From Chitinivibrionales bacterium (lineage in GTDB: Bacteria; Fibrobacterota; Chitinivibrionia; Chitinivibrionales; WJKA01): a stretch of 64,000 nt of DNA. The notes beneath the pieces are model-generated. The model worked only from the letters and a program-made list of their open reading frames with translations. It did no database searches and was not told the DNA's origin. The translations under genes and the position numbers were made by a program. Numbering within the stretch: position 1 is the first letter of the stretch; each line of letters begins with the position of its first letter. The DNA is taken from the NCBI GenBank assembly GCA_014728215.1, contig WJLZ01000215.1:62001-126000 (forward strand), read 5' to 3'. Shown here piece after piece: positions 1 to 64,000 of the stretch.

Positions 1-681
1 CGGTTGTTTTTCCGGGCCGGCGTCGAATTTGAAGAAGGAATCCTTCCAAAAATCAACAAGACCATGCCCGATCTGACTGTTGTCGATTTACGTAAGGATA
101 TACCGTTACGGGAGATGGAATGCGACCATGGCCGGCACCACCACGATCATGATGAGCACGGGCACAACGATTCGGAAGTACATCACCACAACGGCGGAAC
201 CGATCCCCATATCTGGCTCTCACCGGTACTGATGAAAACACAGGCGGCAACGATCAAGGATGTGTTTGTCGAAGCCGATCCTGAAGGCAAAGGGGTATAC
301 GAAACCAATCTCAAAGCCCTTCATGCCGACCTGGATTCACTCAACAGTTTTCTTCATGAAACCCTCGATCCCATAAGCGGTACCGAGCTGTTCGTGTTCC
401 ACCCCTCCTTCGGGTATTTTGCCGATGAATACGGATTTCATCAGCAAGCCATTGAAATCGCAGGAAAAGAGCCGAGTGCAAAAACGCTGGCCCATCTTAT
501 CGACCAAGCCCGGGAGCATCAGCCCAAAGTTATCTTTGTCCAGCCTCAGTTTTCGCAGAAAAGCGCACGGGCAATCGCCGAGCAGGTGGAATGCGCGGTC
601 GTGCCGATCAATCCTCTGCCGGAGGATTATCTCAAAGAAATGCGGGAGATGGGTGAGAAAATAAACGCGGCGCTGGAATGA
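1..681 (+). CDS. znuA: Zinc ABC transporter substrate-binding protein (ZnuA-like), 5' truncated by the window edge
   Basis: This is the periplasmic metal-binding subunit of a zinc/manganese ABC importer (cluster A-1). The reading frame is open to base 1, so the signal peptide and first metal-binding His lie outside the window. What remains begins with the family's FFRAGVEFEE segment. A His/Asp-rich loop follows (about residues 40-65 of the visible part: HGRHHHDHDEHGH then HHH), which in ZnuA proteins captures or senses zinc. After it come the conserved TDPHIWLSP ligand motif, a second His in FVFHPSFGYFADEYG, and the C-terminal Asp ligand region LPEDY. The His-rich loop favours zinc over manganese as substrate. 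The permease and ATPase genes are not downstream, because the next gene is on the other strand, so they are either upstream or unlinked. Confidence 0.9.
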   Translation, partial: RLFFRAGVEFEEGILPKINKTMPDLTVVDLRKDIPLREMECDHGRHHHDHDEHGHNDSEVHHHNGGTDPHIWLSPVLMKTQAATIKDVFVEADPEGKGVYETNLKALHADLDSLNSFLHETLDPISGTELFVFHPSFGYFADEYGFHQQAIEIAGKEPSAKTLAHLIDQAREHQPKVIFVQPQFSQKSARAIAEQVECAVVPINPLPEDYLKEMREMGEKINAALE

Positions 682-690
682 GGGATAGCG

Positions 691-719
691 AAAAAGGCAT
701 GGCCCCGAAAAGCCATGCC
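691..719 (-). terminator. Rho-independent terminator for the lipoprotein gene
   Basis: A perfect 8-bp inverted repeat (GGCATGGC at 696-703, GCCATGCC at 712-719) with an 8-nt loop. The five A residues at 691-695 become a U run after the hairpin on minus-strand transcripts. It lies about 60 nt past the stop of the minus-strand lipoprotein gene and also sits just after the znuA stop. The T run supports the minus direction only. Confidence 0.7.
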
Positions 720-779
720 ACTCATCAATCAGACATGCAACCGTTTTATCAGAGATTCTTATTGTATCGGTGCCATCGA

Positions 780-1517
780 TTACTGATAATTCACATTGAT
801 CGAAACCTGCGTAACCCGGTCTCTCCGTTTATTGGTTATATAGGCCATTGCTGTATTGTCACCCTGGTACTCGATTTTATAGGCACGATAAGGAAAATCG
901 GCCTCGACTGTTCCCGACACGGGAAAGAGCCAGTGATCGCCGGTATAGGTGCGGGCCACATTATCGATTGTCCCGGTGGCAACCTGTTCATTATCATAGG
1001 TTCCGGTGATAGTACCGTTCCAGACACCGATCGTATCGGTTCCTTTACTCAGCTCCATGGTGGTATTGACCCTGATATCGGCCTGAGTACCTCCCTTTGT
1101 ATGAACGATCCGCCGGGCATGTTCTATAGTGCTCAGCGTTGCGAGCGTGGGAGACTGTAATGAAGCTCCCGAAGCATCCTTGAAAACAACCGTATCACGG
1201 CGGGAACGTTCATAGCCCTCCGATGTCGTAAACACAGCCTCGCGGACATAGCCGCCTACAGCACCGTTATAGACATAGGGCGCCACGGTCCAATCAGCTT
1301 TGATTGTATCGGCAAGCACTGCTTTACTTTTCGAAAGACCGGCTCCCAGGATTTCATCAGATGCCGCACTCGCACCGGCAACTTCCTCGGCAAAAAATTT
1401 TGCCGCATCAGTCGACACAGGGCTACGTGGAGATAAAATGCATCCGGTCAAAGAAACCAGTGCAACACTTCCCGCTACCGCCAGTATCTGTTTTGGTGTT
1501 TGCCCAAAAAAATTCAT
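780..1517 (-). CDS. Hypothetical lipoprotein
   Basis: A 245-residue protein of unknown function, exported and probably lipid-anchored. The N-terminus has a basic start, a hydrophobic stretch and a lipobox VSLTGC with Cys at about residue 26, followed by a Pro/Ser-rich linker. The remainder is rich in Thr/Gly/Val with alternating polar and hydrophobic residues (for example NGTITGTY), suggesting a beta-rich fold; I do not recognise a family. The ATG start has GGAGG seven bases upstream. It is a single gene between oppositely oriented neighbours with its own terminator. The mature Cys is followed by Ile rather than Asp, so by the +2 rule, if it applies here, it would go to the outer membrane. 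Confidence 0.75.
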   Translation of the reverse strand: MNFFGQTPKQILAVAGSVALVSLTGCILSPRSPVSTDAAKFFAEEVAGASAASDEILGAGLSKSKAVLADTIKADWTVAPYVYNGAVGGYVREAVFTTSEGYERSRRDTVVFKDASGASLQSPTLATLSTIEHARRIVHTKGGTQADIRVNTTMELSKGTDTIGVWNGTITGTYDNEQVATGTIDNVARTYTGDHWLFPVSGTVEADFPYRAYKIEYQGDNTAMAYITNKRRDRVTQVSINVNYQ

Positions 1518-1712
1518 ATCGCCTCCTTTGTGAAATGTTCTGTTGTGCCATACACTAATTCAAATGCCATGCCAGCGCCAGAAATGCCCCAAAAAGCGAT
1601 TTTAGGTCGATTTTTGCTGAATAGCGCCCACCCCGGTATCAAAAGTGATACGCTGCAGGAGACGGTTATGATCACAGATGATACGCACTATTCACGGGGA
1701 TTACATTTACTA

Positions 1713-1741
1713 TTTTGTTATTAAACAGCATAATGTATAAT
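1713..1741 (+). promoter_or_regulatory. Candidate sigma70-type promoter for the glycosyltransferase gene
   Basis: A consensus -10 box TATAAT at 1736-1741 follows AT-rich DNA with a weak -35 (TTTTGT at 1713-1718, spacer 17). Transcription from here would start near 1748, just before the GGAG at 1751-1754, giving a short leader. The -10 is strong and the -35 poor. The same AATGTATAAT decamer appears at 8656-8665 and 57717-57726. Confidence 0.4.
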
Positions 1742-1764
1742 TCCACTATCGGAGCATGCTATCA

Positions 1765-3408
1765 ATGCAGGAAAATCTGGAACTATTCACCGCTCAATCG
1801 GGGCAGTTGTCTGCAAAAGTCAAAACGGATGAAACGTCCTATCGTCACCTCCATTCTCTGGTAAAACCCGAGGATGAGCATGTGCATTTTGGTGATATAG
1901 AATTCTGGGGTGATATCATTATCTTTGCAGGGATCGGCCTGGGATACCATATTACCGATAAAATCGATCGTCTGCCATCATCTACAAAAATCATTATCAT
2001 CGATTATTATGAGACCTGTATCGAGCACTGCCGGAAAGCACTCTTTTCGGAACGGCAGGACAGCATTGTAACGGTATCAGAAACCTCGGAGCACGACAGC
2101 GTATCATCGCTCCAGTCTGCTTCTGTCCACTGGGCCGGCAAAAAAATTCAGGTAATCAAGCATCCGGCTTCTTATGCAGTACACCGGGAGTTCTACGAAC
2201 GTGTTCTCAGCAATGTTTTCTCTTTCGAAAAGCGCTCCTCCCCTGCTCCACAACGAAAATCAGAGGGAATGCTTTTATACGGCAAGTTTTTTCTTCAGGA
2301 AGAACTTCGCCGGGCACAGGAGCAGGTAAATGGCCCCCCCCCCGCATTGTTTCTTTACGAACAGCTCTCCGGCGGTATAACTTATGAATCGGCACTCCAG
2401 AAACAGATTCAGGAGCAGCGGCCCGATTACATTCTTTCGGTCAATATGAAAGGCTTTGACGGCAGCGGAGTTCTTCCGTGGTACGCACAAACGCTGGGTA
2501 TGCCCATTGTTGTCTGGTTTGTCGACGATCCCCACCCCATCCTTCTTCACCAGAAACAGTTTGTCAACAAATCCATGATCGCTTTCTGCTGGGAAAAAGC
2601 ATACCTTCCCTATTTGAAATCCTGCGGATTCGATTCGGTCCACTGTCTCCCTCTGGCAGCAGACCCATCACTGTTTTCGGAACATTCCCCGGCTGAGCCC
2701 AGGGTGGACCTCGGCTTTGTCGGAAGCGCCATGGGAAGGGAGTTTCTGGATACGATCAAGAGCAGGTTCATGTGGAACGATGCACTTTCACCGCTTGTCG
2801 ACATGCTCTCGAACAAACTGCTCGAACAACCGGGCCTTCCGGTGCGTCATGTTATCGATGAATTGACAGAAAATAAGGTTGTTACATTACCGTTCTCCGA
2901 TGAACGGAATCTAACCTGGCTCAGCTCCTGTATTATCCATACTGCAAGCATGAAAAAACGAAAAGCCATAATCGGTTCCCTGCAAGACAGGGGTATCGAA
3001 ACTTTCGGCGATCCCCATGGGTGGCGAGAACTTCTCGGTCCATCACTGAAAACCCATCCGGATATCGATTACACGACCCAGCTCTGCCAAACCTATCGGG
3101 AAATTGCCGTCAATACCAATATCACCAGTTGTCAGATGCCCACAGCAGTGAATCAACGGGTGTTTGACATCCCTCTGTCCGGAAGTTTTGTGCTCTCCGA
3201 CAAACAGGAACAGCTCGCCGAATTGTTCGAAATCGGCACCGAAGCGATCTGGTATGAATCTATCGAAGATTTAAAGGAAAAGATCAATCATTACAAAACC
3301 GCTTCCGACCAGCGTAAAGCGATCAGTGCAGCCGCCCGGAAAAGAATTCTTGCAGAGCACACGTATGAAAAGAGGGTCGGGGAGATTGTGAAGAGGGTTA
3401 AAAGTTGA
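1765..3408 (+). CDS. Glycosyltransferase with MAF-like N-terminus and CgeB-like C-terminus
   Basis: A cytoplasmic glycosyltransferase of about 547 residues, likely for protein or surface glycan. The first 150 residues resemble the Rossmann-like part of motility-accessory-factor proteins: GIGLGYHI, then IIIIDYYE, then QVIKHPASY. From about residue 190 it has the DUF3880/CgeB arrangement: DYILSVNMKGFDG, PIVVWFVDDPHP, AFCWEKAYLPYL and LPLAADPSLF, followed by a Glyco_trans_1_2-like domain with VFDIPLSGSFVLSDKQEQL. The ATG at 1765 is chosen over the in-frame ATG at 1756 because GGAG at 1751-1754 is 10 nt from the former and 1 nt from the latter. A run of ten C residues at 2334-2343 encodes Pro-Pro-Pro and is a possible slippage site. 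The acceptor could be flagellin or another surface protein; this is inferred from the MAF resemblance only. Confidence 0.75.
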   Translation: MQENLELFTAQSGQLSAKVKTDETSYRHLHSLVKPEDEHVHFGDIEFWGDIIIFAGIGLGYHITDKIDRLPSSTKIIIIDYYETCIEHCRKALFSERQDSIVTVSETSEHDSVSSLQSASVHWAGKKIQVIKHPASYAVHREFYERVLSNVFSFEKRSSPAPQRKSEGMLLYGKFFLQEELRRAQEQVNGPPPALFLYEQLSGGITYESALQKQIQEQRPDYILSVNMKGFDGSGVLPWYAQTLGMPIVVWFVDDPHPILLHQKQFVNKSMIAFCWEKAYLPYLKSCGFDSVHCLPLAADPSLFSEHSPAEPRVDLGFVGSAMGREFLDTIKSRFMWNDALSPLVDMLSNKLLEQPGLPVRHVIDELTENKVVTLPFSDERNLTWLSSCIIHTASMKKRKAIIGSLQDRGIETFGDPHGWRELLGPSLKTHPDIDYTTQLCQTYREIAVNTNITSCQMPTAVNQRVFDIPLSGSFVLSDKQEQLAELFEIGTEAIWYESIEDLKEKINHYKTASDQRKAISAAARKRILAEHTYEKRVGEIVKRVKS

Positions 3409-3442
3409 AGGAATTATAAGGAGCTTTTATCTCTTTTTCGAC

Positions 3443-3479
3443 AGCAAGGGACAAGAACAATCAAGCCCTGTCCCTTGCT
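3443..3479. terminator. Strong hairpin between convergent genes
   Basis: A perfect 11-bp inverted repeat, AGCAAGGGACA at 3443-3453 and TGTCCCTTGCT at 3469-3479, with a 15-nt loop. It lies between the glycosyltransferase stop (3408) and the gnd stop (3493). There is no long U run on either strand, so it may act as a bidirectional but weak terminator or as an mRNA 3'-end stabiliser. Confidence 0.55.
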
Positions 3480-3492
3480 CTGTCTTTACATC

Positions 3493-4950
3493 TCAAACAA
3501 CATAAGTTGATGCAGAAACATCACCACCGGTACCGGTCCAATTGGTGTGGAAAAATTCGCCGCGCGGTTTGTCGATCCGCTCATAGGTATGGGCGCCGAA
3601 ATAGTCCCGCTGGGCCTGGAGCAGGTTGGCGGGGAGCCGTTCATGACGGTATCCATCATAGAAAGCCAGAGCGGTGGTGAATGCCGGAGCGGGCACACCC
3701 ATTTCAACGGCTTTGCATACGACCCGTCGCCACGATTCCTGACAATCAAGAATAACTCCCTTGAAATAATCATCCATAAGGAGATTGGTCAAATCGGGAT
3801 TCTTATCAAAGGCCTCTTTGATTTTACCTAAAAAGGCGCTTCTGATAATGCATCCACCGCGCCACATGAGAGCGATTTCACCGTAATTGAGATTCCAGTT
3901 ATATTCCTTGGCGGCTTCACGCATAAGCATGTAACCCTGGGCGTAGGAGATTATTTTAGAAGCCAGGAGCGCTTTGCGGATATCTTCAGCAAAAGATTTT
4001 TTATCACCGCTAAATTTTTTCGAGGGACCCGCAAGCATTTTCGAGGCCTTTACGCGCTCATCTTTCATGGCTGAGAGACACCGGGCAAATACAGCTTCAC
4101 CAATAAGTGTTACCGGAACGCCGAGGTCAAGGGAGCTGACTCCGGTCCACTTGCCGGTACCTTTCTGTCCTGCGGTATCGAGGATCGTATCGACAACATA
4201 CTCGCCCTTTTCATCTTTATAACCCAAAATATCTCTGGTGATCTCGATAAGATATGAATCAAGTTCGCCTTTATTCCATTCGGCAAAAACCTTATGCATT
4301 TCATCATTGTTCATGCCCAGGGCCTCTTTCATGAGCATATAGGCTTCACAGATAAGCTGCATGTCACCGTATTCGATCCCGTTATGGGTCATTTTTACAT
4401 AATGACCGGCACCATTTTCGCCCACCCAGTCGCAGCAGGGTGCACCATCATCGGTTTTAGCGGCAACCGCCTGAAAGACATCTTTTACCAGCGGCCAGGC
4501 GTCAGGACTGCCGCCGGGCATAATCGATGGACCGAATCGGGCGCCTTCTTCTCCACCCGATACACCGGTTCCGATATAGAGTAATCCTTTTTCTTCCAGA
4601 TATTTTGTTCTGCGAATGGTATCGGGGAAATGAGAGTTTCCACCATCGATAATCAGATCGCCGGGTTCAAGATGGGGAAGGACCATTTCGATGAAATCAT
4701 CAACTGCCTTACCGGCTTTTACCATGAGCATGACTTTTCTCGGCCGTTTCAGCATTGCGACCATTTCTTCAACCGAATGAGCACCGAGAATGGTGTCCCG
4801 TCCATTGGCCGCCCCCTTAAGGAAATCATCCACTTTCGAAACGGTCCTGTTGAATGCAACGACCGTATATCCTTTGTCATTCATGTTAAGGATAAGGTTC
4901 TGGCCCATCACTGCAAGACCTATTAATGCAATGTCACCTCTGGGTTCCAT
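3493..4950 (-). CDS. gnd: 6-phosphogluconate dehydrogenase, decarboxylating
   Basis: Oxidises and decarboxylates 6-phospho-D-gluconate to ribulose 5-phosphate with NADP+ in the oxidative pentose phosphate pathway (cytosol). At 485 residues it has the usual long-form length. The N-terminal Rossmann domain has GLAVMGQNL and an AFNRT segment typical of NADP-type enzymes. The substrate region shows GVSGGEEGARFGPSIMPGG and the catalytic KMTHNGIEYGDMQ, and the C-terminal tail has ERIDKPRGEFFHTNW. AAGGAG lies 8-9 nt before the ATG. It is the last gene of a minus-strand run after a HAD phosphatase and a LarA-type protein, 63 bp behind the latter. No zwf or pgl is in the window, so the substrate may come from gluconate metabolism rather than glucose 6-phosphate. 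Confidence 0.97.
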   Translation of the reverse strand: MEPRGDIALIGLAVMGQNLILNMNDKGYTVVAFNRTVSKVDDFLKGAANGRDTILGAHSVEEMVAMLKRPRKVMLMVKAGKAVDDFIEMVLPHLEPGDLIIDGGNSHFPDTIRRTKYLEEKGLLYIGTGVSGGEEGARFGPSIMPGGSPDAWPLVKDVFQAVAAKTDDGAPCCDWVGENGAGHYVKMTHNGIEYGDMQLICEAYMLMKEALGMNNDEMHKVFAEWNKGELDSYLIEITRDILGYKDEKGEYVVDTILDTAGQKGTGKWTGVSSLDLGVPVTLIGEAVFARCLSAMKDERVKASKMLAGPSKKFSGDKKSFAEDIRKALLASKIISYAQGYMLMREAAKEYNWNLNYGEIALMWRGGCIIRSAFLGKIKEAFDKNPDLTNLLMDDYFKGVILDCQESWRRVVCKAVEMGVPAPAFTTALAFYDGYRHERLPANLLQAQRDYFGAHTYERIDKPRGEFFHTNWTGTGGDVSASTYVV

Positions 4951-5013
4951 GTGATAAACTCCTTCTGTTTATTGAATGAATAGTATAGATTTCCATTTTC
5001 TGCCGGGAATATC

Positions 5014-6285
5014 TTATGCTGTAAATCGTTCTTTATATGCCCACAATCCTACCGCCGGATTGGAGATAAAATAAATTTCCTCACCATCGGGCATGGTATT
5101 GAATCCATCTTTTAATTTTGCCGGATTATACCGTCTTTGCATTTCCTCAAGATCGGCCCAGCCAAAGTTAACTCCTTCGATCTCTTCCCTGGTCAATCCC
5201 CCGGGGCAGTAGGTTATGGAGAACCGCCCCTCCGAAGAACCGTGAATCAGATGCGCGGCGGCGCCGAGGTTCGACCGAAGGTCATCGTTGGTATCCACCA
5301 GCTCAAGCACCTTCGGCGTGCCCACATAACCATATTTACGAATAAGACCATCAATAGCAGCATCTTCACCAAATTCTTTTACTCCCGGTGCAAGAACAAT
5401 CAATTCACCCTCGTCATCAAGGGCCATCCGGGTACGGTAGATACTCTTGTTGCCCAGCCAGGTGCTTTTAAATTCCTGTGGATCGAGATAAACAACGACT
5501 TTTTTCAGCGGTTTATCCAGCATTTCAAAATTAACCTGCACACTGAGTTCGGCCGCCTGCACAAAACAATCGTGGTCGGTACCAATAAAAAGGCCGCGGG
5601 TTTCCATTTCTCCCCGGGCATTGCGCGCCACGACCGTATGGACATAGACAATCGGTAAATGGTCGGCAAAATGCTCCGATGCATAATTCAGCACACTTCG
5701 CACCGGATTATCGGCCCGTCCCATAATCCGTTCCATGCCGTAAACCGCTCCAAGATAGTGGCTTTTGTTGATACCCTCGACTCCGCCGGTACCTACAAAG
5801 ATATTTTTATTGTAATTTGCCATACCGATAACTTCGTGCGGCACCACCTGACCAATCGAGAGTATCAGATCGAAGCCCCCTTCAACCAGCAACTTGTCGA
5901 CCTGGGCGGGCCAGGGGTAATCGAGCTTGCCTTCACTGGCCTCCGCAACAAAATCACCCGGTACTTCACCCAGCGTGGCAATGCCGCCCCGCCAGTCGTG
6001 TACCCGGAACAACGAATGAGGAACACTCCCGAACATCGCAGAAATTTCATCGTCGGTCATGGGATAATGCGTTCCGATAGCAGGAAGGATATCGGTAAGG
6101 GCGTCTCCATAATATTGCCAGGCGTATTCTGTCAACACACCGGCTTTTGAATGGTAGCGGGTAATATCCGGCGGAATAACAAGCACCTTCTTTTTCGGTC
6201 CCAGCTTATCGAATGCCTCGAAAAGCCCCTTTTTCATGTCTTCGCCCGAAAGTGCGCCTGTTGAACCTCCCCTGCTATATAACAT
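5014..6285 (-). CDS. LarA-family (DUF2088) nickel-pincer racemase/epimerase homologue
   Basis: A member of the lactate racemase (LarA) superfamily, which racemises or epimerises 2-hydroxy acids by hydride transfer at a nickel-pincer nucleotide. The 423-residue protein has the N-terminal PPDITR motif (LarA PDxTRP-like), GTHYPM (His73), VPHEVIGMANYNKN (His150 and Lys160) and INKSHYLGA (His176). These correspond to the catalytic histidines and cofactor-anchoring lysine of LarA, so it should be able to bind the cofactor. It lies 24 bp after a HAD phosphatase and 63 bp before gnd, with GGGAG 8 nt upstream of the ATG. The neighbours suggest a sugar-acid (aldonate) substrate rather than lactate; this is inference. 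Cofactor genes larB, larC and larE are not in the window. Confidence 0.85.
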   Translation of the reverse strand: MLYSRGGSTGALSGEDMKKGLFEAFDKLGPKKKVLVIPPDITRYHSKAGVLTEYAWQYYGDALTDILPAIGTHYPMTDDEISAMFGSVPHSLFRVHDWRGGIATLGEVPGDFVAEASEGKLDYPWPAQVDKLLVEGGFDLILSIGQVVPHEVIGMANYNKNIFVGTGGVEGINKSHYLGAVYGMERIMGRADNPVRSVLNYASEHFADHLPIVYVHTVVARNARGEMETRGLFIGTDHDCFVQAAELSVQVNFEMLDKPLKKVVVYLDPQEFKSTWLGNKSIYRTRMALDDEGELIVLAPGVKEFGEDAAIDGLIRKYGYVGTPKVLELVDTNDDLRSNLGAAAHLIHGSSEGRFSITYCPGGLTREEIEGVNFGWADLEEMQRRYNPAKLKDGFNTMPDGEEIYFISNPAVGLWAYKERFTA

Positions 6286-6309
6286 AGTATATACTCCCTC
6301 GATTACCGG

Positions 6310-7194
6310 CTATTGCCACGGCGGATTCTCCGGTAAATAATTGTTGAATTCATTGATGCATTTTTCTTCGTACTCTCCTGCATAGGTGCCGCCGAAAAAT
6401 TTATCGAGCGTTTCATCATGAAAACGCTTCCATGATGCCTCCTCATGTCCCGGGTTTACAGGATAATAGAGCACCCCATTGGCTTTTGCCGCATGAAAAT
6501 CTCCCGGAGCATCACCAAGCATAATTACTTTGCCAGACTCGTATTTATCGCGCACTACATAATCTATATGCTCTTTCTTTGTGCCCATCTCCTGACCGGC
6601 GATAATGTTTACAAATCCGGCAAGGTCATGTTCATTCCATTCCTTTTCCAAGTTCGCAAGCGGTGTCTGGGAAACAACGATAACATCCGCCTGCTGCGTA
6701 ATCTTTTCAAGAGACTCCCGCACCAATGGAAAGGGAGGGACATTACGAACAATTTTTCCAACCACTTCATTAACATCGAGCGACCACTCAAGCGCTCTCT
6801 TCAGATCGGGATCGGGATTCTTTTCAATTTCGGCTTTTAATGCAGGATTTCCGAGCCTGCTTTCGTGGCGAATCCAGTCCCTGACCCCCTGTGCCCGGGT
6901 AATGGAAATATTCCGGTCTTTTATTTCCCGGCGGTCAGCACAGAGATCCAGTGCCTTAATCAGGGCCTTGAACCGGTTCAACCCACGGCCTACAGAATAC
7001 AAATTAACAAATTCCCAAACTTCACGGGCATACTTGGAGACCGGTTGCAAATCGTAATGATTTATAAACTGGGGGCAAAAGCACTCTTTATGCTTGATTT
7101 CCATCGAATCGAAAACACACCCATCGGAATCGATACAAACCACATATTTGTTGCGGGGGATGAAATTCCTCAGCTTATCCGCAGGATCAGCCAT
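6310..7194 (-). CDS. HAD-superfamily hydrolase (probable phosphatase)
   Basis: A soluble phosphatase-like protein of 294 residues. HAD motif I is CIDSDGCVFDS, with the nucleophile Asp22 and acid/base Asp24. Motif II is VIVVSQTP and motif IV is VIMLGDAPGDFHAAK. A helical cap of about 120 residues (about 35-155) lies between motifs I and II, as in C1-type HAD enzymes. The substrate cannot be told from sequence. It leads the operon with the LarA homologue and gnd, so a phosphorylated sugar acid or a damaged sugar phosphate is a reasonable guess. A 258-bp gap separates it from pdxB upstream, so it may have its own promoter. An AAAGG stands before the ATG. Confidence 0.85.
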   Translation of the reverse strand: MADPADKLRNFIPRNKYVVCIDSDGCVFDSMEIKHKECFCPQFINHYDLQPVSKYAREVWEFVNLYSVGRGLNRFKALIKALDLCADRREIKDRNISITRAQGVRDWIRHESRLGNPALKAEIEKNPDPDLKRALEWSLDVNEVVGKIVRNVPPFPLVRESLEKITQQADVIVVSQTPLANLEKEWNEHDLAGFVNIIAGQEMGTKKEHIDYVVRDKYESGKVIMLGDAPGDFHAAKANGVLYYPVNPGHEEASWKRFHDETLDKFFGGTYAGEYEEKCINEFNNYLPENPPWQ

Positions 7195-7452
7195 AATAAC
7201 CTTTCTGAAAAACTGATATGCAATTTCGCACGAACTGATATCCGAAACGCTTCCATCAAAGCGTTATCAATTTCATGTATCTGTGTGCTGTCGCATTAAG
7301 GATGGCTCAGAATAACAAATTCTGATGTAATGCTCCTACAAAATAGGTAGAAAAAGCGGTTGTTTTCAAGTTTACAGGGCTTTGCAGACAACCAAATCCT
7401 TTGTCCACTCCTCCTTCATTTTTACCCTGATCATCATTTAGACACTGATAAA

Positions 7453-8583
7453 TCAATCGATAACGACCGAAAAACCAAGTCCTTTCAGAATACCGGCTTC
7501 TCTCTCCTGCCCCTTTGAGCATACGACCGAATATTTTAGACATTCATACCGGTCGCCGTAATTCGCTCTGAGTGAGTCAAAATACGAAGCCCGTTCCTCT
7601 GCTTTTTTCGAGGTAATTTCCCGCAAAGCAGCGTCATCTTCCATGATAGGATAAACGAAACGCATTGCATCAAAAACAGGATCACTGCTCTCTTTAAGAT
7701 CGATGGAGTACTGCGTTCCCTCTTTCCGGTAATCTCCAGCGTCCCATTTATTTTCTTTGAAAAGGAAAGCACATGCAGCATCATAGACCATTTTGGTTCC
7801 GCGAATCTTGCCGTCTATCGAGTATCCGGCGATATGGGGAGTAGCGATATCGGCAACAGAAAGGGTCTTCTCGCTAAGATCCGGCTCGTTTTGCCACACA
7901 TCAAGAACACATCCCCCCAGCTTTGAGCGGTTTTTTACAATCGCATCTTCATCCGAGACATTCCCCCTGCTGGTATTCACCAGGATCGCTCCCTCTTTCA
8001 TCATTGATAAAAAGCTGTCGTTTATCATATGACGAGTAGCATATTCGCCCTCATTTTCCAAAGGAACGTGAACAGTCACTATGTCGGCCTGCCCCAGGAC
8101 CTCCGGAAGCTCCCGGAAGATATCACATCCGGTCCTCTTCTTTTTTGGCGGATCGTTCAGCAGGCATTGGAACCCCAGAGTCCGGGCTCGGGCGCACACC
8201 CGGCTGCCGACATTTCCCACACCGATTATTCCAATGGTTTTCCCTTTAAAATCGCTTCCCTTGTTAAGATGGAATAATGCCGAAACCACATATTCGGCTA
8301 CAGAATCGGCATTGGATCCCGGTGCGGATGCAAATCCGATATTATCATCTCTGAGATATCCGGTATCGATATGATCGATTCCGATAGTGGTCGTGCCGAC
8401 AAATTTCACCGGTGTTTCTCTGAGAAGCTCTTCACCAACCCTGGTCACCGAGCGGACAATCAGCATCCCGACATTGTTCAGATGCTCCTTTGTTATCTCC
8501 CGCCCCGGCATACAATTCACGGTACCAAACTGAGAAAAGGCGCTTTCAGCCATGCGGATATTTGTATCTGCAAGAACAATCAT
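7453..8583 (-). CDS. pdxB: Erythronate-4-phosphate dehydrogenase
   Basis: Oxidises 4-phospho-D-erythronate to 2-oxo-3-hydroxy-4-phosphobutanoate in the DXP-independent pyridoxal 5'-phosphate pathway. At 376 residues it matches PdxB length and carries the PdxB-type C-terminal dimerisation domain, which ordinary D-2-hydroxyacid dehydrogenases lack. Motifs visible: LIVRSVTRV, FVGTTTIGIDHID, the NAD-binding GIIGVGNVGSRV, LVNTSRGNVSDEDA with the substrate-binding Arg, the Glu in VWQNEPDL, and the catalytic His in ATPHIAGYSIDGK. It diverges from the ADP-ribosylglycohydrolase gene. It is the first gene of the minus-strand stretch concerned with 2-hydroxy acids. SerA was considered but the C-terminus and HIAGYS(I/L)(D/E)GK fit PdxB. 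Confidence 0.93.
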   Translation of the reverse strand: MIVLADTNIRMAESAFSQFGTVNCMPGREITKEHLNNVGMLIVRSVTRVGEELLRETPVKFVGTTTIGIDHIDTGYLRDDNIGFASAPGSNADSVAEYVVSALFHLNKGSDFKGKTIGIIGVGNVGSRVCARARTLGFQCLLNDPPKKKRTGCDIFRELPEVLGQADIVTVHVPLENEGEYATRHMINDSFLSMMKEGAILVNTSRGNVSDEDAIVKNRSKLGGCVLDVWQNEPDLSEKTLSVADIATPHIAGYSIDGKIRGTKMVYDAACAFLFKENKWDAGDYRKEGTQYSIDLKESSDPVFDAMRFVYPIMEDDAALREITSKKAEERASYFDSLRANYGDRYECLKYSVVCSKGQEREAGILKGLGFSVVID

Positions 8584-8844
8584 GTAAATTTTTTCCCTGT
8601 GCTAAGATATAAATAGGTAAAAAATATTTTTTAAGAGTCATAAAATAAAACAAGTAATGTATAATTAATATAAGTCTTTTGTTTATAGTCCTTATATATA
8701 TTAGATAAATAGCGGTTCTGCATACTATTTTCATACTCACTGCCAGGTTTATCGAGCCGTACATAAGCGATACAGGCGCATTTAAGCGATTTTCCCTGGT
8801 GCAAAAGCGAACACAAGATACAGAATACTGTCTGACCGAATTCA
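8584..8844. promoter_or_regulatory. Divergent AT-rich intergenic region (pdxB / ADP-ribosylglycohydrolase)
   Basis: 261 bp between divergent starts, very AT-rich from 8600 to 8720. A plus-strand TATAAT at 8660-8665 within AATGTATAAT is a possible -10 box, but it is about 180 bp from the nearest plus gene. I see no clear -35, operator or riboswitch. Confidence 0.3.
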
Positions 8845-9792
8845 ATGGATTTTAAAGCGAAAATCAGATCTTCAATAATTGCAGGAATAATCGGCGATGC
8901 TCTTGGTGTGCCAGTCGAATACTCTACCAGCCGAGAATTATCCCTTTGTTCGGTTAAGAACATGCTGGGATACGGCCGTTACGACCAGCCTGAAGGAACA
9001 TGGTCCGACGACACCGCTCTCTCACTTTGTACAATCGAGAGTTTATGTAAGGGGTATGATCTCGAAGATATTGCCCGGACATTCTGCCGGTGGCTTTTCA
9101 GTTCTCACCTGACCGCTAACGGCCATGTTTTTGATTGCGGGATTGTAACCTACGTGGCACTTGAAAATTTCCGATCGGGCAAAGATGCCCGCAAATCCGG
9201 TTGTGCGGGTGAAGAAGATAACGGCAATGGTTCCCTGATGCGCATATTGCCTGCGGCACTCTATTTTATGAAAAAAGACATCGATGAGTTCCTTGCGGCT
9301 GTCCACGAAATATCCGCAATTACTCATGCCCATCCCCGTTCGATGATGGCTTGCGGAATCTATTCGTTATTAATAAAAAATCTCTTTTCGGAAAACCCGA
9401 AAGAGAAAGCCTTTGCTCAAACCGTCGAAAAAGCCGGCCGCTATTATAAATCGCAAAAACCGTTCAAAAATGAGATTGAGCATTTTGACCGTATCCTTTC
9501 GGGGGATATTGTTTCCTGCAAAGCAGCGCAGATCAATACGACCGGCTATGTTGTCGATACTCTGGAGGCTGCTTTATGGTCTTTTATGAATCATACGACC
9601 ACACGGGATATTGTTCTGGCCTCTGTAAATTCAGGCCTTGACACCGACACATCCGGTATCCTGGCAGGAGGATTGGCGGGCGCCGAATACGGACTCGAGA
9701 GTATTCCCGAGGAATGGATCGATTGTTTGGCCCGAAAAGAAAAAATTGAAAAAATGATACGGCAATTTTCCACAAAAGTTGCCGCCGAATAA
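8845..9792 (+). CDS. ADP-ribosylglycohydrolase family protein (DraG-like)
   Basis: Predicted to remove ADP-ribose from modified proteins or small molecules using two Mg2+ ions. The 315-residue protein has the family's start IIAGIIGDALGVPVEY, the metal motif GTWSDDTAL at about residue 52, the inner NGSLMRI, the THAHPRS segment, and the C-terminal metal motif GLDTDTSGILAG. All the acidic metal ligands I would look for are present. No ADP-ribosyltransferase (DraT) or nitrogenase gene is nearby, so this is not obviously the nitrogenase switch. It may act on ADP-ribosylated proteins, DNA bases or ADP-ribosylarginine. The ribosome-binding site is weak. It is followed 31 bp later by a PilZ protein. 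Confidence 0.9.
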   Translation: MDFKAKIRSSIIAGIIGDALGVPVEYSTSRELSLCSVKNMLGYGRYDQPEGTWSDDTALSLCTIESLCKGYDLEDIARTFCRWLFSSHLTANGHVFDCGIVTYVALENFRSGKDARKSGCAGEEDNGNGSLMRILPAALYFMKKDIDEFLAAVHEISAITHAHPRSMMACGIYSLLIKNLFSENPKEKAFAQTVEKAGRYYKSQKPFKNEIEHFDRILSGDIVSCKAAQINTTGYVVDTLEAALWSFMNHTTTRDIVLASVNSGLDTDTSGILAGGLAGAEYGLESIPEEWIDCLARKEKIEKMIRQFSTKVAAE

Positions 9793-9823
9793 ATGTTTGC
9801 TGTTATTTTAAGGAGTCGTGCCC

Positions 9824-10171
9824 ATGTCATCATACCAAGGAAATGAGCGCAGGCGTGTCCAGCGAAGAAAGCTGGTAACGTTCAGTCCATCAACATTTTC
9901 GATCAACGGAAAAGAGTATCGGGCTCTCATGCGGGATGTTTCTGAGTTGGGAGCGGGATTCAAGCTTGACGGTCCCCATGAAGGTCTGGAGCTTGAACCG
10001 GGATCCGAAGTAGCCTTTGCAGTTCGTACACCCTATGGTGAATCTCAGTGCAAAGGTAAGATTGTCTGGTCCCGGGAAGAAGATGATTCGTATATATGGG
10101 GCATGCAGTTTACCGAACTTTCACAGGATGAACAGGACCCGCTCCGATCGTATATTATTTCTCCGTTTTAA
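9824..10171 (+). CDS. PilZ-domain protein (c-di-GMP receptor)
   Basis: A single PilZ domain of 115 residues, expected to bind cyclic di-GMP. Both parts of the binding signature are visible: an arginine-rich N-terminal stretch ERRRVQRRK (RxxxR) and DVSELGAGF (the D/NxSxxG motif), followed by a beta barrel ending in WGMQFTEL. TAAGGAG ends 8 nt before the ATG at 9824, so the in-frame GTG at 9818, two bases from the Shine-Dalgarno, is not used. It sits 24 bp before a PfkB-fold protein that is coupled to a glycosyltransferase, so it could modulate that pair or a surface export process. The window also encodes a GGDEF and an HD-GYP protein that could make and break the ligand. Confidence 0.9.
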   Translation: MSSYQGNERRRVQRRKLVTFSPSTFSINGKEYRALMRDVSELGAGFKLDGPHEGLELEPGSEVAFAVRTPYGESQCKGKIVWSREEDDSYIWGMQFTELSQDEQDPLRSYIISPF

Positions 10172-10195
10172 AAATCGGATAAGGGACACTCTTAT

Positions 10196-11131
10196 ATGAA
10201 AGCAATGCCGTTTCGTGACATCGACCTTCTGGTTATCGGCGAAGCATTTGTCGAATTCCGCAGCGAGCGGGAGATTATCCATAGCACCGAATTTCAGAAA
10301 GATATTGGGGGAGCCGATATTTACGTTGCCTCAACTGCAGCCAAACTCGGCTCGACCGTCTCCTTGATTTCTGCGGTTGGACGGGACCCGTTTCACAGCT
10401 TCCTGAGAGACCGCATTCTCTCCCAGGGAGTTAATATCGATCATGTCATTACCTGCAACGGTTATAACGGGATTTACTTCTGTAACTCCCGGAGCCAGGA
10501 TCAACGGGAATATCTGTACCACCGGCCGGGAAATGCCTCTGAACATCTTTCCCCGGCGATGGTCTATGACGACCTGGTGGATAATTCTAAAATTGTGTAT
10601 GCATCCAGCGAACTTCAGTCGATATCCAAAGCGGCCCGCCATACGGTATTCAAGGCATTTCACTATGCCCACCGTAACGATATCATGGTCGCCTATGATC
10701 CCAACCTTCGGCTGCAGCGATGGTCGCTCGATGATGCCAAGGAAGGGTTATGGAGTGTCCTCCCCTTAATTGATGTCATCTTTCCTTCGGCCCCCGATGA
10801 AACCAAGGCGCTTTTCGGATACGAACGTCCTCTCGATGTTATCGGGTTTCTCTGGGATCGCGGGGTTTCCATTGTCGTGGTAAAAAACGGTCCCCAGGGA
10901 TGCATGATCGGGTATGACGGTAAAGTCGAAGAGTATCCGCAGCCCGATGCGGGAAGTTCAATCAAAGACCTGACTCTTATCGGAAGCTTTTTCAACGGTG
11001 GATTTCTCCATCGTATCGCTCGAGGTGACGATCCCTTTATTGCCGCCGAATTTGCAAACAAAGTTGCCCTGGCAAAGGCGCAAAAAAGTGGAGGGATCTG
11101 CTCGGTGACGCTGCATGATGATCTCCTATGA
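10196..11131 (+). CDS. PfkB-fold carbohydrate kinase homologue lacking the catalytic Asp
   Basis: A 311-residue ribokinase/PfkB-family protein. The N-terminal substrate-binding signature is present (GGADIYVASTAAKLG near residue 39), as are the middle VAYDPNLR and VVVKNGPQGCMI. The diagnostic C-terminal signature D-T-T-G-A-G-D is changed to D258-L-T-L-I-G-S264, followed by FFNGGF. The GAGD oxyanion hole and catalytic base are therefore replaced by LIGS. By family knowledge this should abolish or strongly reduce phosphoryl transfer, so a binding or regulatory role is likely. The flanking sequence FFNGGFL is intact, which argues against a frameshift. The stop overlaps the next glycosyltransferase start (ATGA), implying translational coupling. 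The closest active relatives would be 2-keto-3-deoxygluconate or fructose kinases. Confidence 0.85.
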   Translation: MKAMPFRDIDLLVIGEAFVEFRSEREIIHSTEFQKDIGGADIYVASTAAKLGSTVSLISAVGRDPFHSFLRDRILSQGVNIDHVITCNGYNGIYFCNSRSQDQREYLYHRPGNASEHLSPAMVYDDLVDNSKIVYASSELQSISKAARHTVFKAFHYAHRNDIMVAYDPNLRLQRWSLDDAKEGLWSVLPLIDVIFPSAPDETKALFGYERPLDVIGFLWDRGVSIVVVKNGPQGCMIGYDGKVEEYPQPDAGSSIKDLTLIGSFFNGGFLHRIARGDDPFIAAEFANKVALAKAQKSGGICSVTLHDDLL

Positions 11132-12126
11132 CACGATGGATTATTACCATTCCCCCCGATGGCGCGGCACGGTCGGCCGGCCGCGAAACTGCCACAGCAT
11201 TCACAACCCTTTTAGGTGAAAACAGGGTAAAAATTTTCGATACAAAACAGTACAGTAATGCCTTCAAGGGAATTCTGAAAAATCCTGATGAAAACCTTTC
11301 GGTCGATCTTGTCAATCAGCTCCTCATCGTGCAGTGCCTCGATTTCGAAGCGACTCATCTTCTCGTGCCTGCATTCAGTCCCGTTACCCTGTTCGCTGCA
11401 ACACTTCTGAAAAAACAGGGCATAACCACGATTCACTGGTTTTATGAAGATTACCGAGTCGCCGACTACTGGAAAAACATTATCGAGGGATATGATTACT
11501 TCCTTGCCATACAAAAAGGTGAAATCAAAGACGCCTGTTCCAGGTATAATGTTCACTATGAATTCCTTCCCACTGCCGCAACAGGACCTCTGGGTGCTCC
11601 GCTCCCCCAAACCGACAAAATCCATGACATTGCCTTTGTCGGTTTTCCTTCCGAATACCGTATCCGTTTCCTGGAACACTGTGCCGAAAAAGGCATCGAC
11701 TGTGTTATCGGTGGTAAAGGATGGTCTTCCTATTCCGGCCCTCTGAGCCGATGTGTTGTGAAGGGAAGCTGGGTTGATGCAGAAGAGCACCGCAGCATTA
11801 TATGCTCTGCCAAAATCGGGCTCAATCTCTCGATATCATCGCCGGAACAAGCCCCCCTGGATGCTCATATCAGTCCGAGGGTATTTGATATAATGACAGC
11901 AGGAGCGGTTCTTCTTACCGAAGATGTTCCACTTGCTGCGGATGTTCTGGAAAAATATGATTATTATACTTTCTTTAGTTCCGATGATGCCGTTGCACGG
12001 ATACAGGAGATCACGAAAAAGGAGTGGAGCAGCTTTGACAGAATTCTCAGGAGCAACAAGCAGAAAGTAGCAGACCACGACACCTATCTCAACCGGGCTG
12101 GGCGCATAGGTGAGATAACCGAATAA
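11128..12126 (+). CDS. CgeB-like glycosyltransferase
   Basis: A 332-residue GT-B-type glycosyltransferase related to the CgeB/YkvP group. Visible family features are THLLVPAF, TTIHWFYEDYRVADYW (the equivalent of VWFVDDP in the first CgeB gene of this window), YFLAIQKGEI, DIAFVGFPSEYR, and the C-terminal sugar-nucleotide-binding part with GLNLSISS, PRVFDIMTAGAVLLTED. It starts inside the stop of the PfkB-like gene. Donor and acceptor are unknown; related genes decorate spore, flagellar or surface proteins. It lacks the MAF-like N-terminus of the protein at 1765-3408. A convergent gene follows after 54 bp with no evident terminator. Confidence 0.8.
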   Translation: MTRWIITIPPDGAARSAGRETATAFTTLLGENRVKIFDTKQYSNAFKGILKNPDENLSVDLVNQLLIVQCLDFEATHLLVPAFSPVTLFAATLLKKQGITTIHWFYEDYRVADYWKNIIEGYDYFLAIQKGEIKDACSRYNVHYEFLPTAATGPLGAPLPQTDKIHDIAFVGFPSEYRIRFLEHCAEKGIDCVIGGKGWSSYSGPLSRCVVKGSWVDAEEHRSIICSAKIGLNLSISSPEQAPLDAHISPRVFDIMTAGAVLLTEDVPLAADVLEKYDYYTFFSSDDAVARIQEITKKEWSSFDRILRSNKQKVADHDTYLNRAGRIGEITE

Positions 12127-12180
12127 AACCCTTTGTTTGTAAAATCGGGTGCTCTGTTCTCCGGCAGTTTATCCTTACAA

Positions 12181-13767
12181 TCAATAACTGTTTTCTTCGT
12201 AAAACTCGAAGGGATAGTTTACTTTCAGCTCTCCCAGACTATCGGGGACCGGTCGAAACCGCCAGGTGAGTATTCTGTGGGTAATGGATTTCTCAAAGCT
12301 TCCATCACCGATATCCGAACGGAGAACTTTTGCGCTTTTTACATTACCCGCTGCAGCAATCCGTATCTCAACTTCCATTCTCCCCGAAAGTTTGTTTCCT
12401 GTACGAAGGCGTTTGTTGTAGAGATATCTTAACTGTGATGAATTTTCATCGATAATCCGCTTAATTGCTGTCGGACGGCGGTAGGGATTGCCTTTGAGTG
12501 CCGTGAGCCGCTCGAGTTCCTTTATTTCTCCCTTTGGAAGTGAACCTTTTGCCATCAGCTCCCGTTTCATCTTTTCGAGTTCTCGGTGTTTTTTCTTTTC
12601 TTTCTCACCGGTCAGGTCCAGACTCCCGATTTTATTGATAAGCTTCAGCAGACTGTCATCAACCGCATAGGCGGTTATCTCTTTTTGGGACTTGCTTCCA
12701 AGAAGTTCTTTTCGTAAAGAGCTTTCTTCCACCAGATCGGCAAATTGTTCAAGCCGGTCCATAAATGCCTGGTCCTGATACTTGGCCAGTTGTTTCCGCG
12801 CCTCTTCAGCCATCTGCTGCTTGTGTTCGTAAAATTCACCAAGCATAATCATCCGCCGGTTGGCCTGTTTTGCCCAGACACGGCTCTTATCATTGCGCAT
12901 GACCCGGTAATATTCGGTAGTCGCCTCCTGGGTCTCCCCCATCTCTTCATGAGCCCGTCCCTTGAAATACCGTGCCTCCCACTCCAGTCGTGATGAAGGA
13001 TTTTTCTGAAAGAAGATCGAAAAATATCTAATTGCATTACGATAATCCATCAGCATATAAAACTGTTTTGCCTTCTCAAAATCCGAAAGATCTTTCTGGG
13101 CCTTAACCGATGTCCGCTCCTCTTCCATCGATTCGATAAAGTCCAGTAGTTTCCAGGAGAGTATTCCGGCCTCCGTTTCTGGATAGACGTTGATTATTCT
13201 TTCGTAAATATCCTTTGCGACCGAATACTCACTGAGCATCGAATGGCAAAATGCCTTATGGGCCATAACGGCCGATTTTATTTCCGGCGTAAGTCCGGGA
13301 TTTTCCATTACCTGATCATAAATCTTGATGGCTTCGGGATATTTCTTGTTTCGTTCCCAGAAATAGCCGATTTCCAGCACTTTTAATATCTGATTTTCTT
13401 CTTTTGGTTTGATTGGTTCTTTTCCCAGCACAAACCGGATACCGTTGAGCATTATTCGAATTGGGATAAGATAGAATTTTTGCTGTTTGTTTTCCTGCAG
13501 TTTTTCGGCCTGCCCACTCGAGGTAAGAGCGGCGACTTTGGCTTCGAGTTCGAAGCTCTTAATGTTTTCTTCACCATACAGTATTCTCTGCTTGATGAGT
13601 TCGTATTTGGCCACAATACCGAAAGTCTGGCCGGCTTTTTCATCAACAACAATTTTATCGAGGAGATACCGGAGTTCTTCAAAACGGATATCGACCAGGC
13701 CCATATTGAAGCCGACAGAGGCGACAATGATGAGGACCATAGAGACTATTTTCATTGCAGCACTCAT
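12181..13767 (-). CDS. TPR protein with C-terminal AgmX/TonB-like domain
   Basis: A 528-residue protein with an N-terminal hydrophobic segment (MKIVSMVLIIVASVGFNMG) that could be a signal peptide or membrane anchor. Helical tetratricopeptide-type repeats lie at about residues 140-310 (for example EIGYFWERNKKYPEAIKIYDQV and AKQFYMLMDYRNAIRYFSIF). A charged coiled-coil stretch follows at about 320-440. The C-terminal domain of about 90 residues resembles AgmX/PglI or TonB C-termini (MEVEIRIAAAGNVKSAKVLRS, then LTWRFRPV and NYPFEF). Such domains act at the cell envelope, often in gliding, adhesion or energy-transducing complexes. The ATG at 13767 follows the GGDEF gene's stop by a few bases. No ExbB/ExbD is nearby. 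The exact role is unknown. Confidence 0.7.
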   Translation of the reverse strand: MSAAMKIVSMVLIIVASVGFNMGLVDIRFEELRYLLDKIVVDEKAGQTFGIVAKYELIKQRILYGEENIKSFELEAKVAALTSSGQAEKLQENKQQKFYLIPIRIMLNGIRFVLGKEPIKPKEENQILKVLEIGYFWERNKKYPEAIKIYDQVMENPGLTPEIKSAVMAHKAFCHSMLSEYSVAKDIYERIINVYPETEAGILSWKLLDFIESMEEERTSVKAQKDLSDFEKAKQFYMLMDYRNAIRYFSIFFQKNPSSRLEWEARYFKGRAHEEMGETQEATTEYYRVMRNDKSRVWAKQANRRMIMLGEFYEHKQQMAEEARKQLAKYQDQAFMDRLEQFADLVEESSLRKELLGSKSQKEITAYAVDDSLLKLINKIGSLDLTGEKEKKKHRELEKMKRELMAKGSLPKGEIKELERLTALKGNPYRRPTAIKRIIDENSSQLRYLYNKRLRTGNKLSGRMEVEIRIAAAGNVKSAKVLRSDIGDGSFEKSITHRILTWRFRPVPDSLGELKVNYPFEFYEENSY

Positions 13768-13772
13768 AATAA

Positions 13773-15155
13773 TCAACCATTGGTAGAGATTGTGTTTCTC
13801 CCGGGCGGGGTAGCGATTCTCTGGGTCGGACTGATCGATCCTGTTCTCCGGTCGATAGCATAACAGGAGCCATCCATGTTTTTCACATGTTTTTTCACTT
13901 CAGCCGCAACCTGAATCATCTCTGCATGCCGTCTGAAAGGCCGTGTTTTGTTGGTAACAATAGCGATCGATACACTCATGAGCGGAAAACGCTGCCGCTC
14001 CCCTTTCCGGTTGATGGATTCGATAAATCCGTTCCGGGCATCGACACTGTTATAAAACTGATAGATACCACGGTCGAACGTGGTTATAAAGGCTTTGGCA
14101 AAGGCTTCCCAGTATTCATATTCGGTAACCACGACAAAATCATCGCCACCTTCATGACCGATAAAAACATTGCGCATGTCTTTCCGTTTCGAAACCGCAA
14201 CAAGACAATCACGGGTATACAAAATGGCCTCATCACCCTTTGTAAATCCATATTTGTCGTTATAAGCCTTGAAATTGTCAAGATCGCAATAGAGAACGCA
14301 TATAATCTTGCCTGCACTCAAACAATCATCGATATACTGAGCGATAGTGATATTTCCGGGCAGACCCGTGAGTGGGTTGGCGCCCTTGGCTTCATCACGC
14401 ATTCGCTGCAAAGCCACACTCATTTCGTTGAACGACGATGCCAGGTGACCGATTTCATCATCCCGCACAATCGGCACACGGATATCCAGATTACCCTGTG
14501 CAATAGAATGAGTCGCCTCATTCAGGTTCCGCAGTGGTATGAGAATCATTTTCGAAAGAAGCCAGGCAAATACAAGATGAATGGCAATAATCAGAATGGC
14601 AATCAGAACACATTGCCATAGCAGATTACCCATAGCTTCATCGATATCACGCATGGCCAGGGTTATGTATGCCACACCGATCTTATCGACTTCGTAGGTA
14701 AAGGGAATATAGAGGTCGATCGTTTTTGAGCTCTTATGGATCCGATTGTAAAAAAGTTTGTCTTCGAATCCCCGTTTGGTTATTGCCATATTGATCATTT
14801 TTAGATCGGTAACATCAGCCTCCTTTTTGCCGGTAGACTGATTATTCCGTATATCGACAATAACTTTCCCGCCCTCGGTAAAAATGGTCATATCTCTGAT
14901 TCCGAGGGCGGCGGCTTCTCTCAGAATCTTGTTCACAGTAACAGTTGTCAAATCACCATTATTACTGATTATATTATCGATACGATACTTGAGACTCGAT
15001 GCCATATGCTGGCTGCTCAAAATGGCATTGTCTCTGATAAGATCGGTCTGATTCTCATATACCATGATATTGAAAATGGTGATATTGAGAATCGTTACAA
15101 AAATGTAAAGGATTATGGTTTTATATATAATGGATTTTGTACTGATACCGAGCAT
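13773..15155 (-). CDS. Membrane GGDEF-domain protein (probable diguanylate cyclase, GGDDF variant)
   Basis: A 460-residue sensor with a transmembrane helix at about 10-32, a periplasmic domain of about 145 residues, a second helix at about 180-202, a HAMP domain to about 255, and a GGDEF domain from about 260 (PLTGLPGN). Catalytic features present are the metal Asp291 in YCDLDNFKAYNDKYG and KGDEAI. The signature at 336-340 is GGDDF rather than GGDEF or GGEEF; the third-position acid is kept and the fourth is Asp. Activity is therefore plausible but unproven. No clear upstream RxxD inhibitory site is seen. It precedes the TPR-AgmX gene by a few bases and probably shares its transcript; a 151-bp gap separates it from the NtrC-like gene upstream. 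Confidence 0.85.
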   Translation of the reverse strand: MLGISTKSIIYKTIILYIFVTILNITIFNIMVYENQTDLIRDNAILSSQHMASSLKYRIDNIISNNGDLTTVTVNKILREAAALGIRDMTIFTEGGKVIVDIRNNQSTGKKEADVTDLKMINMAITKRGFEDKLFYNRIHKSSKTIDLYIPFTYEVDKIGVAYITLAMRDIDEAMGNLLWQCVLIAILIIAIHLVFAWLLSKMILIPLRNLNEATHSIAQGNLDIRVPIVRDDEIGHLASSFNEMSVALQRMRDEAKGANPLTGLPGNITIAQYIDDCLSAGKIICVLYCDLDNFKAYNDKYGFTKGDEAILYTRDCLVAVSKRKDMRNVFIGHEGGDDFVVVTEYEYWEAFAKAFITTFDRGIYQFYNSVDARNGFIESINRKGERQRFPLMSVSIAIVTNKTRPFRRHAEMIQVAAEVKKHVKNMDGSCYAIDRRTGSISPTQRIATPPGRNTISTNG

Positions 15156-15306
15156 ATGGTCGTCCTTTTCAGGCGCAGCAAAAGATTGCTCTTCCGGTCT
15201 TCATCATGGTAAAAGACGGAAACATTTCACCTATAATGATATGGTTTATCGTAAGGTAAGTCAAGAAGATATATGAAGATATATAAGGATAATGCATTTA
15301 ACCGAG

Positions 15307-16659
15307 TCAGCCGGGAGACAGGGCATATTCTTTGAGTTTGTTCCTGAGGGTCCGAATGGAAATATCCAGCATCCGGGCCGCTTTCGTACGGTTCTGGCTG
15401 CAATGTTCGAGTGTTCTGAGTATCAATTCTTTTTCTGCCAGCGCGACAGTCAGTCCGGGTTTAATATTAAATGCATTGGACTGTTTTTCCCGCGCATTTC
15501 CTTTGAATTCCAGAAGACCGTCATCGATCAGCCCCGACCTGGTCAAAACAACGGCACGTTCGATGGTATTTTCGAGTTCACGGATATTGCCGGGCCAACC
15601 ATGGTCTCTGAGTTTCTCCAGAGCACCCTCTCCCAGGCCCTCAACACTGAATCCGTTTTCATCGTTATATTTTTTGACAAAGTGTTCGACCAGCTCAGGG
15701 ATGTCGTCTTTTCGTTCCCGCAGCGGCGGGAGCAGGATATGAAATACATTGAGCCGGTAAAAAAGATCTTCCCGGAACCGTCCCTTGGCAACATCGTTGT
15801 CCAGGTCGCGATTTGTTGTCGCAACAACCCGCACATCGACCTCTATCGACTCCTCGCCGCCGACCCGGTTGATCTCCCGCTCCTGAAGCACTCGAAGCAG
15901 TTTTGCCTGCACTGTTGCCGGCATTTCCCCGATTTCATCAAGAAGAATCGTGCCGCCCGAAGCCAGCTCAAATTTCCCGGTTTTCTGTTTCATGGCCCCG
16001 GTAAAGGCTCCCTTTTCATGGCCAAATAATTCGGATTCGATAAGCCCCTCGGGAAGTGCCGCACAATTAACTTTGATAAAAGGATTCCGACATCGATTGC
16101 TGAGACAGTGAATCGACCGGGCGACAAGCTCTTTACCCGTACCCGATTCACCGGATATCAGAACCGTCGAACGGCTCGGCGCCACCTTGTCGGTAAGTGT
16201 TCTGATCTTTTCAACAGATTCATTCCTTCCCACATACATATACTGCTTTCTGAGTGCGGTCTTGAGCTGCTTGTTCTCCCTTACCAGCAGCCGGTACTCC
16301 AGTAACCGCTTGACCGAAAATTCCAGTTCATCGATAAGATTATTCGTTTTCTGGATATAATCATTTGCGCCCTTTTTCATTGCATCAACCGCAGTATTAA
16401 CATCACCAAAGGCAGTTACCATGAGAAAAGGAATATCGCCGTTCATCTGCTTGATCTTTTCAAGAAGTTCGATACCCGACATTCCAGGCATTTTCATATC
16501 CGAGATCACAAGATCGAAAACACCACTGCGAAAACTTCTGATCGCTTCCTCACCATTTGCCGCAGGTTCGGGATCGTATCCCTGACGGCACAGTATTTCT
16601 ATAATCGATTCCCTGAATAAAGAATCGTCATCAACAACAAGAATGTGCTCTCTGGCCAT
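15307..16659 (-). CDS. Sigma-54-dependent response regulator (NtrC/FleR-like)
   Basis: A transcriptional activator of about 450 residues working with RNA polymerase-sigma54. The receiver domain (about 1-120) has the acidic pocket DDD near residue 10 and the phospho-acceptor Asp in VISDMKMPG; the usual K-P pair is K-T (YIQKTNN). The AAA+ domain shows Walker A GESGTGKE, the sigma54-contacting GAFTGA loop, Walker B GGTILLDEIGEMP and arginine-finger region FREDLFYRLNVF. The C-terminal Fis-type helix-turn-helix is NRTKAARMLDISIRTLRNKL. The ATG at 16659 has GAGGAGAG upstream and begins MAREHILVVDDD; a longer in-frame extension to 16740 would add an unrelated sequence. It follows its kinase by 16 bp. 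The arrangement resembles FleSR/FlrBC flagellar regulators. Confidence 0.93.
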   Translation of the reverse strand: MAREHILVVDDDSLFRESIIEILCRQGYDPEPAANGEEAIRSFRSGVFDLVISDMKMPGMSGIELLEKIKQMNGDIPFLMVTAFGDVNTAVDAMKKGANDYIQKTNNLIDELEFSVKRLLEYRLLVRENKQLKTALRKQYMYVGRNESVEKIRTLTDKVAPSRSTVLISGESGTGKELVARSIHCLSNRCRNPFIKVNCAALPEGLIESELFGHEKGAFTGAMKQKTGKFELASGGTILLDEIGEMPATVQAKLLRVLQEREINRVGGEESIEVDVRVVATTNRDLDNDVAKGRFREDLFYRLNVFHILLPPLRERKDDIPELVEHFVKKYNDENGFSVEGLGEGALEKLRDHGWPGNIRELENTIERAVVLTRSGLIDDGLLEFKGNAREKQSNAFNIKPGLTVALAEKELILRTLEHCSQNRTKAARMLDISIRTLRNKLKEYALSPG

Positions 16660-16675
16660 GAATTCTCTCCTCGTA

Positions 16676-17947
16676 TTACGCTTCGGCTCGTGGCAAAAAG
16701 ACTTTGAATGTGGTTCCCTTGTCCGGCGTGCTGGAAACACTGATATGCCCGGAATGGTATTCGACCATCTTCTTTACTATTGCAAGACCGAGACCTGTTC
16801 CGTTCTCCTTGGTTGTATGAAAAGGATCGAATATCTTGTTCATCCGTTCTTCTTCTATTCCCATACCGGTATCGGTGACGGCGAATGAAATGTACCCCCC
16901 CTGGCTCTCCGAAGACTGATCGACCGTAACCGTCAGGGTTCCTCCTTCCGGCATAGCCTGCACTGCATTTAAACAGAGGTTCATGACAACTTGCTGCAGT
17001 TTCTCGGGATCGGCACCAACAAGCAATTCCCCCCTGGAAGGCCACTCTTTTTGTATGGCAACGTCCTGCCCCCGGCGTTCTATTTCGATTTCCACAAAAT
17101 CAATTATTTCATTTAAAAGCTCTTTCATGTTTATCCTGCGCAATTCAGCCTTCACAGGGCGGCAGTATACCAGAAGGTTGGATACGATACGATTCAGACG
17201 GGCCAGACCCTCGATAATTTTACTCACTGTTTTTCGTTGGGGGTCCTCCGGTTTCAGATCCCGCTCAAGAAGCCCCGCCCATACCCCCATGGCGCCGAGA
17301 GGGTTCCGGATTTCGTGGGCAACGGTTGCCGCCATTTCACCAACTGCAGCCATGGTTCGGGCCTGCTGCATTTCTTCTTCCAGCGCCTTAATCCGTGAAA
17401 TATCACTGAATATCTCGACCGCACCCAGGAGTCCGGCTTTTTTCTCTTTCAGAATAGAGGTCTGATAGGAAACCGGTATGGGATTGCCGTCGTTAGCCCA
17501 GATAACCTTCTCATCCAGGGCCAATTCCTTGCCGCTCGACAAAGTATCAAGAAGCGTCGGCCCACCATCATCTCTGGTCTGGAAAAAATCCGCATAGGAT
17601 TTCCCCACGACCTCATCGGGACTATAACCGGTTATATCCGAAGCGGCCTGGTTAAAGTGGGTGATCTTGCCCATTATATCGACACCGATCACTCCATTAT
17701 TCATGCTCTCAAGGATACTGCTCAGGTAGGTCTGTATTTCTTCCTGGCGGGCCAGGCTGACCGCAAGCTCATCATTCTTCTTGTCGAGTTCAAGGTTTAC
17801 CTTGCGAAAATCTTCCTGCATGGCTGCATAAGCTGCGCTCAGTTTTTCAGCCCGCTCCTGAAATTCGGTAAATGCATTTTGAAGAATGGAAATAGTTTCG
17901 GGTGACATATCCGAAATCGAATTCCGGGGATCTCCTTGTGATGACAT
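16676..17947 (-). CDS. PAS-containing sensor histidine kinase (NtrB/FleS-like)
   Basis: A soluble kinase of 423 residues, with no membrane segment. A long N-terminal coiled coil (about 15-80) leads into a PAS domain (about 80-195). The HisKA domain follows with the phospho-acceptor His in ATVAHEIRNPLGAMG, then an ATPase domain with N-box NLCLNAVQAMPEGG, G1 box TDTGMGIEEE, FDPFHTTKENGTGLGLAIV and a normal ending. All catalytic boxes are intact. It is the obvious partner of the adjacent sigma54 regulator. The coiled coil-PAS-HisKA form without a receiver is like FleS/FlrB, which control flagellar gene classes. Its start overlaps the stop of the small coiled-coil protein gene by one base (TGATG). 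Confidence 0.93.
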   Translation of the reverse strand: MSSQGDPRNSISDMSPETISILQNAFTEFQERAEKLSAAYAAMQEDFRKVNLELDKKNDELAVSLARQEEIQTYLSSILESMNNGVIGVDIMGKITHFNQAASDITGYSPDEVVGKSYADFFQTRDDGGPTLLDTLSSGKELALDEKVIWANDGNPIPVSYQTSILKEKKAGLLGAVEIFSDISRIKALEEEMQQARTMAAVGEMAATVAHEIRNPLGAMGVWAGLLERDLKPEDPQRKTVSKIIEGLARLNRIVSNLLVYCRPVKAELRRINMKELLNEIIDFVEIEIERRGQDVAIQKEWPSRGELLVGADPEKLQQVVMNLCLNAVQAMPEGGTLTVTVDQSSESQGGYISFAVTDTGMGIEEERMNKIFDPFHTTKENGTGLGLAIVKKMVEYHSGHISVSSTPDKGTTFKVFLPRAEA

Positions 17948-18324
17948 CAGGTGTTCGAACCCTCCCTGGCAATGAGATGTTCCAGATAGGTCTTTAGCTG
18001 CTCTTCATTTTTTAAAAAGCTCTTTATGGTCTCTTCGGTCTGATCGAAAAGCGATGTAAGCTCAGCAGCTTCAGGCGCCCTGCTCAATTCAGTTTTGCGT
18101 TCCTGCCATTCTCCGATTGTGGGTTGTATCCGTTCCCGCTCCTGAGTAATGGCATCTAAAAGTTCCTGTTTTTCACCCATACCGCTCATTACCTGCGAAA
18201 GATCACCACGGGATAAAATTATCGAACTCAATGCTTTACTTACCAGGCCGTCAAGTTGACGGTACCATGTAAGCTGCCGGGCAAAGGAATCTTTCAATTC
18301 ATGTATGAGCGCGGTATTATTCAT
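17947..18324 (-). CDS. Small helical protein, possibly FlgN-like
   Basis: A 125-residue protein predicted to be almost wholly alpha-helical. It begins MNNTALIHELKDSFARQL and has heptad-like spacing through residues 30-115 with the segment GEKQELLDAITQERERI. The form (about 130 residues, long helices, E/K/Q-rich) is like the flagellar chaperone FlgN, but I cannot match conserved residues with confidence. Its stop overlaps the kinase start (TGATG), and it lies 11 bp after the TPR protein, so translation is likely coupled. ATG at 18324 is preferred because the upstream extension overlaps the TPR gene. An alternative is a kinase accessory or sensory adaptor. Confidence 0.5.
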   Translation of the reverse strand: MNNTALIHELKDSFARQLTWYRQLDGLVSKALSSIILSRGDLSQVMSGMGEKQELLDAITQERERIQPTIGEWQERKTELSRAPEAAELTSLFDQTEETIKSFLKNEEQLKTYLEHLIAREGSNT

Positions 18325-18335
18325 AATGTGTATTT

Positions 18336-20288
18336 TTATTGCAAAATCGCCTGGTATTCGTGCTCCCAGATCGTATCTTCCATTTTCCATTTTGCCTGGC
18401 GGGCCCAGTAATCATCGGGGTACTTTCCGAGAAGATTCCGGTATGTTTCAATCGCCTTTTGATAATCCCGGGTGCTTTTATATATATTGCCGATTTGAAA
18501 AAGCCCCCAGGGAGTTTCCTGAAATTTGGAATATTTCCTCGTTACCTGTTTATAATATTTCATCGCTTCTTCATATTTTTTCTGTTGATAATAATAATCG
18601 GCAATTTTGTAATAAGAATCGGGAACCCGTTCATAAACCTTTTCCGATTCACCTTCCTCGATGGCTTTCTTGAAATTGGCAACTGCTCGTGAAGCATTAT
18701 TAACTTCCAGATAGCAGGTTCCGGCTTTGTGATGGGCATAAACTTTGTCTGCGCCGTTGGCTGCAAGCACAGCCGCCTGGGAATAGGCATCGATAGCTTT
18801 TTTATGCTGTTCCAGATCGACATAGGCGTCGCCAAGATTTTCATAGGCCTTACCCGCCCACTCATGACTCCGATATTTTCTGATAAAACTGCGCAGTATT
18901 TTTTCGGCCACCGCCGACTCACCCTTTTCCAGAAAACAGAGCCCTTTCAGGAATAAACTCCGGCTTGTCAGGGGATGGGACGGATATCGATCGATAATCT
19001 GCTGGAACTGATTATCGGCATTCGTAAAGAGTCCCATTTTCAGGTAACACACCCCCACATCGTAAATACAATGAGCGGCAACATCAGCGGTAGGATAGGA
19101 GACCTGAACCTCTCTAAATTCCTTGATCGCCTTGTCAAAATTCCCCTTGTTAAATTCTCGGACCCCCTTCAGCATGGCCTGTCCGGGATCGGTCAGGGTA
19201 TCCACAATCGTCATGGACAGCAACGCATCGATACGGACTTCAATAAGGTTGTAAGGAACCTCAGGACCGATCTTTTCGATTTCATCCCGAAGATGCTCTT
19301 CACCGATACCCTTGACATCAACAACAGGAACTTCGGCGGAGGGATCTTTCATCGCCTTTTTATAGAGGGCAATAAGCGCCCGGGATTCCTCTTTGCCGGC
19401 GCCATAATCGGTACTGTTGGTATATTTGGTTAAATGTTTAATTGCTTCGGCATAATTTTTTTCTTCACCGAGAATTTTGCCCAAATAAAAATGGGCGTTA
19501 TAGCCAAGCTCAGGATAAGAAAGGGATTTCAGAAAATTGATTTTCGCCATTTGATTTTTTCCCTGGCGACGGCGAATAAGTGCGGCATAGTAATAGGCGC
19601 CTGGATGGCCCGGATGATAGCGCAGACACTGCTTTAAATGTTGAAGTGACTCGTCATATTTTTTCTCGCTGTATAAAAGGACACCCTGCTCAAATGCCTC
19701 CTCAGCTTTCTGCGAGACACCTGATGATTTTGACCGTCGCGGCGCCCGGGAACCGGAGCTGCTTTTGACAGGAGCCCCCGAAGCCTTTGATTCCGAAACC
19801 GTTTGCCCGGTTTCACCGGATGTTCCGGACATGCTCTTTCCTGTTACCCGTTGAATTAAATTATCAATCTTATTCTGCACACTGTCCCGTTCGGCAGGAT
19901 CGCACGCCTGCTGGTATAACTGCAGCTCCATAATGGCTTTCTGATACTGACGGTCGGCTTCATAAGCGTCGGCCAAAAGCTTATGGGCTTTGCCCCACCC
20001 CGGGTTATAGGCAAGGGATTTCTTTAAATTATAAATAACCAGGCGAGGTCTGTTTTGCATTTTGCGAATTTCGGCAAGATGCATATAGGCGTTGTAATTA
20101 TCGGGATAGGCAGCCAGCACTTTCCGGAACTCTTCAATAGCCCGCCCATGATCATTTTCCCTCTTGTATTTAATACCCAATCGATAGTGAATATAATCCG
20201 AAGCCTCTTCGGCAGTAACACTGCCCAAAGCGAAACACAGCAGCACGCATGCTGACAGCAGCGAGTAAAAATTTTTCCGTTTCTCCAT
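18336..20288 (-). CDS. Secreted multi-TPR protein
   Basis: A periplasmic protein of about 650 residues with a signal peptide (MEKRKNF then a hydrophobic core LLSACVLLCFALGSVTAEE). Two blocks of tetratricopeptide repeats, about residues 30-125 and 190-270, are separated by a Ser/Gly/Lys-rich low-complexity linker (about 150-185, with SGSRAPRRSK). A third block with a YbgF/BamD-like spacing (AIKEFREVQVSYPTADVAAHC, FQQIIDRYPSHPLTSRS) fills the C-terminal half. It probably acts as a scaffold for envelope complexes. A GTG at 20294, with GGAG 8 nt upstream, is an alternative start adding two residues. It lies between fapA and the FleS/FleR-like pair. Confidence 0.75.
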   Translation of the reverse strand: MEKRKNFYSLLSACVLLCFALGSVTAEEASDYIHYRLGIKYKRENDHGRAIEEFRKVLAAYPDNYNAYMHLAEIRKMQNRPRLVIYNLKKSLAYNPGWGKAHKLLADAYEADRQYQKAIMELQLYQQACDPAERDSVQNKIDNLIQRVTGKSMSGTSGETGQTVSESKASGAPVKSSSGSRAPRRSKSSGVSQKAEEAFEQGVLLYSEKKYDESLQHLKQCLRYHPGHPGAYYYAALIRRRQGKNQMAKINFLKSLSYPELGYNAHFYLGKILGEEKNYAEAIKHLTKYTNSTDYGAGKEESRALIALYKKAMKDPSAEVPVVDVKGIGEEHLRDEIEKIGPEVPYNLIEVRIDALLSMTIVDTLTDPGQAMLKGVREFNKGNFDKAIKEFREVQVSYPTADVAAHCIYDVGVCYLKMGLFTNADNQFQQIIDRYPSHPLTSRSLFLKGLCFLEKGESAVAEKILRSFIRKYRSHEWAGKAYENLGDAYVDLEQHKKAIDAYSQAAVLAANGADKVYAHHKAGTCYLEVNNASRAVANFKKAIEEGESEKVYERVPDSYYKIADYYYQQKKYEEAMKYYKQVTRKYSKFQETPWGLFQIGNIYKSTRDYQKAIETYRNLLGKYPDDYWARQAKWKMEDTIWEHEYQAILQ

Positions 20289-20377
20289 TACCACAACCAC
20301 CGCTCCTTTACCGACAAATGTCCTGATATGGACCATCTTACTTTTCGAAGAAGGTATTCTGCAATCAGATTATACCG

Positions 20378-21742
20378 CTACATAAATACTATTTTTTCAT
20401 CTTCAACTGTAATGTGTATATTAACAGCCTCTTTTTTAATCACTTTCTCGTAAGTGCCGAACTGTATTACCGTTCCCGGATAAATTTTTCTGGCTTTTAT
20501 ATACGGACGGGGGAATGCCTCAATCCGGGTATCCAGTGTATCCAGCTGATGTTGCAGCTTGTTACACTTTATCATACATTCTTTTCGCTTATTCTTCAAG
20601 GTGTTAAAGCGGTCCAGCACATTTTGCGGTAATTCACCTTCGGTATCCATGTTTTCTTTTACGAGTTTATACATCATTTCTTTGGCCAATCCGGTTTTTT
20701 CGGAAACCTGAATCAACTGGCGCAAGAGCGAATGTTTCTGTTGGATCAGTTCATAAACCCCGCCGATATGAACTACTGTTTTTGTTTCGGCCGATGCACC
20801 GATCATAACGGCTTCAATGCCAACCCCGGCTTGAATCATTCCGCCAAACAGTGTTTTTGCCGTTACAACGTTTTCTGCCCGCAGGTTCGAATGAATAGCA
20901 TCTTCGGCAATAATGATATCATTTCCCGCTTCGACGGTAAAATGTTCGATATGGCGGGTTTTTAGGGATCCATTGCATTTCAGAAGCCCTTTGTCGGAGC
21001 CGACCGCTCCACCCTTTATTTCCATGTCGCCCTTACAGGTGACAACAGTATCTTCGACACTCCGATCGATGATTATATCTCCTTCAGCTTCGACAGTAAA
21101 TCCTGCCCTCACCGTTCCCCTGATAATCAGGTCTCCGGCAAAAACAATATTGCCGGTTGAATAGTCGATATTGGAAGTAATCGTCTTTTCATTTTTCACC
21201 TCGATTACATTCCCCTTCTGCAGCGACACCGCCCCATCAATAGAGGCTACCAGAAGGTCATGATTTTCGGGTGAAAATTCGGTCCCCTTTCCGGGATGGA
21301 GATAAGCATCCTTCGGCGCAGGTGCGGGAATCGGTTTTCCGGTCACCGATCGTCCTGGTTTACCCGACTCCGGAGGTATCCGCCTGGCAAGAGGGGTACC
21401 TTTGCTGACGTTAATGATAATTTGGAGATCTTTGTGATCAACCCGACCGTTCTCCAACACTTTAGGTTTTCTCTTCGCTGTGCTTTCAAACAGTATTTCG
21501 CACCGGCCGTCTTTACCGGGCTGCGGGTGAACTCCCCTCGCAATCTCAATCTTCCTATTGCATACCTTACCGGCAACCATCTTCCGAATAATTTCCTCGT
21601 TAATGCCGTAAACAACCGAATAGTCGGCAAGACGCTTTTTTATCGCCTCCACCGAGGGATAATCATTCTCCAGAATATCAGGAACAAATACGAATGCTTG
21701 AAGGCTGTCGGAAGAATGGGAAACAGAGATCGAATTCATCAT
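20378..21742 (-). CDS. FapA family protein (DUF342)
   Basis: A 454-residue cytoplasmic protein of the FapA (flagellar assembly protein A, DUF342) family. The N-terminal segment (about 20-110) is followed by the conserved linker RIPPESGKPGRSVTGKPIP. A right-handed beta-helix domain follows, made of Gly/Asp-rich turns such as GDLIIRGTV and EGDIIIDRSVEDT (about 170-320). The end is a helical coiled coil (about 325-410) with a short beta tail. Family members influence flagellar assembly or cell polarity in some bacteria, though the biochemical function is unclear. It starts 12 bp after hldD and has AGGA before the ATG pair at 21742/21739. No structural flagellar genes are in the window. Confidence 0.85.
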   Translation of the reverse strand: MMNSISVSHSSDSLQAFVFVPDILENDYPSVEAIKKRLADYSVVYGINEEIIRKMVAGKVCNRKIEIARGVHPQPGKDGRCEILFESTAKRKPKVLENGRVDHKDLQIIINVSKGTPLARRIPPESGKPGRSVTGKPIPAPAPKDAYLHPGKGTEFSPENHDLLVASIDGAVSLQKGNVIEVKNEKTITSNIDYSTGNIVFAGDLIIRGTVRAGFTVEAEGDIIIDRSVEDTVVTCKGDMEIKGGAVGSDKGLLKCNGSLKTRHIEHFTVEAGNDIIIAEDAIHSNLRAENVVTAKTLFGGMIQAGVGIEAVMIGASAETKTVVHIGGVYELIQQKHSLLRQLIQVSEKTGLAKEMMYKLVKENMDTEGELPQNVLDRFNTLKNKRKECMIKCNKLQHQLDTLDTRIEAFPRPYIKARKIYPGTVIQFGTYEKVIKKEAVNIHITVEDEKIVFM

Positions 21743-21754
21743 GAAAAGTCCTGA

Positions 21755-22738
21755 TTACTCAAATGTTGAAAGATATGCATCACGACACAGAAAATTAACG
21801 ACGTAATCGTGGATCGAATCCTCCAGGCATCTGCACTCATAATCACATCCGGCATCACGAAGCTTCGTCAGATCAGCCTGAGTAAAATATTGATATTTTT
21901 TCTGCAAAGTGTCCGGCATGGGTATGTATTCAATAACAGTCTTTTTATCCAGCGCACCAAACAGTGCCCCGGCAACATCGTTCCAGGTGCGTGCCTTGTC
22001 GGTTCCAATGTTAAAAATGCCGTTAATATCAGGGTTATAAAGGAAATAAAGGGTCATCTCAACCGCATCTTTGATATAGATAAAATCCCGCTGCTGCTGA
22101 CCATCCTTGTACCGCTTATCATACGATTTGAACAGGGACATAACCCCTTCATCCCGAACACGGGGAAAAGCTTTGTTGATAACGCTCCGCATATCACCTT
22201 TATGCGACTCATTGGGTCCAAAAACATTGAAATATTTCAAACCGACAATCCGGGAAAGCCAGCCTCGCCGTAAGGCCTGAAGATCAAAAAGGTGTTTTGA
22301 ATACCCATACATATTAAGCGGCTTCAATGTCGCCAACGTGTCGTGATCGTCGGAATACCCCCTGCTTCCATCACCGTACGTTGCTGCCGATGATGCGTAG
22401 ATCAGTCGAACTCTCGGGTGCTGCTCCCGCCAGAGTGCGATACGCAGAGTATACCGATAATTATTCTCCATTAAAAAACCGGCGTCCTTTTCGGTAGTCG
22501 ATGAACAGGCGCCCAGATGGATGATCGCCTCAATCGAATCTCCGAAATCCCCCTTTTGGAGACTGACAATAAAATCGTCCTTGTCATAATAATCCAGATA
22601 GCGGAGGCCGACAAGATTTTTCCACTTTTCGGATGTATTCAGATGATCGACGACAAGAATATCGTCTCTTCCTTTGTTATTAAGGCTCCATACACATGCA
22701 CTTCCAATAAATCCAGCTCCCCCGGTAACAACAATCAT
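21755..22738 (-). CDS. hldD: ADP-L-glycero-D-manno-heptose 6-epimerase
   Basis: Converts ADP-D-glycero-D-manno-heptose to the L-glycero form for the LPS inner core, an extended SDR enzyme of 327 residues in the cytosol. The start MIVVTGGAGFIGSA is the NAD(P)-binding GxxGxxG. Other family marks are LVVDHLNTSEKW, HLGACSSTTEKD, the catalytic SSAATYG and YGYSKHLFD (Y and K of YxxxK), YFNVFGPNE, and HldD-specific QQQRDFIYIKDAV. It indicates a heptose-containing outer membrane glycolipid or another heptosylated glycan. It is the first gene of the run into fapA. Confidence 0.95.
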   Translation of the reverse strand: MIVVTGGAGFIGSACVWSLNNKGRDDILVVDHLNTSEKWKNLVGLRYLDYYDKDDFIVSLQKGDFGDSIEAIIHLGACSSTTEKDAGFLMENNYRYTLRIALWREQHPRVRLIYASSAATYGDGSRGYSDDHDTLATLKPLNMYGYSKHLFDLQALRRGWLSRIVGLKYFNVFGPNESHKGDMRSVINKAFPRVRDEGVMSLFKSYDKRYKDGQQQRDFIYIKDAVEMTLYFLYNPDINGIFNIGTDKARTWNDVAGALFGALDKKTVIEYIPMPDTLQKKYQYFTQADLTKLRDAGCDYECRCLEDSIHDYVVNFLCRDAYLSTFE

Positions 22739-22801
22739 TTACCTGTCTCCCCCATGAATTTTTAAAAAAGGATGCATAATTTCCTCATTTGTGCTACAAT
22801 C

Positions 22802-22830
22802 ATTATATTAAACAGAACAATACCTGAAAA
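22802..22830 (-). promoter_or_regulatory. Candidate promoter for hldD-fapA
   Basis: Read on the minus strand: TTTTCA at 22830-22825, 17-bp spacer, TATAAT at 22807-22802. The -10 is perfect and the -35 matches four of six positions. Predicted start about 58 nt upstream of the hldD ATG. The 209-bp region is shared with the divergent Yip1-like gene. Confidence 0.45.
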
Positions 22831-22947
22831 GGTAAAATATATTTCGAACCATTGCAACCACGATATATCAAAGTGAGTTCCAGTTAAATAGTATTTTAAA
22901 TTTGTAAAGTAACATTTTCAACATTTTTCCCGATAAAGTACCGAACA

Positions 22948-23709
22948 ATGAAATGTCCTCGATGTGGCCAGCCGTTCCATTCGGGCCCCGATTTTACTTT
23001 TTGTTCTTCCTGTGGATACAGCGATATGTCTGTCGACGAGTCGACACGACCACTCCGCCGTCTCGATTCGATCCCCTGGGAAGATGCCGGAAATTTCGGT
23101 ATATTTAAAGCACTCTACCTTACCTGCAAAGAACTTCTGCTTAGTCCCGACACGTTCTTTTCAAAACTCGCCCTGTCATCTCAGACTAAAACAGCATGGC
23201 TCTTTGCTCTGATTACCGGGTCTCTGGCCGGCGTGATTGCGCTCATCTGGGAATATTTTCCGATCGGACAATCATTTCTTTACACCTGGTTTCCTCCCGA
23301 ATTACTGGCCCAATCGAACACATCGGGAGTCTATCTTTTGCTGACCCCTCTCCTTGTTACCCTCGAGGTAGGAATACTCAGCCTCTACTTTCATTTCCTC
23401 TTTTTCATTTTCCGGGCCAAAGAACGAGCACTCCATAAGACGTTTGCCATTCTCTGCTACAGTCAAGTAAGTTCACTTGCAGTTATTATTCCTCTGGCCG
23501 GCGAACTGATCGGAGGAATCTGGTTTATCATCCTGTGTATTTCAGGATTCCATAAAGTGTATTCTATCTCCAGACTTCGTGCATTTGCAATTATTTTCGT
23601 GCCTTTTATTATAATGATCATTACGGCAGCTGTTTTTATCGCCTTTATGGCCCTGTTCGGTATTGTTTTCGGAGATCTTCTTAAAGAAATTTCAGGTTTA
23701 TACCGATAG
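22948..23709 (+). CDS. Zinc-ribbon Yip1-family membrane protein
   Basis: A 253-residue protein. The N-terminus is a four-Cys zinc ribbon (CPRC at 3-6, CSSC at 19-22). A short linker leads to a membrane domain with about five hydrophobic helices (roughly 85-105, 130-160, 165-195, 195-215, 220-245) in the Yip1/DUF1282 pattern: an amphipathic entry LTCKELLLSPDTFF and polar residues GELIGGIW between helices. Bacterial Yip1-domain proteins are poorly characterised; roles in membrane organisation or transport have been suggested. A FliN-type gene follows after 46 bp on the same strand and may be cotranscribed. Confidence 0.7.
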   Translation: MKCPRCGQPFHSGPDFTFCSSCGYSDMSVDESTRPLRRLDSIPWEDAGNFGIFKALYLTCKELLLSPDTFFSKLALSSQTKTAWLFALITGSLAGVIALIWEYFPIGQSFLYTWFPPELLAQSNTSGVYLLLTPLLVTLEVGILSLYFHFLFFIFRAKERALHKTFAILCYSQVSSLAVIIPLAGELIGGIWFIILCISGFHKVYSISRLRAFAIIFVPFIIMIITAAVFIAFMALFGIVFGDLLKEISGLYR

Positions 23710-23755
23710 TTTTAATAGAATATGGTTTATCGATAGATTTATCAGGGGAACAGAA

Positions 23756-24016
23756 ATGGCAAATACCATAAAAATGCTTCTTGATGTCAATATGCCGATA
23801 TCGGTTCAGCTGGGACAAACCAAAATGAATGTCCGGGAACTTCTGGCCCTGAAAAAGGGAGGTCTGGTCCAGCTCAACCGGATGGCCGGTGAGCCGGTTG
23901 ATGTCTTCATCGGGAGCAAACTTCTTGCCAAAGGAGAAATAACGGTTGTCGAAGACAAACTGTCGGTTCGTATCGGACAATTATACGGCGAGCGGGAAAA
24001 ATTCAAACATCTCTAA
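23756..24016 (+). CDS. Stand-alone FliN/SpoA-domain protein
   Basis: An 86-residue protein consisting of only a SpoA (FliN C-terminal) domain. It shows LDVNMPISVQLGQTKMNVRELLALKKGGLV in the family pattern (quoted in two parts: LDVNMPISVQLG and TKMNVRELLALKKG), then LNRMAGEPVDVFIGSKLLA and VRIGQLYG. FliN forms the lower flagellar C-ring and related proteins form type III secretion sorting platforms. The start at 23756 follows AGGGGAACAG; a longer frame from 23663 overlaps the previous gene and has no family similarity. Its stop overlaps the convergent porin-like gene by 4 bp. No FliM, FliG or other C-ring gene is adjacent. Confidence 0.85.
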   Translation: MANTIKMLLDVNMPISVQLGQTKMNVRELLALKKGGLVQLNRMAGEPVDVFIGSKLLAKGEITVVEDKLSVRIGQLYGEREKFKHL

Positions 24017-25131
24017 AACGAAATGGCCAACGCCACCCGGATCGGTGAATACTCAATTCTATCGAATCTGAAAGAATAATCCAGCGAATATCGTTTGTAA
24101 CGAACGCCCGCGCCGAGTGTCGGTATGCGATTCGATATACCGCCCCGGAAAGCGACCAGATCCCAGAACTCACCCTCAATTCCGGCATGCCAGGTCTGAG
24201 TATATTCCGCCATACCCTCTCCATCATTATCATGGCGATTGCCCCCTTCAATTAACGACCGGTGCATTGCCAGAGATACGATCCAGTTTCCCCATAAAAA
24301 TCCTGACAAATCGCGATAAGAAATCCCGTAATGCTGGGTGTTGTAAACCGGTTCTTCGTAATTATAAGGCGAATGGACCCATACAATTTTTGTCGGTAAC
24401 GCATTACGAATACTGACTCCGAGCCTGATTTCTCTGTTGACCGCTTTCTGTTTTAAATCGTAGTCGAGTCCCAGACGCACCAGGATCCCCGCATCGCAGT
24501 TGATATTGATCCCCATCCGAACCTTGTCCCCGGGACTGATGGTCTGCCAGAACGATTTGAAATTGCATCCTACGCCGATATCCAGGGGCAACGGAAAGCG
24601 CCCGATCCCCGATGACCGATTGATACCAAGAGCAAAAAGTTTTGCCACAGTCAACGTGACGATATGCTGATTATTTCGGAAATACTGTGTCGGTTGTCCG
24701 GAAGATCTGAGCGCGGGATTTTCCAAACGCTCATCATAGGCGCCTTGAAGCGTATCGTATTGCGGAATATGATCACTGAAAAAGGGGATATAGGATGCAC
24801 CTACGTGAATATCCTGCTGTACCGGCACCTGCAAGGCCACCGCGCCGTGTTTTGATAATCCCCCATAGAGCAATGCTCCTTCGGTCCGTATCTGAATTTT
24901 TTTGACAAAGGCGATCGATGCCGGGTTCCAGTAGGCCGATGCTGCATCCAGTGATGCCGCCACACCCGCATCACCCATTCCTGCAACCCGGGCACCTACA
25001 GGAAGCTGATTCAACTCGGCAGTGTAGAGTATTGTATCACTCCCGGTTGCAGCCGCTGCACGAAATAAAAGAAGAAAACTAACTGCATAGAAGAAAAGCG
25101 GCAAGGGTTTCAAAACCAGACTCCTATTCAC
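24013..25131 (-). CDS. PorV/PorQ-like outer membrane beta-barrel protein
   Basis: A 372-residue outer-membrane protein with a signal peptide (MNRSLVLKPLPLFFYAVSF, cleavage near AAAATG). The mature N-terminus has the PorV/PorQ/UPF0164 signature LPVGARVAGMGDAGVAA followed by ASAYWNPAS. The rest alternates hydrophobic and polar residues in strand-turn pattern, finishing with an aromatic strand IRVALAISF typical of C-terminal barrel strands. In Bacteroidota such proteins serve type IX secretion or fatty-acid-like transport, but PorU or T9SS core genes are not seen here, so the role is open. Its start overlaps the end of the yjbQ gene by 8 bp, suggesting cotranscription. Confidence 0.8.
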   Translation of the reverse strand: MNRSLVLKPLPLFFYAVSFLLLFRAAAATGSDTILYTAELNQLPVGARVAGMGDAGVAASLDAASAYWNPASIAFVKKIQIRTEGALLYGGLSKHGAVALQVPVQQDIHVGASYIPFFSDHIPQYDTLQGAYDERLENPALRSSGQPTQYFRNNQHIVTLTVAKLFALGINRSSGIGRFPLPLDIGVGCNFKSFWQTISPGDKVRMGININCDAGILVRLGLDYDLKQKAVNREIRLGVSIRNALPTKIVWVHSPYNYEEPVYNTQHYGISYRDLSGFLWGNWIVSLAMHRSLIEGGNRHDNDGEGMAEYTQTWHAGIEGEFWDLVAFRGGISNRIPTLGAGVRYKRYSLDYSFRFDRIEYSPIRVALAISF

Positions 25132-25528
25132 CCATACAGGTTACCATTACCCTTCGAGAACGGGCACCGTCAAATTCACAAAAATAGATGCTTTGCCAAG
25201 TGCCCAGTATAAGCTTACCATTTTTCACCGGAACTTGCACGCTCAGACCTGTAAGTGATGTTTTTATGTGACTGTCGGAATTACCTTCACGATGATGAAA
25301 TTCCCGTTCCACCGGTACAAGGCTGCCGAGTTTCCATAAGATATCCCGTACAACATCAGGATCGGCATTTTCGTTGATTGTTACACCAGCGGTGGTATGC
25401 ATGCTGGAAACCGTACAGATACCATCCGATATCTTTGAATTCCCCACAGCATCCTGAACATGGCTGGTAATATCTTTCATCTGATTTCTTTGCTGAGTTT
25501 TTACCGATACTTCCGTGTGAGTAACCAT
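25124..25528 (-). CDS. YjbQ / UPF0047 family protein
   Basis: A 134-residue cytosolic protein of the YjbQ family, which has weak thiamine-phosphate synthase activity in some members and an uncertain main role. Family features visible are GICTVSSMHTTAGVTINENAD, the His-rich EREFHHREGNSDSHIK and LGTWQSIYFCEFDG. The His/Asp/Glu residues that bind metal are all present. It overlaps the porin-like gene by 8 bp, and a short copy of an intergenic repeat lies upstream at 25566-25603. Confidence 0.9.
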   Translation of the reverse strand: MVTHTEVSVKTQQRNQMKDITSHVQDAVGNSKISDGICTVSSMHTTAGVTINENADPDVVRDILWKLGSLVPVEREFHHREGNSDSHIKTSLTGLSVQVPVKNGKLILGTWQSIYFCEFDGARSRRVMVTCMGE

Positions 25529-25565
25529 AGATAACTCCTTTTAAAGAAAGTTAAAAGTCGAAGGC

Positions 25566-25603
25566 GATGCACTGAGCTGGTATACTGAGCCTGCCGAAGT
25601 GTT
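25566..25603. repeat. Dispersed intergenic repeat, copy 1
   Basis: GATGCACTGAGCTGGTATAC followed by TGAGCCTGCCGAAGTGTT. A diverged copy occurs at 36524-36562 (about 80 per cent identical by eye, with one 1-nt indel). Both copies lie between genes and both are preceded by AAAAGT. It may be a decayed miniature element. Confidence 0.5.
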
Positions 25604-25668
25604 GTAAGTCAAGATCCCGGAGACCGGAATCCAGCAGCCAACAACTCCAGGCCTTAGTGATTCTGTAA

Positions 25669-26601
25669 TTAATTCACGATAGTTTCGACAGGGAGAATAT
25701 AGTGCATGGGATTGACATGTCGTCCCATATTTCTGACTTCGTAGTGAAGATGAGGACCGGTGCTTCGGCCGGTGTTACCCATATAGCCGATAAGCTCTCC
25801 GCGCTTAACCGGATGTCCTTCAACAACGGAAGCCTGTTTCAGGTGAGCGTAGATCGTCTCATACCCGCTGCCGCTATGAGTGATTTTGACGACATTGCCA
25901 AAATCGCGTTTTGTACCCGAAAAACTGATGATTCCATCACCGGTAGCAAATATAGGAGTCCAGGTTTTATTAGCTATATCAACGCCTTCATGAAATGCCC
26001 GGTAGCCGAAGAGAGGATGTATTCGGTATCCATACCCGGATGTAATCCTTCCGACGCAGGGCCAGATCGATGGATGCTGGGACCATCGGTCATGCTGCCG
26101 GAATATGTAATGCTCCATCCGGGAAAAAGTCTTTTTCTGAAGGCCTATCTGATTAAAGAGCTGTGATATTTCATTCTCGATGTTATTAGCTTCCACCAAT
26201 TTCGGATCAATCAACGATGCCATGATCATATCTTCGATTTTCGGCGGTCCGCCAACACCGGCTTTATGAATATCTTCTCCGATCGTGTTCATGCCGTACT
26301 CAAGCCGGGTCTTATCCTCGAAGGCAATCAGATGCTCTATTTCGCTGGAGCTTTCTTTGGTGCGCCGCTGAAGAAATTTTACAATCTTTATAAGATCACT
26401 GTTTTTTTTCTGCTCACCGGCAACGCCAAGTTTTGAATAGGCATAATGACCGACAACATAGATACATCGACCAAAACCGGCAAGTCCTCCAATACACAGA
26501 AGAAACAGGAGTATGGCGACTATATGAGGAATATATATACGACGACTCTGAACCAACGATGTAGAGTCGATTAGGAGAACTGACCAGCCCTTTTTTTTCA
26601 T
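25669..26601 (-). CDS. M23 family metallopeptidase (murein endopeptidase)
   Basis: A 310-residue envelope protein anchored by one N-terminal transmembrane helix (about 20-45, HIVAILLFLLCIGGLAGFGR). A coiled-coil region (about 60-165) precedes the LytM/M23 zinc peptidase domain (about 180-300). The metal and catalytic residues are in place: GYRIHPLFGYRAFHEGVDIA (HxxxD), ETIYAHL and GRSTGPHLHYEV (HxH). It probably cleaves peptidoglycan cross-links or activates such enzymes during growth and division. AGAAGG stands 5 nt before the ATG. It is monocistronic, 238 bp downstream of a sensor kinase gene. Confidence 0.92.
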   Translation of the reverse strand: MKKKGWSVLLIDSTSLVQSRRIYIPHIVAILLFLLCIGGLAGFGRCIYVVGHYAYSKLGVAGEQKKNSDLIKIVKFLQRRTKESSSEIEHLIAFEDKTRLEYGMNTIGEDIHKAGVGGPPKIEDMIMASLIDPKLVEANNIENEISQLFNQIGLQKKTFSRMEHYIFRQHDRWSQHPSIWPCVGRITSGYGYRIHPLFGYRAFHEGVDIANKTWTPIFATGDGIISFSGTKRDFGNVVKITHSGSGYETIYAHLKQASVVEGHPVKRGELIGYMGNTGRSTGPHLHYEVRNMGRHVNPMHYILPVETIVN

Positions 26602-26839
26602 TCAGACCTTCTCGAAAATCACCTGTCGGCACTGTACTGCGGAACGTGGAGGCAATGGATTTTGAATTGAAACCTTGACAAAAGCGCACTTTTGCGGAAA
26701 CAACAATCAAAACAGCACTGTAAAAATAGGATACAACCCCTTTTTGAATCAAGAAAACCTGTCATTGCCCATAATTCCCTTTTCGTGCTACTACCGGCAT
26801 ACGTTATTTTGCGCACCGACTGCTGTTGCAGCCGCGCCG

Positions 26840-28141
26840 TTAATCCGCCAGGGGGAAATAGATATCAAACTTTATTCCAACTCCCGACTCATTTGTAACT
26901 TCAATAAATCCTTTATGTTTTCTGATACATCGATAGATACGCAGTATTCCGGTATCGCCGTCTTCATTAAGTGTTCCCTGGAGATACTTCTGATCCAGAT
27001 TTTTCATTTTGGCGAATTCGTCTCCCACAACTCCCGTAAATATCATTGTCAGAAGAACATAGGCGCCTGAATTGCTGATAACAGAATGCCCTTTTGTAAA
27101 CGAGTCATCCACGGTAACATCTTTGGTGGCCAAGACGATGTCTCCCTTGTCCTTCATCATGGATGTCATTCTCATGGCCAGAGCGAGCATACTGTTTTTA
27201 AGCTCCATTGGGTCGCCCGATATGAACGGCTCTTCGGCATGATAAAACTGTTTGATCCGGATCCGATTTTTTACCGTCGGCTTTAACAATCGGGACATGG
27301 CCTGTACCATATCGTTAAAATCGACTTTTGTTATCAATTGCGTTCCTTCTTCGGCAAAAGCAAGCAACTGGGAGGTCAACTCGGCGGCACTCTGTGATGA
27401 AGCAATAATCGTATCGAGATATCGCCGCAAAGCGGGATCCTCGTCACCCCTGCGCTTCTGGAGCATATCGGCAAATCCGACAATGACTCCCAGCTTGTTA
27501 TTTAAATCGTGTGCCATTCCTCCGGCAAAGCGCCCGATTGCATCCATCTTCTGAACATCGAACAAATGGTTTTGAAGTTCCCGCTTCTCTTTCTCGATCT
27601 GTTTATAATGGGTAATATCGTAAATTATCCCCTGGCTTCCTGCAAATGACTTTTCCTTGAAACTTTTACCATGCACACACTCGATATCATATGCCCCCTC
27701 GGCCGACATGATTCCGGTAACATCGCCCACAAGAACTTCAATTTTGCGTTTTTCTTTTGTTAAAAGCTGTATTTCGAGGTTCCTGGTCCGCCTTTCTTTT
27801 GTGCGGCGCTCATCGAAAAGACCGGGTGCTCCTTCACTGCCGGTAGCAACACCCTTCAGCAGAGGAAGGACATTCCCCCGCCCCACCCGTTTATACTCAC
27901 GGGGAGGCATGATCATGGAAAAATGCCTGCCGATAAGCTCATCGGGTGAATAATGGAGGATCTCCTCTACCCCTCTATTAACAAAAGTAAAGAAACCGTC
28001 CGGATCGATTATATAGATTATCCCGGACGTTATGTTCATTATCCGGTCCATATCACATTTCAACCGGTCCCGCTCACTTTTCAGACTGCGATAATCGGCA
28101 ATCAGATCCTGCATGTCCTTATTTACATATTCAACATCCAT
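26840..28141 (-). CDS. PAS histidine kinase with degenerate ATP-binding lobe
   Basis: A 433-residue soluble sensor with a short coiled coil, one PAS domain (about 30-180, with a 70-residue insertion) and a HisKA domain with an intact phospho-acceptor in GGMAHDLNNKLGVIVG (His211). The catalytic lobe is eroded. At the N-box, NSMLALAMRMTSMM lacks the second Asn. The G1 box reads IFTGVVGDEF with no DxGxG Asp. The G2 region is EDGDTGILRIYRCI instead of GxGLGL. The C-terminal strands are recognisable (GFIEVTNESG, FDIYFPL). From family knowledge it should not bind ATP normally. It could be a phosphatase, a scaffold, or phosphorylated in trans by another kinase. The reading frame is uninterrupted, so it is not an obvious pseudogene. 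Confidence 0.8.
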   Translation of the reverse strand: MDVEYVNKDMQDLIADYRSLKSERDRLKCDMDRIMNITSGIIYIIDPDGFFTFVNRGVEEILHYSPDELIGRHFSMIMPPREYKRVGRGNVLPLLKGVATGSEGAPGLFDERRTKERRTRNLEIQLLTKEKRKIEVLVGDVTGIMSAEGAYDIECVHGKSFKEKSFAGSQGIIYDITHYKQIEKEKRELQNHLFDVQKMDAIGRFAGGMAHDLNNKLGVIVGFADMLQKRRGDEDPALRRYLDTIIASSQSAAELTSQLLAFAEEGTQLITKVDFNDMVQAMSRLLKPTVKNRIRIKQFYHAEEPFISGDPMELKNSMLALAMRMTSMMKDKGDIVLATKDVTVDDSFTKGHSVISNSGAYVLLTMIFTGVVGDEFAKMKNLDQKYLQGTLNEDGDTGILRIYRCIRKHKGFIEVTNESGVGIKFDIYFPLAD

Positions 28142-28185
28142 CAGAGCTGTAAATCTCCCTTTAATGCAATAGGCGCCATTATTAT

Positions 28186-28214
28186 ATTGTACACATACCG
28201 GAAAGGAATGTCAA
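28186..28214 (-). promoter_or_regulatory. Sigma70-type promoter for the degenerate kinase gene
   Basis: On the minus strand, a perfect -35 TTGACA (28214-28209), 17-bp spacer and -10 TACAAT (28191-28186). The predicted start is near 28179, about 38 nt before the ATG at 28141, with GGGAG in between. This is one of the best promoter matches in the window. Confidence 0.65.
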
Positions 28215-28426
28215 TTTTTCCCACTGTGATCAGTAATAATTGGAAGCGGCTGTTCACGGCTCTGTGCATATGAATGCCCACAGAATGAGCACAGAGGGTG
28301 AATCAAGGTACGAGATAAAGCAGACTTATCGCCCTGGGTAAGGCATATTAAAAAGGCGCCACAATGAAGTAGAACAATGACTCATGGAAGTCGGGAGGAT
28401 GGCCGGAAGCCGGAATATCTTAACGC

Positions 28427-28660
28427 TCAGGCTGTCTTATTCTCTTCTTTGGTTTCTTCGCCGGCAGGTAATTCCGATTTATCGGGTATAATGATCCATC
28501 CAACAATATAAGCAATAACCAGAGGCCAGATACCGGTTGCAATACAGACAAATACAGCAACAAGACGGATAATCGTGGGATCAATCGAAAAATAATCCCC
28601 TAATCCTGCGCAGATACCCGCAATCATTTTATCACTTTCAAGGCGATAGATCCTTTTCAT
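28427..28660 (-). CDS. PspC-domain protein
   Basis: A 77-residue inner-membrane protein with the PspC domain: KRIYRLESDKMIAGICAGLG then DYFSIDPTIIRLVAV, followed by a hydrophobic helix pair (about 30-58) and the WIIIPDK boundary. The tail is acidic (EETKEENK). Phage-shock protein C relatives help respond to membrane stress, but PspA/PspB are not nearby. A strong AAGGAGG lies 4 nt before the ATG. The gene is alone, with about 135 bp to its upstream neighbour. Confidence 0.92.
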   Translation of the reverse strand: MKRIYRLESDKMIAGICAGLGDYFSIDPTIIRLVAVFVCIATGIWPLVIAYIVGWIIIPDKSELPAGEETKEENKTA

Positions 28661-28795
28661 GCTTCCTCCTTAAAGACTATTTAAATTACGCCTGTTGTTT
28701 TTGAGAGACTCGGATGACTTATCGGATGACTTAAGAGTTAATAATATACAATATTAGTAAGGAAAAGCGCAGGAATCTCCAGGAAAAGAGCCTAA

Positions 28796-29920
28796 CTACC
28801 AGGTACGAGCCGCCGCTTCGTTGACCTTGAACTGGAATTCGTTTTTGGAGATGAGTTTTATACAGGCATCAACTACCGTGGGATCATAGAGGATACCCCG
28901 ATTTTTCTCAATTTCAGTAACAGCTTTTTCCAGACCGCAAGCCGGACGGTACGGACGGTGAGATGACATGCTTTCGACAACATCCGCAACCGAAATGATT
29001 TTCGCCTCCATACAGATTTCATCGCCCTTTAATCCGTGGGGATACCCGGAGCCATCGAGACGTTCGTGATGCTGGAGCACGATCTGTCCGATCGGCCAGG
29101 GGAAATCGATGTATTTGATTACATCATACCCTGCCTCCGGATGGCATCTGATAAGTGAAAACTCATGGTGTGACAGGGCGCCGGGTTTATTGAGTATTTC
29201 GGCAGGAACATAAACTTTCCCGAGATCGTGAATCACCCCTGCCATGCGGATCGCATCGATAGTATCCTTGGGCAGGTTCATTTCAGCAGCAATAGCCCGC
29301 GCCAGATCGGTCGTTCGCTGCTGATGTCCGGCCGTGTAGGGGTCACGTTTTTCGACTGTTAAGGCCATCGCATGGATAGTCCCTCCTACTGCACGACGGA
29401 GCTTTCGAAGACTGTAATTGAGTTTCTTTTCGGTCTGTTTATGTCCGGTAATATCCTGGCCTATTCCCAGAATTCCGATAACCTTACCGTTGCCGTTGAA
29501 TCGCGGGGTCATGGTCAGCTTGATCCATATCGGACGACCGTCTTTTGTGCGTTCGACAACATCACAGGAACATGCTTCTCCATGAGTCATAATATGCTTG
29601 CGGGTTTCATCAATAGCTCGCCTGGTCAGGACATCGTCGCTCTCGTATAAAATATCCACTTTCTTTTTACCCACCATTTCCTCGGCAGTATAGCCGAGAA
29701 GATTTTCCGCCCCCGAGTTCCAGTAAACGATATTCCGATCGAGATCTGTTGCGACGATAGTAATTGTTGAAGATGTCTCGAGGATGTTGCTTAAAAATGA
29801 GGCCGTACCCAGAAGCTCGTTTTGAAGCTTGGATTTGTCCTGTTCAAGGTGCTTGACTTTCTGTTTTAATTCATCGAGTGAGTCATTCTGCCGGGTCTTA
29901 GCCGTCTTTCCTTTTGACAT
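28796..29920 (-). CDS. PAS-HD-GYP protein (probable c-di-GMP phosphodiesterase)
   Basis: A soluble protein of 374 residues. A coiled coil (about 10-45) is followed by a PAS domain (about 45-160; TIVATDLDRNIVYWNSGAE) and an HD-GYP domain (about 180-360). Key residues are present: the GHQQRTTDLA His, the metal HD pair in GVIHDLGKV, CHPEAGYDVI, and the signature HHERLDGSGYPHGLKG that names the family, with ADVVESMSSHRPYR after it. It should hydrolyse cyclic di-GMP. The second ATG (29920) is preferred because GAAGG is 9 nt upstream of it and only 3 nt from the ATG at 29926. It acts opposite to the GGDEF protein in the same window. Confidence 0.92.
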   Translation of the reverse strand: MSKGKTAKTRQNDSLDELKQKVKHLEQDKSKLQNELLGTASFLSNILETSSTITIVATDLDRNIVYWNSGAENLLGYTAEEMVGKKKVDILYESDDVLTRRAIDETRKHIMTHGEACSCDVVERTKDGRPIWIKLTMTPRFNGNGKVIGILGIGQDITGHKQTEKKLNYSLRKLRRAVGGTIHAMALTVEKRDPYTAGHQQRTTDLARAIAAEMNLPKDTIDAIRMAGVIHDLGKVYVPAEILNKPGALSHHEFSLIRCHPEAGYDVIKYIDFPWPIGQIVLQHHERLDGSGYPHGLKGDEICMEAKIISVADVVESMSSHRPYRPACGLEKAVTEIEKNRGILYDPTVVDACIKLISKNEFQFKVNEAAARTW

Positions 29921-30011
29921 AACCATACACCTTCATTATCAAGTATACTTCCTGGGCGGGCAATATTTGGCAGTATGATTGTATACTGTTTAAGCCGCCG
30001 TGTCTACTTTT

Positions 30012-30386
30012 TTATAAAAAATTACGGACCACAGTCCGAATAACATCGATGAGTATGATCAGACAGAGGGTCGATTCGACGATCATCAGGAAACGCAGGT
30101 TTTTCAGCCTGCTCCGGAACAGCCAGACGGTTAATGAAAGAGCAATAAGAATAAACCCATACATTTTGAAGACTTTATCATCTGCCAGAATAAGAAGAAG
30201 GATATCGGCTATATAGAATAATGAGAGGATTCCCATGGCAAGGGGGAATTTGCTCTCCTGAACCTTTTCGGGATCCTGATCGACCAGGGAAAGGATCCTG
30301 TCGGGCATAAGAAGCCCGATAATTTCCGCGGCAGCCGCGGCAACAGAACAGCAAAGGAGAAACACGCTGTAAACAGGACCGCTCAT
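30012..30386 (-). CDS. Small four-helix membrane protein
   Basis: A 124-residue inner-membrane protein of unknown function with four hydrophobic segments, about residues 5-28, 45-67, 70-90 and 95-118. Between helices 1 and 2 is a polar loop DRILSLVDQDPEKVQESKF. I recognise no family. Its ATG overlaps the stop of the DUF4416 gene by one base (TAATG) and GGAG lies 5 nt upstream, inside that gene, so translation is likely coupled. Confidence 0.7.
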   Translation of the reverse strand: MSGPVYSVFLLCCSVAAAAAEIIGLLMPDRILSLVDQDPEKVQESKFPLAMGILSLFYIADILLLILADDKVFKMYGFILIALSLTVWLFRSRLKNLRFLMIVESTLCLIILIDVIRTVVRNFL

Positions 30387-30928
30387 TACTGCTCCGCCGG
30401 CGGTTCTCTGAGTTCTTTAACAAGCCGGGCCCGGGCTTTGGCGAGAAAGGACTGAAATTCCGGTTCCCGATAGTCCGGATAGGTCCATGAAAAATATCGA
30501 TACTTTCCCTTCCGAAAATGGAGCGTCACTTCGGCATATATTCCCTTTGCCAGATATATCCTGTGAAAAAAATCTTTGGTCGATGCCAAAACGAGTTTGT
30601 CTCTTGCCAGAAATCCAGGATCGAGATTGATGCATCTTTTATCGGAGCGAAGAAATTTGCTTTCAAGTGAATTGGTATAGGTTTTTATTGTTGCCAGACA
30701 ATCCCTTTCGATAACTCCGGGAAAAGTAACATAGAGTTTCTGAAGATTACTTCCCATCTCTTTCCGGTAATAATCGGTAAAATTATCAAAGGAAACCGGA
30801 CCATAACTGAAATCGGTTTCTCCCCATTTCTTTTTAAGGTATTTCCATAAGCGATCAATCTCAGCGTCTTTTGAACAGGTAATTGCCAGAAAAAGTTTAA
30901 CCGGCTGAGGACGGACTGCAGCTCCCAT
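30386..30928 (-). CDS. DUF4416 family protein
   Basis: A 180-residue soluble protein of the uncharacterised DUF4416 family. Conserved features as I know them are present: an opening PQPVKLFLAI, FSYGPVSFDNFTDYY, EMGSNLQKLYVTF, KTYTNSLESKF, INLDPGFLARDKLVLAS and the YAEVTLHF/WTYPDYREPEF end. The start at 30928 is chosen because GGAG lies 6 nt upstream and the family region begins directly after it; earlier in-frame ATGs (30970, 30940) lack a ribosome-binding site. It is coupled to the small membrane protein downstream. No function is known for the family. Confidence 0.8.
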   Translation of the reverse strand: MGAAVRPQPVKLFLAITCSKDAEIDRLWKYLKKKWGETDFSYGPVSFDNFTDYYRKEMGSNLQKLYVTFPGVIERDCLATIKTYTNSLESKFLRSDKRCINLDPGFLARDKLVLASTKDFFHRIYLAKGIYAEVTLHFRKGKYRYFSWTYPDYREPEFQSFLAKARARLVKELREPPAEQ

Positions 30929-31057
30929 ATACCGCTCCATGACAAAGGTGGATATCAATATATAACTCATTTAAATATATTAAATTATAATCGTAATCCA
31001 AAAGAGAAAATTTTTATTTGTGGTTTGACGGTAGTTGTTAAATCACCTATTTTCAAT

Positions 31058-31081
31058 GGGGTCAATCTTGACTTGGACCCC
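31058..31081. repeat. GGGGTC...GACCCC hairpin upstream of rnfC
   Basis: An inverted repeat with arms GGGGTC (31058-31063) and GACCCC (31076-31081), extendable inward by AA/TT with a one-base bulge. It lies about 110 nt before the rnfC start. A related GAGGTCCGACCCC occurs at 36649-36661, just after rnfB. It may be a repeat element that happens to flank the rnf operon, or a leader structure. Confidence 0.4.
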
Positions 31082-31189
31082 GGGATAGAACTACTTTTTA
31101 TGTCATTTTTCAACATAATTAACCACATTTATACACTCACAAAGTACCCAAATTTTATTTTTATAGATTGATTAGAAGAGGTATGCATA

Positions 31190-32527
31190 TTGTTCGGAAA
31201 ATTTAGCTTTAAAGGCGGAGTTCACCCTTCACACTGCAAGGATCAAACAGCCTCTCTCAACATAGAAACCCTTCCTGCCCCGGAAAAAGTCATTATTCCT
31301 TTATCGCAGCATATCGGCGCACCGGCAAAGATAGCGGTTAAGCGCGATGATATGGTTAAAATCGGTCAGGTGCTTGGGGAAGCCGGCGGTTTTGTGTCCG
31401 CTCCGGTGCATGCATCGGTCTCCGGAAAAGTCGTATCTGTGGGGCCCTTTGCTCATCCATTGGGCAAACAGGTGACAGCGGTGGAAATCGAAAACGACGG
31501 TAATGATGATACCGTTGAATTCACACCTCTGCCCACTCCCTGGCGTGAGGCGGCACCTCAGGAAATCGTGCAGAAAATTTCAGCAGCCGGAATCGTGGGT
31601 ATGGGAGGAGCTTCCTTTCCCACTCATGTAAAACTTTCACCGCCCAGCAACAAGCCAATCGATACGGTTATTATCAACGGTGCCGAGTGCGAGCCCTATC
31701 TGACCGCAGACCACCGGCTTATGCTCGAAAAAACCGAAGAAATGCTGTGTGGAGCCATGATCATTAAAAAGATTCTGGGCGCATCGAAAATATGGATCGG
31801 AATCGAAGAGAACAAACCCGATGCAATAGCGGTAATATCCGAAAAGATTGCTCAGGATAAATTCAAGGAAATTTCCCTGGCAAAGCTGAAAGCAAAATAT
31901 CCCCAGGGTGGAGAAAAACAGCTTATCAATGCTGTAACCAAACGGCAAGTACCATCAGGTGGCCTTCCGATGGACTGCGGCTGCGTTGTTCAGAATATCG
32001 GGACGGCCTATACGATCTGGGATGCTGTCTGCAACGGCAAACCACTCTATCAACGGGTGGTAACGGTCACCGGTTCCACGATCAGAAAACCGGCAAATCT
32101 TCTGGTCCGTATCGGCACACCGATCAAAACGCTCCTGGAACACTGTGATATCGATTACGATTCAACGCAAAAGGTGATTATGGGCGGTCCTATGATGGGC
32201 CTGGCGCAATCGGACTTTACTGCACCGGTCATCAAATCCACCTCAGGAATTCTGGGCTACAAAACATTAACTACAGGCGTAAGAGAGTACGATTGTATCA
32301 GTTGCGGCAATTGCGTCAAAGCATGTCCTATTCATCTGGTACCCTCGTATCTGGCAAAATATGTACAAAAGGGTCTGTACGAAGATGCCATGACCTGGAA
32401 CATACTCGACTGTATGGAATGCGGTTCATGCGCCTATGCATGTCCGTCAAAGATAAATCTGGTCCACTATATGAAAGTGGGCAAGTTTCACGCAATGGGT
32501 ATTAAAAAAGAAAAAGAGAAGAAGTAA
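31190..32527 (+). CDS. rnfC: Rnf complex subunit C
   Basis: The peripheral NADH-facing subunit of the Rnf ion-pumping ferredoxin:NAD+ oxidoreductase; it binds NADH, FMN and two [4Fe-4S] clusters. The 445 residues begin FGKFSFKGGVHP, characteristic of RnfC, with a barrel-sandwich segment (about 35-110), the Complex1-51K-like GIVGMGGASFPTHVKL, INGAECEPYLTADHRL, and two clusters CISCGNCVKACP and CMECGSCAYACP. The start is a TTG at 31190, 8 nt after AGAAGAGG; no ATG in this frame lies near, and the ATG at 31183 is in another frame. It leads the order C-D-G-E-A-B. Confidence 0.95.
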   Translation: MFGKFSFKGGVHPSHCKDQTASLNIETLPAPEKVIIPLSQHIGAPAKIAVKRDDMVKIGQVLGEAGGFVSAPVHASVSGKVVSVGPFAHPLGKQVTAVEIENDGNDDTVEFTPLPTPWREAAPQEIVQKISAAGIVGMGGASFPTHVKLSPPSNKPIDTVIINGAECEPYLTADHRLMLEKTEEMLCGAMIIKKILGASKIWIGIEENKPDAIAVISEKIAQDKFKEISLAKLKAKYPQGGEKQLINAVTKRQVPSGGLPMDCGCVVQNIGTAYTIWDAVCNGKPLYQRVVTVTGSTIRKPANLLVRIGTPIKTLLEHCDIDYDSTQKVIMGGPMMGLAQSDFTAPVIKSTSGILGYKTLTTGVREYDCISCGNCVKACPIHLVPSYLAKYVQKGLYEDAMTWNILDCMECGSCAYACPSKINLVHYMKVGKFHAMGIKKEKEKK

Positions 32528-32552
32528 CGTTTTAGCTGGAAAGAAAAAAATA

Positions 32553-33635
32553 ATGTCGTCAGAGCAAAAGCTTCTTCATATTTCAACATCACCGCACACA
32601 AAATATCAGGAAACCGTTCCATCGATAATGCTGAGTGTCTGCCTGGCACTCATTCCTGCTTTTGCGGCATCGATCTACTTTTTCGGGCTACGAGCGCTGG
32701 TTTTGACCGTTGTCTGCGTTGTCACATGCCTGGCCACGGAATGGGTGATCGTGCGGGTGCTTCTCAAACGGCCGTCAACACTGGGTGATTTCAGTGCGCT
32801 GGTCACCGCCATGCTTCTTGCATTCAATCTACCACCCGACCTTCCACCCTGGATGGCGGTGATAGGTTCGATTTTTGCCATCGGGGTGGTCAAGTGGGCA
32901 TTCGGCGGTCTGGGACATAACTTTATCAATCCCGCGTTGGCCGGACGAGCCTTTTTGATGGCTTCCTATGCCGCGCCAATGACGATCTTCGGTCCCCCGA
33001 GAACCGGGACAATGAGCGGCCTCTCGGAATCAACCCTTGCGTCGTTAACCAATAAAGTCGATGGCATTTCAGGGGCGACTCCGCTCCCGGCTTTCAATAA
33101 AATCATGGAACTGCTGCGGAATGAAAGCACACAGGCATCCGAGCTGCAGTTTCACATAATCGATTTTCAGGAAACAATTTCTCATCTTTTTTTCGGCAAC
33201 GTGGGCGGCTGTATCGGAGAAACATCGGCCGCAGCTCTCATCCTGGGCGCAATATTCCTCTGGTATAAACATATCATCGGGCTCAGGGTTCCGGTTCTTT
33301 TCATCGGAACAGTGTTCCTGCTCTCATGGATATTCAACGGCACCGGCTCGTTTTTCACTTCCGAAGCGCTCTTGATTCCCGTATACCAGATATTCGCTGG
33401 CGGTCTGATGCTCGGCGCCCTGTATATGGCTACCGACATGGTCACCTCACCGATTACCCCTATGGGCAAAGCGATCTTCGGTATAGGATGCGGTCTGTTG
33501 GCTTTCACTATCCGTAAGTTCGGGGGCTATCCCGAAGGAGTGTCCTATTCGATTCTCCTGATGAATCTTGCCGTACCCATGCTCGATCGGTATAACCGGC
33601 CGAAAATCTACGGAAAGGTACATACGAATGCTTGA
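32553..33635 (+). CDS. rnfD: Rnf complex subunit D
   Basis: A membrane subunit of 360 residues in the NqrB/RnfD family with about nine hydrophobic helices. It carries the covalent FMN site SGATPLPAF at residues 173-181 (Thr176 as the probable FMN-linked residue) and the conserved FGGLGHNFINPALAGRAFL. FMN attachment would need an ApbE flavin transferase, which is not in the window. It starts 25 bp after rnfC and its 3' end overlaps the rnfG start by 8 bp. Confidence 0.96.
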   Translation: MSSEQKLLHISTSPHTKYQETVPSIMLSVCLALIPAFAASIYFFGLRALVLTVVCVVTCLATEWVIVRVLLKRPSTLGDFSALVTAMLLAFNLPPDLPPWMAVIGSIFAIGVVKWAFGGLGHNFINPALAGRAFLMASYAAPMTIFGPPRTGTMSGLSESTLASLTNKVDGISGATPLPAFNKIMELLRNESTQASELQFHIIDFQETISHLFFGNVGGCIGETSAAALILGAIFLWYKHIIGLRVPVLFIGTVFLLSWIFNGTGSFFTSEALLIPVYQIFAGGLMLGALYMATDMVTSPITPMGKAIFGIGCGLLAFTIRKFGGYPEGVSYSILLMNLAVPMLDRYNRPKIYGKVHTNA

Positions 33636-34290
33636 CATAATCAAATTATCAGTTGTTTTAACCCTGGTGGCTGTCGGCTCGGGCCTGGTTGTCGCGCTCA
33701 CCTATTCCAATACCAAAGAAGAAATCCAGGCGCAACAGCAGCGCAATCAGCTGGAAGCCCTTCAGGCGGTATTCCCCGAGGGGATTAATATTGAAGAAAA
33801 AGAAGGTTCCAAGCCTCTTCCCGAACAATACTGGGTAGCAAAAGCTAACGATTCGATTGTCGGGTATGCATTCAAAGAGAGCAGCAAAGGTTATGCAGGC
33901 GATATTCAGATCATGGTAGGCGTCGATCTTCAGGGAACAATCCTGGGACTTAAAGTCCTCTCTCATAAAGAGACCCCCGGCCTGGGCGACCGAGTCAAAG
34001 AAACGCCGTCAAAAAAATATCTCTGGACCGCATTTTCGGGGCAATCGGAAAAAAGCAACCCCTGGTTCACCGAACAGTTCGAAAGTCTGAATGTGTATAA
34101 AGAGATCGGGATCAGTAAGTCCGCCGAGTATCATACTTTGCCGGAAAAGAAGAAGGAAGCTCTGGAAGAAGCGAACAACGTAACGGCAATAACCGGTGCG
34201 ACAATCTCGACCCGAGCAGTAGTAACCGGCGTTACCCGGGAAATTCCGTCATACCTGAACCATCTCAAATCAAACGGGAAAGCGCAATGA
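33628..34290 (+). CDS. rnfG: Rnf complex subunit G
   Basis: A 220-residue subunit with an N-terminal transmembrane helix (about 5-26) and a periplasmic FMN-binding domain. The covalent-flavin motif is ITGATISTRAV near residues 188-198 (Thr192 likely modified). KVLSHKETPGLGDRV is the conserved FMN_bind segment. The ATG at 33628 overlaps rnfD by 8 bp and begins MLDIIKLSVV; a longer frame upstream is within rnfD. The stop overlaps rnfE by 4 bp (ATGA). Confidence 0.95.
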   Translation: MLDIIKLSVVLTLVAVGSGLVVALTYSNTKEEIQAQQQRNQLEALQAVFPEGINIEEKEGSKPLPEQYWVAKANDSIVGYAFKESSKGYAGDIQIMVGVDLQGTILGLKVLSHKETPGLGDRVKETPSKKYLWTAFSGQSEKSNPWFTEQFESLNVYKEIGISKSAEYHTLPEKKKEALEEANNVTAITGATISTRAVVTGVTREIPSYLNHLKSNGKAQ

Positions 34291-34886
34291 TCAAAGAAGA
34301 ACTCAAACGAGGCATAATCACCGAAAATCCGATTCTTATCCTCGCCCTGGGTCTCTGTCCGGCCCTTGCAGTGAGCACATCCCTGCAAAACGGCCTCGGC
34401 ATGGGCGCGGCGGCAACCTTTGTGCTGATCTGTTCAAATATTATCGTATCGCTGATCAAGAAATGGATCCCCGAAAAGGTCAGGATCCCTTCATATATCG
34501 TGATTATCGCCACCTTCGTGACCATTGTCGAACTAACCATGAAAGCCTACCTTCCCGAGCTCAATGCTCAGTTAGGAATATTTGTTCCCCTAATCGTGGT
34601 CAACTGCGTAATACTGGGCCGTGCCGAAGCCTTTGCATCCAAGAATAATTTAATTAAATCAGTTGTCGACGGCCTTGTTATGGGGCTGGGTTTTACGGTG
34701 GCTCTCTGTATTTTAGCCATTATACGGGAGATTCTTGGAAGCAACAAGCTCTGGGGTCTGAAAGTCATTCCCGGATTCAAACCCGCGACTATTTTTATCC
34801 TGGCTCCCGGTGGATTTTTCACAATCGCCCTGGTCATGGCACTTACGAATTATTTCCGTCAGAAAAAGGAAGATGCTGAAAAATGA
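34287..34886 (+). CDS. rnfE: Rnf complex subunit E
   Basis: A 199-residue integral membrane subunit of the RnfE/NqrD family with six transmembrane helices. Family marks: ENPILILALGLCPALAVST, VPLIVVNCVILGRAEAFA, and the GLGFTVALCILAIIREILG helix. Together with RnfA it forms the ion-translocating pair around a membrane [2Fe-2S] cluster; the Cys in ALGLCP and VNCVILG are the expected ligands. The start and stop overlap both neighbours by 4 bp. Confidence 0.96.
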   Translation: MIKEELKRGIITENPILILALGLCPALAVSTSLQNGLGMGAAATFVLICSNIIVSLIKKWIPEKVRIPSYIVIIATFVTIVELTMKAYLPELNAQLGIFVPLIVVNCVILGRAEAFASKNNLIKSVVDGLVMGLGFTVALCILAIIREILGSNKLWGLKVIPGFKPATIFILAPGGFFTIALVMALTNYFRQKKEDAEK

Positions 34887-35497
34887 GTGTTAATATTATC
34901 AGTCTTGTCCAGATTGCCATAGCCGCTGTTTTCATCAACAATTTCGTGCTCTCCCGTTTTCTGGGCCTCTGCCCCTTTTTCGGGGTTTCAAAAAAGCTGT
35001 CGAGTGCAATCGGCATGGGCATGGCGGTGGTCTTTGTTATGACCGTGGCATCGATGATCACCTGGATTATTTTCAATTATCTTCTTGTTCCACTCGATGT
35101 CGGCTATCTGCGAACGATAGTTTTCATACTGGTCATAGCATCATTGGTACAGCTGGTCGAAATGGCCCTTCAAAAGTTTTCTCCGGTACTGTACGAATCT
35201 TTGGGTATCTACCTGCCCCTTATCACGACCAATTGTGCCATCATGGGGGTAGCTGTTCTTAATGCAGGTATAAATGATTTTACCGGTCAACCGTATACAT
35301 TTATTGAGAGCCTGGTAAGCGGAATTACATCGGGTATTGGTTTTACCCTGGCATTGGTTCTGATGGCCGGTATCAGAGAAAAGCTCGAACTGGCAAATAT
35401 CCCAAAGCCACTGCAAGGGCTTCCCATCGCCTTTGTAACAGCCGGATTGATGGCGATTGCTTTTCTGGGATTCTCCGGGCTCAATTTTTTCAAGTAA
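34883..35497 (+). CDS. rnfA: Rnf complex subunit A
   Basis: A 204-residue integral membrane subunit, the RnfA/NqrE family, inverted in topology relative to RnfE. It shows the conserved INNFVLSRFLGLCPFFGVSK (Cys ligand in GLCP) and YLPLITTNCAIMGVAVLN (Cys in TNC). It overlaps rnfE by 4 bp and is followed 15 bp later by rnfB with its own AAGGAG. Confidence 0.97.
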   Translation: MSVNIISLVQIAIAAVFINNFVLSRFLGLCPFFGVSKKLSSAIGMGMAVVFVMTVASMITWIIFNYLLVPLDVGYLRTIVFILVIASLVQLVEMALQKFSPVLYESLGIYLPLITTNCAIMGVAVLNAGINDFTGQPYTFIESLVSGITSGIGFTLALVLMAGIREKLELANIPKPLQGLPIAFVTAGLMAIAFLGFSGLNFFK

Positions 35498-35512
35498 ACA
35501 AGGAGCTATCGC

Positions 35513-36508
35513 GTGATTGAATCTATTTTGCTTGTTGGCGGCGTAGGCATGTTTTTCGGCATAGGCCTCGGCATAGCTTCCAAAAAGCTCGGTGTACGGG
35601 TCGATCCCCGAATTTCACGGATTCAGGATGTCCTTCCTAATGCTAACTGCGGCGCCTGCGGATATCCCGGCTGTTCGGCTTTTGCCAAAGCGGTTGCAGA
35701 AGGCAAAGCCGATCCTACCGGCTGTATTCCCGGCGGTTCCAAAATTGCCAATCAGATCGCCGAAATAATGGGCGTGTCGGCTTCCGAGACCGAACCGATG
35801 ATGGCGGTAGTTCACTGCAAAGGCGGAAAAAAAGAAGCCGCCGAGCGGGCGATCTACGACGGCATTCAGGATTGTCACGCAGCGGTTCTGGCCGGCAATG
35901 GTGCAAAAGTCTGTCCCGACGGTTGCCTGGGCCTGGGGAGTTGTGTTGCTGCCTGTCCTTTCGACGCTATTTATATCAATGATAACGGCGTTGCTGTCAT
36001 CAAGCCCAACAAATGTACCGGTTGCGGTAAATGCGTGAAAGCATGCCCCCGGAATATTATCGAACTCATTCCCCGAATTCACAAAATATTCCTCGGATGC
36101 AACAACCACGACCGGGGTGCAAAAGTTAAAAAATACTGTTCAGTCGGCTGTACCGCATGTACGCTCTGCGTCAAAGCAACTCCCTCAGGGGCGATCCAGA
36201 TGGAAAATAACCTGCCCAAACTCGACTATGAACAGAACGAAAACTTTGTTCCGGCCGCCTACAAGTGCCCACAAAAATGCTTTATTGATCTGGTAAAAGC
36301 GCGGCCCAAGGTTAATATCAGTCCTCAATGCGACGGCTGCGGCGAATGCATTACCGTCTGCCCGGTCAAAGACGCCATCACCGGCGAAAAGGGGCAGCGA
36401 CATGTGGTTAACAAAGAAAAATGCATCGGCTGCGGTATCTGCCTCCACCATTGCCATGTCCATGCGATATCGCTCTGGGGAGGACTTGGGTATAGTAAAT
36501 CGAAGTAA
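35513..36508 (+). CDS. rnfB: Rnf complex subunit B (polyferredoxin)
   Basis: The ferredoxin-accepting subunit, 331 residues, membrane-anchored by the N-terminal helix (about 3-23). The Fes-type cluster region has NCGACGYPGC and a fourth Cys at TGCIPGG. Ferredoxin-like sites follow: CLGLGSCVAACP, CTGCGKCVKACP, then a partly degraded pair CTACTLCVKATP (fourth Cys replaced by Thr) and KCPQKC, and a C-terminal pair CDGCGECITVCP and CIGCGICLHHCH. So four ferredoxin-type sites look complete and one pair looks eroded. The start is a GTG at 35513, preceded by AAGGAG. It ends the rnf operon; no terminator is obvious. Confidence 0.93.
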   Translation: MIESILLVGGVGMFFGIGLGIASKKLGVRVDPRISRIQDVLPNANCGACGYPGCSAFAKAVAEGKADPTGCIPGGSKIANQIAEIMGVSASETEPMMAVVHCKGGKKEAAERAIYDGIQDCHAAVLAGNGAKVCPDGCLGLGSCVAACPFDAIYINDNGVAVIKPNKCTGCGKCVKACPRNIIELIPRIHKIFLGCNNHDRGAKVKKYCSVGCTACTLCVKATPSGAIQMENNLPKLDYEQNENFVPAAYKCPQKCFIDLVKARPKVNISPQCDGCGECITVCPVKDAITGEKGQRHVVNKEKCIGCGICLHHCHVHAISLWGGLGYSKSK

Positions 36509-36523
36509 AAAATAGTCAAAAGT

Positions 36524-36562
36524 GATGTACTGAACTGGTACCCTGAGCCTGGTTGAAGTGGT
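36524..36562. repeat. Dispersed intergenic repeat, copy 2
   Basis: GATGTACTGAACTGGTACC followed by CTGAGCCTGGTTGAAGTGGT. It is the diverged partner of the copy at 25566-25603. The rest of the 36509-36743 gap holds a second decayed motif, TTGAGGTCCGACCCC at 36647-36661, similar to the hairpin arms at 31058-31081. No gene is seen in the gap. Confidence 0.5.
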
Positions 36563-36743
36563 GCTGAAGTGTCGAAGGTACGTTTGTTTATGCGGTTCGG
36601 ATTGGGTGTTCACTCTAATTTAACCCGTTATCAGTAAACAGTTTAATTGAGGTCCGACCCCGCTTTACAATTAGCCCTATCTGTATCATCCAATTCATAG
36701 AGCCACCTTTGATCTTTCGCCCTTGGTGGGAAGCAATTATTTT

Positions 36744-37286
36744 TTGAGAGTGAATAATCTAATTTTTATCGGATTCGCATCATGCGGAAAAAGCGCAACA
36801 GCGTATGAAATTGCCAAAAGGTTAGGATTGAAATTTGTCGATCTGGACAAAGAAATTGAAGTACGCTACTATTTGTCGCACAATAAAGAGTTGCACTATC
36901 GCCAGATTATCCTTCAGGAAGGGGTCGAATGTTTTTTGCATCTTGAAAAGACGGTGCTCGATGAATTCTTGCGATGCAGGGATTGCGTAATTGCGCCGGG
37001 CGGCGGTGCGCCGATGAACGAAGAGAACCGTGCGGTCCTGGCACGCCTCGGAACCATCGTGTACCTGAAAACCGAGCCCGATGTATTACTCGAACGGATG
37101 CAAAGCAAGGGATTGCCTCTGTTCCTTAATGGCCAGGCGGACATCAACCATCTACAAACGATCTGGCAGGAACGTCACGGAGTCTACCAACAGCTGGCAC
37201 AATGTACGATTGAGAACTCCTTACTGTCGATCAGCGAAACCGCCGAGGCGGTCATCGCTGCCTTAAAACACAATATGCTGCTGTAG
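36744..37286 (+). CDS. aroK: Shikimate kinase
   Basis: Phosphorylates shikimate at C3 in chorismate synthesis. The protein is about 180 residues. It has a P-loop GFASCGKS near the start, the shikimate-binding KFVDLDKEIE, a PGGGAPMNEENRA (GGG motif), and a lid-region Arg in LLERMQSKGLPLF. The C-terminal QERHGVYQQLA corresponds to RxPLYxxxA. The kinase is divergent: Cys replaces Gly in the P-loop third variable position and the GVY motif is unusual. The exact start is unsure: TTG at 36744 has GGGAAG 10 nt upstream, while a GTG at 36750 and a TTG at 36723 are alternatives. aroC follows after 41 bp, which supports the assignment. Confidence 0.85.
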   Translation: MRVNNLIFIGFASCGKSATAYEIAKRLGLKFVDLDKEIEVRYYLSHNKELHYRQIILQEGVECFLHLEKTVLDEFLRCRDCVIAPGGGAPMNEENRAVLARLGTIVYLKTEPDVLLERMQSKGLPLFLNGQADINHLQTIWQERHGVYQQLAQCTIENSLLSISETAEAVIAALKHNMLL

Positions 37287-37327
37287 CAGACTAACCATAA
37301 TACCCTCTAACCGGAGAATGCAATCAC

Positions 37328-38407
37328 ATGGGAAACAGTTTCGGAAATTCATATCGTGTTACTACCTTTGGTGAATCACATTGTAAGGGAGTCGGCTGTA
37401 TTATCGACGGGTGCCCAGCCGGAATGACCTTACATGCCTCCGATATCCGGAAGCAGCTCAACCGGCGCCGTCCGGGCCAGAGTGCGATCTCGACCGAACG
37501 TGCGGAAAAAGACCGCGTCATACTCTACTCCGGGGTTGAAGGCGACAAAACGCTGGGGACTCCGATTATGCTCGTCGTACACAATGAAGATCAGCGGCCG
37601 GGAGATTATTCGCAGATGCTCTCTGTTCCGCGCCCCTCCCATGCCGATTATACCTATCAGATGAAATTCGGCATTCGCGCTTCAAGCGGCGGTGGGCGTG
37701 CATCCGCCCGCGAAACAATCGGTCGGGTATGCGCGGGCGCAGTGGCCGAAAAGTTCCTTTCCGAAACGTACGGCACAGAAATTGTCGCCTGGGTCAGTTC
37801 GGTGGGGGACATCCAGGCCCCGATGCCCGAGATCGATACCCTGTCCCGCGAGATCGTCGACACAACGGTGACCCGCTGTCCCGACACCGATACCGCCACC
37901 CGGATGGAACAGTTGATTGCCCGGACCAAAGAAGAAAAGGATTCGATTGGTGGCTGTGTCATGTGTGTGTGCCGCAATGTTCCGCCGGGACTGGGAGAGC
38001 CGGTGTTTGATAAGCTGGAAGCGCTGCTGGCCCATGCGATGCTGTCATTGCCCGCAACAAAGGCCTTTGAGATCGGCTCCGGATTCAAGGGCACAACAAT
38101 GAAAGGCTCCAGCCATAACGATATGTTTGTTAAAAAGGGTGACAGCCTTGGTACAGCAACCAACTACAGCGGCGGCGTTCTGGGCGGGATCTCAAATGGT
38201 GAACCGGTCGTGTTTCGAGTTGGATTCAAGCCGACTGCTACGATTGGAAAAGCCCAAAAAACCGCCGATTTCAGCGGTAAATCGACAGTCCTGGAAGCCC
38301 GGGGACGGCATGACCCCTGTGTTGTCAACCGCGCGGTTCCAATCATAGAAAGCATGGCCGCACTGGTACTCGCAGATTGTGCGCTACGACAACAGAGCAG
38401 GCGATAA
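37328..38407 (+). CDS. aroC: Chorismate synthase
   Basis: Converts 5-enolpyruvylshikimate 3-phosphate to chorismate, needing reduced FMN. At 359 residues it has standard length. Signatures present: [31 protein letters not shown], the [16 protein letters not shown] segment, the [19 protein letters not shown] motif, [16 protein letters not shown], and [18 protein letters not shown]. The catalytic histidines (FGESH and RHDPCVV region) are present. It follows aroK on the same strand. Confidence 0.97.
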
Positions 38408-38609
38408 CTCACTAACGCCAGAAAATCAATAAAAGTCCGTCCTCACCCGCCACAAGTCAATGCCCTCCTCCCTTCTCGTTTAACTCAAGAATTCAGTTTT
38501 GGTATGAGTATTGCTCATTAAATTAATTGCACAACAAAATGGGATCACTCCATTTCAGGCCGAGTGTCGGAGAAGGCACCAGAACCATAAAACGGCAGGA
38601 AAATTTAAT

Positions 38610-40850
38610 ATGTCTGCCATAAAGAATAACACCGCCCAGATTGCACAAACCTGGAACAAGGAGCATGCCCGTTTTTTCATCGAAAACTTCATTGGAATAG
38701 CCTATCAGCTCAAACCAAAGATACCACAACCGATATTTTTTCACGGCACTGTCGAGGAAATCACCGGTTATGCGGTTGCCGATTTTATTGAGGGGAGAAT
38801 CCACTGGATCGATCTTGTTCATCCCGATGACCGAGAAAGATTTGACAGTGAGGCAAAACGTCTGATGACCATCCCAGGCCATGTATCGAACGGCGAATAT
38901 AGAATCTATACACAAACGGGTGAAATACGATGGCTGCAGGACATTGCGCATGCCATCCGTGATGAAGACAACAAAATAGTTTTCCTCCAGGGTACCATCT
39001 ACGACAAAACGCCCCAGAAAAAGGCTGAAGAAGCACTACTAGAGAGTGAAACGAAATACCGTACTCTTTTTGAAAATGCCGGTGACGGGATTTTTCTTAT
39101 GGATAGCAATACTTTCATTGACTGCAACGGACATGCATTGAAAATCTTTGGTTGTCGGTTTCGAGACCAGATTATTGGACACAGTCCCTATGAATTTTCT
39201 CCCCCCCTGCAGGCCGACGGCCGGGATTCCCGCAAGCTTGCGCTTGAGCATATTGTGGCAGCCCTTGAAGGCTGGCGGCAATTTTTCCAATGGACTCATA
39301 CCAGACATGACGGTACATCTTTTCCGGCTGAAGTCAGCCTGACAAAAATAGAAATACAAGGCAAAACGCTTGTACAGGCCATTGTAAGAGATATAACCCA
39401 ACGGAAACAGGCGGAGGATGAAAGAGAGCAGACATTGGCGATACTTGAGGCTTCGCTTGCTCAGTCGCCCTCAGGCATACTGATCGCCGATATTCCTGAT
39501 GTCACTATTCGATGGGCCAATGAGGCAGCTATGGCTATTCGTGGCAAAACCACATTGCCCCTTAAGGGAATCGATGTCACCAGACACTCGGCAAGCTGGC
39601 AATTGTATCACCCCGACGGCACCCCCTATCCATCAAAAAAATTGCCCCTCTCGCGCGCTGTTCTCAAGGGTAAGGCTACTCATAATGAAGAAATCATAAT
39701 CCGTGATGATAATGGACGAGACCATTGGGTGTCGGTCAATGCCGCTCCGGTCAGGGATAAATGTGGACGAGTTATTTCCGGCATTGTTGTGTTCCTCGAG
39801 ATCACCGAACGAAAACGGGCCGAAAAGGCCCTGCGTGAAAGTGAAGCCAGGATAAACAGCATCTTTCGAGCTGCACCGATAGGTATCGGTGTTGTCTCCA
39901 ACCGCGTGTTCACCAGGGTAAATGACAAATTTTGTGATATGGTCGGCTATTCCCGGGATGAACTTATTGGAAAGAACAGCAGAATGCTTTATCCTACGAT
40001 TGATGACTATGAGGAAGTCGGCAGAGTTAAGTATAGAAAAATCTCTCAACAGGGTACTGGTGCTGTTGAGACCCGATTCAGGCGAAAAGATGGCAAAATT
40101 ATTGAAATACTTCTCTCTTCCACGCCATTAGACCCAAATAACCTTCCAGCCGGTGTCACTTTTACAGTGCTTGATATCACAGCACGTAAAGAAGCGACTG
40201 AACGTCTGAAGGCATCACTAAGAGAGAAGGAAACACTCCTCCAGGAATTATATCACAGAACAAAAAATAACATGCAGGTAATATCCGCTTTTCTGGAACT
40301 CCAGGGCATATCATCGGATAATCCCGAAGTATTACGAATAATACGGGAGAGTGGAAATCGCATTCGCACTATGGCTCTTGCGCACGAAAAGCTCTACAAG
40401 AGTAAAAGTCTTACTCGAGTTGATATGAAGTCCTACATTACCGATGTCGTTCACCTCCTTGCAGCAAGTTTCGATATTTCTGAATCCCGTATCAATATTG
40501 AATTCAATGTTCAAGAGATTGATAGTTTAATCGATATCGCTATGCCCTGTGGTTTAATTCTCAACGAGCTGGTCTCAAACTGTTTCAAGTATGCATTTCC
40601 AGAGGGACGTCGGGGACGAATTAATATCGCGCTGCGAAGGCTTGGGCCTCATTTGCTGGAACTGACCATTGCCGACAATGGCGTTGGAGTACCCCCCGGA
40701 TTCGACATTATGAATACTTCAACCCTTGGTATCTCTGTGGTTCAACAAATTGTCAAAAGCCAGCTGCGTGGTTCACTCCGAGTCGAAACGGATAAGGGCC
40801 TGCGGTGGATTGTCCATTTCCGGGATGACCTTTATGATGAACGTGTATAA
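38610..40850 (+). CDS. Multi-PAS sensor histidine kinase (HisKA_2 type)
   Basis: A soluble kinase of about 746 residues with four PAS domains in tandem (approximately 20-145, 150-275, 280-405 and 410-530). Linkers such as DITQRKQAEDE and DITARKEATER mark the domain ends. The kinase core is of the HisKA_2 (HWE-like) class with LLQELYHRTKNNMQVISAFL containing the phospho-acceptor His. An N-box ILNELVSNCFKYAFPEG and ADNGVGVPPGFD G1 box follow, so the ATPase lobe looks competent. There is no transmembrane helix and no receiver domain. The start at 38610 is preferred over the upstream in-frame ATG at 38511 because PAS-type sequence begins soon after it and AGGA lies upstream. No response regulator is adjacent. 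A run of eight T's follows the stop, with no hairpin. Confidence 0.88.
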   Translation: MSAIKNNTAQIAQTWNKEHARFFIENFIGIAYQLKPKIPQPIFFHGTVEEITGYAVADFIEGRIHWIDLVHPDDRERFDSEAKRLMTIPGHVSNGEYRIYTQTGEIRWLQDIAHAIRDEDNKIVFLQGTIYDKTPQKKAEEALLESETKYRTLFENAGDGIFLMDSNTFIDCNGHALKIFGCRFRDQIIGHSPYEFSPPLQADGRDSRKLALEHIVAALEGWRQFFQWTHTRHDGTSFPAEVSLTKIEIQGKTLVQAIVRDITQRKQAEDEREQTLAILEASLAQSPSGILIADIPDVTIRWANEAAMAIRGKTTLPLKGIDVTRHSASWQLYHPDGTPYPSKKLPLSRAVLKGKATHNEEIIIRDDNGRDHWVSVNAAPVRDKCGRVISGIVVFLEITERKRAEKALRESEARINSIFRAAPIGIGVVSNRVFTRVNDKFCDMVGYSRDELIGKNSRMLYPTIDDYEEVGRVKYRKISQQGTGAVETRFRRKDGKIIEILLSSTPLDPNNLPAGVTFTVLDITARKEATERLKASLREKETLLQELYHRTKNNMQVISAFLELQGISSDNPEVLRIIRESGNRIRTMALAHEKLYKSKSLTRVDMKSYITDVVHLLAASFDISESRINIEFNVQEIDSLIDIAMPCGLILNELVSNCFKYAFPEGRRGRINIALRRLGPHLLELTIADNGVGVPPGFDIMNTSTLGISVVQQIVKSQLRGSLRVETDKGLRWIVHFRDDLYDERV

Positions 40851-40943
40851 TAGATTCCTTTTTTTTCGTAGGCTATTTATAATGTTACCATTTGGGGAAT
40901 CCGGGAGTTCATCCATCGCCCTCGTTGGGTCGTTTTCTTTCAA

Positions 40944-42764
40944 TTACTCCGCATCCTTCACACATCGTATCCCGAAGATATTCATCCGTATTGAAGGATC
41001 ATAGCCGATTCGATTGGCCGATCTGCACGAGGCGCCGTCACTGATCCATCCACCGCCGCGCATCACTTTCAATTCACCCTCTTTGGGGCCGGTGGGATTT
41101 TCTTTGGGGGATTTTTTATAGTAATTCCGGTCGTACCAGTCGCTGCACCATTCCCAGACATTGCCATGCATGTCATAAAGGCCCCAGGCATTGGGTTTGA
41201 ATGTTCCGGTGGGAAGCAGCTTATTACGGAATGCGCCGACTTTTGCGCCACCAAAGGGTTTGCGGCCGTCAAAGTTGGCCATCTCGCTGGTAATGGTATT
41301 GGCAAAATTAAAAGCCGACTTTGTTCGGGCCCGGCAGGCATATTCCCATTCAGCTTCGGTGGGAAGTCGCTTGTCTAATTTCCGGCAATATTCATTTGCT
41401 TCATGCCACGACACATTATCGGCAGGACACATAGAGCATCCACGGACTGTCGATGTACTGTAGCCCATGACCCGCTCGAATCCCGCCTTGGTTACTTCGT
41501 ATCTATCGATAAAAAAGTTGTTCACTTTCACGGTATGCACAGGATACTCATCAACATCACCAGCGCCACTCATGCACCCCATTTCAAAGGAACCGCCGGG
41601 TATATAGGCCATGCCCTGAGGGATCGTCGTTCCTTCCGGCGGTGTGACACCATTGTCCGTACCGGCGTCGGTTACCGGTGCTTTAAAATCTTTTCTCAGT
41701 TCTTTGGGTACCAGAGCTTCAATCGCACCGGGTATTTTGTCAAGAATCAAGCCGACATCATCGACAACCACTTCACTTATTCTGTTCTTTACCTGATCCC
41801 GCAGAACATCGATGAGTGTCAGATTAAACACAAAACGGCTCCCCAGGCCACCGATATCACCGACCACGACCAGATCCACGCCGAGAATGGACCCGATTTT
41901 CGACAGGCAGGAATCGGTTTGACATTCAACAATATCCGCAAGTCCTTCAGCACGAAGAATCGCCTTGACATCATCGAGAAACACCACCTCGATATCAGAC
42001 ACCTTATCAATCTCAGTCGCAATATAGTTGGAGACCGATACCAGGTCCTGCTTCGATGCAACGTTTGAATGCATGCTGAGCATGGCAATGGAAATAGGTA
42101 TTTCATCGGGCTGTATCGAAGACTTGTATTGGGTGGAAAATTCCGAGAGTCCCGAGGGTATCTGCGCCAGACTTTTTTTCTGCTGCACAAGCTCCACTCC
42201 TCCTTTTCCCGCCTGGGCAATTCCCCGTTTTCCCGGAATGACAACCTGTTCGGCGCCGCCTTCCTTTTCACGGATCTTTGCTGCACCCCGATAAACATCG
42301 GCACAAGTCTCATCATCATCGATAAAAATTTTGACCACACATTTCCGGACAAACACCAGCGCGTTATCGGTCTCCACATCGAACCATCCCTTGCTCTCTT
42401 TATAGGAAGGCATTTCTATCCACAGATGACCTTTTTTCAGATTCAGCCGGGTACGCATGGCTTTGAGTTCCTGGTTCTCGAGCAGTTTCGAAAGAATAAC
42501 ATTGCTCTTCTCCCCCACAACAGCCGTTACACCCGATTCAAAATTGATTTCAATCATCGCACCGGCCGCCGTTGTCAATTCGGTTCCCATTTTCAGACGA
42601 ACACCCTTTGAAACATTTTCCAATGAATTGGAACCGGCCGGTTTCATTTGGGCATTGCCCGTAAAGTCGTTAACAAATGCATGCTGTTCGACGATTTTCT
42701 TTGATGCAAAGGAGAAATTAGCTAAAAGGAAGATTGAAATCAGAATAGTAGGATAGAGTTTCAT
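40944..42764 (-). CDS. Secreted FecR / CsgG-like / FGE-sulfatase fusion protein
   Basis: A 606-residue exported protein. A signal peptide (MKLYPTILISIFLLANFSFA) is followed by a FecR-like domain (about 25-185: LTTAAGAMIEINFESG, LKKGHLWIEMP). A middle domain resembles CsgG/FlgO-type nucleotide-free alpha/beta folds (about 215-335: IAMLSMHSNVASKQ, DSCLSKIGSILGVDLVVVGD). The C-terminal FGE-sulfatase domain (about 385-600) shows IPGGSFEMGCMSG, DEYPVHTVKV, RLPTEAEWEYACR, GNVWEWCSDWY and FGIRCVKD. The FGE part most likely binds rather than oxidises; whether the two catalytic Cys are kept needs alignment. The start at 42764 is chosen because it begins a signal peptide. A promoter at 42824-42852 precedes it. 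Confidence 0.8.
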   Translation of the reverse strand: MKLYPTILISIFLLANFSFASKKIVEQHAFVNDFTGNAQMKPAGSNSLENVSKGVRLKMGTELTTAAGAMIEINFESGVTAVVGEKSNVILSKLLENQELKAMRTRLNLKKGHLWIEMPSYKESKGWFDVETDNALVFVRKCVVKIFIDDDETCADVYRGAAKIREKEGGAEQVVIPGKRGIAQAGKGGVELVQQKKSLAQIPSGLSEFSTQYKSSIQPDEIPISIAMLSMHSNVASKQDLVSVSNYIATEIDKVSDIEVVFLDDVKAILRAEGLADIVECQTDSCLSKIGSILGVDLVVVGDIGGLGSRFVFNLTLIDVLRDQVKNRISEVVVDDVGLILDKIPGAIEALVPKELRKDFKAPVTDAGTDNGVTPPEGTTIPQGMAYIPGGSFEMGCMSGAGDVDEYPVHTVKVNNFFIDRYEVTKAGFERVMGYSTSTVRGCSMCPADNVSWHEANEYCRKLDKRLPTEAEWEYACRARTKSAFNFANTITSEMANFDGRKPFGGAKVGAFRNKLLPTGTFKPNAWGLYDMHGNVWEWCSDWYDRNYYKKSPKENPTGPKEGELKVMRGGGWISDGASCRSANRIGYDPSIRMNIFGIRCVKDAE

Positions 42765-42823
42765 GTGTGCAATTCCCGGCGCTTCCAACGTTGATTATAA
42801 AAGACCACAATGTTTTCTTATGT

Positions 42824-42852
42824 ATTGTACCTTTTTGGCGGCCCTTTAGCAA
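42824..42852 (-). promoter_or_regulatory. Sigma70-type promoter for the FecR/FGE fusion gene
   Basis: On the minus strand TTGCTA (42852-42847), 17-bp spacer, TACAAT (42829-42824). The predicted start near 42817 gives a leader of about 53 nt. Same spacing and -10 as the promoter at 28186-28214. Confidence 0.55.
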
Positions 42853-42877
42853 GAGCGGGGAATGAGATTTATTCCGA

Positions 42878-45169
42878 TTACCGGCTCAGATCACTGCAGA
42901 GGCGTTTCAGCTCCTGAACATTACCGACACCGATTAATTCCCGGTTATCTTTCAGGATAATGACCGGTTCCCGGATATTGAGCGGAGAGATACTCTCCCA
43001 GTGCTTGTGGAGACGGTCTGCGGGACGGGTGAGCTTGTCGATCATTTTTTTTGAAGGAATCCCTGCTTTGTCGAGGAAACGAAACCAGTAGGTCGAACCG
43101 GGGCTTTTTGCGTATTCATCCAGATAGGCAGCAAACTCTTCGGGATAGGCCCGGGCAATGAGCAGCCATCGATCAGCCTCCTCGTTCCGTATCCGTGCCT
43201 GTGGCCCTTCTGAAGGCGGATTTGCAGGATCGGCATAAAGCAAGGGAGCGATAACAAAATTTTCATTATCGCGAACAGCCGCGGTTGCCACAGCCAGTAC
43301 TCCCTCCACATCGGGAAACACCGGATCGACAAGGACGGCGACTTTGCCTTTTTCGAGGGGGCGATTGGGGAAATAATTCTGAGGCACCGTATTGTCGGCA
43401 AACACAAAACCTTTGTCTTTTTCTACCAGACGCTCCGCTACCTTATCGAAATTCGCGGTTTTTTTCAGGTTGGCACCGAAAAAGTAGAAAGGAAGGCTCG
43501 TTACGGAAAAACGGTCCAGAATTTCTTTGCCCCGTTCCGAAAGGTAATCAACAGTATCGATTTGTACTCCGGGGAAAAGCTCCAAGGTTGTAGCGATAAT
43601 TTCACCTTCGGGATGTTGATAGCTCGAAGGCTCCCGCACGACCGTCAACGTAAATTTTTGCGCATCCCTGAATTCACATCTGCCTTCACCGTCATCCTGG
43701 ATACATGCGCCTATTTTGCCCGGTTTCCGGCAATCGCGATCATCGATACATTCGGGAACCGAATCACAGAAAGACGATGAAACCTCCAGATGGTCGCACC
43801 GGTGTTTTGCCAGCCGCATCGCATGAAGGTTGTAATCGAAAGGAACATTATTGACAAACAGGGTGGGCGATGCCGAAATATTCAAGCGCGTCGACCGGTT
43901 GTAATGGAGTGCCAGTTCTCGGTTACCCTTCGCTGCAATCCATCGATCAATCTGTGCGGTATCTAAACCCATTTCAACAAAAAGCGCTTTATTGTTCCGA
44001 TTCGAGCTTGATCGGCGATGCAAAAATTCGGTCCATCGTTCGGGATACAATGCCTTCACGGCAAGCCAGGCCTTTTCATCCTCGATTTCCTCTTCACCAT
44101 GGAGCGAAGAAAATACCGTATCGCCGGTCACTGCGCCGATAAACCAGATATGACGATTAACTCCCGAAAATTTCCCCTCAAAAGATAAAAATTCTTTCAA
44201 AGCACTCAGACCATAGGGGCACTGACTCATGATATAGAGATCATAACGGTCTTCCCGGTGTGAGACGTGTAACTGTGATGGGATATCGAGCAGTTCCAGA
44301 ACCGTGCTGTCATCGGGCATATCCTCCAGAATATCATGCCATCCCTTATCGATTATGCTTATCGAATCGACTTTGGGCACAATCGCCGCATATGAGAGTG
44401 CTTTACCCTGAAAGCCAAACTGCATAACCGGAATGTTGTTCACAACGGTTGCCGCCGAAGTGGTTTTTTTCCGATGACCGTTAACGATCAGATCGACCTG
44501 AGGAAATGCTTTTGTAAGGGAAGGGATTGTTTCTTCTCCAAGGTGGGAAAGGATAATCTGATAATCCGTTGCATTCTCAAACTCCTCCAGGATATTCCGG
44601 AGTGATTCAATCGGATCGTGTATTGTGACGCTGCTGTCGATTTCAAATAATTTCTCCCGGGTAGTGAGTGCCGTAATACCGTATTTTTTTCCTCCCCGTT
44701 CAACAACCACAAAGGGTTTTGCAAGACGGTTATTGCCCTGAAAGCAGTTGGCTGATATTAAGGGCACCGAAAACCGGCGGGCCTGATCGACGATCCATTT
44801 ACCGCCATACTGTAGCTCTTCATCACCCACAGCAACGGCATCATAGCCCATATGTCCCATGGCTTTGAGTGCTGCCAGGGTACGAAGTGAATCCATGGCT
44901 CGTCCTTCGGAATAGGAGTCGTAGATACCACCGCCGGCAAATCCTCCTGCATCGAGAAGAAGACGGCTTTGGGGAGCATAGAGACTGGATAGGAATGCCG
45001 CACGTTTCGCCAGACCGCCGCCGGGAGTATGGGGACAATCGCAGGGGAAAAGCATTCCATGGGTTTCGGCTCCGGCAATAATCATCAACTGATCATTATC
45101 ACTCACCGCCGCGATACAAACCGATACAATAAAGCTGATTATCAGATAGAAAACAGATATTTTTTGCAT
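42878..45169 (-). CDS. Secreted 5'-nucleotidase-like / thioredoxin-like fusion protein
   Basis: A 763-residue exported protein (signal peptide about 1-21). Residues 28-270 follow the metallophosphoesterase/5'-nucleotidase fold: GAETHGMLFPCDCPHTPGGGLAKRAA (quoted as GAETHGMLFPC and GGGLAKRAAFL), LLDAGGF, DAVAVGDEEL, ILSHLGEE, LIVNGHRKKT. Usual metal ligands are altered: GAETHG for NDxHG, GDEE for GNHE and NGHRK for GHxH, so activity is doubtful. From about 305 a thioredoxin-like part starts with IMSQCPYGLSALKEF (one Cys, Cys317); SASPTLFVNNVP is a cis-Pro motif. A Cys-rich segment (about 455-495) and a second thioredoxin-like half (about 500-760) follow. It may be a redox or metal chaperone. 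It diverges from trpB2. Confidence 0.7.
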   Translation of the reverse strand: MQKISVFYLIISFIVSVCIAAVSDNDQLMIIAGAETHGMLFPCDCPHTPGGGLAKRAAFLSSLYAPQSRLLLDAGGFAGGGIYDSYSEGRAMDSLRTLAALKAMGHMGYDAVAVGDEELQYGGKWIVDQARRFSVPLISANCFQGNNRLAKPFVVVERGGKKYGITALTTREKLFEIDSSVTIHDPIESLRNILEEFENATDYQIILSHLGEETIPSLTKAFPQVDLIVNGHRKKTTSAATVVNNIPVMQFGFQGKALSYAAIVPKVDSISIIDKGWHDILEDMPDDSTVLELLDIPSQLHVSHREDRYDLYIMSQCPYGLSALKEFLSFEGKFSGVNRHIWFIGAVTGDTVFSSLHGEEEIEDEKAWLAVKALYPERWTEFLHRRSSSNRNNKALFVEMGLDTAQIDRWIAAKGNRELALHYNRSTRLNISASPTLFVNNVPFDYNLHAMRLAKHRCDHLEVSSSFCDSVPECIDDRDCRKPGKIGACIQDDGEGRCEFRDAQKFTLTVVREPSSYQHPEGEIIATTLELFPGVQIDTVDYLSERGKEILDRFSVTSLPFYFFGANLKKTANFDKVAERLVEKDKGFVFADNTVPQNYFPNRPLEKGKVAVLVDPVFPDVEGVLAVATAAVRDNENFVIAPLLYADPANPPSEGPQARIRNEEADRWLLIARAYPEEFAAYLDEYAKSPGSTYWFRFLDKAGIPSKKMIDKLTRPADRLHKHWESISPLNIREPVIILKDNRELIGVGNVQELKRLCSDLSR

Positions 45170-45447
45170 AATGATTTTAAGTATTTAAACTGTAAATGAA
45201 GGTAAATATAATTCCACCCGGCTCGTGGTAAAATAACATTACACCGGTGCATTCACCAACGAACCATATCTCAAAAACTCTCCAGGTGTACGAAACTTAA
45301 ATATAGAAAGGGCATTTTAGCATAAACATTTACGCTTCGATTCCCGAGATAATTATATTAATACGCAGTATAGACTGCCGAAATTAATGAAAAAGTACGA
45401 TTTTATCATTTCTCTCATTGAATAGCCGTATAGAAGGGAGCTTCCTG
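45170..45447. promoter_or_regulatory. Divergent intergenic region (phosphoesterase-like gene / trpB2)
   Basis: 278 bp, AT-rich. Minus-strand TTTACC with a 16-bp spacer to TATATT (about 45203-45232) is a weak promoter candidate for the gene on the left. A ribosome-binding site GGGAG at 45436-45440 serves trpB2. No riboswitch, T-box or trp-type leader peptide was recognised. Confidence 0.3.
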
Positions 45448-46815
45448 ATGGCAGATCAGATCAAGTTTGTCTTAGAAGAAAAGGATATGCCGACGGCATG
45501 GTATAATATTCAACCCGACCTTCCGGAACCATTGCCGCCCTACCGTCACCCGGCAACCCAAGAACCGACTCGTCTTCCACCACCTCTTTTTATCGAAGAG
45601 ATCGATAACCAGGAACACAACACCACCGACCGGTGGATAGAAATCCCTGAAGAGATCATGGATGTCTATAGGACCTGGCGGCCTACGACTCTGTACCGGG
45701 CCAAACGTCTTGAAAAAGCACTGGATACACCAGCAAAGATTTTCTTCAAGTACGAAGGCACAAGTCAGGCGGGAAGTCATAAACCCAATACGGCGGTTGC
45801 CCAGGCCTATTACAACAAAAAAGCCGGAATCAAACGGCTTTCCACCGAAACCGGGGCCGGTCAGTGGGGAAGCGCACTTTCACTGGGCGCGAATTTTTTT
45901 AAAATTGAAGTAAAAGTATATATGGTGAGGATCAGCTACGACCAGAAGCCCTATCGCCGTATCCTTATGCAGACCTGGGGCGCCAACTGTGTACCCAGCC
46001 CGAGTCCGGATACCGAAATCGGGAAAAAGATCCTTGCCGAAGATCCGGATTGTCCCGGAAGTCTGGGGATCGCTATCAGTGAAGCGTGTGAAGATGCTTT
46101 TGCTCACGACGATACCCGGTATTCATTGGGAAGCGTACTCAATCATGTTCTGCTCCATAATACGGTTAACGGTCTGGAAACAAAGAAGCTTATGACCGAA
46201 CAGGTGGGTCTTTATCCCGATATTATTGTCGCCTGCGTAGGCGGTGGCTCCAATGCCGGAGGAATGTTCCTCCCCTTCGTTAAAGACAAAATCGACGGGA
46301 GCAAACCCGATCTCCGGATTATCTGCGCCGAGCCCACAAGCTGTCCGACCCTTACCAAAGGTCCCCTTACCTGGGATTTTGGTGATGTGGCCGGTATGGC
46401 GCCGATCACTTTCATGAATACCCTGGGTCATAATTTTATCCCTCCGCCCACCCATGCTGGAGGACTCCGTTACCATGGTATGGCACCGATTATTTCCCAT
46501 CTGCTCAAGCTCGGATTAGTTGAAGCTACTGCGGTTCCTCAGCTTCCTACCTTTGAAGCTGGGGTTCTGTTTGCCCGCACTGAAGGCATACTTTCCGCAC
46601 CGGAAACAACCCATGCCATACGAGTCGGTATCGATGAGGCCCTGAAATGCAAGGAGACCGGCGAAGCAAAAACTATTCTGATTGCTCACAGCGGTCATGG
46701 TCATTTCGACCTCTCGGCATATGATGCCTATTTAGGTAACAAACTCGAAAACTATGAATATCCTGAAGGAAAAGTGAAAGAGGCGCTCGATCACTTGCCG
46801 CAGATAAGCCAGTAG
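45448..46815 (+). CDS. Tryptophan synthase beta chain-like protein (TrpB2)
   Basis: A PLP enzyme of 455 residues in the TrpB2 branch, longer than standard TrpB and recognised by its N-terminal extension ([19 protein letters not shown]) and [15 protein letters not shown]. The PLP lysine is in [13 protein letters not shown] (Lys112). Also present are [10 protein letters not shown] with the catalytic Glu, the [11 protein letters not shown] phosphate-binding loop, [12 protein letters not shown], and the HSGHGHFDL end. TrpB2 enzymes make tryptophan from serine and indole and often lack a partner TrpA; none is in the window. GGGAG lies 7 nt before the ATG; the upstream TTG at 45418 is not needed. 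A strong terminator follows. Confidence 0.92.
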
Positions 46816-46841
46816 AGCAAAAAAGAAAATAACACGTTATC

Positions 46842-46874
46842 AGGAGGCAAACCCCGCGTTTGTCTCCTTTTTTT
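46842..46874 (+). terminator. Rho-independent terminator after trpB2
   Basis: An 11-bp stem with one G:U pair (AGGAGGCAAAC at 46842-46852, GTTTGTCTCCT at 46858-46868), 5-nt loop, then TTTTTT to 46874. On the opposite strand the hairpin is followed by a U-rich stretch after about 10 nt, so it could also serve the convergent hybrid kinase gene ending at 46878. Confidence 0.85.
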
Positions 46875-46877
46875 GGG

Positions 46878-49800
46878 TTACTCGTCTTTTTCTCTCTTCA
46901 TGATCTTATTAAGGACTTTGGAAAATTCCTCGATGCTGAAAGGTTTGGCGATTACCCCGCTGAAACCATAATCCCGGTAATTGGCAAGAACCGGATCGTT
47001 AGAATAACCGCTGAAAACAATAACGCTTGCATCGTCATCGATTTCAAGGATTTTCCGGACAGCTTCTTTGCCGCCCATACCACCAGGAACGGTAAGGTCC
47101 ATGATAACAGCATCGAATGGCGTTCCTTTTTCTAAAAAGTTGCGATAGGCATCAACCGCCTCCGAACCATTGGAAGTACAAACAACATCATAGCCGCTGT
47201 TGGTGAGAAGACGGCGGACAACCATTCTGACAACCTCATCATCATCCATAACCAGGATGCGATTTGATCCTGGAATAAGGCTTTCTTCATTCGATGCCTC
47301 ATCTTCTGTAGAAGATGCCAGTGCGGGAAGATAAAAGATAAACTGCGATCCTTTACCGGGAACCGACCGGGCGGTCATGTGCCCGCCGTGTTTTTTGACA
47401 ATCGAAAATGCGGTGGTGAGGCCAAGACCGTTGCCGTCCTTCTTGGTACTGAAATAGGGATCAAAAATTCTTTCGAGATCTCTCGGCGATATCCCAACGC
47501 CCTCATCAATGACCGATATCCGGACATACTTTCCCGGTTTCATGGGAAGTGCGACGGCGGTTCCCGACCTGATTGTATCGTCGATGGTATAATTTGCGGC
47601 TTTTACGGTTATCGTTCCGCCCTCGGGCATGGCCTGATTTGCATTGATAACGAGGTTATTCAGCACCTGATCGACCTGCCCCCGGTCGACCTCAACAGAC
47701 CAGAGATCTTCAGGAAGATCAAGTGAGTAGTCCACATTTGATCCGCTCAGGCAAAACCCGACAGAATCTTCGATAATTTCCTTAATCGAGGCATTTTCTT
47801 TGACCGGTGTCCCCCCCTTCGAGAAAGTCAGGAGCTGTTTAGTCAGTCTGCTGGCCCTGAATGCAGCCTTCTCGGCATCCATTATCAACTGCTTGGCCTC
47901 ATCATCCTGACAAATGTTCATTTTGGCCATAAAAAGATTGGTAACGATACCGGTAAGGATGTTATTGAAATCGTGGGCGATTCCTCCTGCGAGTAGTCCC
48001 ACCGATTCGAGTTTGCGTGCTTTGAATAGCTCATTTTCCATTTTCTGCTGCTCGGTAACATCACGGAAAACAAGAACTACCCCGATTATTTCGCCTTCCC
48101 TGTTCCACATAGGTGAACTTGCATAGGCGATATTGCGCCGGGTCCCATCCTTTGCCTGGAGAACAGGTCCGAAGGAGCAGTCAACAACCTGGGATGTCGT
48201 TATGGCTTCCCGAACAGGACTTTCACAGGATTCGTCGGTCTTTTCATTCAACAGATGAAAAACATCATCAAATGATTTATCGATCAATTTATCTCTGTTC
48301 CAACCTAAAAGGGTTGCGGCAACCGTGTTGGCCAGCATTATTGTCCCGTTCGTATCGGTAGAAATAACGCCGTCACTGATCGAACGAAGTGTTACTTCCA
48401 GAAGTTCTTTTTCTTCTGCAAGCTCATTTTCGGCCGCTTTTCGCACCGAAATATCACGGATAACCACGGTAAAATACTGTCCCCCACGACTCTCCCACGA
48501 TGAAGTCGACAGCTCCACAGGAAAATACTCCCCGTTTTTCCGGACTGCAGTCCCTTCCCGCACGATATTTTTTGCTGCCGAATTATCCTGCTCAATTTGC
48601 AGCTGTATAAATTCATCGATGCGTTCTTTATGTTTTTCGGGCATCAGAATTTCGAAACACTTGCCCAAGATTTCATCGGGATTATACCCGAACATCAGTT
48701 CGGCACCATTGTTCCAGAATACGATTCCACCCTTTTCATCAACTGAAAAGATCGCTTCATGGGCGGTCTGGGCAACAGCCTTGAATTTTTCATCGCTCTC
48801 CCGCTGCATCTCTTGCAGTCGCTTGGCTTCCGATATTTCGGCAGTGATTTCAGTTGCGCCGATCACAGTACCGTCGAGGTCGCGAACCGGATACCCCTTG
48901 ATCAGCCATATTCTGCCGTCAGGACTGATTATTTCATTGGTACAGGCCCGCCCCTTATCCATGGCTTCCTTGACCGGACACCCTTCGCAGGGCTTATCGC
49001 GATTATGCCATATAGTATAGCAATATTTGCCGATCATCTCATTGAGACTCATCCCGGCATCAGCGCATGCATAACGGTTCGCCCAGTTAATGCGCATAGA
49101 ACGGTCCTGGTAGAGGACAAGTTCCGAAAGGGAATCAAGAATTCGTTGTTTTTCTCGCTCCGAGCTTTTGCACCGGCGTTCGATAGCTTCCCGCTTAGCC
49201 ATATCCTGCCGTAGTTCCTCATTTGCATCCCGGAGCTCTTCGGTCCGAACTTTTACCTGCTGCTCCAGCATCTCATTTGCCTTTACCAGGGCCTGTTCGG
49301 CTCGAATCTGATCGATTTTCGTTGTAAGTAATTTCACTATTTCATTTAAAAAATCGACTTCAATTTCATCCCAGTTGCGTTTCTTTTGAGTATCGCTGAA
49401 TGAGACAAATCCGTTGGGGTTGTGATTGTCGGGATAAAAAATCGCAATAAAAGAACCGATACCGGTTGCATCTAAGAGTTCAAGCACATCATCTTTTATG
49501 GCACCATCGAGAGTTTCTTGACTGATGCTTATGCACTCATTTTCTTTCCCCACAAAACTGGAACAGATTTTTTTGGGGATTGTCAAGCCGATAGTGTTAT
49601 CTATGCCGTCCTTCGACCACTGCTGAACACACAGGGCATCGAAATTTTCATTGAATTTATAATAGCTTGCCCTGGCAATACCAAAGGCTTCTCCGGCCAT
49701 TTTCAGAAGCTGATTGATAAAATCCTTTTCCGAATGCGGCTTTGCTGCGGCCAGTTTCCACATCTCAGCCCGCAGGTTATTAATCCTGGTCTGTTCTTCG

Positions 49801-50003
49801 AGTTCCTTCCGGGCTTCAATCAGATCATCCATAAGGAGATCGAGTCCGCAGAACACATTGGTGAATTCATCTTCGGGAAGGTTGAAAACGTCGATTTGCC
49901 GGGAAAAATCGCCTACCGAAATTCTTGCCAATGACTCGGTAATAATAGTGAGCTTATCGGCTACATGTTTTTTATAATTTTCCGTTTCCGAACCGGACAT
50001 CAT
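46878..50003 (-). CDS. Hybrid sensor histidine kinase with GAF, three PAS and receiver domains
   Basis: A 1041-residue soluble hybrid kinase. The order is a short HAMP-like helical segment (about 20-70), a GAF-like domain (about 80-235), a coiled coil (about 235-285), PAS1 (about 285-400, with a Cys-rich CEGCP insert), PAS2 (about 405-525), PAS3 (about 530-655), HisKA with GGIAHDFNNILTGIVT (phospho-His), an intact ATPase domain (INANQAMPEGG, DEGVGISPRD, GNGLGLTTAFSIV), and a C-terminal receiver (about 910-1035) with ILVMDDDEVV and VIMDLTVPGGMGG. The CEGCP segment in PAS1 could bind metal or an iron-sulfur centre, though this is speculation. It is monocistronic and convergent with trpB2. Confidence 0.92.
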   Translation of the reverse strand: MMSGSETENYKKHVADKLTIITESLARISVGDFSRQIDVFNLPEDEFTNVFCGLDLLMDDLIEARKELEEQTRINNLRAEMWKLAAAKPHSEKDFINQLLKMAGEAFGIARASYYKFNENFDALCVQQWSKDGIDNTIGLTIPKKICSSFVGKENECISISQETLDGAIKDDVLELLDATGIGSFIAIFYPDNHNPNGFVSFSDTQKKRNWDEIEVDFLNEIVKLLTTKIDQIRAEQALVKANEMLEQQVKVRTEELRDANEELRQDMAKREAIERRCKSSEREKQRILDSLSELVLYQDRSMRINWANRYACADAGMSLNEMIGKYCYTIWHNRDKPCEGCPVKEAMDKGRACTNEIISPDGRIWLIKGYPVRDLDGTVIGATEITAEISEAKRLQEMQRESDEKFKAVAQTAHEAIFSVDEKGGIVFWNNGAELMFGYNPDEILGKCFEILMPEKHKERIDEFIQLQIEQDNSAAKNIVREGTAVRKNGEYFPVELSTSSWESRGGQYFTVVIRDISVRKAAENELAEEKELLEVTLRSISDGVISTDTNGTIMLANTVAATLLGWNRDKLIDKSFDDVFHLLNEKTDESCESPVREAITTSQVVDCSFGPVLQAKDGTRRNIAYASSPMWNREGEIIGVVLVFRDVTEQQKMENELFKARKLESVGLLAGGIAHDFNNILTGIVTNLFMAKMNICQDDEAKQLIMDAEKAAFRASRLTKQLLTFSKGGTPVKENASIKEIIEDSVGFCLSGSNVDYSLDLPEDLWSVEVDRGQVDQVLNNLVINANQAMPEGGTITVKAANYTIDDTIRSGTAVALPMKPGKYVRISVIDEGVGISPRDLERIFDPYFSTKKDGNGLGLTTAFSIVKKHGGHMTARSVPGKGSQFIFYLPALASSTEDEASNEESLIPGSNRILVMDDDEVVRMVVRRLLTNSGYDVVCTSNGSEAVDAYRNFLEKGTPFDAVIMDLTVPGGMGGKEAVRKILEIDDDASVIVFSGYSNDPVLANYRDYGFSGVIAKPFSIEEFSKVLNKIMKREKDE

Positions 50004-50140
50004 TTAATCCATTTCTTCGGAGAGAAGTTATCTAAGCGTTTCAGTAGAAAATTTCCTGGACACTGAGAATGGTACTAATAAATTATAACTTTTAAAATTA
50101 TAATTGTGAAGAATATTACCAAAACCGCCTTAAGGTGCGT

Positions 50141-51133
50141 TTATGGAACAAACATGAAGGAAACATCAATGGTGTCTGCGCGTTCTTCCCTGCGCGGAAA
50201 CCGCCAGGCGCGAATATCTTCAACAAGTGACTTTTCAAAAAGTTCCCGTTTGATATCGGCGCGGATTATTCTGGGATTGATGACCTTTCCTGATGCTGTA
50301 ATTGATAATCCAATTTCAATTGAATCGGGCACACTCGATTCGGGCATCCCATAACTGGAGATAATCCCGCCTAATACATGAGCATAATAGCGCCCGATCA
50401 TTTCTTTTGCCTTCTGTCGGGAAAAATCCTTTACTTTCATTTGTGCCATGTCGGCTATGAGGGTATCCAGTAAAAGAGCGTACTTATTCACACCGTGGAG
50501 ACAGGCTTCAACAGTAAAATCATCGATCGTATTGAGTATGCCTTGCTGAAAAAAAGTGTCCAGCGATGCCGTGCCGTAGGGCAGATAGTCGGCATCATTG
50601 ATCCTGAGTGATTTTTCGGTTTTTTTCATTTTCCACAAATCGGCGGCATTACTTTCACCATAACAGGTATCATTTTCAGCAACAACGTTTTGACGGATTA
50701 TGAGCACATCACAGACAACCGCACCGGTATCATTTTTAGAATAGCCATAGGGTACCAGGGCTCCGTGAATAACATGGGAGACCACAAATTCTCTATTCGA
50801 AGGAAGCTGAAGGGTGTATTCTTTTACCTGCCAGATAATACCGTTATCTTTCAACTCCAGACGGTCCTTTTCGACAAAGGCACCACCGGGATACTCCTGT
50901 CGTTTCTCCCAGAATCCGGCAAACATTTTTCTGGCCGAATCCTTCTCCTGTTCAGTAAAATTATCCACCACCGTGTAGTCTTCCATGGGAGATTCCAGCA
51001 GGGAAGCAAAGTGGCTTGGGAGCCCCTCTTTTGATATTCTGTTGGTAATTATTGCAACGACAACAAGAACAATAATAAGAGGGACCGCTTTAATTAAGGT
51101 GCGGGCTCGCTTAGGTTCTTTTTGTGTTCTCAT
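50141..51133 (-). CDS. Membrane-anchored protein with AgmX/TonB-like C-terminus
   Basis: A 330-residue protein with one N-terminal transmembrane helix (about 15-32, VPLIIVLVVVAIITN) and a periplasmic part. The middle (about 50-220) is unrecognised but contains DVLIIRQNVVAEND and CLHGVNKYALLLD. The C-terminal 70 residues resemble the AgmX/PglI C-terminal domain (IEIGLSITASGKVINPRIIRA, then LVEDIRAWRFPR and ISVSFMF-like VSFMFVP). It parallels the TPR-AgmX protein at 12181-13767. The ribosome-binding site is weak. Function unknown; a role in envelope energy transduction or adhesion complexes is the family precedent. Confidence 0.65.
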   Translation of the reverse strand: MRTQKEPKRARTLIKAVPLIIVLVVVAIITNRISKEGLPSHFASLLESPMEDYTVVDNFTEQEKDSARKMFAGFWEKRQEYPGGAFVEKDRLELKDNGIIWQVKEYTLQLPSNREFVVSHVIHGALVPYGYSKNDTGAVVCDVLIIRQNVVAENDTCYGESNAADLWKMKKTEKSLRINDADYLPYGTASLDTFFQQGILNTIDDFTVEACLHGVNKYALLLDTLIADMAQMKVKDFSRQKAKEMIGRYYAHVLGGIISSYGMPESSVPDSIEIGLSITASGKVINPRIIRADIKRELFEKSLVEDIRAWRFPRREERADTIDVSFMFVP

Positions 51134-51267
51134 ATATAAGGCTACCTGCCGCCTTTCGGCAATTATGTGCTATAAAACTATATTTGACGGAATGCCGAAT
51201 GCAAATTAACCGACCGTATATGCACTAAGAAAGGAAAAGTGACCGGTTTTTCGCCCCAAAAGTTATT

Positions 51268-51295
51268 TTGATTCTTATTATCCTAATAATATAGA
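51268..51295 (+). promoter_or_regulatory. Candidate promoter for folE
   Basis: TTGATT (51268-51273), 16-bp spacer, TATAGA (51290-51295). It lies about 130 nt before the folE ATG in the divergent region 51134-51430. The boxes match five and five of six positions respectively, with a spacer one base short of optimal. Confidence 0.4.
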
Positions 51296-51430
51296 TCCTG
51301 CCGCCGGGGGATCAATATTCGTTGAGTATGGGAGTAATGTATTAAAATGGCGTTCCAGGGATTACCCTGTTCATGCTCTATCCCAGATTTTCAGGAGAGC
51401 ATTCCTGAATAGAAAAATGAAAGGTGTGCG

Positions 51431-51982
51431 ATGAAAGAGGCTGTAAAAAAAATATTGGAAGAAATTGGTGAAGATCCCAATCGCGAGGGTCTTTTGAAGA
51501 CTCCTGAGCGGGTTAAAAACGCCTATGCGCACCTGATGAAAGGTTATTCACAGGATCCGGATAAAATTATCGGTAATGCCATATTTCATGAGCCATGCGA
51601 TAATATGATTATTGTAAGGGATATTGAAGTATACAGCATGTGCGAACATCATATGCTTCCCTTTTTCGGCAAATGCCATATCGGTTATATCTCAAAAGAC
51701 AAGGTTTTCGGAGTCAGTAAACTCGCCCGTCTGGTCGACTGTTTCGCTCGCCGTCTTCAGGTACAGGAACGGCTTACACATCAGATCGCGTCACATCTTA
51801 TGGACCCGATCGATGCCGAAGGTGTTGGCGTTGTTATTGAGGCCCAGCATCTGTGCATGATGATGCGAGGGGTGAGTAAGCAAAATTCACATATGATCAC
51901 TTCGGCCATGCTCGGAAGTTTCAGAGACGACTCCCTGACCCGGAATGAATTCCTTCGTCTGATTTCCATGGAGCGACGGTAA
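51431..51982 (+). CDS. folE: GTP cyclohydrolase I
   Basis: Catalyses the first step of tetrahydrofolate (or queuosine/tetrahydrobiopterin) synthesis, GTP to 7,8-dihydroneopterin triphosphate. The 183-residue protein has the zinc ligands in [17 protein letters not shown] (Cys, His) and [10 protein letters not shown] (Cys), plus the GTP-binding [20 protein letters not shown] and the [13 protein letters not shown] segment. AAAGG is 6-7 nt before the ATG. Zinc-dependence is supported by these three ligands (the IA type). The next gene begins immediately after its stop (TAAATG). Confidence 0.97.
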
Positions 51983-52801
51983 ATGCGCTCCCCTTCGGTG
52001 ATTACATGCATTCTGTTTTCGGCATTGCTCTGTATTTGCAAGGCATCGGAACAGATCGTTACGATTCCGAGTAAATTGATGAGCCGAAAATTCAAGGCCA
52101 GTGTTGTTGTACCCGATTCCTACGATTCTTCCCTGAAATCATACTCCGTTATCTATCTTCTGCATGGCTACGGCCGTGATCACAAAAGCTGGGGTACACT
52201 CGTTCCGCTCGATAAACTTTCGAATAAATACCAGGTGATCTTTGTTTGCCCAAGCGGCAATCGCAATTCATGGTATGTCGACAGCCCGGTGAAAAAGAAC
52301 TTCCTTTTTGCCACATACATCACCCGGGAAGTAGTACACTTTATCGACAGTACCTGGCGAACCCATGCCACCGACAAAGGACGGGCAGTTATCGGATCGA
52401 GCATGGGAGGGCATGGGGCACTCACCATAACCGCACAAAATCCCGATCTTTTTATCGGCGCGGGAAGCATTAGTGGTATAGTAGATCTGAACGATTTTCC
52501 GAATGAATGGGAGATCGACCGCGTTCTTGGCCCCTGGCAGACCAGCAAAGAAAACTGGGATTCCTTCAGTTTTATCGGAATGATCGATTCGTTGGTAAAA
52601 AAAGAGCGTGCCCTTGTTATCGAATGCGGCACCGATGATCCCGTGCTGGCCGGCAACCGCAAGGCTCATGAAAAAATGCTTTCGCTCGAAATCGAGCATG
52701 ATTATTATGAACGGCCGGGTAACCACACACAGAAGTATGTAAAAAAAGTCTTTGAGTACCATCTGTTATATTTCAGCAGAAGGCTTCTGGAGCCGAGGTA
52801 G
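51983..52801 (+). CDS. Exported esterase (S-formylglutathione hydrolase/putative esterase family)
   Basis: A 272-residue alpha/beta hydrolase with a signal peptide (MRSPSVITCILFSALLCICKA, then SEQ). Family features: IYLLHGYGRDHKSW (oxyanion loop), the nucleophile in VIGSSMGGHGALT (Ser), CGTDDP with the acidic residue, and the catalytic His in ERPGNHTQKY. Members (PF00756) include antigen-85-like and feruloyl or acetyl esterases, so a carbohydrate-ester or lipid substrate is possible. It starts 0 bp after the folE stop, so translation is probably coupled, but a functional link to folate is not evident. No terminator found downstream. Confidence 0.87.
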   Translation: MRSPSVITCILFSALLCICKASEQIVTIPSKLMSRKFKASVVVPDSYDSSLKSYSVIYLLHGYGRDHKSWGTLVPLDKLSNKYQVIFVCPSGNRNSWYVDSPVKKNFLFATYITREVVHFIDSTWRTHATDKGRAVIGSSMGGHGALTITAQNPDLFIGAGSISGIVDLNDFPNEWEIDRVLGPWQTSKENWDSFSFIGMIDSLVKKERALVIECGTDDPVLAGNRKAHEKMLSLEIEHDYYERPGNHTQKYVKKVFEYHLLYFSRRLLEPR

Positions 52802-52943
52802 GAGCAAAGTGGGAACGAGCGCACGAGGGAATAAAGCCATATCATAATTATTTAGGAAATTTCAATTAGCTCAGGCGGTGAAAGCCCAGTACAAGTCGCT
52901 CCAGCAACTCTAACCTCAGCCTCAAACGTAACCTTTTCTTATT

Positions 52944-54695
52944 CTACACATCCGCAGTAAGCGGCAGATTCTGGAGAACCGGTCCGAGCATCCGCATATT
53001 AAGGCTTTTGAGCCATTGAGCCATTTCGGCAGTCGAGGTAATTGAGTCGGCGTGGGAAACACTCTCCGAGGCTTCGGCATAACTTACCCTCGAAATGAGT
53101 TCTTTCAAAATAGGGATATTTCGGGGAATGACACTGAACCGGCGTAATCCAAGCCCGAGCAGCAGAATCGTATGAAAAGGATTACCCGCCATTTCTCCGC
53201 ATATCGAGAGCGGTTTACCGTGACGGTTGGCGGTTTGAATCGCAGTCTCGATTATCTTTAAAAATGCGGGCTCGATCGGATCGTACAGGTAGTTAACCTT
53301 TGCATTATTTCGATCCGCTGCACTGAGGTACTGAATAAGGTCGTTGGTACCGATTGATGCAAAGTCGATCTCTTTCATGAAATTATCCATTTCAAGAATT
53401 GCCAGGGGGACCTCGAACAGTACCCCAACCGGGGGTATCTTTATCCCAATGCGCCTGGCAACATCACCGATAAACTGACGGACCTTGATCCACTCGGTAA
53501 GGGTGGTAACCATGGGCACCATTATCGAATAATTGGCTTTCTTTCCGGCTTGCATAATTGCTGAGAGCTGGGTTTGGAAGATGTCTTTCCGTTCAAGAAA
53601 TATCCTTACCGCGCGCCATCCCATAAAAGGATTATACTCGGCAGGCATGTCGAAAAACTCCGGCACCTTGTCTCCGCCGATATCCATAAGACGGATAACG
53701 CAGGGCTTCTTCCCCATTTTCTCGAAAATGGACTCATAATATTTGCGCTGTGTCTCCTCGGGGGGGAAACTTTTTCGATTAGTAAGCAGATATTCGGTTC
53801 TCACCAGTCCGACCCCATCGGCTCCGTGCTCCTCGGCAAAAGTGACATCTTCAGGGAGCGAAACGTTTGCCAGAACCTCAATAGGAATACCATCCCGGGT
53901 ATACACCGGTCTGTTCCACTTGGCCTTGAGCTTCTCGTATTCCTTATCCAGGACCTTAAGTTGCGTAAATTTTTCGATTATTGAGGCTGTGGGTCTTACA
54001 ACAACCTGGGCTTTCGCTGCATCGACATATACCATGTCTCCGGGATGGATATACTCGTTGATATTACGGATACCGGAGACAACCGGAATAGCGTATGAAC
54101 GGGCAATAATTGCTGCATGCGATGTTTTACCACCGCTTGCACTGACCACCGCCTGAATTTTCGACTTATCATAAGAGAGAATGTCGGTAGGCGTAAACAT
54201 ACGGGATACGATCAACACGACCGGTTCAATAAATGTTTTGGCCCGTCCGTCTTCATGGTGAATATATGATACGAGTCGTTCACAAATTTCGACCATGTCC
54301 GAGCTTCGTTCCCTGAAATAAGAGGTTCCTGCAGAGCTGAACCGCTTAATAAAATCGCTCGAAACGAGCCGGATTGAAGTTTCGAGGTCATAGAGCTTGG
54401 TGGTGATCGTTTCGACGACCTGCCCGATAAAAGCGGGGTCATCGAGAATATGCTCATAAATGGTTAAAAGGGATGAATCAAGAGCCTGCATCGAATCGGG
54501 CGCGGATGCCAGTCGGTGATAATCGTTTTTGGCTTTCTCTCGTATTTCGTTGAACCGCATTATCTGATCACCCACATCCTGCCGGGATATGGATACCGTG
54601 GTAGTCTGTGTTAATGCCCGGCCGACAAAAAATGCTTTCCCCAAGCCTTTTCCCGGAACAACACTGATACCGTTCAGCTTTTTCAGTCTTTTCAT
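52944..54695 (-). CDS. ptsI: Phosphoenolpyruvate-protein phosphotransferase (PTS enzyme I)
   Basis: Transfers phosphate from PEP to HPr. At 583 residues it has standard length. The N-terminal HPr-binding helical domain (about 1-150), the active His193 in SASGGKTSHAAIIARS, the PEP-binding GVGLVRTEYLLTNR and RLMDIGGDKVPEF, FASIGTNDLIQYLSAADRNN, and the catalytic Cys in SICGEMAGNP are all visible. Its start overlaps the end of glgP by 4 bp (ATGA), and no HPr or EIIA gene is in the window. It may work with HPr encoded elsewhere for sugar uptake or for regulating glycogen use. Confidence 0.96.
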   Translation of the reverse strand: MKRLKKLNGISVVPGKGLGKAFFVGRALTQTTTVSISRQDVGDQIMRFNEIREKAKNDYHRLASAPDSMQALDSSLLTIYEHILDDPAFIGQVVETITTKLYDLETSIRLVSSDFIKRFSSAGTSYFRERSSDMVEICERLVSYIHHEDGRAKTFIEPVVLIVSRMFTPTDILSYDKSKIQAVVSASGGKTSHAAIIARSYAIPVVSGIRNINEYIHPGDMVYVDAAKAQVVVRPTASIIEKFTQLKVLDKEYEKLKAKWNRPVYTRDGIPIEVLANVSLPEDVTFAEEHGADGVGLVRTEYLLTNRKSFPPEETQRKYYESIFEKMGKKPCVIRLMDIGGDKVPEFFDMPAEYNPFMGWRAVRIFLERKDIFQTQLSAIMQAGKKANYSIMVPMVTTLTEWIKVRQFIGDVARRIGIKIPPVGVLFEVPLAILEMDNFMKEIDFASIGTNDLIQYLSAADRNNAKVNYLYDPIEPAFLKIIETAIQTANRHGKPLSICGEMAGNPFHTILLLGLGLRRFSVIPRNIPILKELISRVSYAEASESVSHADSITSTAEMAQWLKSLNMRMLGPVLQNLPLTADV

Positions 54696-57088
54696 GGGAG
54701 AGCTACTTTCCAGATATTATTCTCGTATTCGCTGATTGTACGGTCTGAAGAAAACCATCCGGATCGTGCTATGTTGAGAAGACATTTCTGCAGCCAATCC
54801 AATCGTTTTTTATAGAGAAGATCGATTTTGTGCTGTTTTTCGGTATAATCATCGTAATCATAGAGTATATACTGATCATCAATATCCCGCAATGATGACA
54901 AGAGGGGATAAATCGACGGTCCGTCGGGAATAGCGGACAGCGTGCTTTCAATAAAGTTAATAATTTCCTTGAGTTCGGCATTATGCTCGAGAATTTCGGA
55001 AGGATAATAATTTTCTTTTTGAGGATATTCGCTTTTCTTTTTTCCGAAAGTAAGGATACTCTCATTTCCCAGTCGTTCTGAAAGTTCAATATTGGCGCCG
55101 CTCCAGCTTGCAAGAATGACCGCCCCGTTCAAAGCGAACTTCATATTACTTGTTCCGGATGCTTCGATAAGGGGAATAGAAAGCTGTTCGGCGATATCCG
55201 CTGCAGGTATCATATGTTCGGCCCAGGTAATACCATAATCGGGAATAAACACCACCCGGAGGTTGTTCTCCATTTGAGGATCATTATTGATGATATCTGC
55301 AAAGATATTGATAAGGTGGACCATCTGTTTGGCAAGGTGATCGGAGGGTGCCGCCTTTCCTGCAAAAATGTGGACCCTGTTCTGAACGCTCTCTTCACCG
55401 TTTTTTATACGAAGATAACGCGAGACAACATTGAGAAAATGGAGCAACTGCCTTTTGGGCAAATGGATGCGGGTGCACTGCACATCAAAGAGCGCATTTG
55501 GATTTATCGTAATGTCGAGGGTCTGCTTTACAACAGATGCCAGATTCTTTTTTGCCGAATGCTTGATATCGTCGAGCATGAAAAGAAAATCATTTTTGTT
55601 TTTATACAATTCCAGTTTTCTAAGCTGGGAAGAATCGGTAATCCACCCGTCGCCGATGGTTTCGGTAATCAGACCGGCAAGGGGCCGGTTTGCACTCAAC
55701 AGCCACCGCCGGTGCGCTACTCCATTAGTTATTGAAACAAATTTGTTTGGAGTCGAGTTGAAAAACTTGGGATAAATATCCGACTTGAGCATATCAGTCT
55801 GAATTTTTGAAACGCCATTGACCGCAAAAGAACCGATGACTGCAAGATGGGACATACGAATGCGCTTCACTTCACCTTCTTCGATGAGTGAAAGGTCGGA
55901 AATCACACTCTTGCCTTTATCGGTTTTTGAGATCCGCTCGAGGTGACGGGCGTTGATTTCGTTGATAATTTCCATATGGCGAGGGAAAATCTGCGTCATC
56001 ATGTAAACCGGCCAGGCTTCCAGATCATCCTTTCCCACAGCGTGACTTGTGTAGGCAAAGACATTCTCCACAATAGACCAGGCTCTCTCCCAGGTCAATT
56101 GCTCGATATCCAGAAGCATCCGCATCAGCTCGGGGATTGCCAGTGCACACCGGGTGCCGTTGAGTTGGATAACGACTTTCTTATCAAGATCGGTAATATC
56201 TTTGTTATGCACTTTAAATCGACGAACGATATCTTTTAATGATGCGCTTACCAGGAAAAATTGCTGCTTCAGACGCTGTTCGGTAGCCCGAAGCACATCT
56301 TCCTCGGGAAACAGGATATTGGTAAGGGTTCCCGTACCCGCCATCTCTTCACAGGCACGGATATAATCGCCATGATGCTGATAATCGGGCTTAAAGACTT
56401 CCGCTGATCTGGCCGACCAGAGGCGAAGCGTATTGACTGTTGAGTTCTTATAACCGGGAATCGGAATATCATAGGGAATTGCAATCGCTTTTTCGGTGTT
56501 GATCCATTCCCTCCATGTTTTACCTTTCGCAGGTGCATGCGATTCTCCCAGGAATTCGACCTCACAGGAATATTGTGGACGGATTATTTCCCACGGATGG
56601 CCTTTATGTAACCAATCGTAGGGTTCCTCGATCTGTTGGCCGTTGGATATTTCCTGACGGTACAGCCCGAAATCGTATCGCAGACCATATCCTATTGCAG
56701 GAAGCGCAGCTGAAGCCATAGAATCGATAAAACAGGCGGCAAGCCTTCCTTTACCTCCATTACCCAGTTCAAAATCATCCTCTTTCTCGACAAGTTCTTC
56801 AAGGGAAAATCCCAGATCAACCCCGACATCGATTACACTCTTCTCAATACCCATATTAACAATATTCTGACGAAGGCTTTTACCGAGAATGTATTCCATG
56901 GAAAGATAATACACCCGTCGTACATTGTTTTCATGGTACATTTTTTGGGTAACTATCCAATTATCAACCATCTGGCTTCGAACAGCATACGAAAGAGCCA
57001 GATACTTGTCATAGCTGGTTGCAGTTGCATAATCTTTTGCAAGAAAATAACGAAGGTAGCGGTAATAAAAATCTTTTAACGTCGACAT
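54692..57088 (-). CDS. glgP: Glycogen/starch phosphorylase
   Basis: Releases glucose 1-phosphate from alpha-glucans; PLP enzyme of 798 residues, normal length for bacterial glycogen phosphorylase. Visible marks are NGGKGRLAACFIDSMASA, YGLRYDFGLYRQ, QLNGTRCALAIPELMR, NAINARHLER-like INEINARHLERISK, TNGVAHRRWL, and the PLP-binding EASGTSNMKFALNGAV. The eukaryote-type N-terminal regulatory Ser region is absent, so it should be constitutively active apart from protein partners. It overlaps ptsI by 4 bp. An upstream palindrome at 57128-57142 may be a control site. Confidence 0.96.
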   Translation of the reverse strand: MSTLKDFYYRYLRYFLAKDYATATSYDKYLALSYAVRSQMVDNWIVTQKMYHENNVRRVYYLSMEYILGKSLRQNIVNMGIEKSVIDVGVDLGFSLEELVEKEDDFELGNGGKGRLAACFIDSMASAALPAIGYGLRYDFGLYRQEISNGQQIEEPYDWLHKGHPWEIIRPQYSCEVEFLGESHAPAKGKTWREWINTEKAIAIPYDIPIPGYKNSTVNTLRLWSARSAEVFKPDYQHHGDYIRACEEMAGTGTLTNILFPEEDVLRATEQRLKQQFFLVSASLKDIVRRFKVHNKDITDLDKKVVIQLNGTRCALAIPELMRMLLDIEQLTWERAWSIVENVFAYTSHAVGKDDLEAWPVYMMTQIFPRHMEIINEINARHLERISKTDKGKSVISDLSLIEEGEVKRIRMSHLAVIGSFAVNGVSKIQTDMLKSDIYPKFFNSTPNKFVSITNGVAHRRWLLSANRPLAGLITETIGDGWITDSSQLRKLELYKNKNDFLFMLDDIKHSAKKNLASVVKQTLDITINPNALFDVQCTRIHLPKRQLLHFLNVVSRYLRIKNGEESVQNRVHIFAGKAAPSDHLAKQMVHLINIFADIINNDPQMENNLRVVFIPDYGITWAEHMIPAADIAEQLSIPLIEASGTSNMKFALNGAVILASWSGANIELSERLGNESILTFGKKKSEYPQKENYYPSEILEHNAELKEIINFIESTLSAIPDGPSIYPLLSSLRDIDDQYILYDYDDYTEKQHKIDLLYKKRLDWLQKCLLNIARSGWFSSDRTISEYENNIWKVALP

Positions 57089-57502
57089 CGGGCTTTTGCT
57101 CTACGTCCTTCCCTTATTACAAAACCAGGAAATTGAATTTCCGGAAATATTTTGGCCTGCGGCGGCGTGTACGGATACTAACAATTTGAAAATAAATATT
57201 ATACGAAGGAAGATGGTTAAAATATTGTGTTTAGTATTATCCCTTCAGGAATAATTTATACAAAAATAATATAATTAAGAAATAATAATTTCATTAAAAA
57301 ACTGTGAGTTGAAAATAATTCTTACTATGCACAAAGAGACCATTGCGATTTTCTGATGGTGACATTTATATTTAACTTTCTGTTACTGGCCAAAATAAAA
57401 AGACGACAGCCATCGAAATATATTAAATATCGAATCAGGTTTTTTATTATTAAGGCCAAAAAATCAGGAATAAGTGCTAAGTCTTTGTCATACAACAATT
57501 CA
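57089..57502. promoter_or_regulatory. AT-rich intergenic region upstream of glgP and tRNA-Ser
   Basis: 414 bp without a credible gene. The leftmost part carries a perfect 15-bp palindrome GGAAATTGAATTTCC at 57128-57142, about 40 bp before the glgP ATG, with a further GGAAAT directly after it. 57180-57310 is strongly AT-rich (many TTATA/AATAAT runs) and probably holds the minus-strand glgP promoter. A plus-strand open frame over 57356-57541 runs into the tRNA and looks non-coding. Confidence 0.4.
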
Positions 57503-57592
57503 GGAGGGGTGGCCGAGCGGCTTAAGGCAACGGTTTGCTAAACCGTCGTAGGGGCAACTCTACCGGAGGTTCAAATCCTCTCCCCTCCGCCA
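57503..57592 (+). tRNA. tRNA-Ser (GCT)
   Basis: A complete class II tRNA, 90 nt including an encoded CCA. Acceptor stem GGAGGGG (57503-57509) pairs with CCCCTCC (57582-57588), discriminator G, then CCA at 57590-57592. The anticodon arm ACGGT-TTGCTAA-ACCGT holds anticodon GCT at 57537-57539 (reads AGC/AGT). There is a long variable arm (CGTAGGGGCAACTCTACCG region) as expected for serine and a T arm GGAGGTTCAAATCCTC. I have not seen other tRNAs in the window. Confidence 0.97.
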
Positions 57593-57716
57593 TTTTGTGA
57601 TCTGCACCCCTGTCGATGAGACCCGTGCACAGTTCTTAAGGCGATATACATTGTGGATAATAAATCATCTCCTTCAGAATAACGGCAATGTCATTTCCGT
57701 TATTCTCTATTGTCAC

Positions 57717-57726
57717 AATGTATAAT
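57717..57726 (+). promoter_or_regulatory. Candidate -10 region for the STAS gene
   Basis: AATGTATAAT with TATAAT at 57721-57726, about 55 nt before the STAS gene start. No good -35 is found at 16-18 bp. It shares the decamer with sites at 1732-1741 and 8656-8665. Confidence 0.35.
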
Positions 57727-57780
57727 TAAATAGATGAAAGAACTATACTCTGCTCCCCTGCCATAAAACTGGAGAGAAGA

Positions 57781-58137
57781 ATGGCTATCGAAAAGAACGA
57801 AAATAAACATTACCATACTTATTCTATTAAAGAAGATTTAACGCTCAATTCGGATATTAATGATTTATACCCGATGGTTCATGAGTCGCTGGAAAAAGGC
57901 ACCCGGACTGTAGCGTTACATTTTACAAAAAACTCATACCTGAGCACGCGGACGATTACCGTGCTGGTCAATTGTTTTGAAGATGTTAAAGACCATGAGG
58001 CAACTCTGGTAATTATAGATCCTAATACCGACATACTCGATGTCCTTGGCATGATAGATCTGGATAAAGCCGTTAAATTTTATCCATCTGAGGAAAAACT
58101 CAGAGAAAAGACGATGTCCATGGGCTCGATATCATAA
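57781..58137 (+). CDS. STAS-domain protein (anti-sigma-factor-antagonist-like)
   Basis: A 118-residue soluble protein with a STAS-like fold. Residues about 30-110 show the alternating strand/helix pattern: TRTVALHFTKNSYLSTRTITVLVNC (quoted as TRTVALHFTKNSYLSTR and TITVLVNC) then EATLVIIDPNTDILDVLGMIDLDKAVKFYPS, with a candidate phosphorylatable Ser/Thr in NSYLSTRTI. Family members bind anti-sigma kinases or act in stressosome-type partner switching. No RsbW kinase or PP2C phosphatase is beside it. GGAGAGAAG lies directly before the ATG. A second small gene follows after 12 bp. Confidence 0.65.
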   Translation: MAIEKNENKHYHTYSIKEDLTLNSDINDLYPMVHESLEKGTRTVALHFTKNSYLSTRTITVLVNCFEDVKDHEATLVIIDPNTDILDVLGMIDLDKAVKFYPSEEKLREKTMSMGSIS

Positions 58138-58149
58138 ACATATTTTTAC

Positions 58150-58611
58150 ATGTCAATACGTCTTCGCCAATATCTCGTTGATGCCTATATCGGTCATACC
58201 GGTTATTTGCAGCAGAAAACCACCAAAGATCTTGCCATTCAAGTCGATGATCAGGATGATAATGATATTCTCGCCGATTTCTGCAACATTTTTGTTTCGG
58301 TCGGTAAAAACAATTCCTTTGAAATCGAAATTTCGGGTAATTTCCCAATTGCCCGTGAAATAGCCGATTTTGCAGAAATTTATGATGGACACGCTGATCT
58401 TGCCCTGCGGCGGGTAATTCTTCGGTTAAACACCAATAAAACCGAGGCGATAAAGGATCTTGCGACAAAAATCCGCAAAACTGCTCACAACGGCTACTCG
58501 GTTAATAATCCTAACTGGGAGAAAATTTCCGCCCGAACAATAAGTTCACTTCACCGGTTCGCCCGGGTAATCGAAGAGTACAAGAAGAGTCGCAGCGCTG
58601 GCCTCGATTGA
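58150..58611 (+). CDS. Unknown 153-residue protein
   Basis: A soluble protein with no family I recognise. It opens MSIRLRQYLVDAYIGHTGYL, has an acidic patch DDQDDNDILADF, a strand-like FVSVGKNNSFEIEISGNF, and two C-terminal helices rich in Ala/Lys/Arg (KDLATKIRKTAHNG and SSLHRFARVIEEYKKSR). It follows the STAS gene by 12 bp with no clear ribosome-binding site, so translational reinitiation is plausible. It is convergent with tssM. A role as STAS partner or regulator is only a guess from position. Confidence 0.55.
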   Translation: MSIRLRQYLVDAYIGHTGYLQQKTTKDLAIQVDDQDDNDILADFCNIFVSVGKNNSFEIEISGNFPIAREIADFAEIYDGHADLALRRVILRLNTNKTEAIKDLATKIRKTAHNGYSVNNPNWEKISARTISSLHRFARVIEEYKKSRSAGLD

Positions 58612-58666
58612 ACTGGGAGGCTGGTTGCTCCTGACCGTTCTCTCCGGTCCTTTTCGCCAACCCTGC

Positions 58667-61600
58667 TCAACGGAGCGCTGTATCGGTTTTTTCCGGCTCG
58701 ACAATCAGTACGGTAGGACATTCAAAATGCTCGAAAAGATCATCGGCAAAGGGATGATCCGAGCCACTGGCTTGAAACCGGTAATTCTGCTGGACCATAT
58801 ACATATTCTGCACATTGATTTGCCATTTTACCGCCAGCGTCGAGCTGTTGATTTTATTCACCCGTGCAGCATCGATAAGCTTCATAAGGCCCCAGGCTCC
58901 ACCGAATGAAAGATCTTGCGTAAAGTCATCCCCGATCTTTACCCGGAGTTGCGCACTCTGGGTACCACCAGGGGTGGGCCAGGAAATCCTGATCGTTTCA
59001 CCGCCGGATGGCATATCGAAACTTTGACCACTCACCACAATCTGAGCGGGATGTTTGTTGGTTGAAAGCGGAGAAACTGTCAACATGATAGTCCTCAATG
59101 TACCATCGTTTTTAAAATACACATCACGAATCCGTTCTGCCGCCGAAAGACTCTGAGCGAGCTGAGGATTGAAATTCAAATTCAGACTTCCCAGCGACCG
59201 GACCATCCATCCCGATGAGGTTTTAATAATGTAAGATGAAATCGTTCTGTCGTAAAATCCCCAGAATGTTCCTGTCGAGGGGCGGAAAAAGTCCATAACT
59301 TCGTCGAATGAAGCATCCTCCCCCCTCTTATTAAAGGGATACCGGCCTGCAAGCCGGTTAGTAAAAGGCCTGACAATTTCCGATTGCCACTGCTTGTTAA
59401 GCGCGCGAGTCAGAACATCCGATGCCGAAATACCGGTATATTCGATGGGAGTGATAAGAATACCCGTGAGTGATTCGGATAGTTTTTCGGGCATGCTTGC
59501 AAGGGCATTCTGAGTATACCGCCAACTTGCAAGAAGCGGATCGTCTTCTTTACCATTAAAAACAACAACGGCTTTATCGACGCCCTGTTCTTCAATAACC
59601 TTCAATTTTTCAACCAGGGTAAGAATCTGGTCCCGGTATCCCTGGAATCCACTGAGCGCGCCGCCGGTAGAACGAGTAAAGGTCCGAAAAGGTTCAAAGG
59701 CATCATCAAGCATTTCAAAGGGTGACTTGCGGGAAAAGGGTATCGATGATGCCATGCCTTCGGCTTTCTGGGCTTTGCGGGCATACTTCTTCGTTGCTTT
59801 TATTTTGCCTGCAGCTTCAAGGACCTTTCCCCCAGCCTCTTCTGCTTTATCGCCGGGCTTGAGAACGGTATACTCAGCCACTGCAGTGAACAGCTTTTCC
59901 ATTTCGGATCCGGGATTTACAAGCTCCTGCATTATCCGTGCGCATCGCGGGAGGTCACCAAAAGGTTCCATTCGAATCGATGTCAGAAAATCGAACCAGC
60001 GGGATTCGTAATCTTCAAGATATGCCGCAACCATATCGCTGCGAAGTTTCTTTTTGTTAAGTGCCGATTCGGGGACTTCATCTTCCGAAAGTCCGATCAC
60101 CCAGTCGATATTGTATGGATTCTTGCTCGCATCGGTAATCGCATCCTGAACGTATTCTTCCCACCCCCCCTGGGTAAAGAGGCTGCTGATCGTCTTTTCA
60201 CTCTTAAGAATTCCTTCCGCGCTCCGGTTGAGTATCTCATCCAGCGTCACCTCGGGTATCTCCTGTGAAATCCGGTTGATCACTGTTTCATAAAGACTCT
60301 GAGCGCTTGGAAGCCTCCTGAGCCGTCGCCTGGCCTGGGCAACGAGACGCTGGTTTTCCTGAATAAGAGGAAACTCCTGGCGTTTCAGATAAAAAAGGTA
60401 CCGTCCAATATTATCCTGAAGATTGGTTTCGACAGACTGGGGAAGCCGGGAGCTTTTAAATGCCGCCAGGAGCGACCGCTTGACTGCTTCCTGAAGATGC
60501 ATACGTAAAAAAATGGTATCGATATCCTTGGGACGATTAGCAACCGCTTCAGAAATTGAAAGATAGGTTTTCAATGATGCATACAATTCGGAATGTTCAT
60601 CACCGGTCAATTCACCATAGGATTGGGTTCCACCTCTGATGGAATATTCGAGGTAGCGAACCGCAGGAACAACAATCAGTTTCTGTGCGCGTTTAAAATA
60701 GGCCGTTTTCAGCTCATCAAGCATGGCCTCCCCTTTATAGTATCCAAACCGGAGAATAAAGGGCGGATTAGTGTCTTCATATTTTTGGAGCCGGGCGATA
60801 TTACTCGCTATAATACCCATTTCTTCATAACGGTCGGGAAGTGAGCTTTTTGCACTCTCGAGCTTTGCAATATCCGACGAGATTTCGTTGAGCATTTTTG
60901 ATGAATTTGAGCGGGCGATTGCAAAGAGGATGCCCACAACAAGCGTTGCTGCAACAATCCCTCCCATCACTGCATAGTGACGGATCAATTCCTTGCGGGA
61001 CCGGATATGGGTGGTCTTCACCAGCGTACGGTCGTGGACCATAATCTTCCGGAACAGAGGAAGAACAAAGGAAGATGCCACCCGGGGAGCGGAGGATTTG
61101 GAAGAACCGGTTTCAGGCTTGAACATTCGTTTGGGATTGAGCGGATGACTTGCAATGGTCATTCCCACATCCGCTTCGCTGAACGAGGGGCTATCCTGCT
61201 CCGACTGAACAGTCCGGCAACTGGTGAAATAAAAACCTCTGAACAAAGGACGCCCCACATAGCTGCTTGGTTTGAACAGCTCGGTGACCAGCGCACCCAG
61301 TTTATCTCTCATTCCTTCAAAATGAATCACAAAGCGACATATCATCCGTTTGCGGGCGCCGTCCTTTTCTTTGGAAAGCCGGTATAGACGTAAGTCGGTA
61401 AGTGATTTACATAACAGATTGAATTCTTCGGCAAAAGCAAAACGAGGCATCTGTTTCTGCTTTTCCACCGAAAAGGTAGCACCAAATACCTGATTTTCAC
61501 TTCTCTCGAGTATATCTCTGAAATATTCATTAAAACCCGGGATCTGATCTGCATAGTTAAAAAGAAGATAGACCGGAAATTCGATACCCCACAATTCAAT

Positions 61601-62281
61601 AAGTTCGTCGATACGTCGGCGTAACTGCTTGGCAAGATCTCTTATCCCGGCATCATCATCGGTAGTGAGCACTTTATGAGCATTGACCACCAGCGCAACA
61701 CCATCAACGGGCCGTTCGCTCCGAACTTTTGCCAGGGAAGCGGCAAGGGCCTGCCACTCATCTTTCCGCTCATCATCCATAACAGCACCCGGTGTATCAA
61801 TCCACACTGCTTCATTGGCAAAACGCCATGAATTATGATCTCCCCCCTCAAGAACAAGACCATCAGCCTCAGAAGGATAGGATACCGGGAAATGGAGTCC
61901 GGAACCATTGAGAAGCGATGTTTTTCCGGTTCCTTTCAGTCCGCACAATAAGAACCATGGGCGTTCATACAATGTCGAGCGTTTCAACCAGCCCCGTGAG
62001 GTTGCGGTTTTCAAGTAGCGATGAACCGCCTCATCGGCTTCCCTGCTGAGTCGCTGGAACAAAATCCGGTTCCCTGAAAATCGGTGTTTTTTCTTACGCT
62101 TCTTCATCACCTTCGTAACGGCAATTGCAATCCAGATGCCGTCGCCGATTAATAAGGGAAGCGCAATCACCCATCGGAGCCACGCAATTTTGGCAAAGGG
62201 ACCACCGAGGAAAAGAGGAACAAGGGCGCCAATAAAAAGGATCGACCAGACAATAATGAGCCAGACAGGTATTTTTTTCAT
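58667..62281 (-). CDS. tssM: Type VI secretion membrane-complex protein TssM (IcmF)
   Basis: A 1204-residue inner-membrane protein of the T6SS trans-envelope complex. Two N-terminal helices (about 5-25 and 34-56) are followed by a cytoplasmic P-loop domain with Walker A CGLKGTGKTSLLNGSG, WIDTPGAV, an RRRIDELIELWGIEFPVYLLF segment and FRGFYFTSC. A third helix lies at about 440-462 (GIVAATLVVGILFAIA). The large periplasmic part ends with IcmF C-terminal features (RISWPTPGG, FGGAWGLMKLIDAARV). Walker A is intact, which varies among TssM proteins. It is the last visible gene of tssK-tssL-tssM with 10 bp between tssL and tssM. Confidence 0.95.
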   Translation of the reverse strand: MKKIPVWLIIVWSILFIGALVPLFLGGPFAKIAWLRWVIALPLLIGDGIWIAIAVTKVMKKRKKKHRFSGNRILFQRLSREADEAVHRYLKTATSRGWLKRSTLYERPWFLLCGLKGTGKTSLLNGSGLHFPVSYPSEADGLVLEGGDHNSWRFANEAVWIDTPGAVMDDERKDEWQALAASLAKVRSERPVDGVALVVNAHKVLTTDDDAGIRDLAKQLRRRIDELIELWGIEFPVYLLFNYADQIPGFNEYFRDILERSENQVFGATFSVEKQKQMPRFAFAEEFNLLCKSLTDLRLYRLSKEKDGARKRMICRFVIHFEGMRDKLGALVTELFKPSSYVGRPLFRGFYFTSCRTVQSEQDSPSFSEADVGMTIASHPLNPKRMFKPETGSSKSSAPRVASSFVLPLFRKIMVHDRTLVKTTHIRSRKELIRHYAVMGGIVAATLVVGILFAIARSNSSKMLNEISSDIAKLESAKSSLPDRYEEMGIIASNIARLQKYEDTNPPFILRFGYYKGEAMLDELKTAYFKRAQKLIVVPAVRYLEYSIRGGTQSYGELTGDEHSELYASLKTYLSISEAVANRPKDIDTIFLRMHLQEAVKRSLLAAFKSSRLPQSVETNLQDNIGRYLFYLKRQEFPLIQENQRLVAQARRRLRRLPSAQSLYETVINRISQEIPEVTLDEILNRSAEGILKSEKTISSLFTQGGWEEYVQDAITDASKNPYNIDWVIGLSEDEVPESALNKKKLRSDMVAAYLEDYESRWFDFLTSIRMEPFGDLPRCARIMQELVNPGSEMEKLFTAVAEYTVLKPGDKAEEAGGKVLEAAGKIKATKKYARKAQKAEGMASSIPFSRKSPFEMLDDAFEPFRTFTRSTGGALSGFQGYRDQILTLVEKLKVIEEQGVDKAVVVFNGKEDDPLLASWRYTQNALASMPEKLSESLTGILITPIEYTGISASDVLTRALNKQWQSEIVRPFTNRLAGRYPFNKRGEDASFDEVMDFFRPSTGTFWGFYDRTISSYIIKTSSGWMVRSLGSLNLNFNPQLAQSLSAAERIRDVYFKNDGTLRTIMLTVSPLSTNKHPAQIVVSGQSFDMPSGGETIRISWPTPGGTQSAQLRVKIGDDFTQDLSFGGAWGLMKLIDAARVNKINSSTLAVKWQINVQNMYMVQQNYRFQASGSDHPFADDLFEHFECPTVLIVEPEKTDTALR

Positions 62282-62291
62282 GACGCCTCTA

Positions 62292-63035
62292 TCACATGGT
62301 TATGTGTCGAATATTTTCTACGATTTTTCCAACTTGAGAAGTGTTATTTACAAAAAGTAATCCGTACCAGAACCCGAGGGCCACGACACAGATAATTCCG
62401 ACCAGCCACAGAGGCGCGGTGATTTTCCGGCCGTGTTTCTTGATAAGATTTGCCTTAGGGAAAGCGTGGGGAGAAAGATCCGAAGAAACCCGCAGCCCGG
62501 TTTTACGGAGGCGAGTCCCGAGTTCTTCCATGACTTCAAGTCTCCCCTGTGCATTTGTTAATTTATATTTACCTTCAAACCCCAGAGAAAGACAGAGATA
62601 ATAAATCTCGAGTATCTCTCTGTTTTTTTCAAAAGCGAGCATCAGTTTCTCGAGCTTGCGGTAAAATTCTTCACCCGCAATATTATGGCCGAAATAATCC
62701 AGTTGAAGAGGCCGGGAGAGCCAGAAATCCCTGCAGGGCCCGGGTATGCTCAACACGGTTTCATCAATGAGCCCGACCAGTGCATATTGAGCATCCTCCA
62801 CCTGTTCTTCGGGTATCGAAATTGTTGCACAATTCTTTTTGAAAAGAGTGAGATAATATCTGATAAGTTTTTTCAACGGCTCGGGTTCACCCAGATCCTC
62901 AGCTTCACGCATTCGAATGACAATAAGGAAAAGATCGGTACAAAGGCCCGAAACATTTTTTGGAGCCCCGATAGTCTTCGAAAGATCGAGGTTCATGGTC
63001 TGGGAGGCAAAGGTATCGACAAAAGAACCTTTCAT
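62292..63035 (-). CDS. tssL: Type VI secretion protein TssL (DotU family, short form)
   Basis: A 247-residue protein with the cytoplasmic DotU domain and one C-terminal transmembrane helix (about 210-232, LWLVGIICVVALGFWYG). Family marks include YALVGLIDETVLSIPG, LQLDYFGHNIAGEEFYRKLEKL, ILEIYYLCLSLGFEGKYKL. No peptidoglycan-binding OmpA domain is attached, so another protein may link the complex to the wall. It starts 15 bp after tssK. Confidence 0.95.
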   Translation of the reverse strand: MKGSFVDTFASQTMNLDLSKTIGAPKNVSGLCTDLFLIVIRMREAEDLGEPEPLKKLIRYYLTLFKKNCATISIPEEQVEDAQYALVGLIDETVLSIPGPCRDFWLSRPLQLDYFGHNIAGEEFYRKLEKLMLAFEKNREILEIYYLCLSLGFEGKYKLTNAQGRLEVMEELGTRLRKTGLRVSSDLSPHAFPKANLIKKHGRKITAPLWLVGIICVVALGFWYGLLFVNNTSQVGKIVENIRHITM

Positions 63036-63050
63036 AACCGTTATCCTTTC

Positions 63051-64000
63051 TTACTGCTTCAGGGCCACTATTTCCATTTGTAAATCGGTAAAAGTGTGAG
63101 GAAAATAAAATCCGATTGCCCCCACCGCCCGTATTTGATGCCACAGCTCCGACTGCTGATCGAAGGTAAAATACAGGAATCCCGGCTTGGTCGGAAGTTT
63201 CTCGGGCAGGTGCGATGTATGCATGAGCTGAACCCCGGGCATTGCAGAAGAGATAAGTATATCGAGCTTATCGGGAGAAGAAATTTTTATTGTTTGGAGC
63301 ACGTTAACGATCAATTCCTTCTCCGGTGCGTTGGCACTGAAACCGAAATAGAATTTTGCCGTACTGAGAAGCTTGGGATCGGGGCCCTGGGCAACATAGG
63401 TCGACGGCTTAATCTGTTGAATCGGAAAGGGTACGGATCCTGCCGAAATATCGGCACCCAATACCGCCCGCATAATCTCTGCAAATCGTTCGAATGTGGC
63501 GGTCAGGTTTTGATGGTCGTAGCGGGGAAGATTGTTTATCGCAACCTGTGATGAAAAGGTACAGAGAGCACCGGCGAACTGGGTCAACAATGCAAAAAGA
63601 TCGTAGGGATGAATTCTGGGCGCCATATGACTATGATTAAGAAGGGGGGTAAATGTATTCAGGGTCTGGAGGAGACGAAAAGCAGTTTCTTCTTTGCTGC
63701 CGAACTCGGCAAATCCGCCTTCGATCTGCCTTCTCCCCTGGGAAAGCGATGATATTTTTGCAAGCAGGAGTTCCAGAAGACCTCTGATCAATTCCATAAG
63801 ATAAGAGGAACCGCTGATATGGAGAAGGGGTGGAATATACTTGTCTTTCAAGACAATCCTTCCTTCAGGATTCCTTACTAATTTTCCGATGGGAATCACC
63901 GAATAATTATCCTGCGATTCATCACCAAAAAGGGTGACAAAGTTATAATCGCCGAGATCAATCTCTTTTTTTTGCCCCCCAAACACTTCATCGGTTATGG
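63051..64000 (-). CDS. tssK: Type VI secretion baseplate protein TssK, 5' end beyond the window
   Basis: The C-terminal 316 or so residues of the T6SS baseplate subunit that links sheath/baseplate to the membrane complex. The frame is open to base 64000, so the start lies outside. Recognisable features: a beta-rich section with YIPPLLHISGSSYLMELIRGLLELL, the middle FTPLLNHSHMAPRIHPYDLFALL, and the C-terminal FYFGFSANAPEKEL, VQLMHTSHLPEKLPTKPGF and YFTFDQQSELWHQI. The rest of the T6SS operon is presumably to the right of the window. Confidence 0.93.
   Translation of the reverse strand, partial: ITDEVFGGQKKEIDLGDYNFVTLFGDESQDNYSVIPIGKLVRNPEGRIVLKDKYIPPLLHISGSSYLMELIRGLLELLLAKISSLSQGRRQIEGGFAEFGSKEETAFRLLQTLNTFTPLLNHSHMAPRIHPYDLFALLTQFAGALCTFSSQVAINNLPRYDHQNLTATFERFAEIMRAVLGADISAGSVPFPIQQIKPSTYVAQGPDPKLLSTAKFYFGFSANAPEKELIVNVLQTIKISSPDKLDILISSAMPGVQLMHTSHLPEKLPTKPGFLYFTFDQQSELWHQIRAVGAIGFYFPHTFTDLQMEIVALKQ

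Follow-up and report, generated by a model that had tools for sequence, protein, structure and literature searches.

The catalytic Asp of the PfkB signature DTTGAGD has been described as conserved in all members of the family, and the V. cholerae fructokinase binds its divalent metal and the gamma-phosphate through N174 and R176 (PMC6240065). The solved proteins closest to the one described here are the 2-keto-3-deoxygluconate (KDG) kinases (PDB 1wye/2dcn, 2v78/2var, and 1v19/1v1b). These have the same fold (TM 0.83-0.86), give the best sequence matches, and share the D-x-N-x-R and K-x-G-x-x-G motifs. Unlike the KDG kinases, this protein has a Ser in place of the catalytic Asp, LIG in place of GAG, and variable residues in place of the KDG-contact Tyr and Arg.

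The gene is located at positions 10196-11131 (forward strand) of the window, which is the whole 64,000-nucleotide stretch of DNA that was analysed. The ORF is intact and encodes 311 amino acids. Residues 10-301 match PF00294 (PfkB) with an E value of 3.8e-33 and 115.5 bits against a cut-off of 25.8. The AlphaFold model is confident (pLDDT 89, pTM 0.90) and shows an intact ribokinase-like fold, with KDG kinases as the nearest structures in Foldseek (TM 0.86). The score against the NCBIfam KDG kinase equivalog is 110.1 bits, well below the cut-off of 400. The N-terminal Gly-Gly motif of the PfkB superfamily is present as G38-G39 and is invariant in 30 of 30 orthologues. Promoter and terminator scans and an Rfam search at the locus returned nothing relevant.

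The signature of this ORF is IKDLTLIGSFFNGGF, encoded at 10967-10987 (forward strand). It reads D258-L-T-L-I-G-S264, so that Ser264 (codon AGC, 10985-10987) stands where a kinase has its catalytic Asp, and FFNGGF follows. The replacement of the Asp by Ser264, the retained FFNGGF, and the intact frame had all been proposed in an earlier note on this DNA and agree with what is found. The same note considered the oxyanion glycines to be lost, which holds for one of the two. The first signature Gly is now Leu (27 of 28 main-clade orthologues), while the second, G263, is kept in 28 of 28. The first position of the signature, D258 in the window's copy, is variable among orthologues (D, N, S, H, T, Y, or A).

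An orthologue of this protein, referred to here as the pseudokinase, is present in 36 of the 40 genomes of Chitinivibrionales/Chitinispirillales (Fibrobacterota), to which the window's genome belongs (hereafter the order), and in none of the 128 genomes of the phylum outside it. One of the four order genomes without the gene (G030) has a glycosyltransferase fragment at a contig edge, and its pseudokinase copy may be missing through an assembly gap. The gene is also carried by DYSA01000053.1, a 10,820-base contig (L113) titled Fibrobacter succinogenes. This contig matches the order genome G016, and its species label is probably wrong.

G263-S264 is invariant in all 28 full-length main-clade orthologues, and the two most divergent orthologues (G008 and G018) end the signature in G-A. 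The earlier note had named close homologues that keep GAGD as the sign of a recent mutant; no main-clade orthologue has G-D. All 69 alignable PfkB paralogues of the same genome set keep G-D, a count that leaves unscored 25 further fetched paralogue loci unmatched by the search profile. The Ser264 codons across orthologues are AGC, AGT, TCG, and TCC. That the residue is encoded by both the AGY and the TCN sets points to selection at the level of the amino acid. The dN/dS of main-clade pairs, computed only where synonymous sites are unsaturated, is 0.06-0.13. The pair G008/G018 gives 0.20, so purifying selection persists there as well. The pseudokinase is the most conserved gene of the locus: between families its identity is about 70%, compared with about 50% for PdxB, 56% for the hydrolase, about 44-45% for the glycosyltransferase, and 55% for the TPR/TonB protein. 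Conservation is very high along the sequence, and about 20% of positions are invariant. The loss of the Asp is thus well supported as ancient, fixed, and under purifying selection. With the nucleotide side retained (described below), the designation of this protein as a pseudokinase in the earlier note is also well supported.

A tree was constructed from the pseudokinases, the PfkB paralogues, and three intact kinases from plasmids. The search beyond Fibrobacterota consisted of one pattern-based scan of GTDB genomes and plasmids, so more distant relatives may occur in other lineages; the only relatives that it gave on plasmids were near 30% identical. The three plasmid kinases inspected all read GAGD, and two of them adjoin Edd-type dehydratase or KDPG-aldolase genes. 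The pseudokinases form a single clade (SH-aLRT 100). Its stem is long, and its neighbors are these intact, KDG-kinase-like plasmid proteins; the catalytic Asp was therefore probably lost once. G008 and G018 are placed within the pseudokinase family in this tree, which makes Ser the probable ancestor of their Ala. Both copies (L060 and L061) are fast-evolving, with 30-32% identity, and carry other residues in place of Ser264, E139, and Q141. An origin by duplication of a PfkB paralogue in these genomes was rejected; no paralogue found is close, the best scoring 63 bits against about 570 for pseudokinase members.

On the nucleotide side, N170, R172, E202, K230, G232, and G235 are invariant in 28 of 28 main-clade orthologues. 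N170 and R172 appear to correspond to N174 and R176 of the V. cholerae enzyme, because the D-x-N-x-R motif is common to both. The divergent pair G008/G018 has Arg for K230 and Ser for G235, and the conservation of K-x-G-x-x-G may be structural instead of nucleotide-related. On the substrate side, the positions aligned with the KDG contacts (Tyr106 and Arg108 of the S. solfataricus enzyme) vary among orthologues at 108 (Y, V, I, or F) and 110 (R, H, or L), which does not fit a KDG site. Other positions are fixed. R104 is invariant in 30 of 30 orthologues and Y106 in 29 of 30. The main clade shows no variation at E139 or Q141, and most paralogues have other residues at these four positions. E139 aligns with an Ile of the T. 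thermophilus KDG kinase that is presumably a substrate-pocket residue. G008/G018 have changed at E139, Q141, and S264 together, the pattern expected of a linked site.

The gene downstream (11128-12126, forward strand) encodes a CgeB-like GT-B glycosyltransferase (GT) of 332 amino acids. It matches PF13524 (E = 4.4e-17, 62.8 bits against a cut-off of 25), and its best structural matches are GT-B glycosyltransferases. As the earlier note had stated, its start overlaps the stop of the pseudokinase in the sequence ATGA (11128-11131, forward strand). The GT is directly downstream of the pseudokinase in 11 genomes from five families, and in most of them the two genes overlap or lie almost without a gap. 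In at least 15 genomes whose downstream sequence is available, the pseudokinase has no adjacent GT, and most genomes of this kind lack a GT homologue altogether. The lineages diverging before the GT-bearing clade (G008/G018, G016/G020, G013, and G006) likewise have no adjacent GT, yet the Asp is missing in them, which places the arrival of the GT after that loss. With G008/G018 as outgroup, the presence of the GT requires five changes on the pseudokinase tree; the tree itself does not polarise gain versus loss, and a single gain with several later losses is the simplest reading. The GT is accordingly rejected as a universal partner. The proposal that the pseudokinase regulates or feeds this enzyme is weakly supported: the conserved spacing is in its favor, and the frequent absence, later arrival, and lower conservation of the GT stand against it. 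A second glycosyltransferase (PF13524 and DUF3880) is encoded at 1756-3408 (forward strand), 8 kb upstream of the locus.

In two of the early-branching genomes (G013 and G008), the pseudokinase instead adjoins a protein of 403-406 amino acids with no Pfam match. This neighbor was considered as another GT and rejected; in a profile search it resembles UDP-HexNAc pyrophosphorylases (E = 2e-4). In G013 the pair runs into a chemotaxis operon (CheA, CheR, CheD, and a response regulator). In G008 the pseudokinase lies between LptD/pyrophosphorylase-like genes and the PriA helicase gene. Orthologues of the pyrophosphorylase-like protein, 400-430 amino acids in length (L290-L309 and L058/L060), are specific to the order, being present in 31 of its 40 genomes and in none of 21 other genomes searched; the copy of the window's genome is at G000:C110:11014-12240. 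Of the 20 other genomes inspected, about 14 have the gene beside flagellin or one gene away from it, and it is possible that the protein activates a sugar for flagellin glycosylation. A search of G010 (96% complete) found no flagellin match anywhere in a genome that keeps the pseudokinase. At G010:C47 (L298:7726-8989), TadA and the pyrophosphorylase-like gene remain, but no flagellin lies between them as it usually does; G004, a member of the same genus, retains it there. Flagellated genomes outside the order are without the pseudokinase. Because of these two patterns, a strictly flagellar role is not supported.

Upstream of the pseudokinase is an ADP-ribosylglycohydrolase gene (8845-9792, forward strand), which elsewhere is directly upstream. 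It precedes the pseudokinase in 12 measured loci, overlaps it by 1-4 bases in four, and is also present in G006, outside the GT clade. The PilZ-domain gene between the two (9824-10171, forward strand) occurs there only in the window's family (G000 and G002). By eye, its product retains RxxxR and DxSxxG, and a link to c-di-GMP is possible. A divergent PdxB-like 4-phosphoerythronate dehydrogenase gene (7453-8583, reverse strand) is a conserved neighbor, whose cluster occurs in 17 of the loci. Downstream of the GT, a convergent block for flagellar regulation (12181-21742, reverse strand) encodes a TPR/TonB protein, a HAMP-GGDEF protein, a sigma-54 response regulator, a PAS histidine kinase, an FlgN-like protein, a TPR protein, and FapA, and several of its members are kept near the pseudokinase in other genomes.

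The reading favored here, to which we give an even chance, is that of an order-specific, undescribed PfkB pseudokinase acting in a glycan or motility context as a regulator or scaffold that probably binds a nucleotide, does not catalyze, and has partners that depend on the lineage. On the stem of the order, a KDG-kinase-like ancestor would have undergone a single loss of the catalytic base (Asp to Ser264) and of the first signature Gly. The protein, which from its signature would have no kinase activity, would then have been maintained by strong selection for a role other than catalysis. Nucleotide binding has most likely persisted, and a small ligand is probably bound through a remodelled pocket formed by the invariant R104, Y106, E139, and Q141. 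Ligand binding would be used to regulate or scaffold partners in cell-surface glycan or flagellar processes, a context suggested by the GT, the pyrophosphorylase-like partner near flagellin, and the flagellar-regulation block. Against this reading, the partners vary between lineages and no single one is universal, the K-x-G-x-x-G motif may be conserved for structure, and K230 and G235 are changed in G008/G018. A narrower version can be offered tentatively. The pseudokinase may sense a nucleotide or nucleotide-sugar and gate surface or flagellin glycosylation together with the ADP-ribosylglycohydrolase and the sugar-activating or sugar-transferring partner of each lineage, the candidates being the UDP-HexNAc-pyrophosphorylase-like protein and the CgeB-like GT.

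The invariant pocket residues of the main clade, unlike those of most paralogues, and the strong purifying selection would also fit a reprogrammed active enzyme, in which nucleotide and phosphate binding is kept and another residue (for example, E139) serves as the base or another reaction is catalyzed. This is rather unlikely, given an Asp described as a feature of all PfkB members (PMC6240065) and given that G008/G018 lost E139 and Q141 along with S264 while their gene stayed under purifying selection. Somewhat harder to accept is a purely structural scaffold that binds no ligand and uses its PfkB fold only to contact other proteins, in the manner of moonlighting metabolic enzymes. The very high conservation along the sequence and the changing gene partners are in keeping with it, but all six nucleotide-side residues are invariant in the main clade.

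A dedicated partner of the CgeB-like GT, with a sugar or nucleotide as its ligand and the regulation or feeding of that enzyme as its task, would explain the tight spacing kept across five families. It is improbable, as the Asp was lost before the GT arrived and many genomes keep the pseudokinase without it. That a kinase is decaying neutrally here, or that the sequence or assembly is in error, has a negligible chance of being correct and is already refuted by the low dN/dS, the two unconnected sets of serine codons, and the recurrence of the change in about 30 independently assembled genomes. These observations also led to the rejection of a recent mutation. The nucleotide-binding regulator or scaffold with changing partners is retained as the preferred reading.

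An Asp loss fixed across an order under strong selection is a clean natural experiment in the conversion of a metabolic kinase into a non-catalytic protein. It also points to an order-specific gene that is probably important to these little-studied degraders of chitin and cellulose. One carrier genome (G022) probably belongs to the cultured Chitinispirillum alkaliphilum, in which case the pseudokinase may be directly testable. The gating of glycosylation, if true, would make this a bacterial PfkB protein that has fully lost its base and turned regulator. The open-access literature searched gave no bacterial precedent for a PfkB pseudokinase or for an ADP-ribosylglycohydrolase with PfkB.

The same neighboring gene families are found at yegU-yegV of E. 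coli, where an ADP-ribosylglycohydrolase gene adjoins that of a PfkB kinase. YegV, unlike the pseudokinase of the window, is presumably an ordinary PfkB kinase. The plant proteins FLN1 and FLN2 (fructokinase-like, associated with the plastid RNA polymerase) are PfkB homologues without reported fructokinase activity and have a non-catalytic role. They differ in being plant plastid proteins and in keeping the Asp, within GSGD, ASGD, or QSGD (PMC9698557). Assignment to the FLN-type pseudo-fructokinases is rejected, as the Asp is lost here and the clade is bacterial. Yeast Gal3p, of the galactokinase family, is a sugar-kinase relative without catalytic activity; it binds both ATP and sugar, and its signal passes through protein contact (PMC3409070). 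It belongs to an unrelated kinase family and is a precedent for the way in which the pseudokinase would work.
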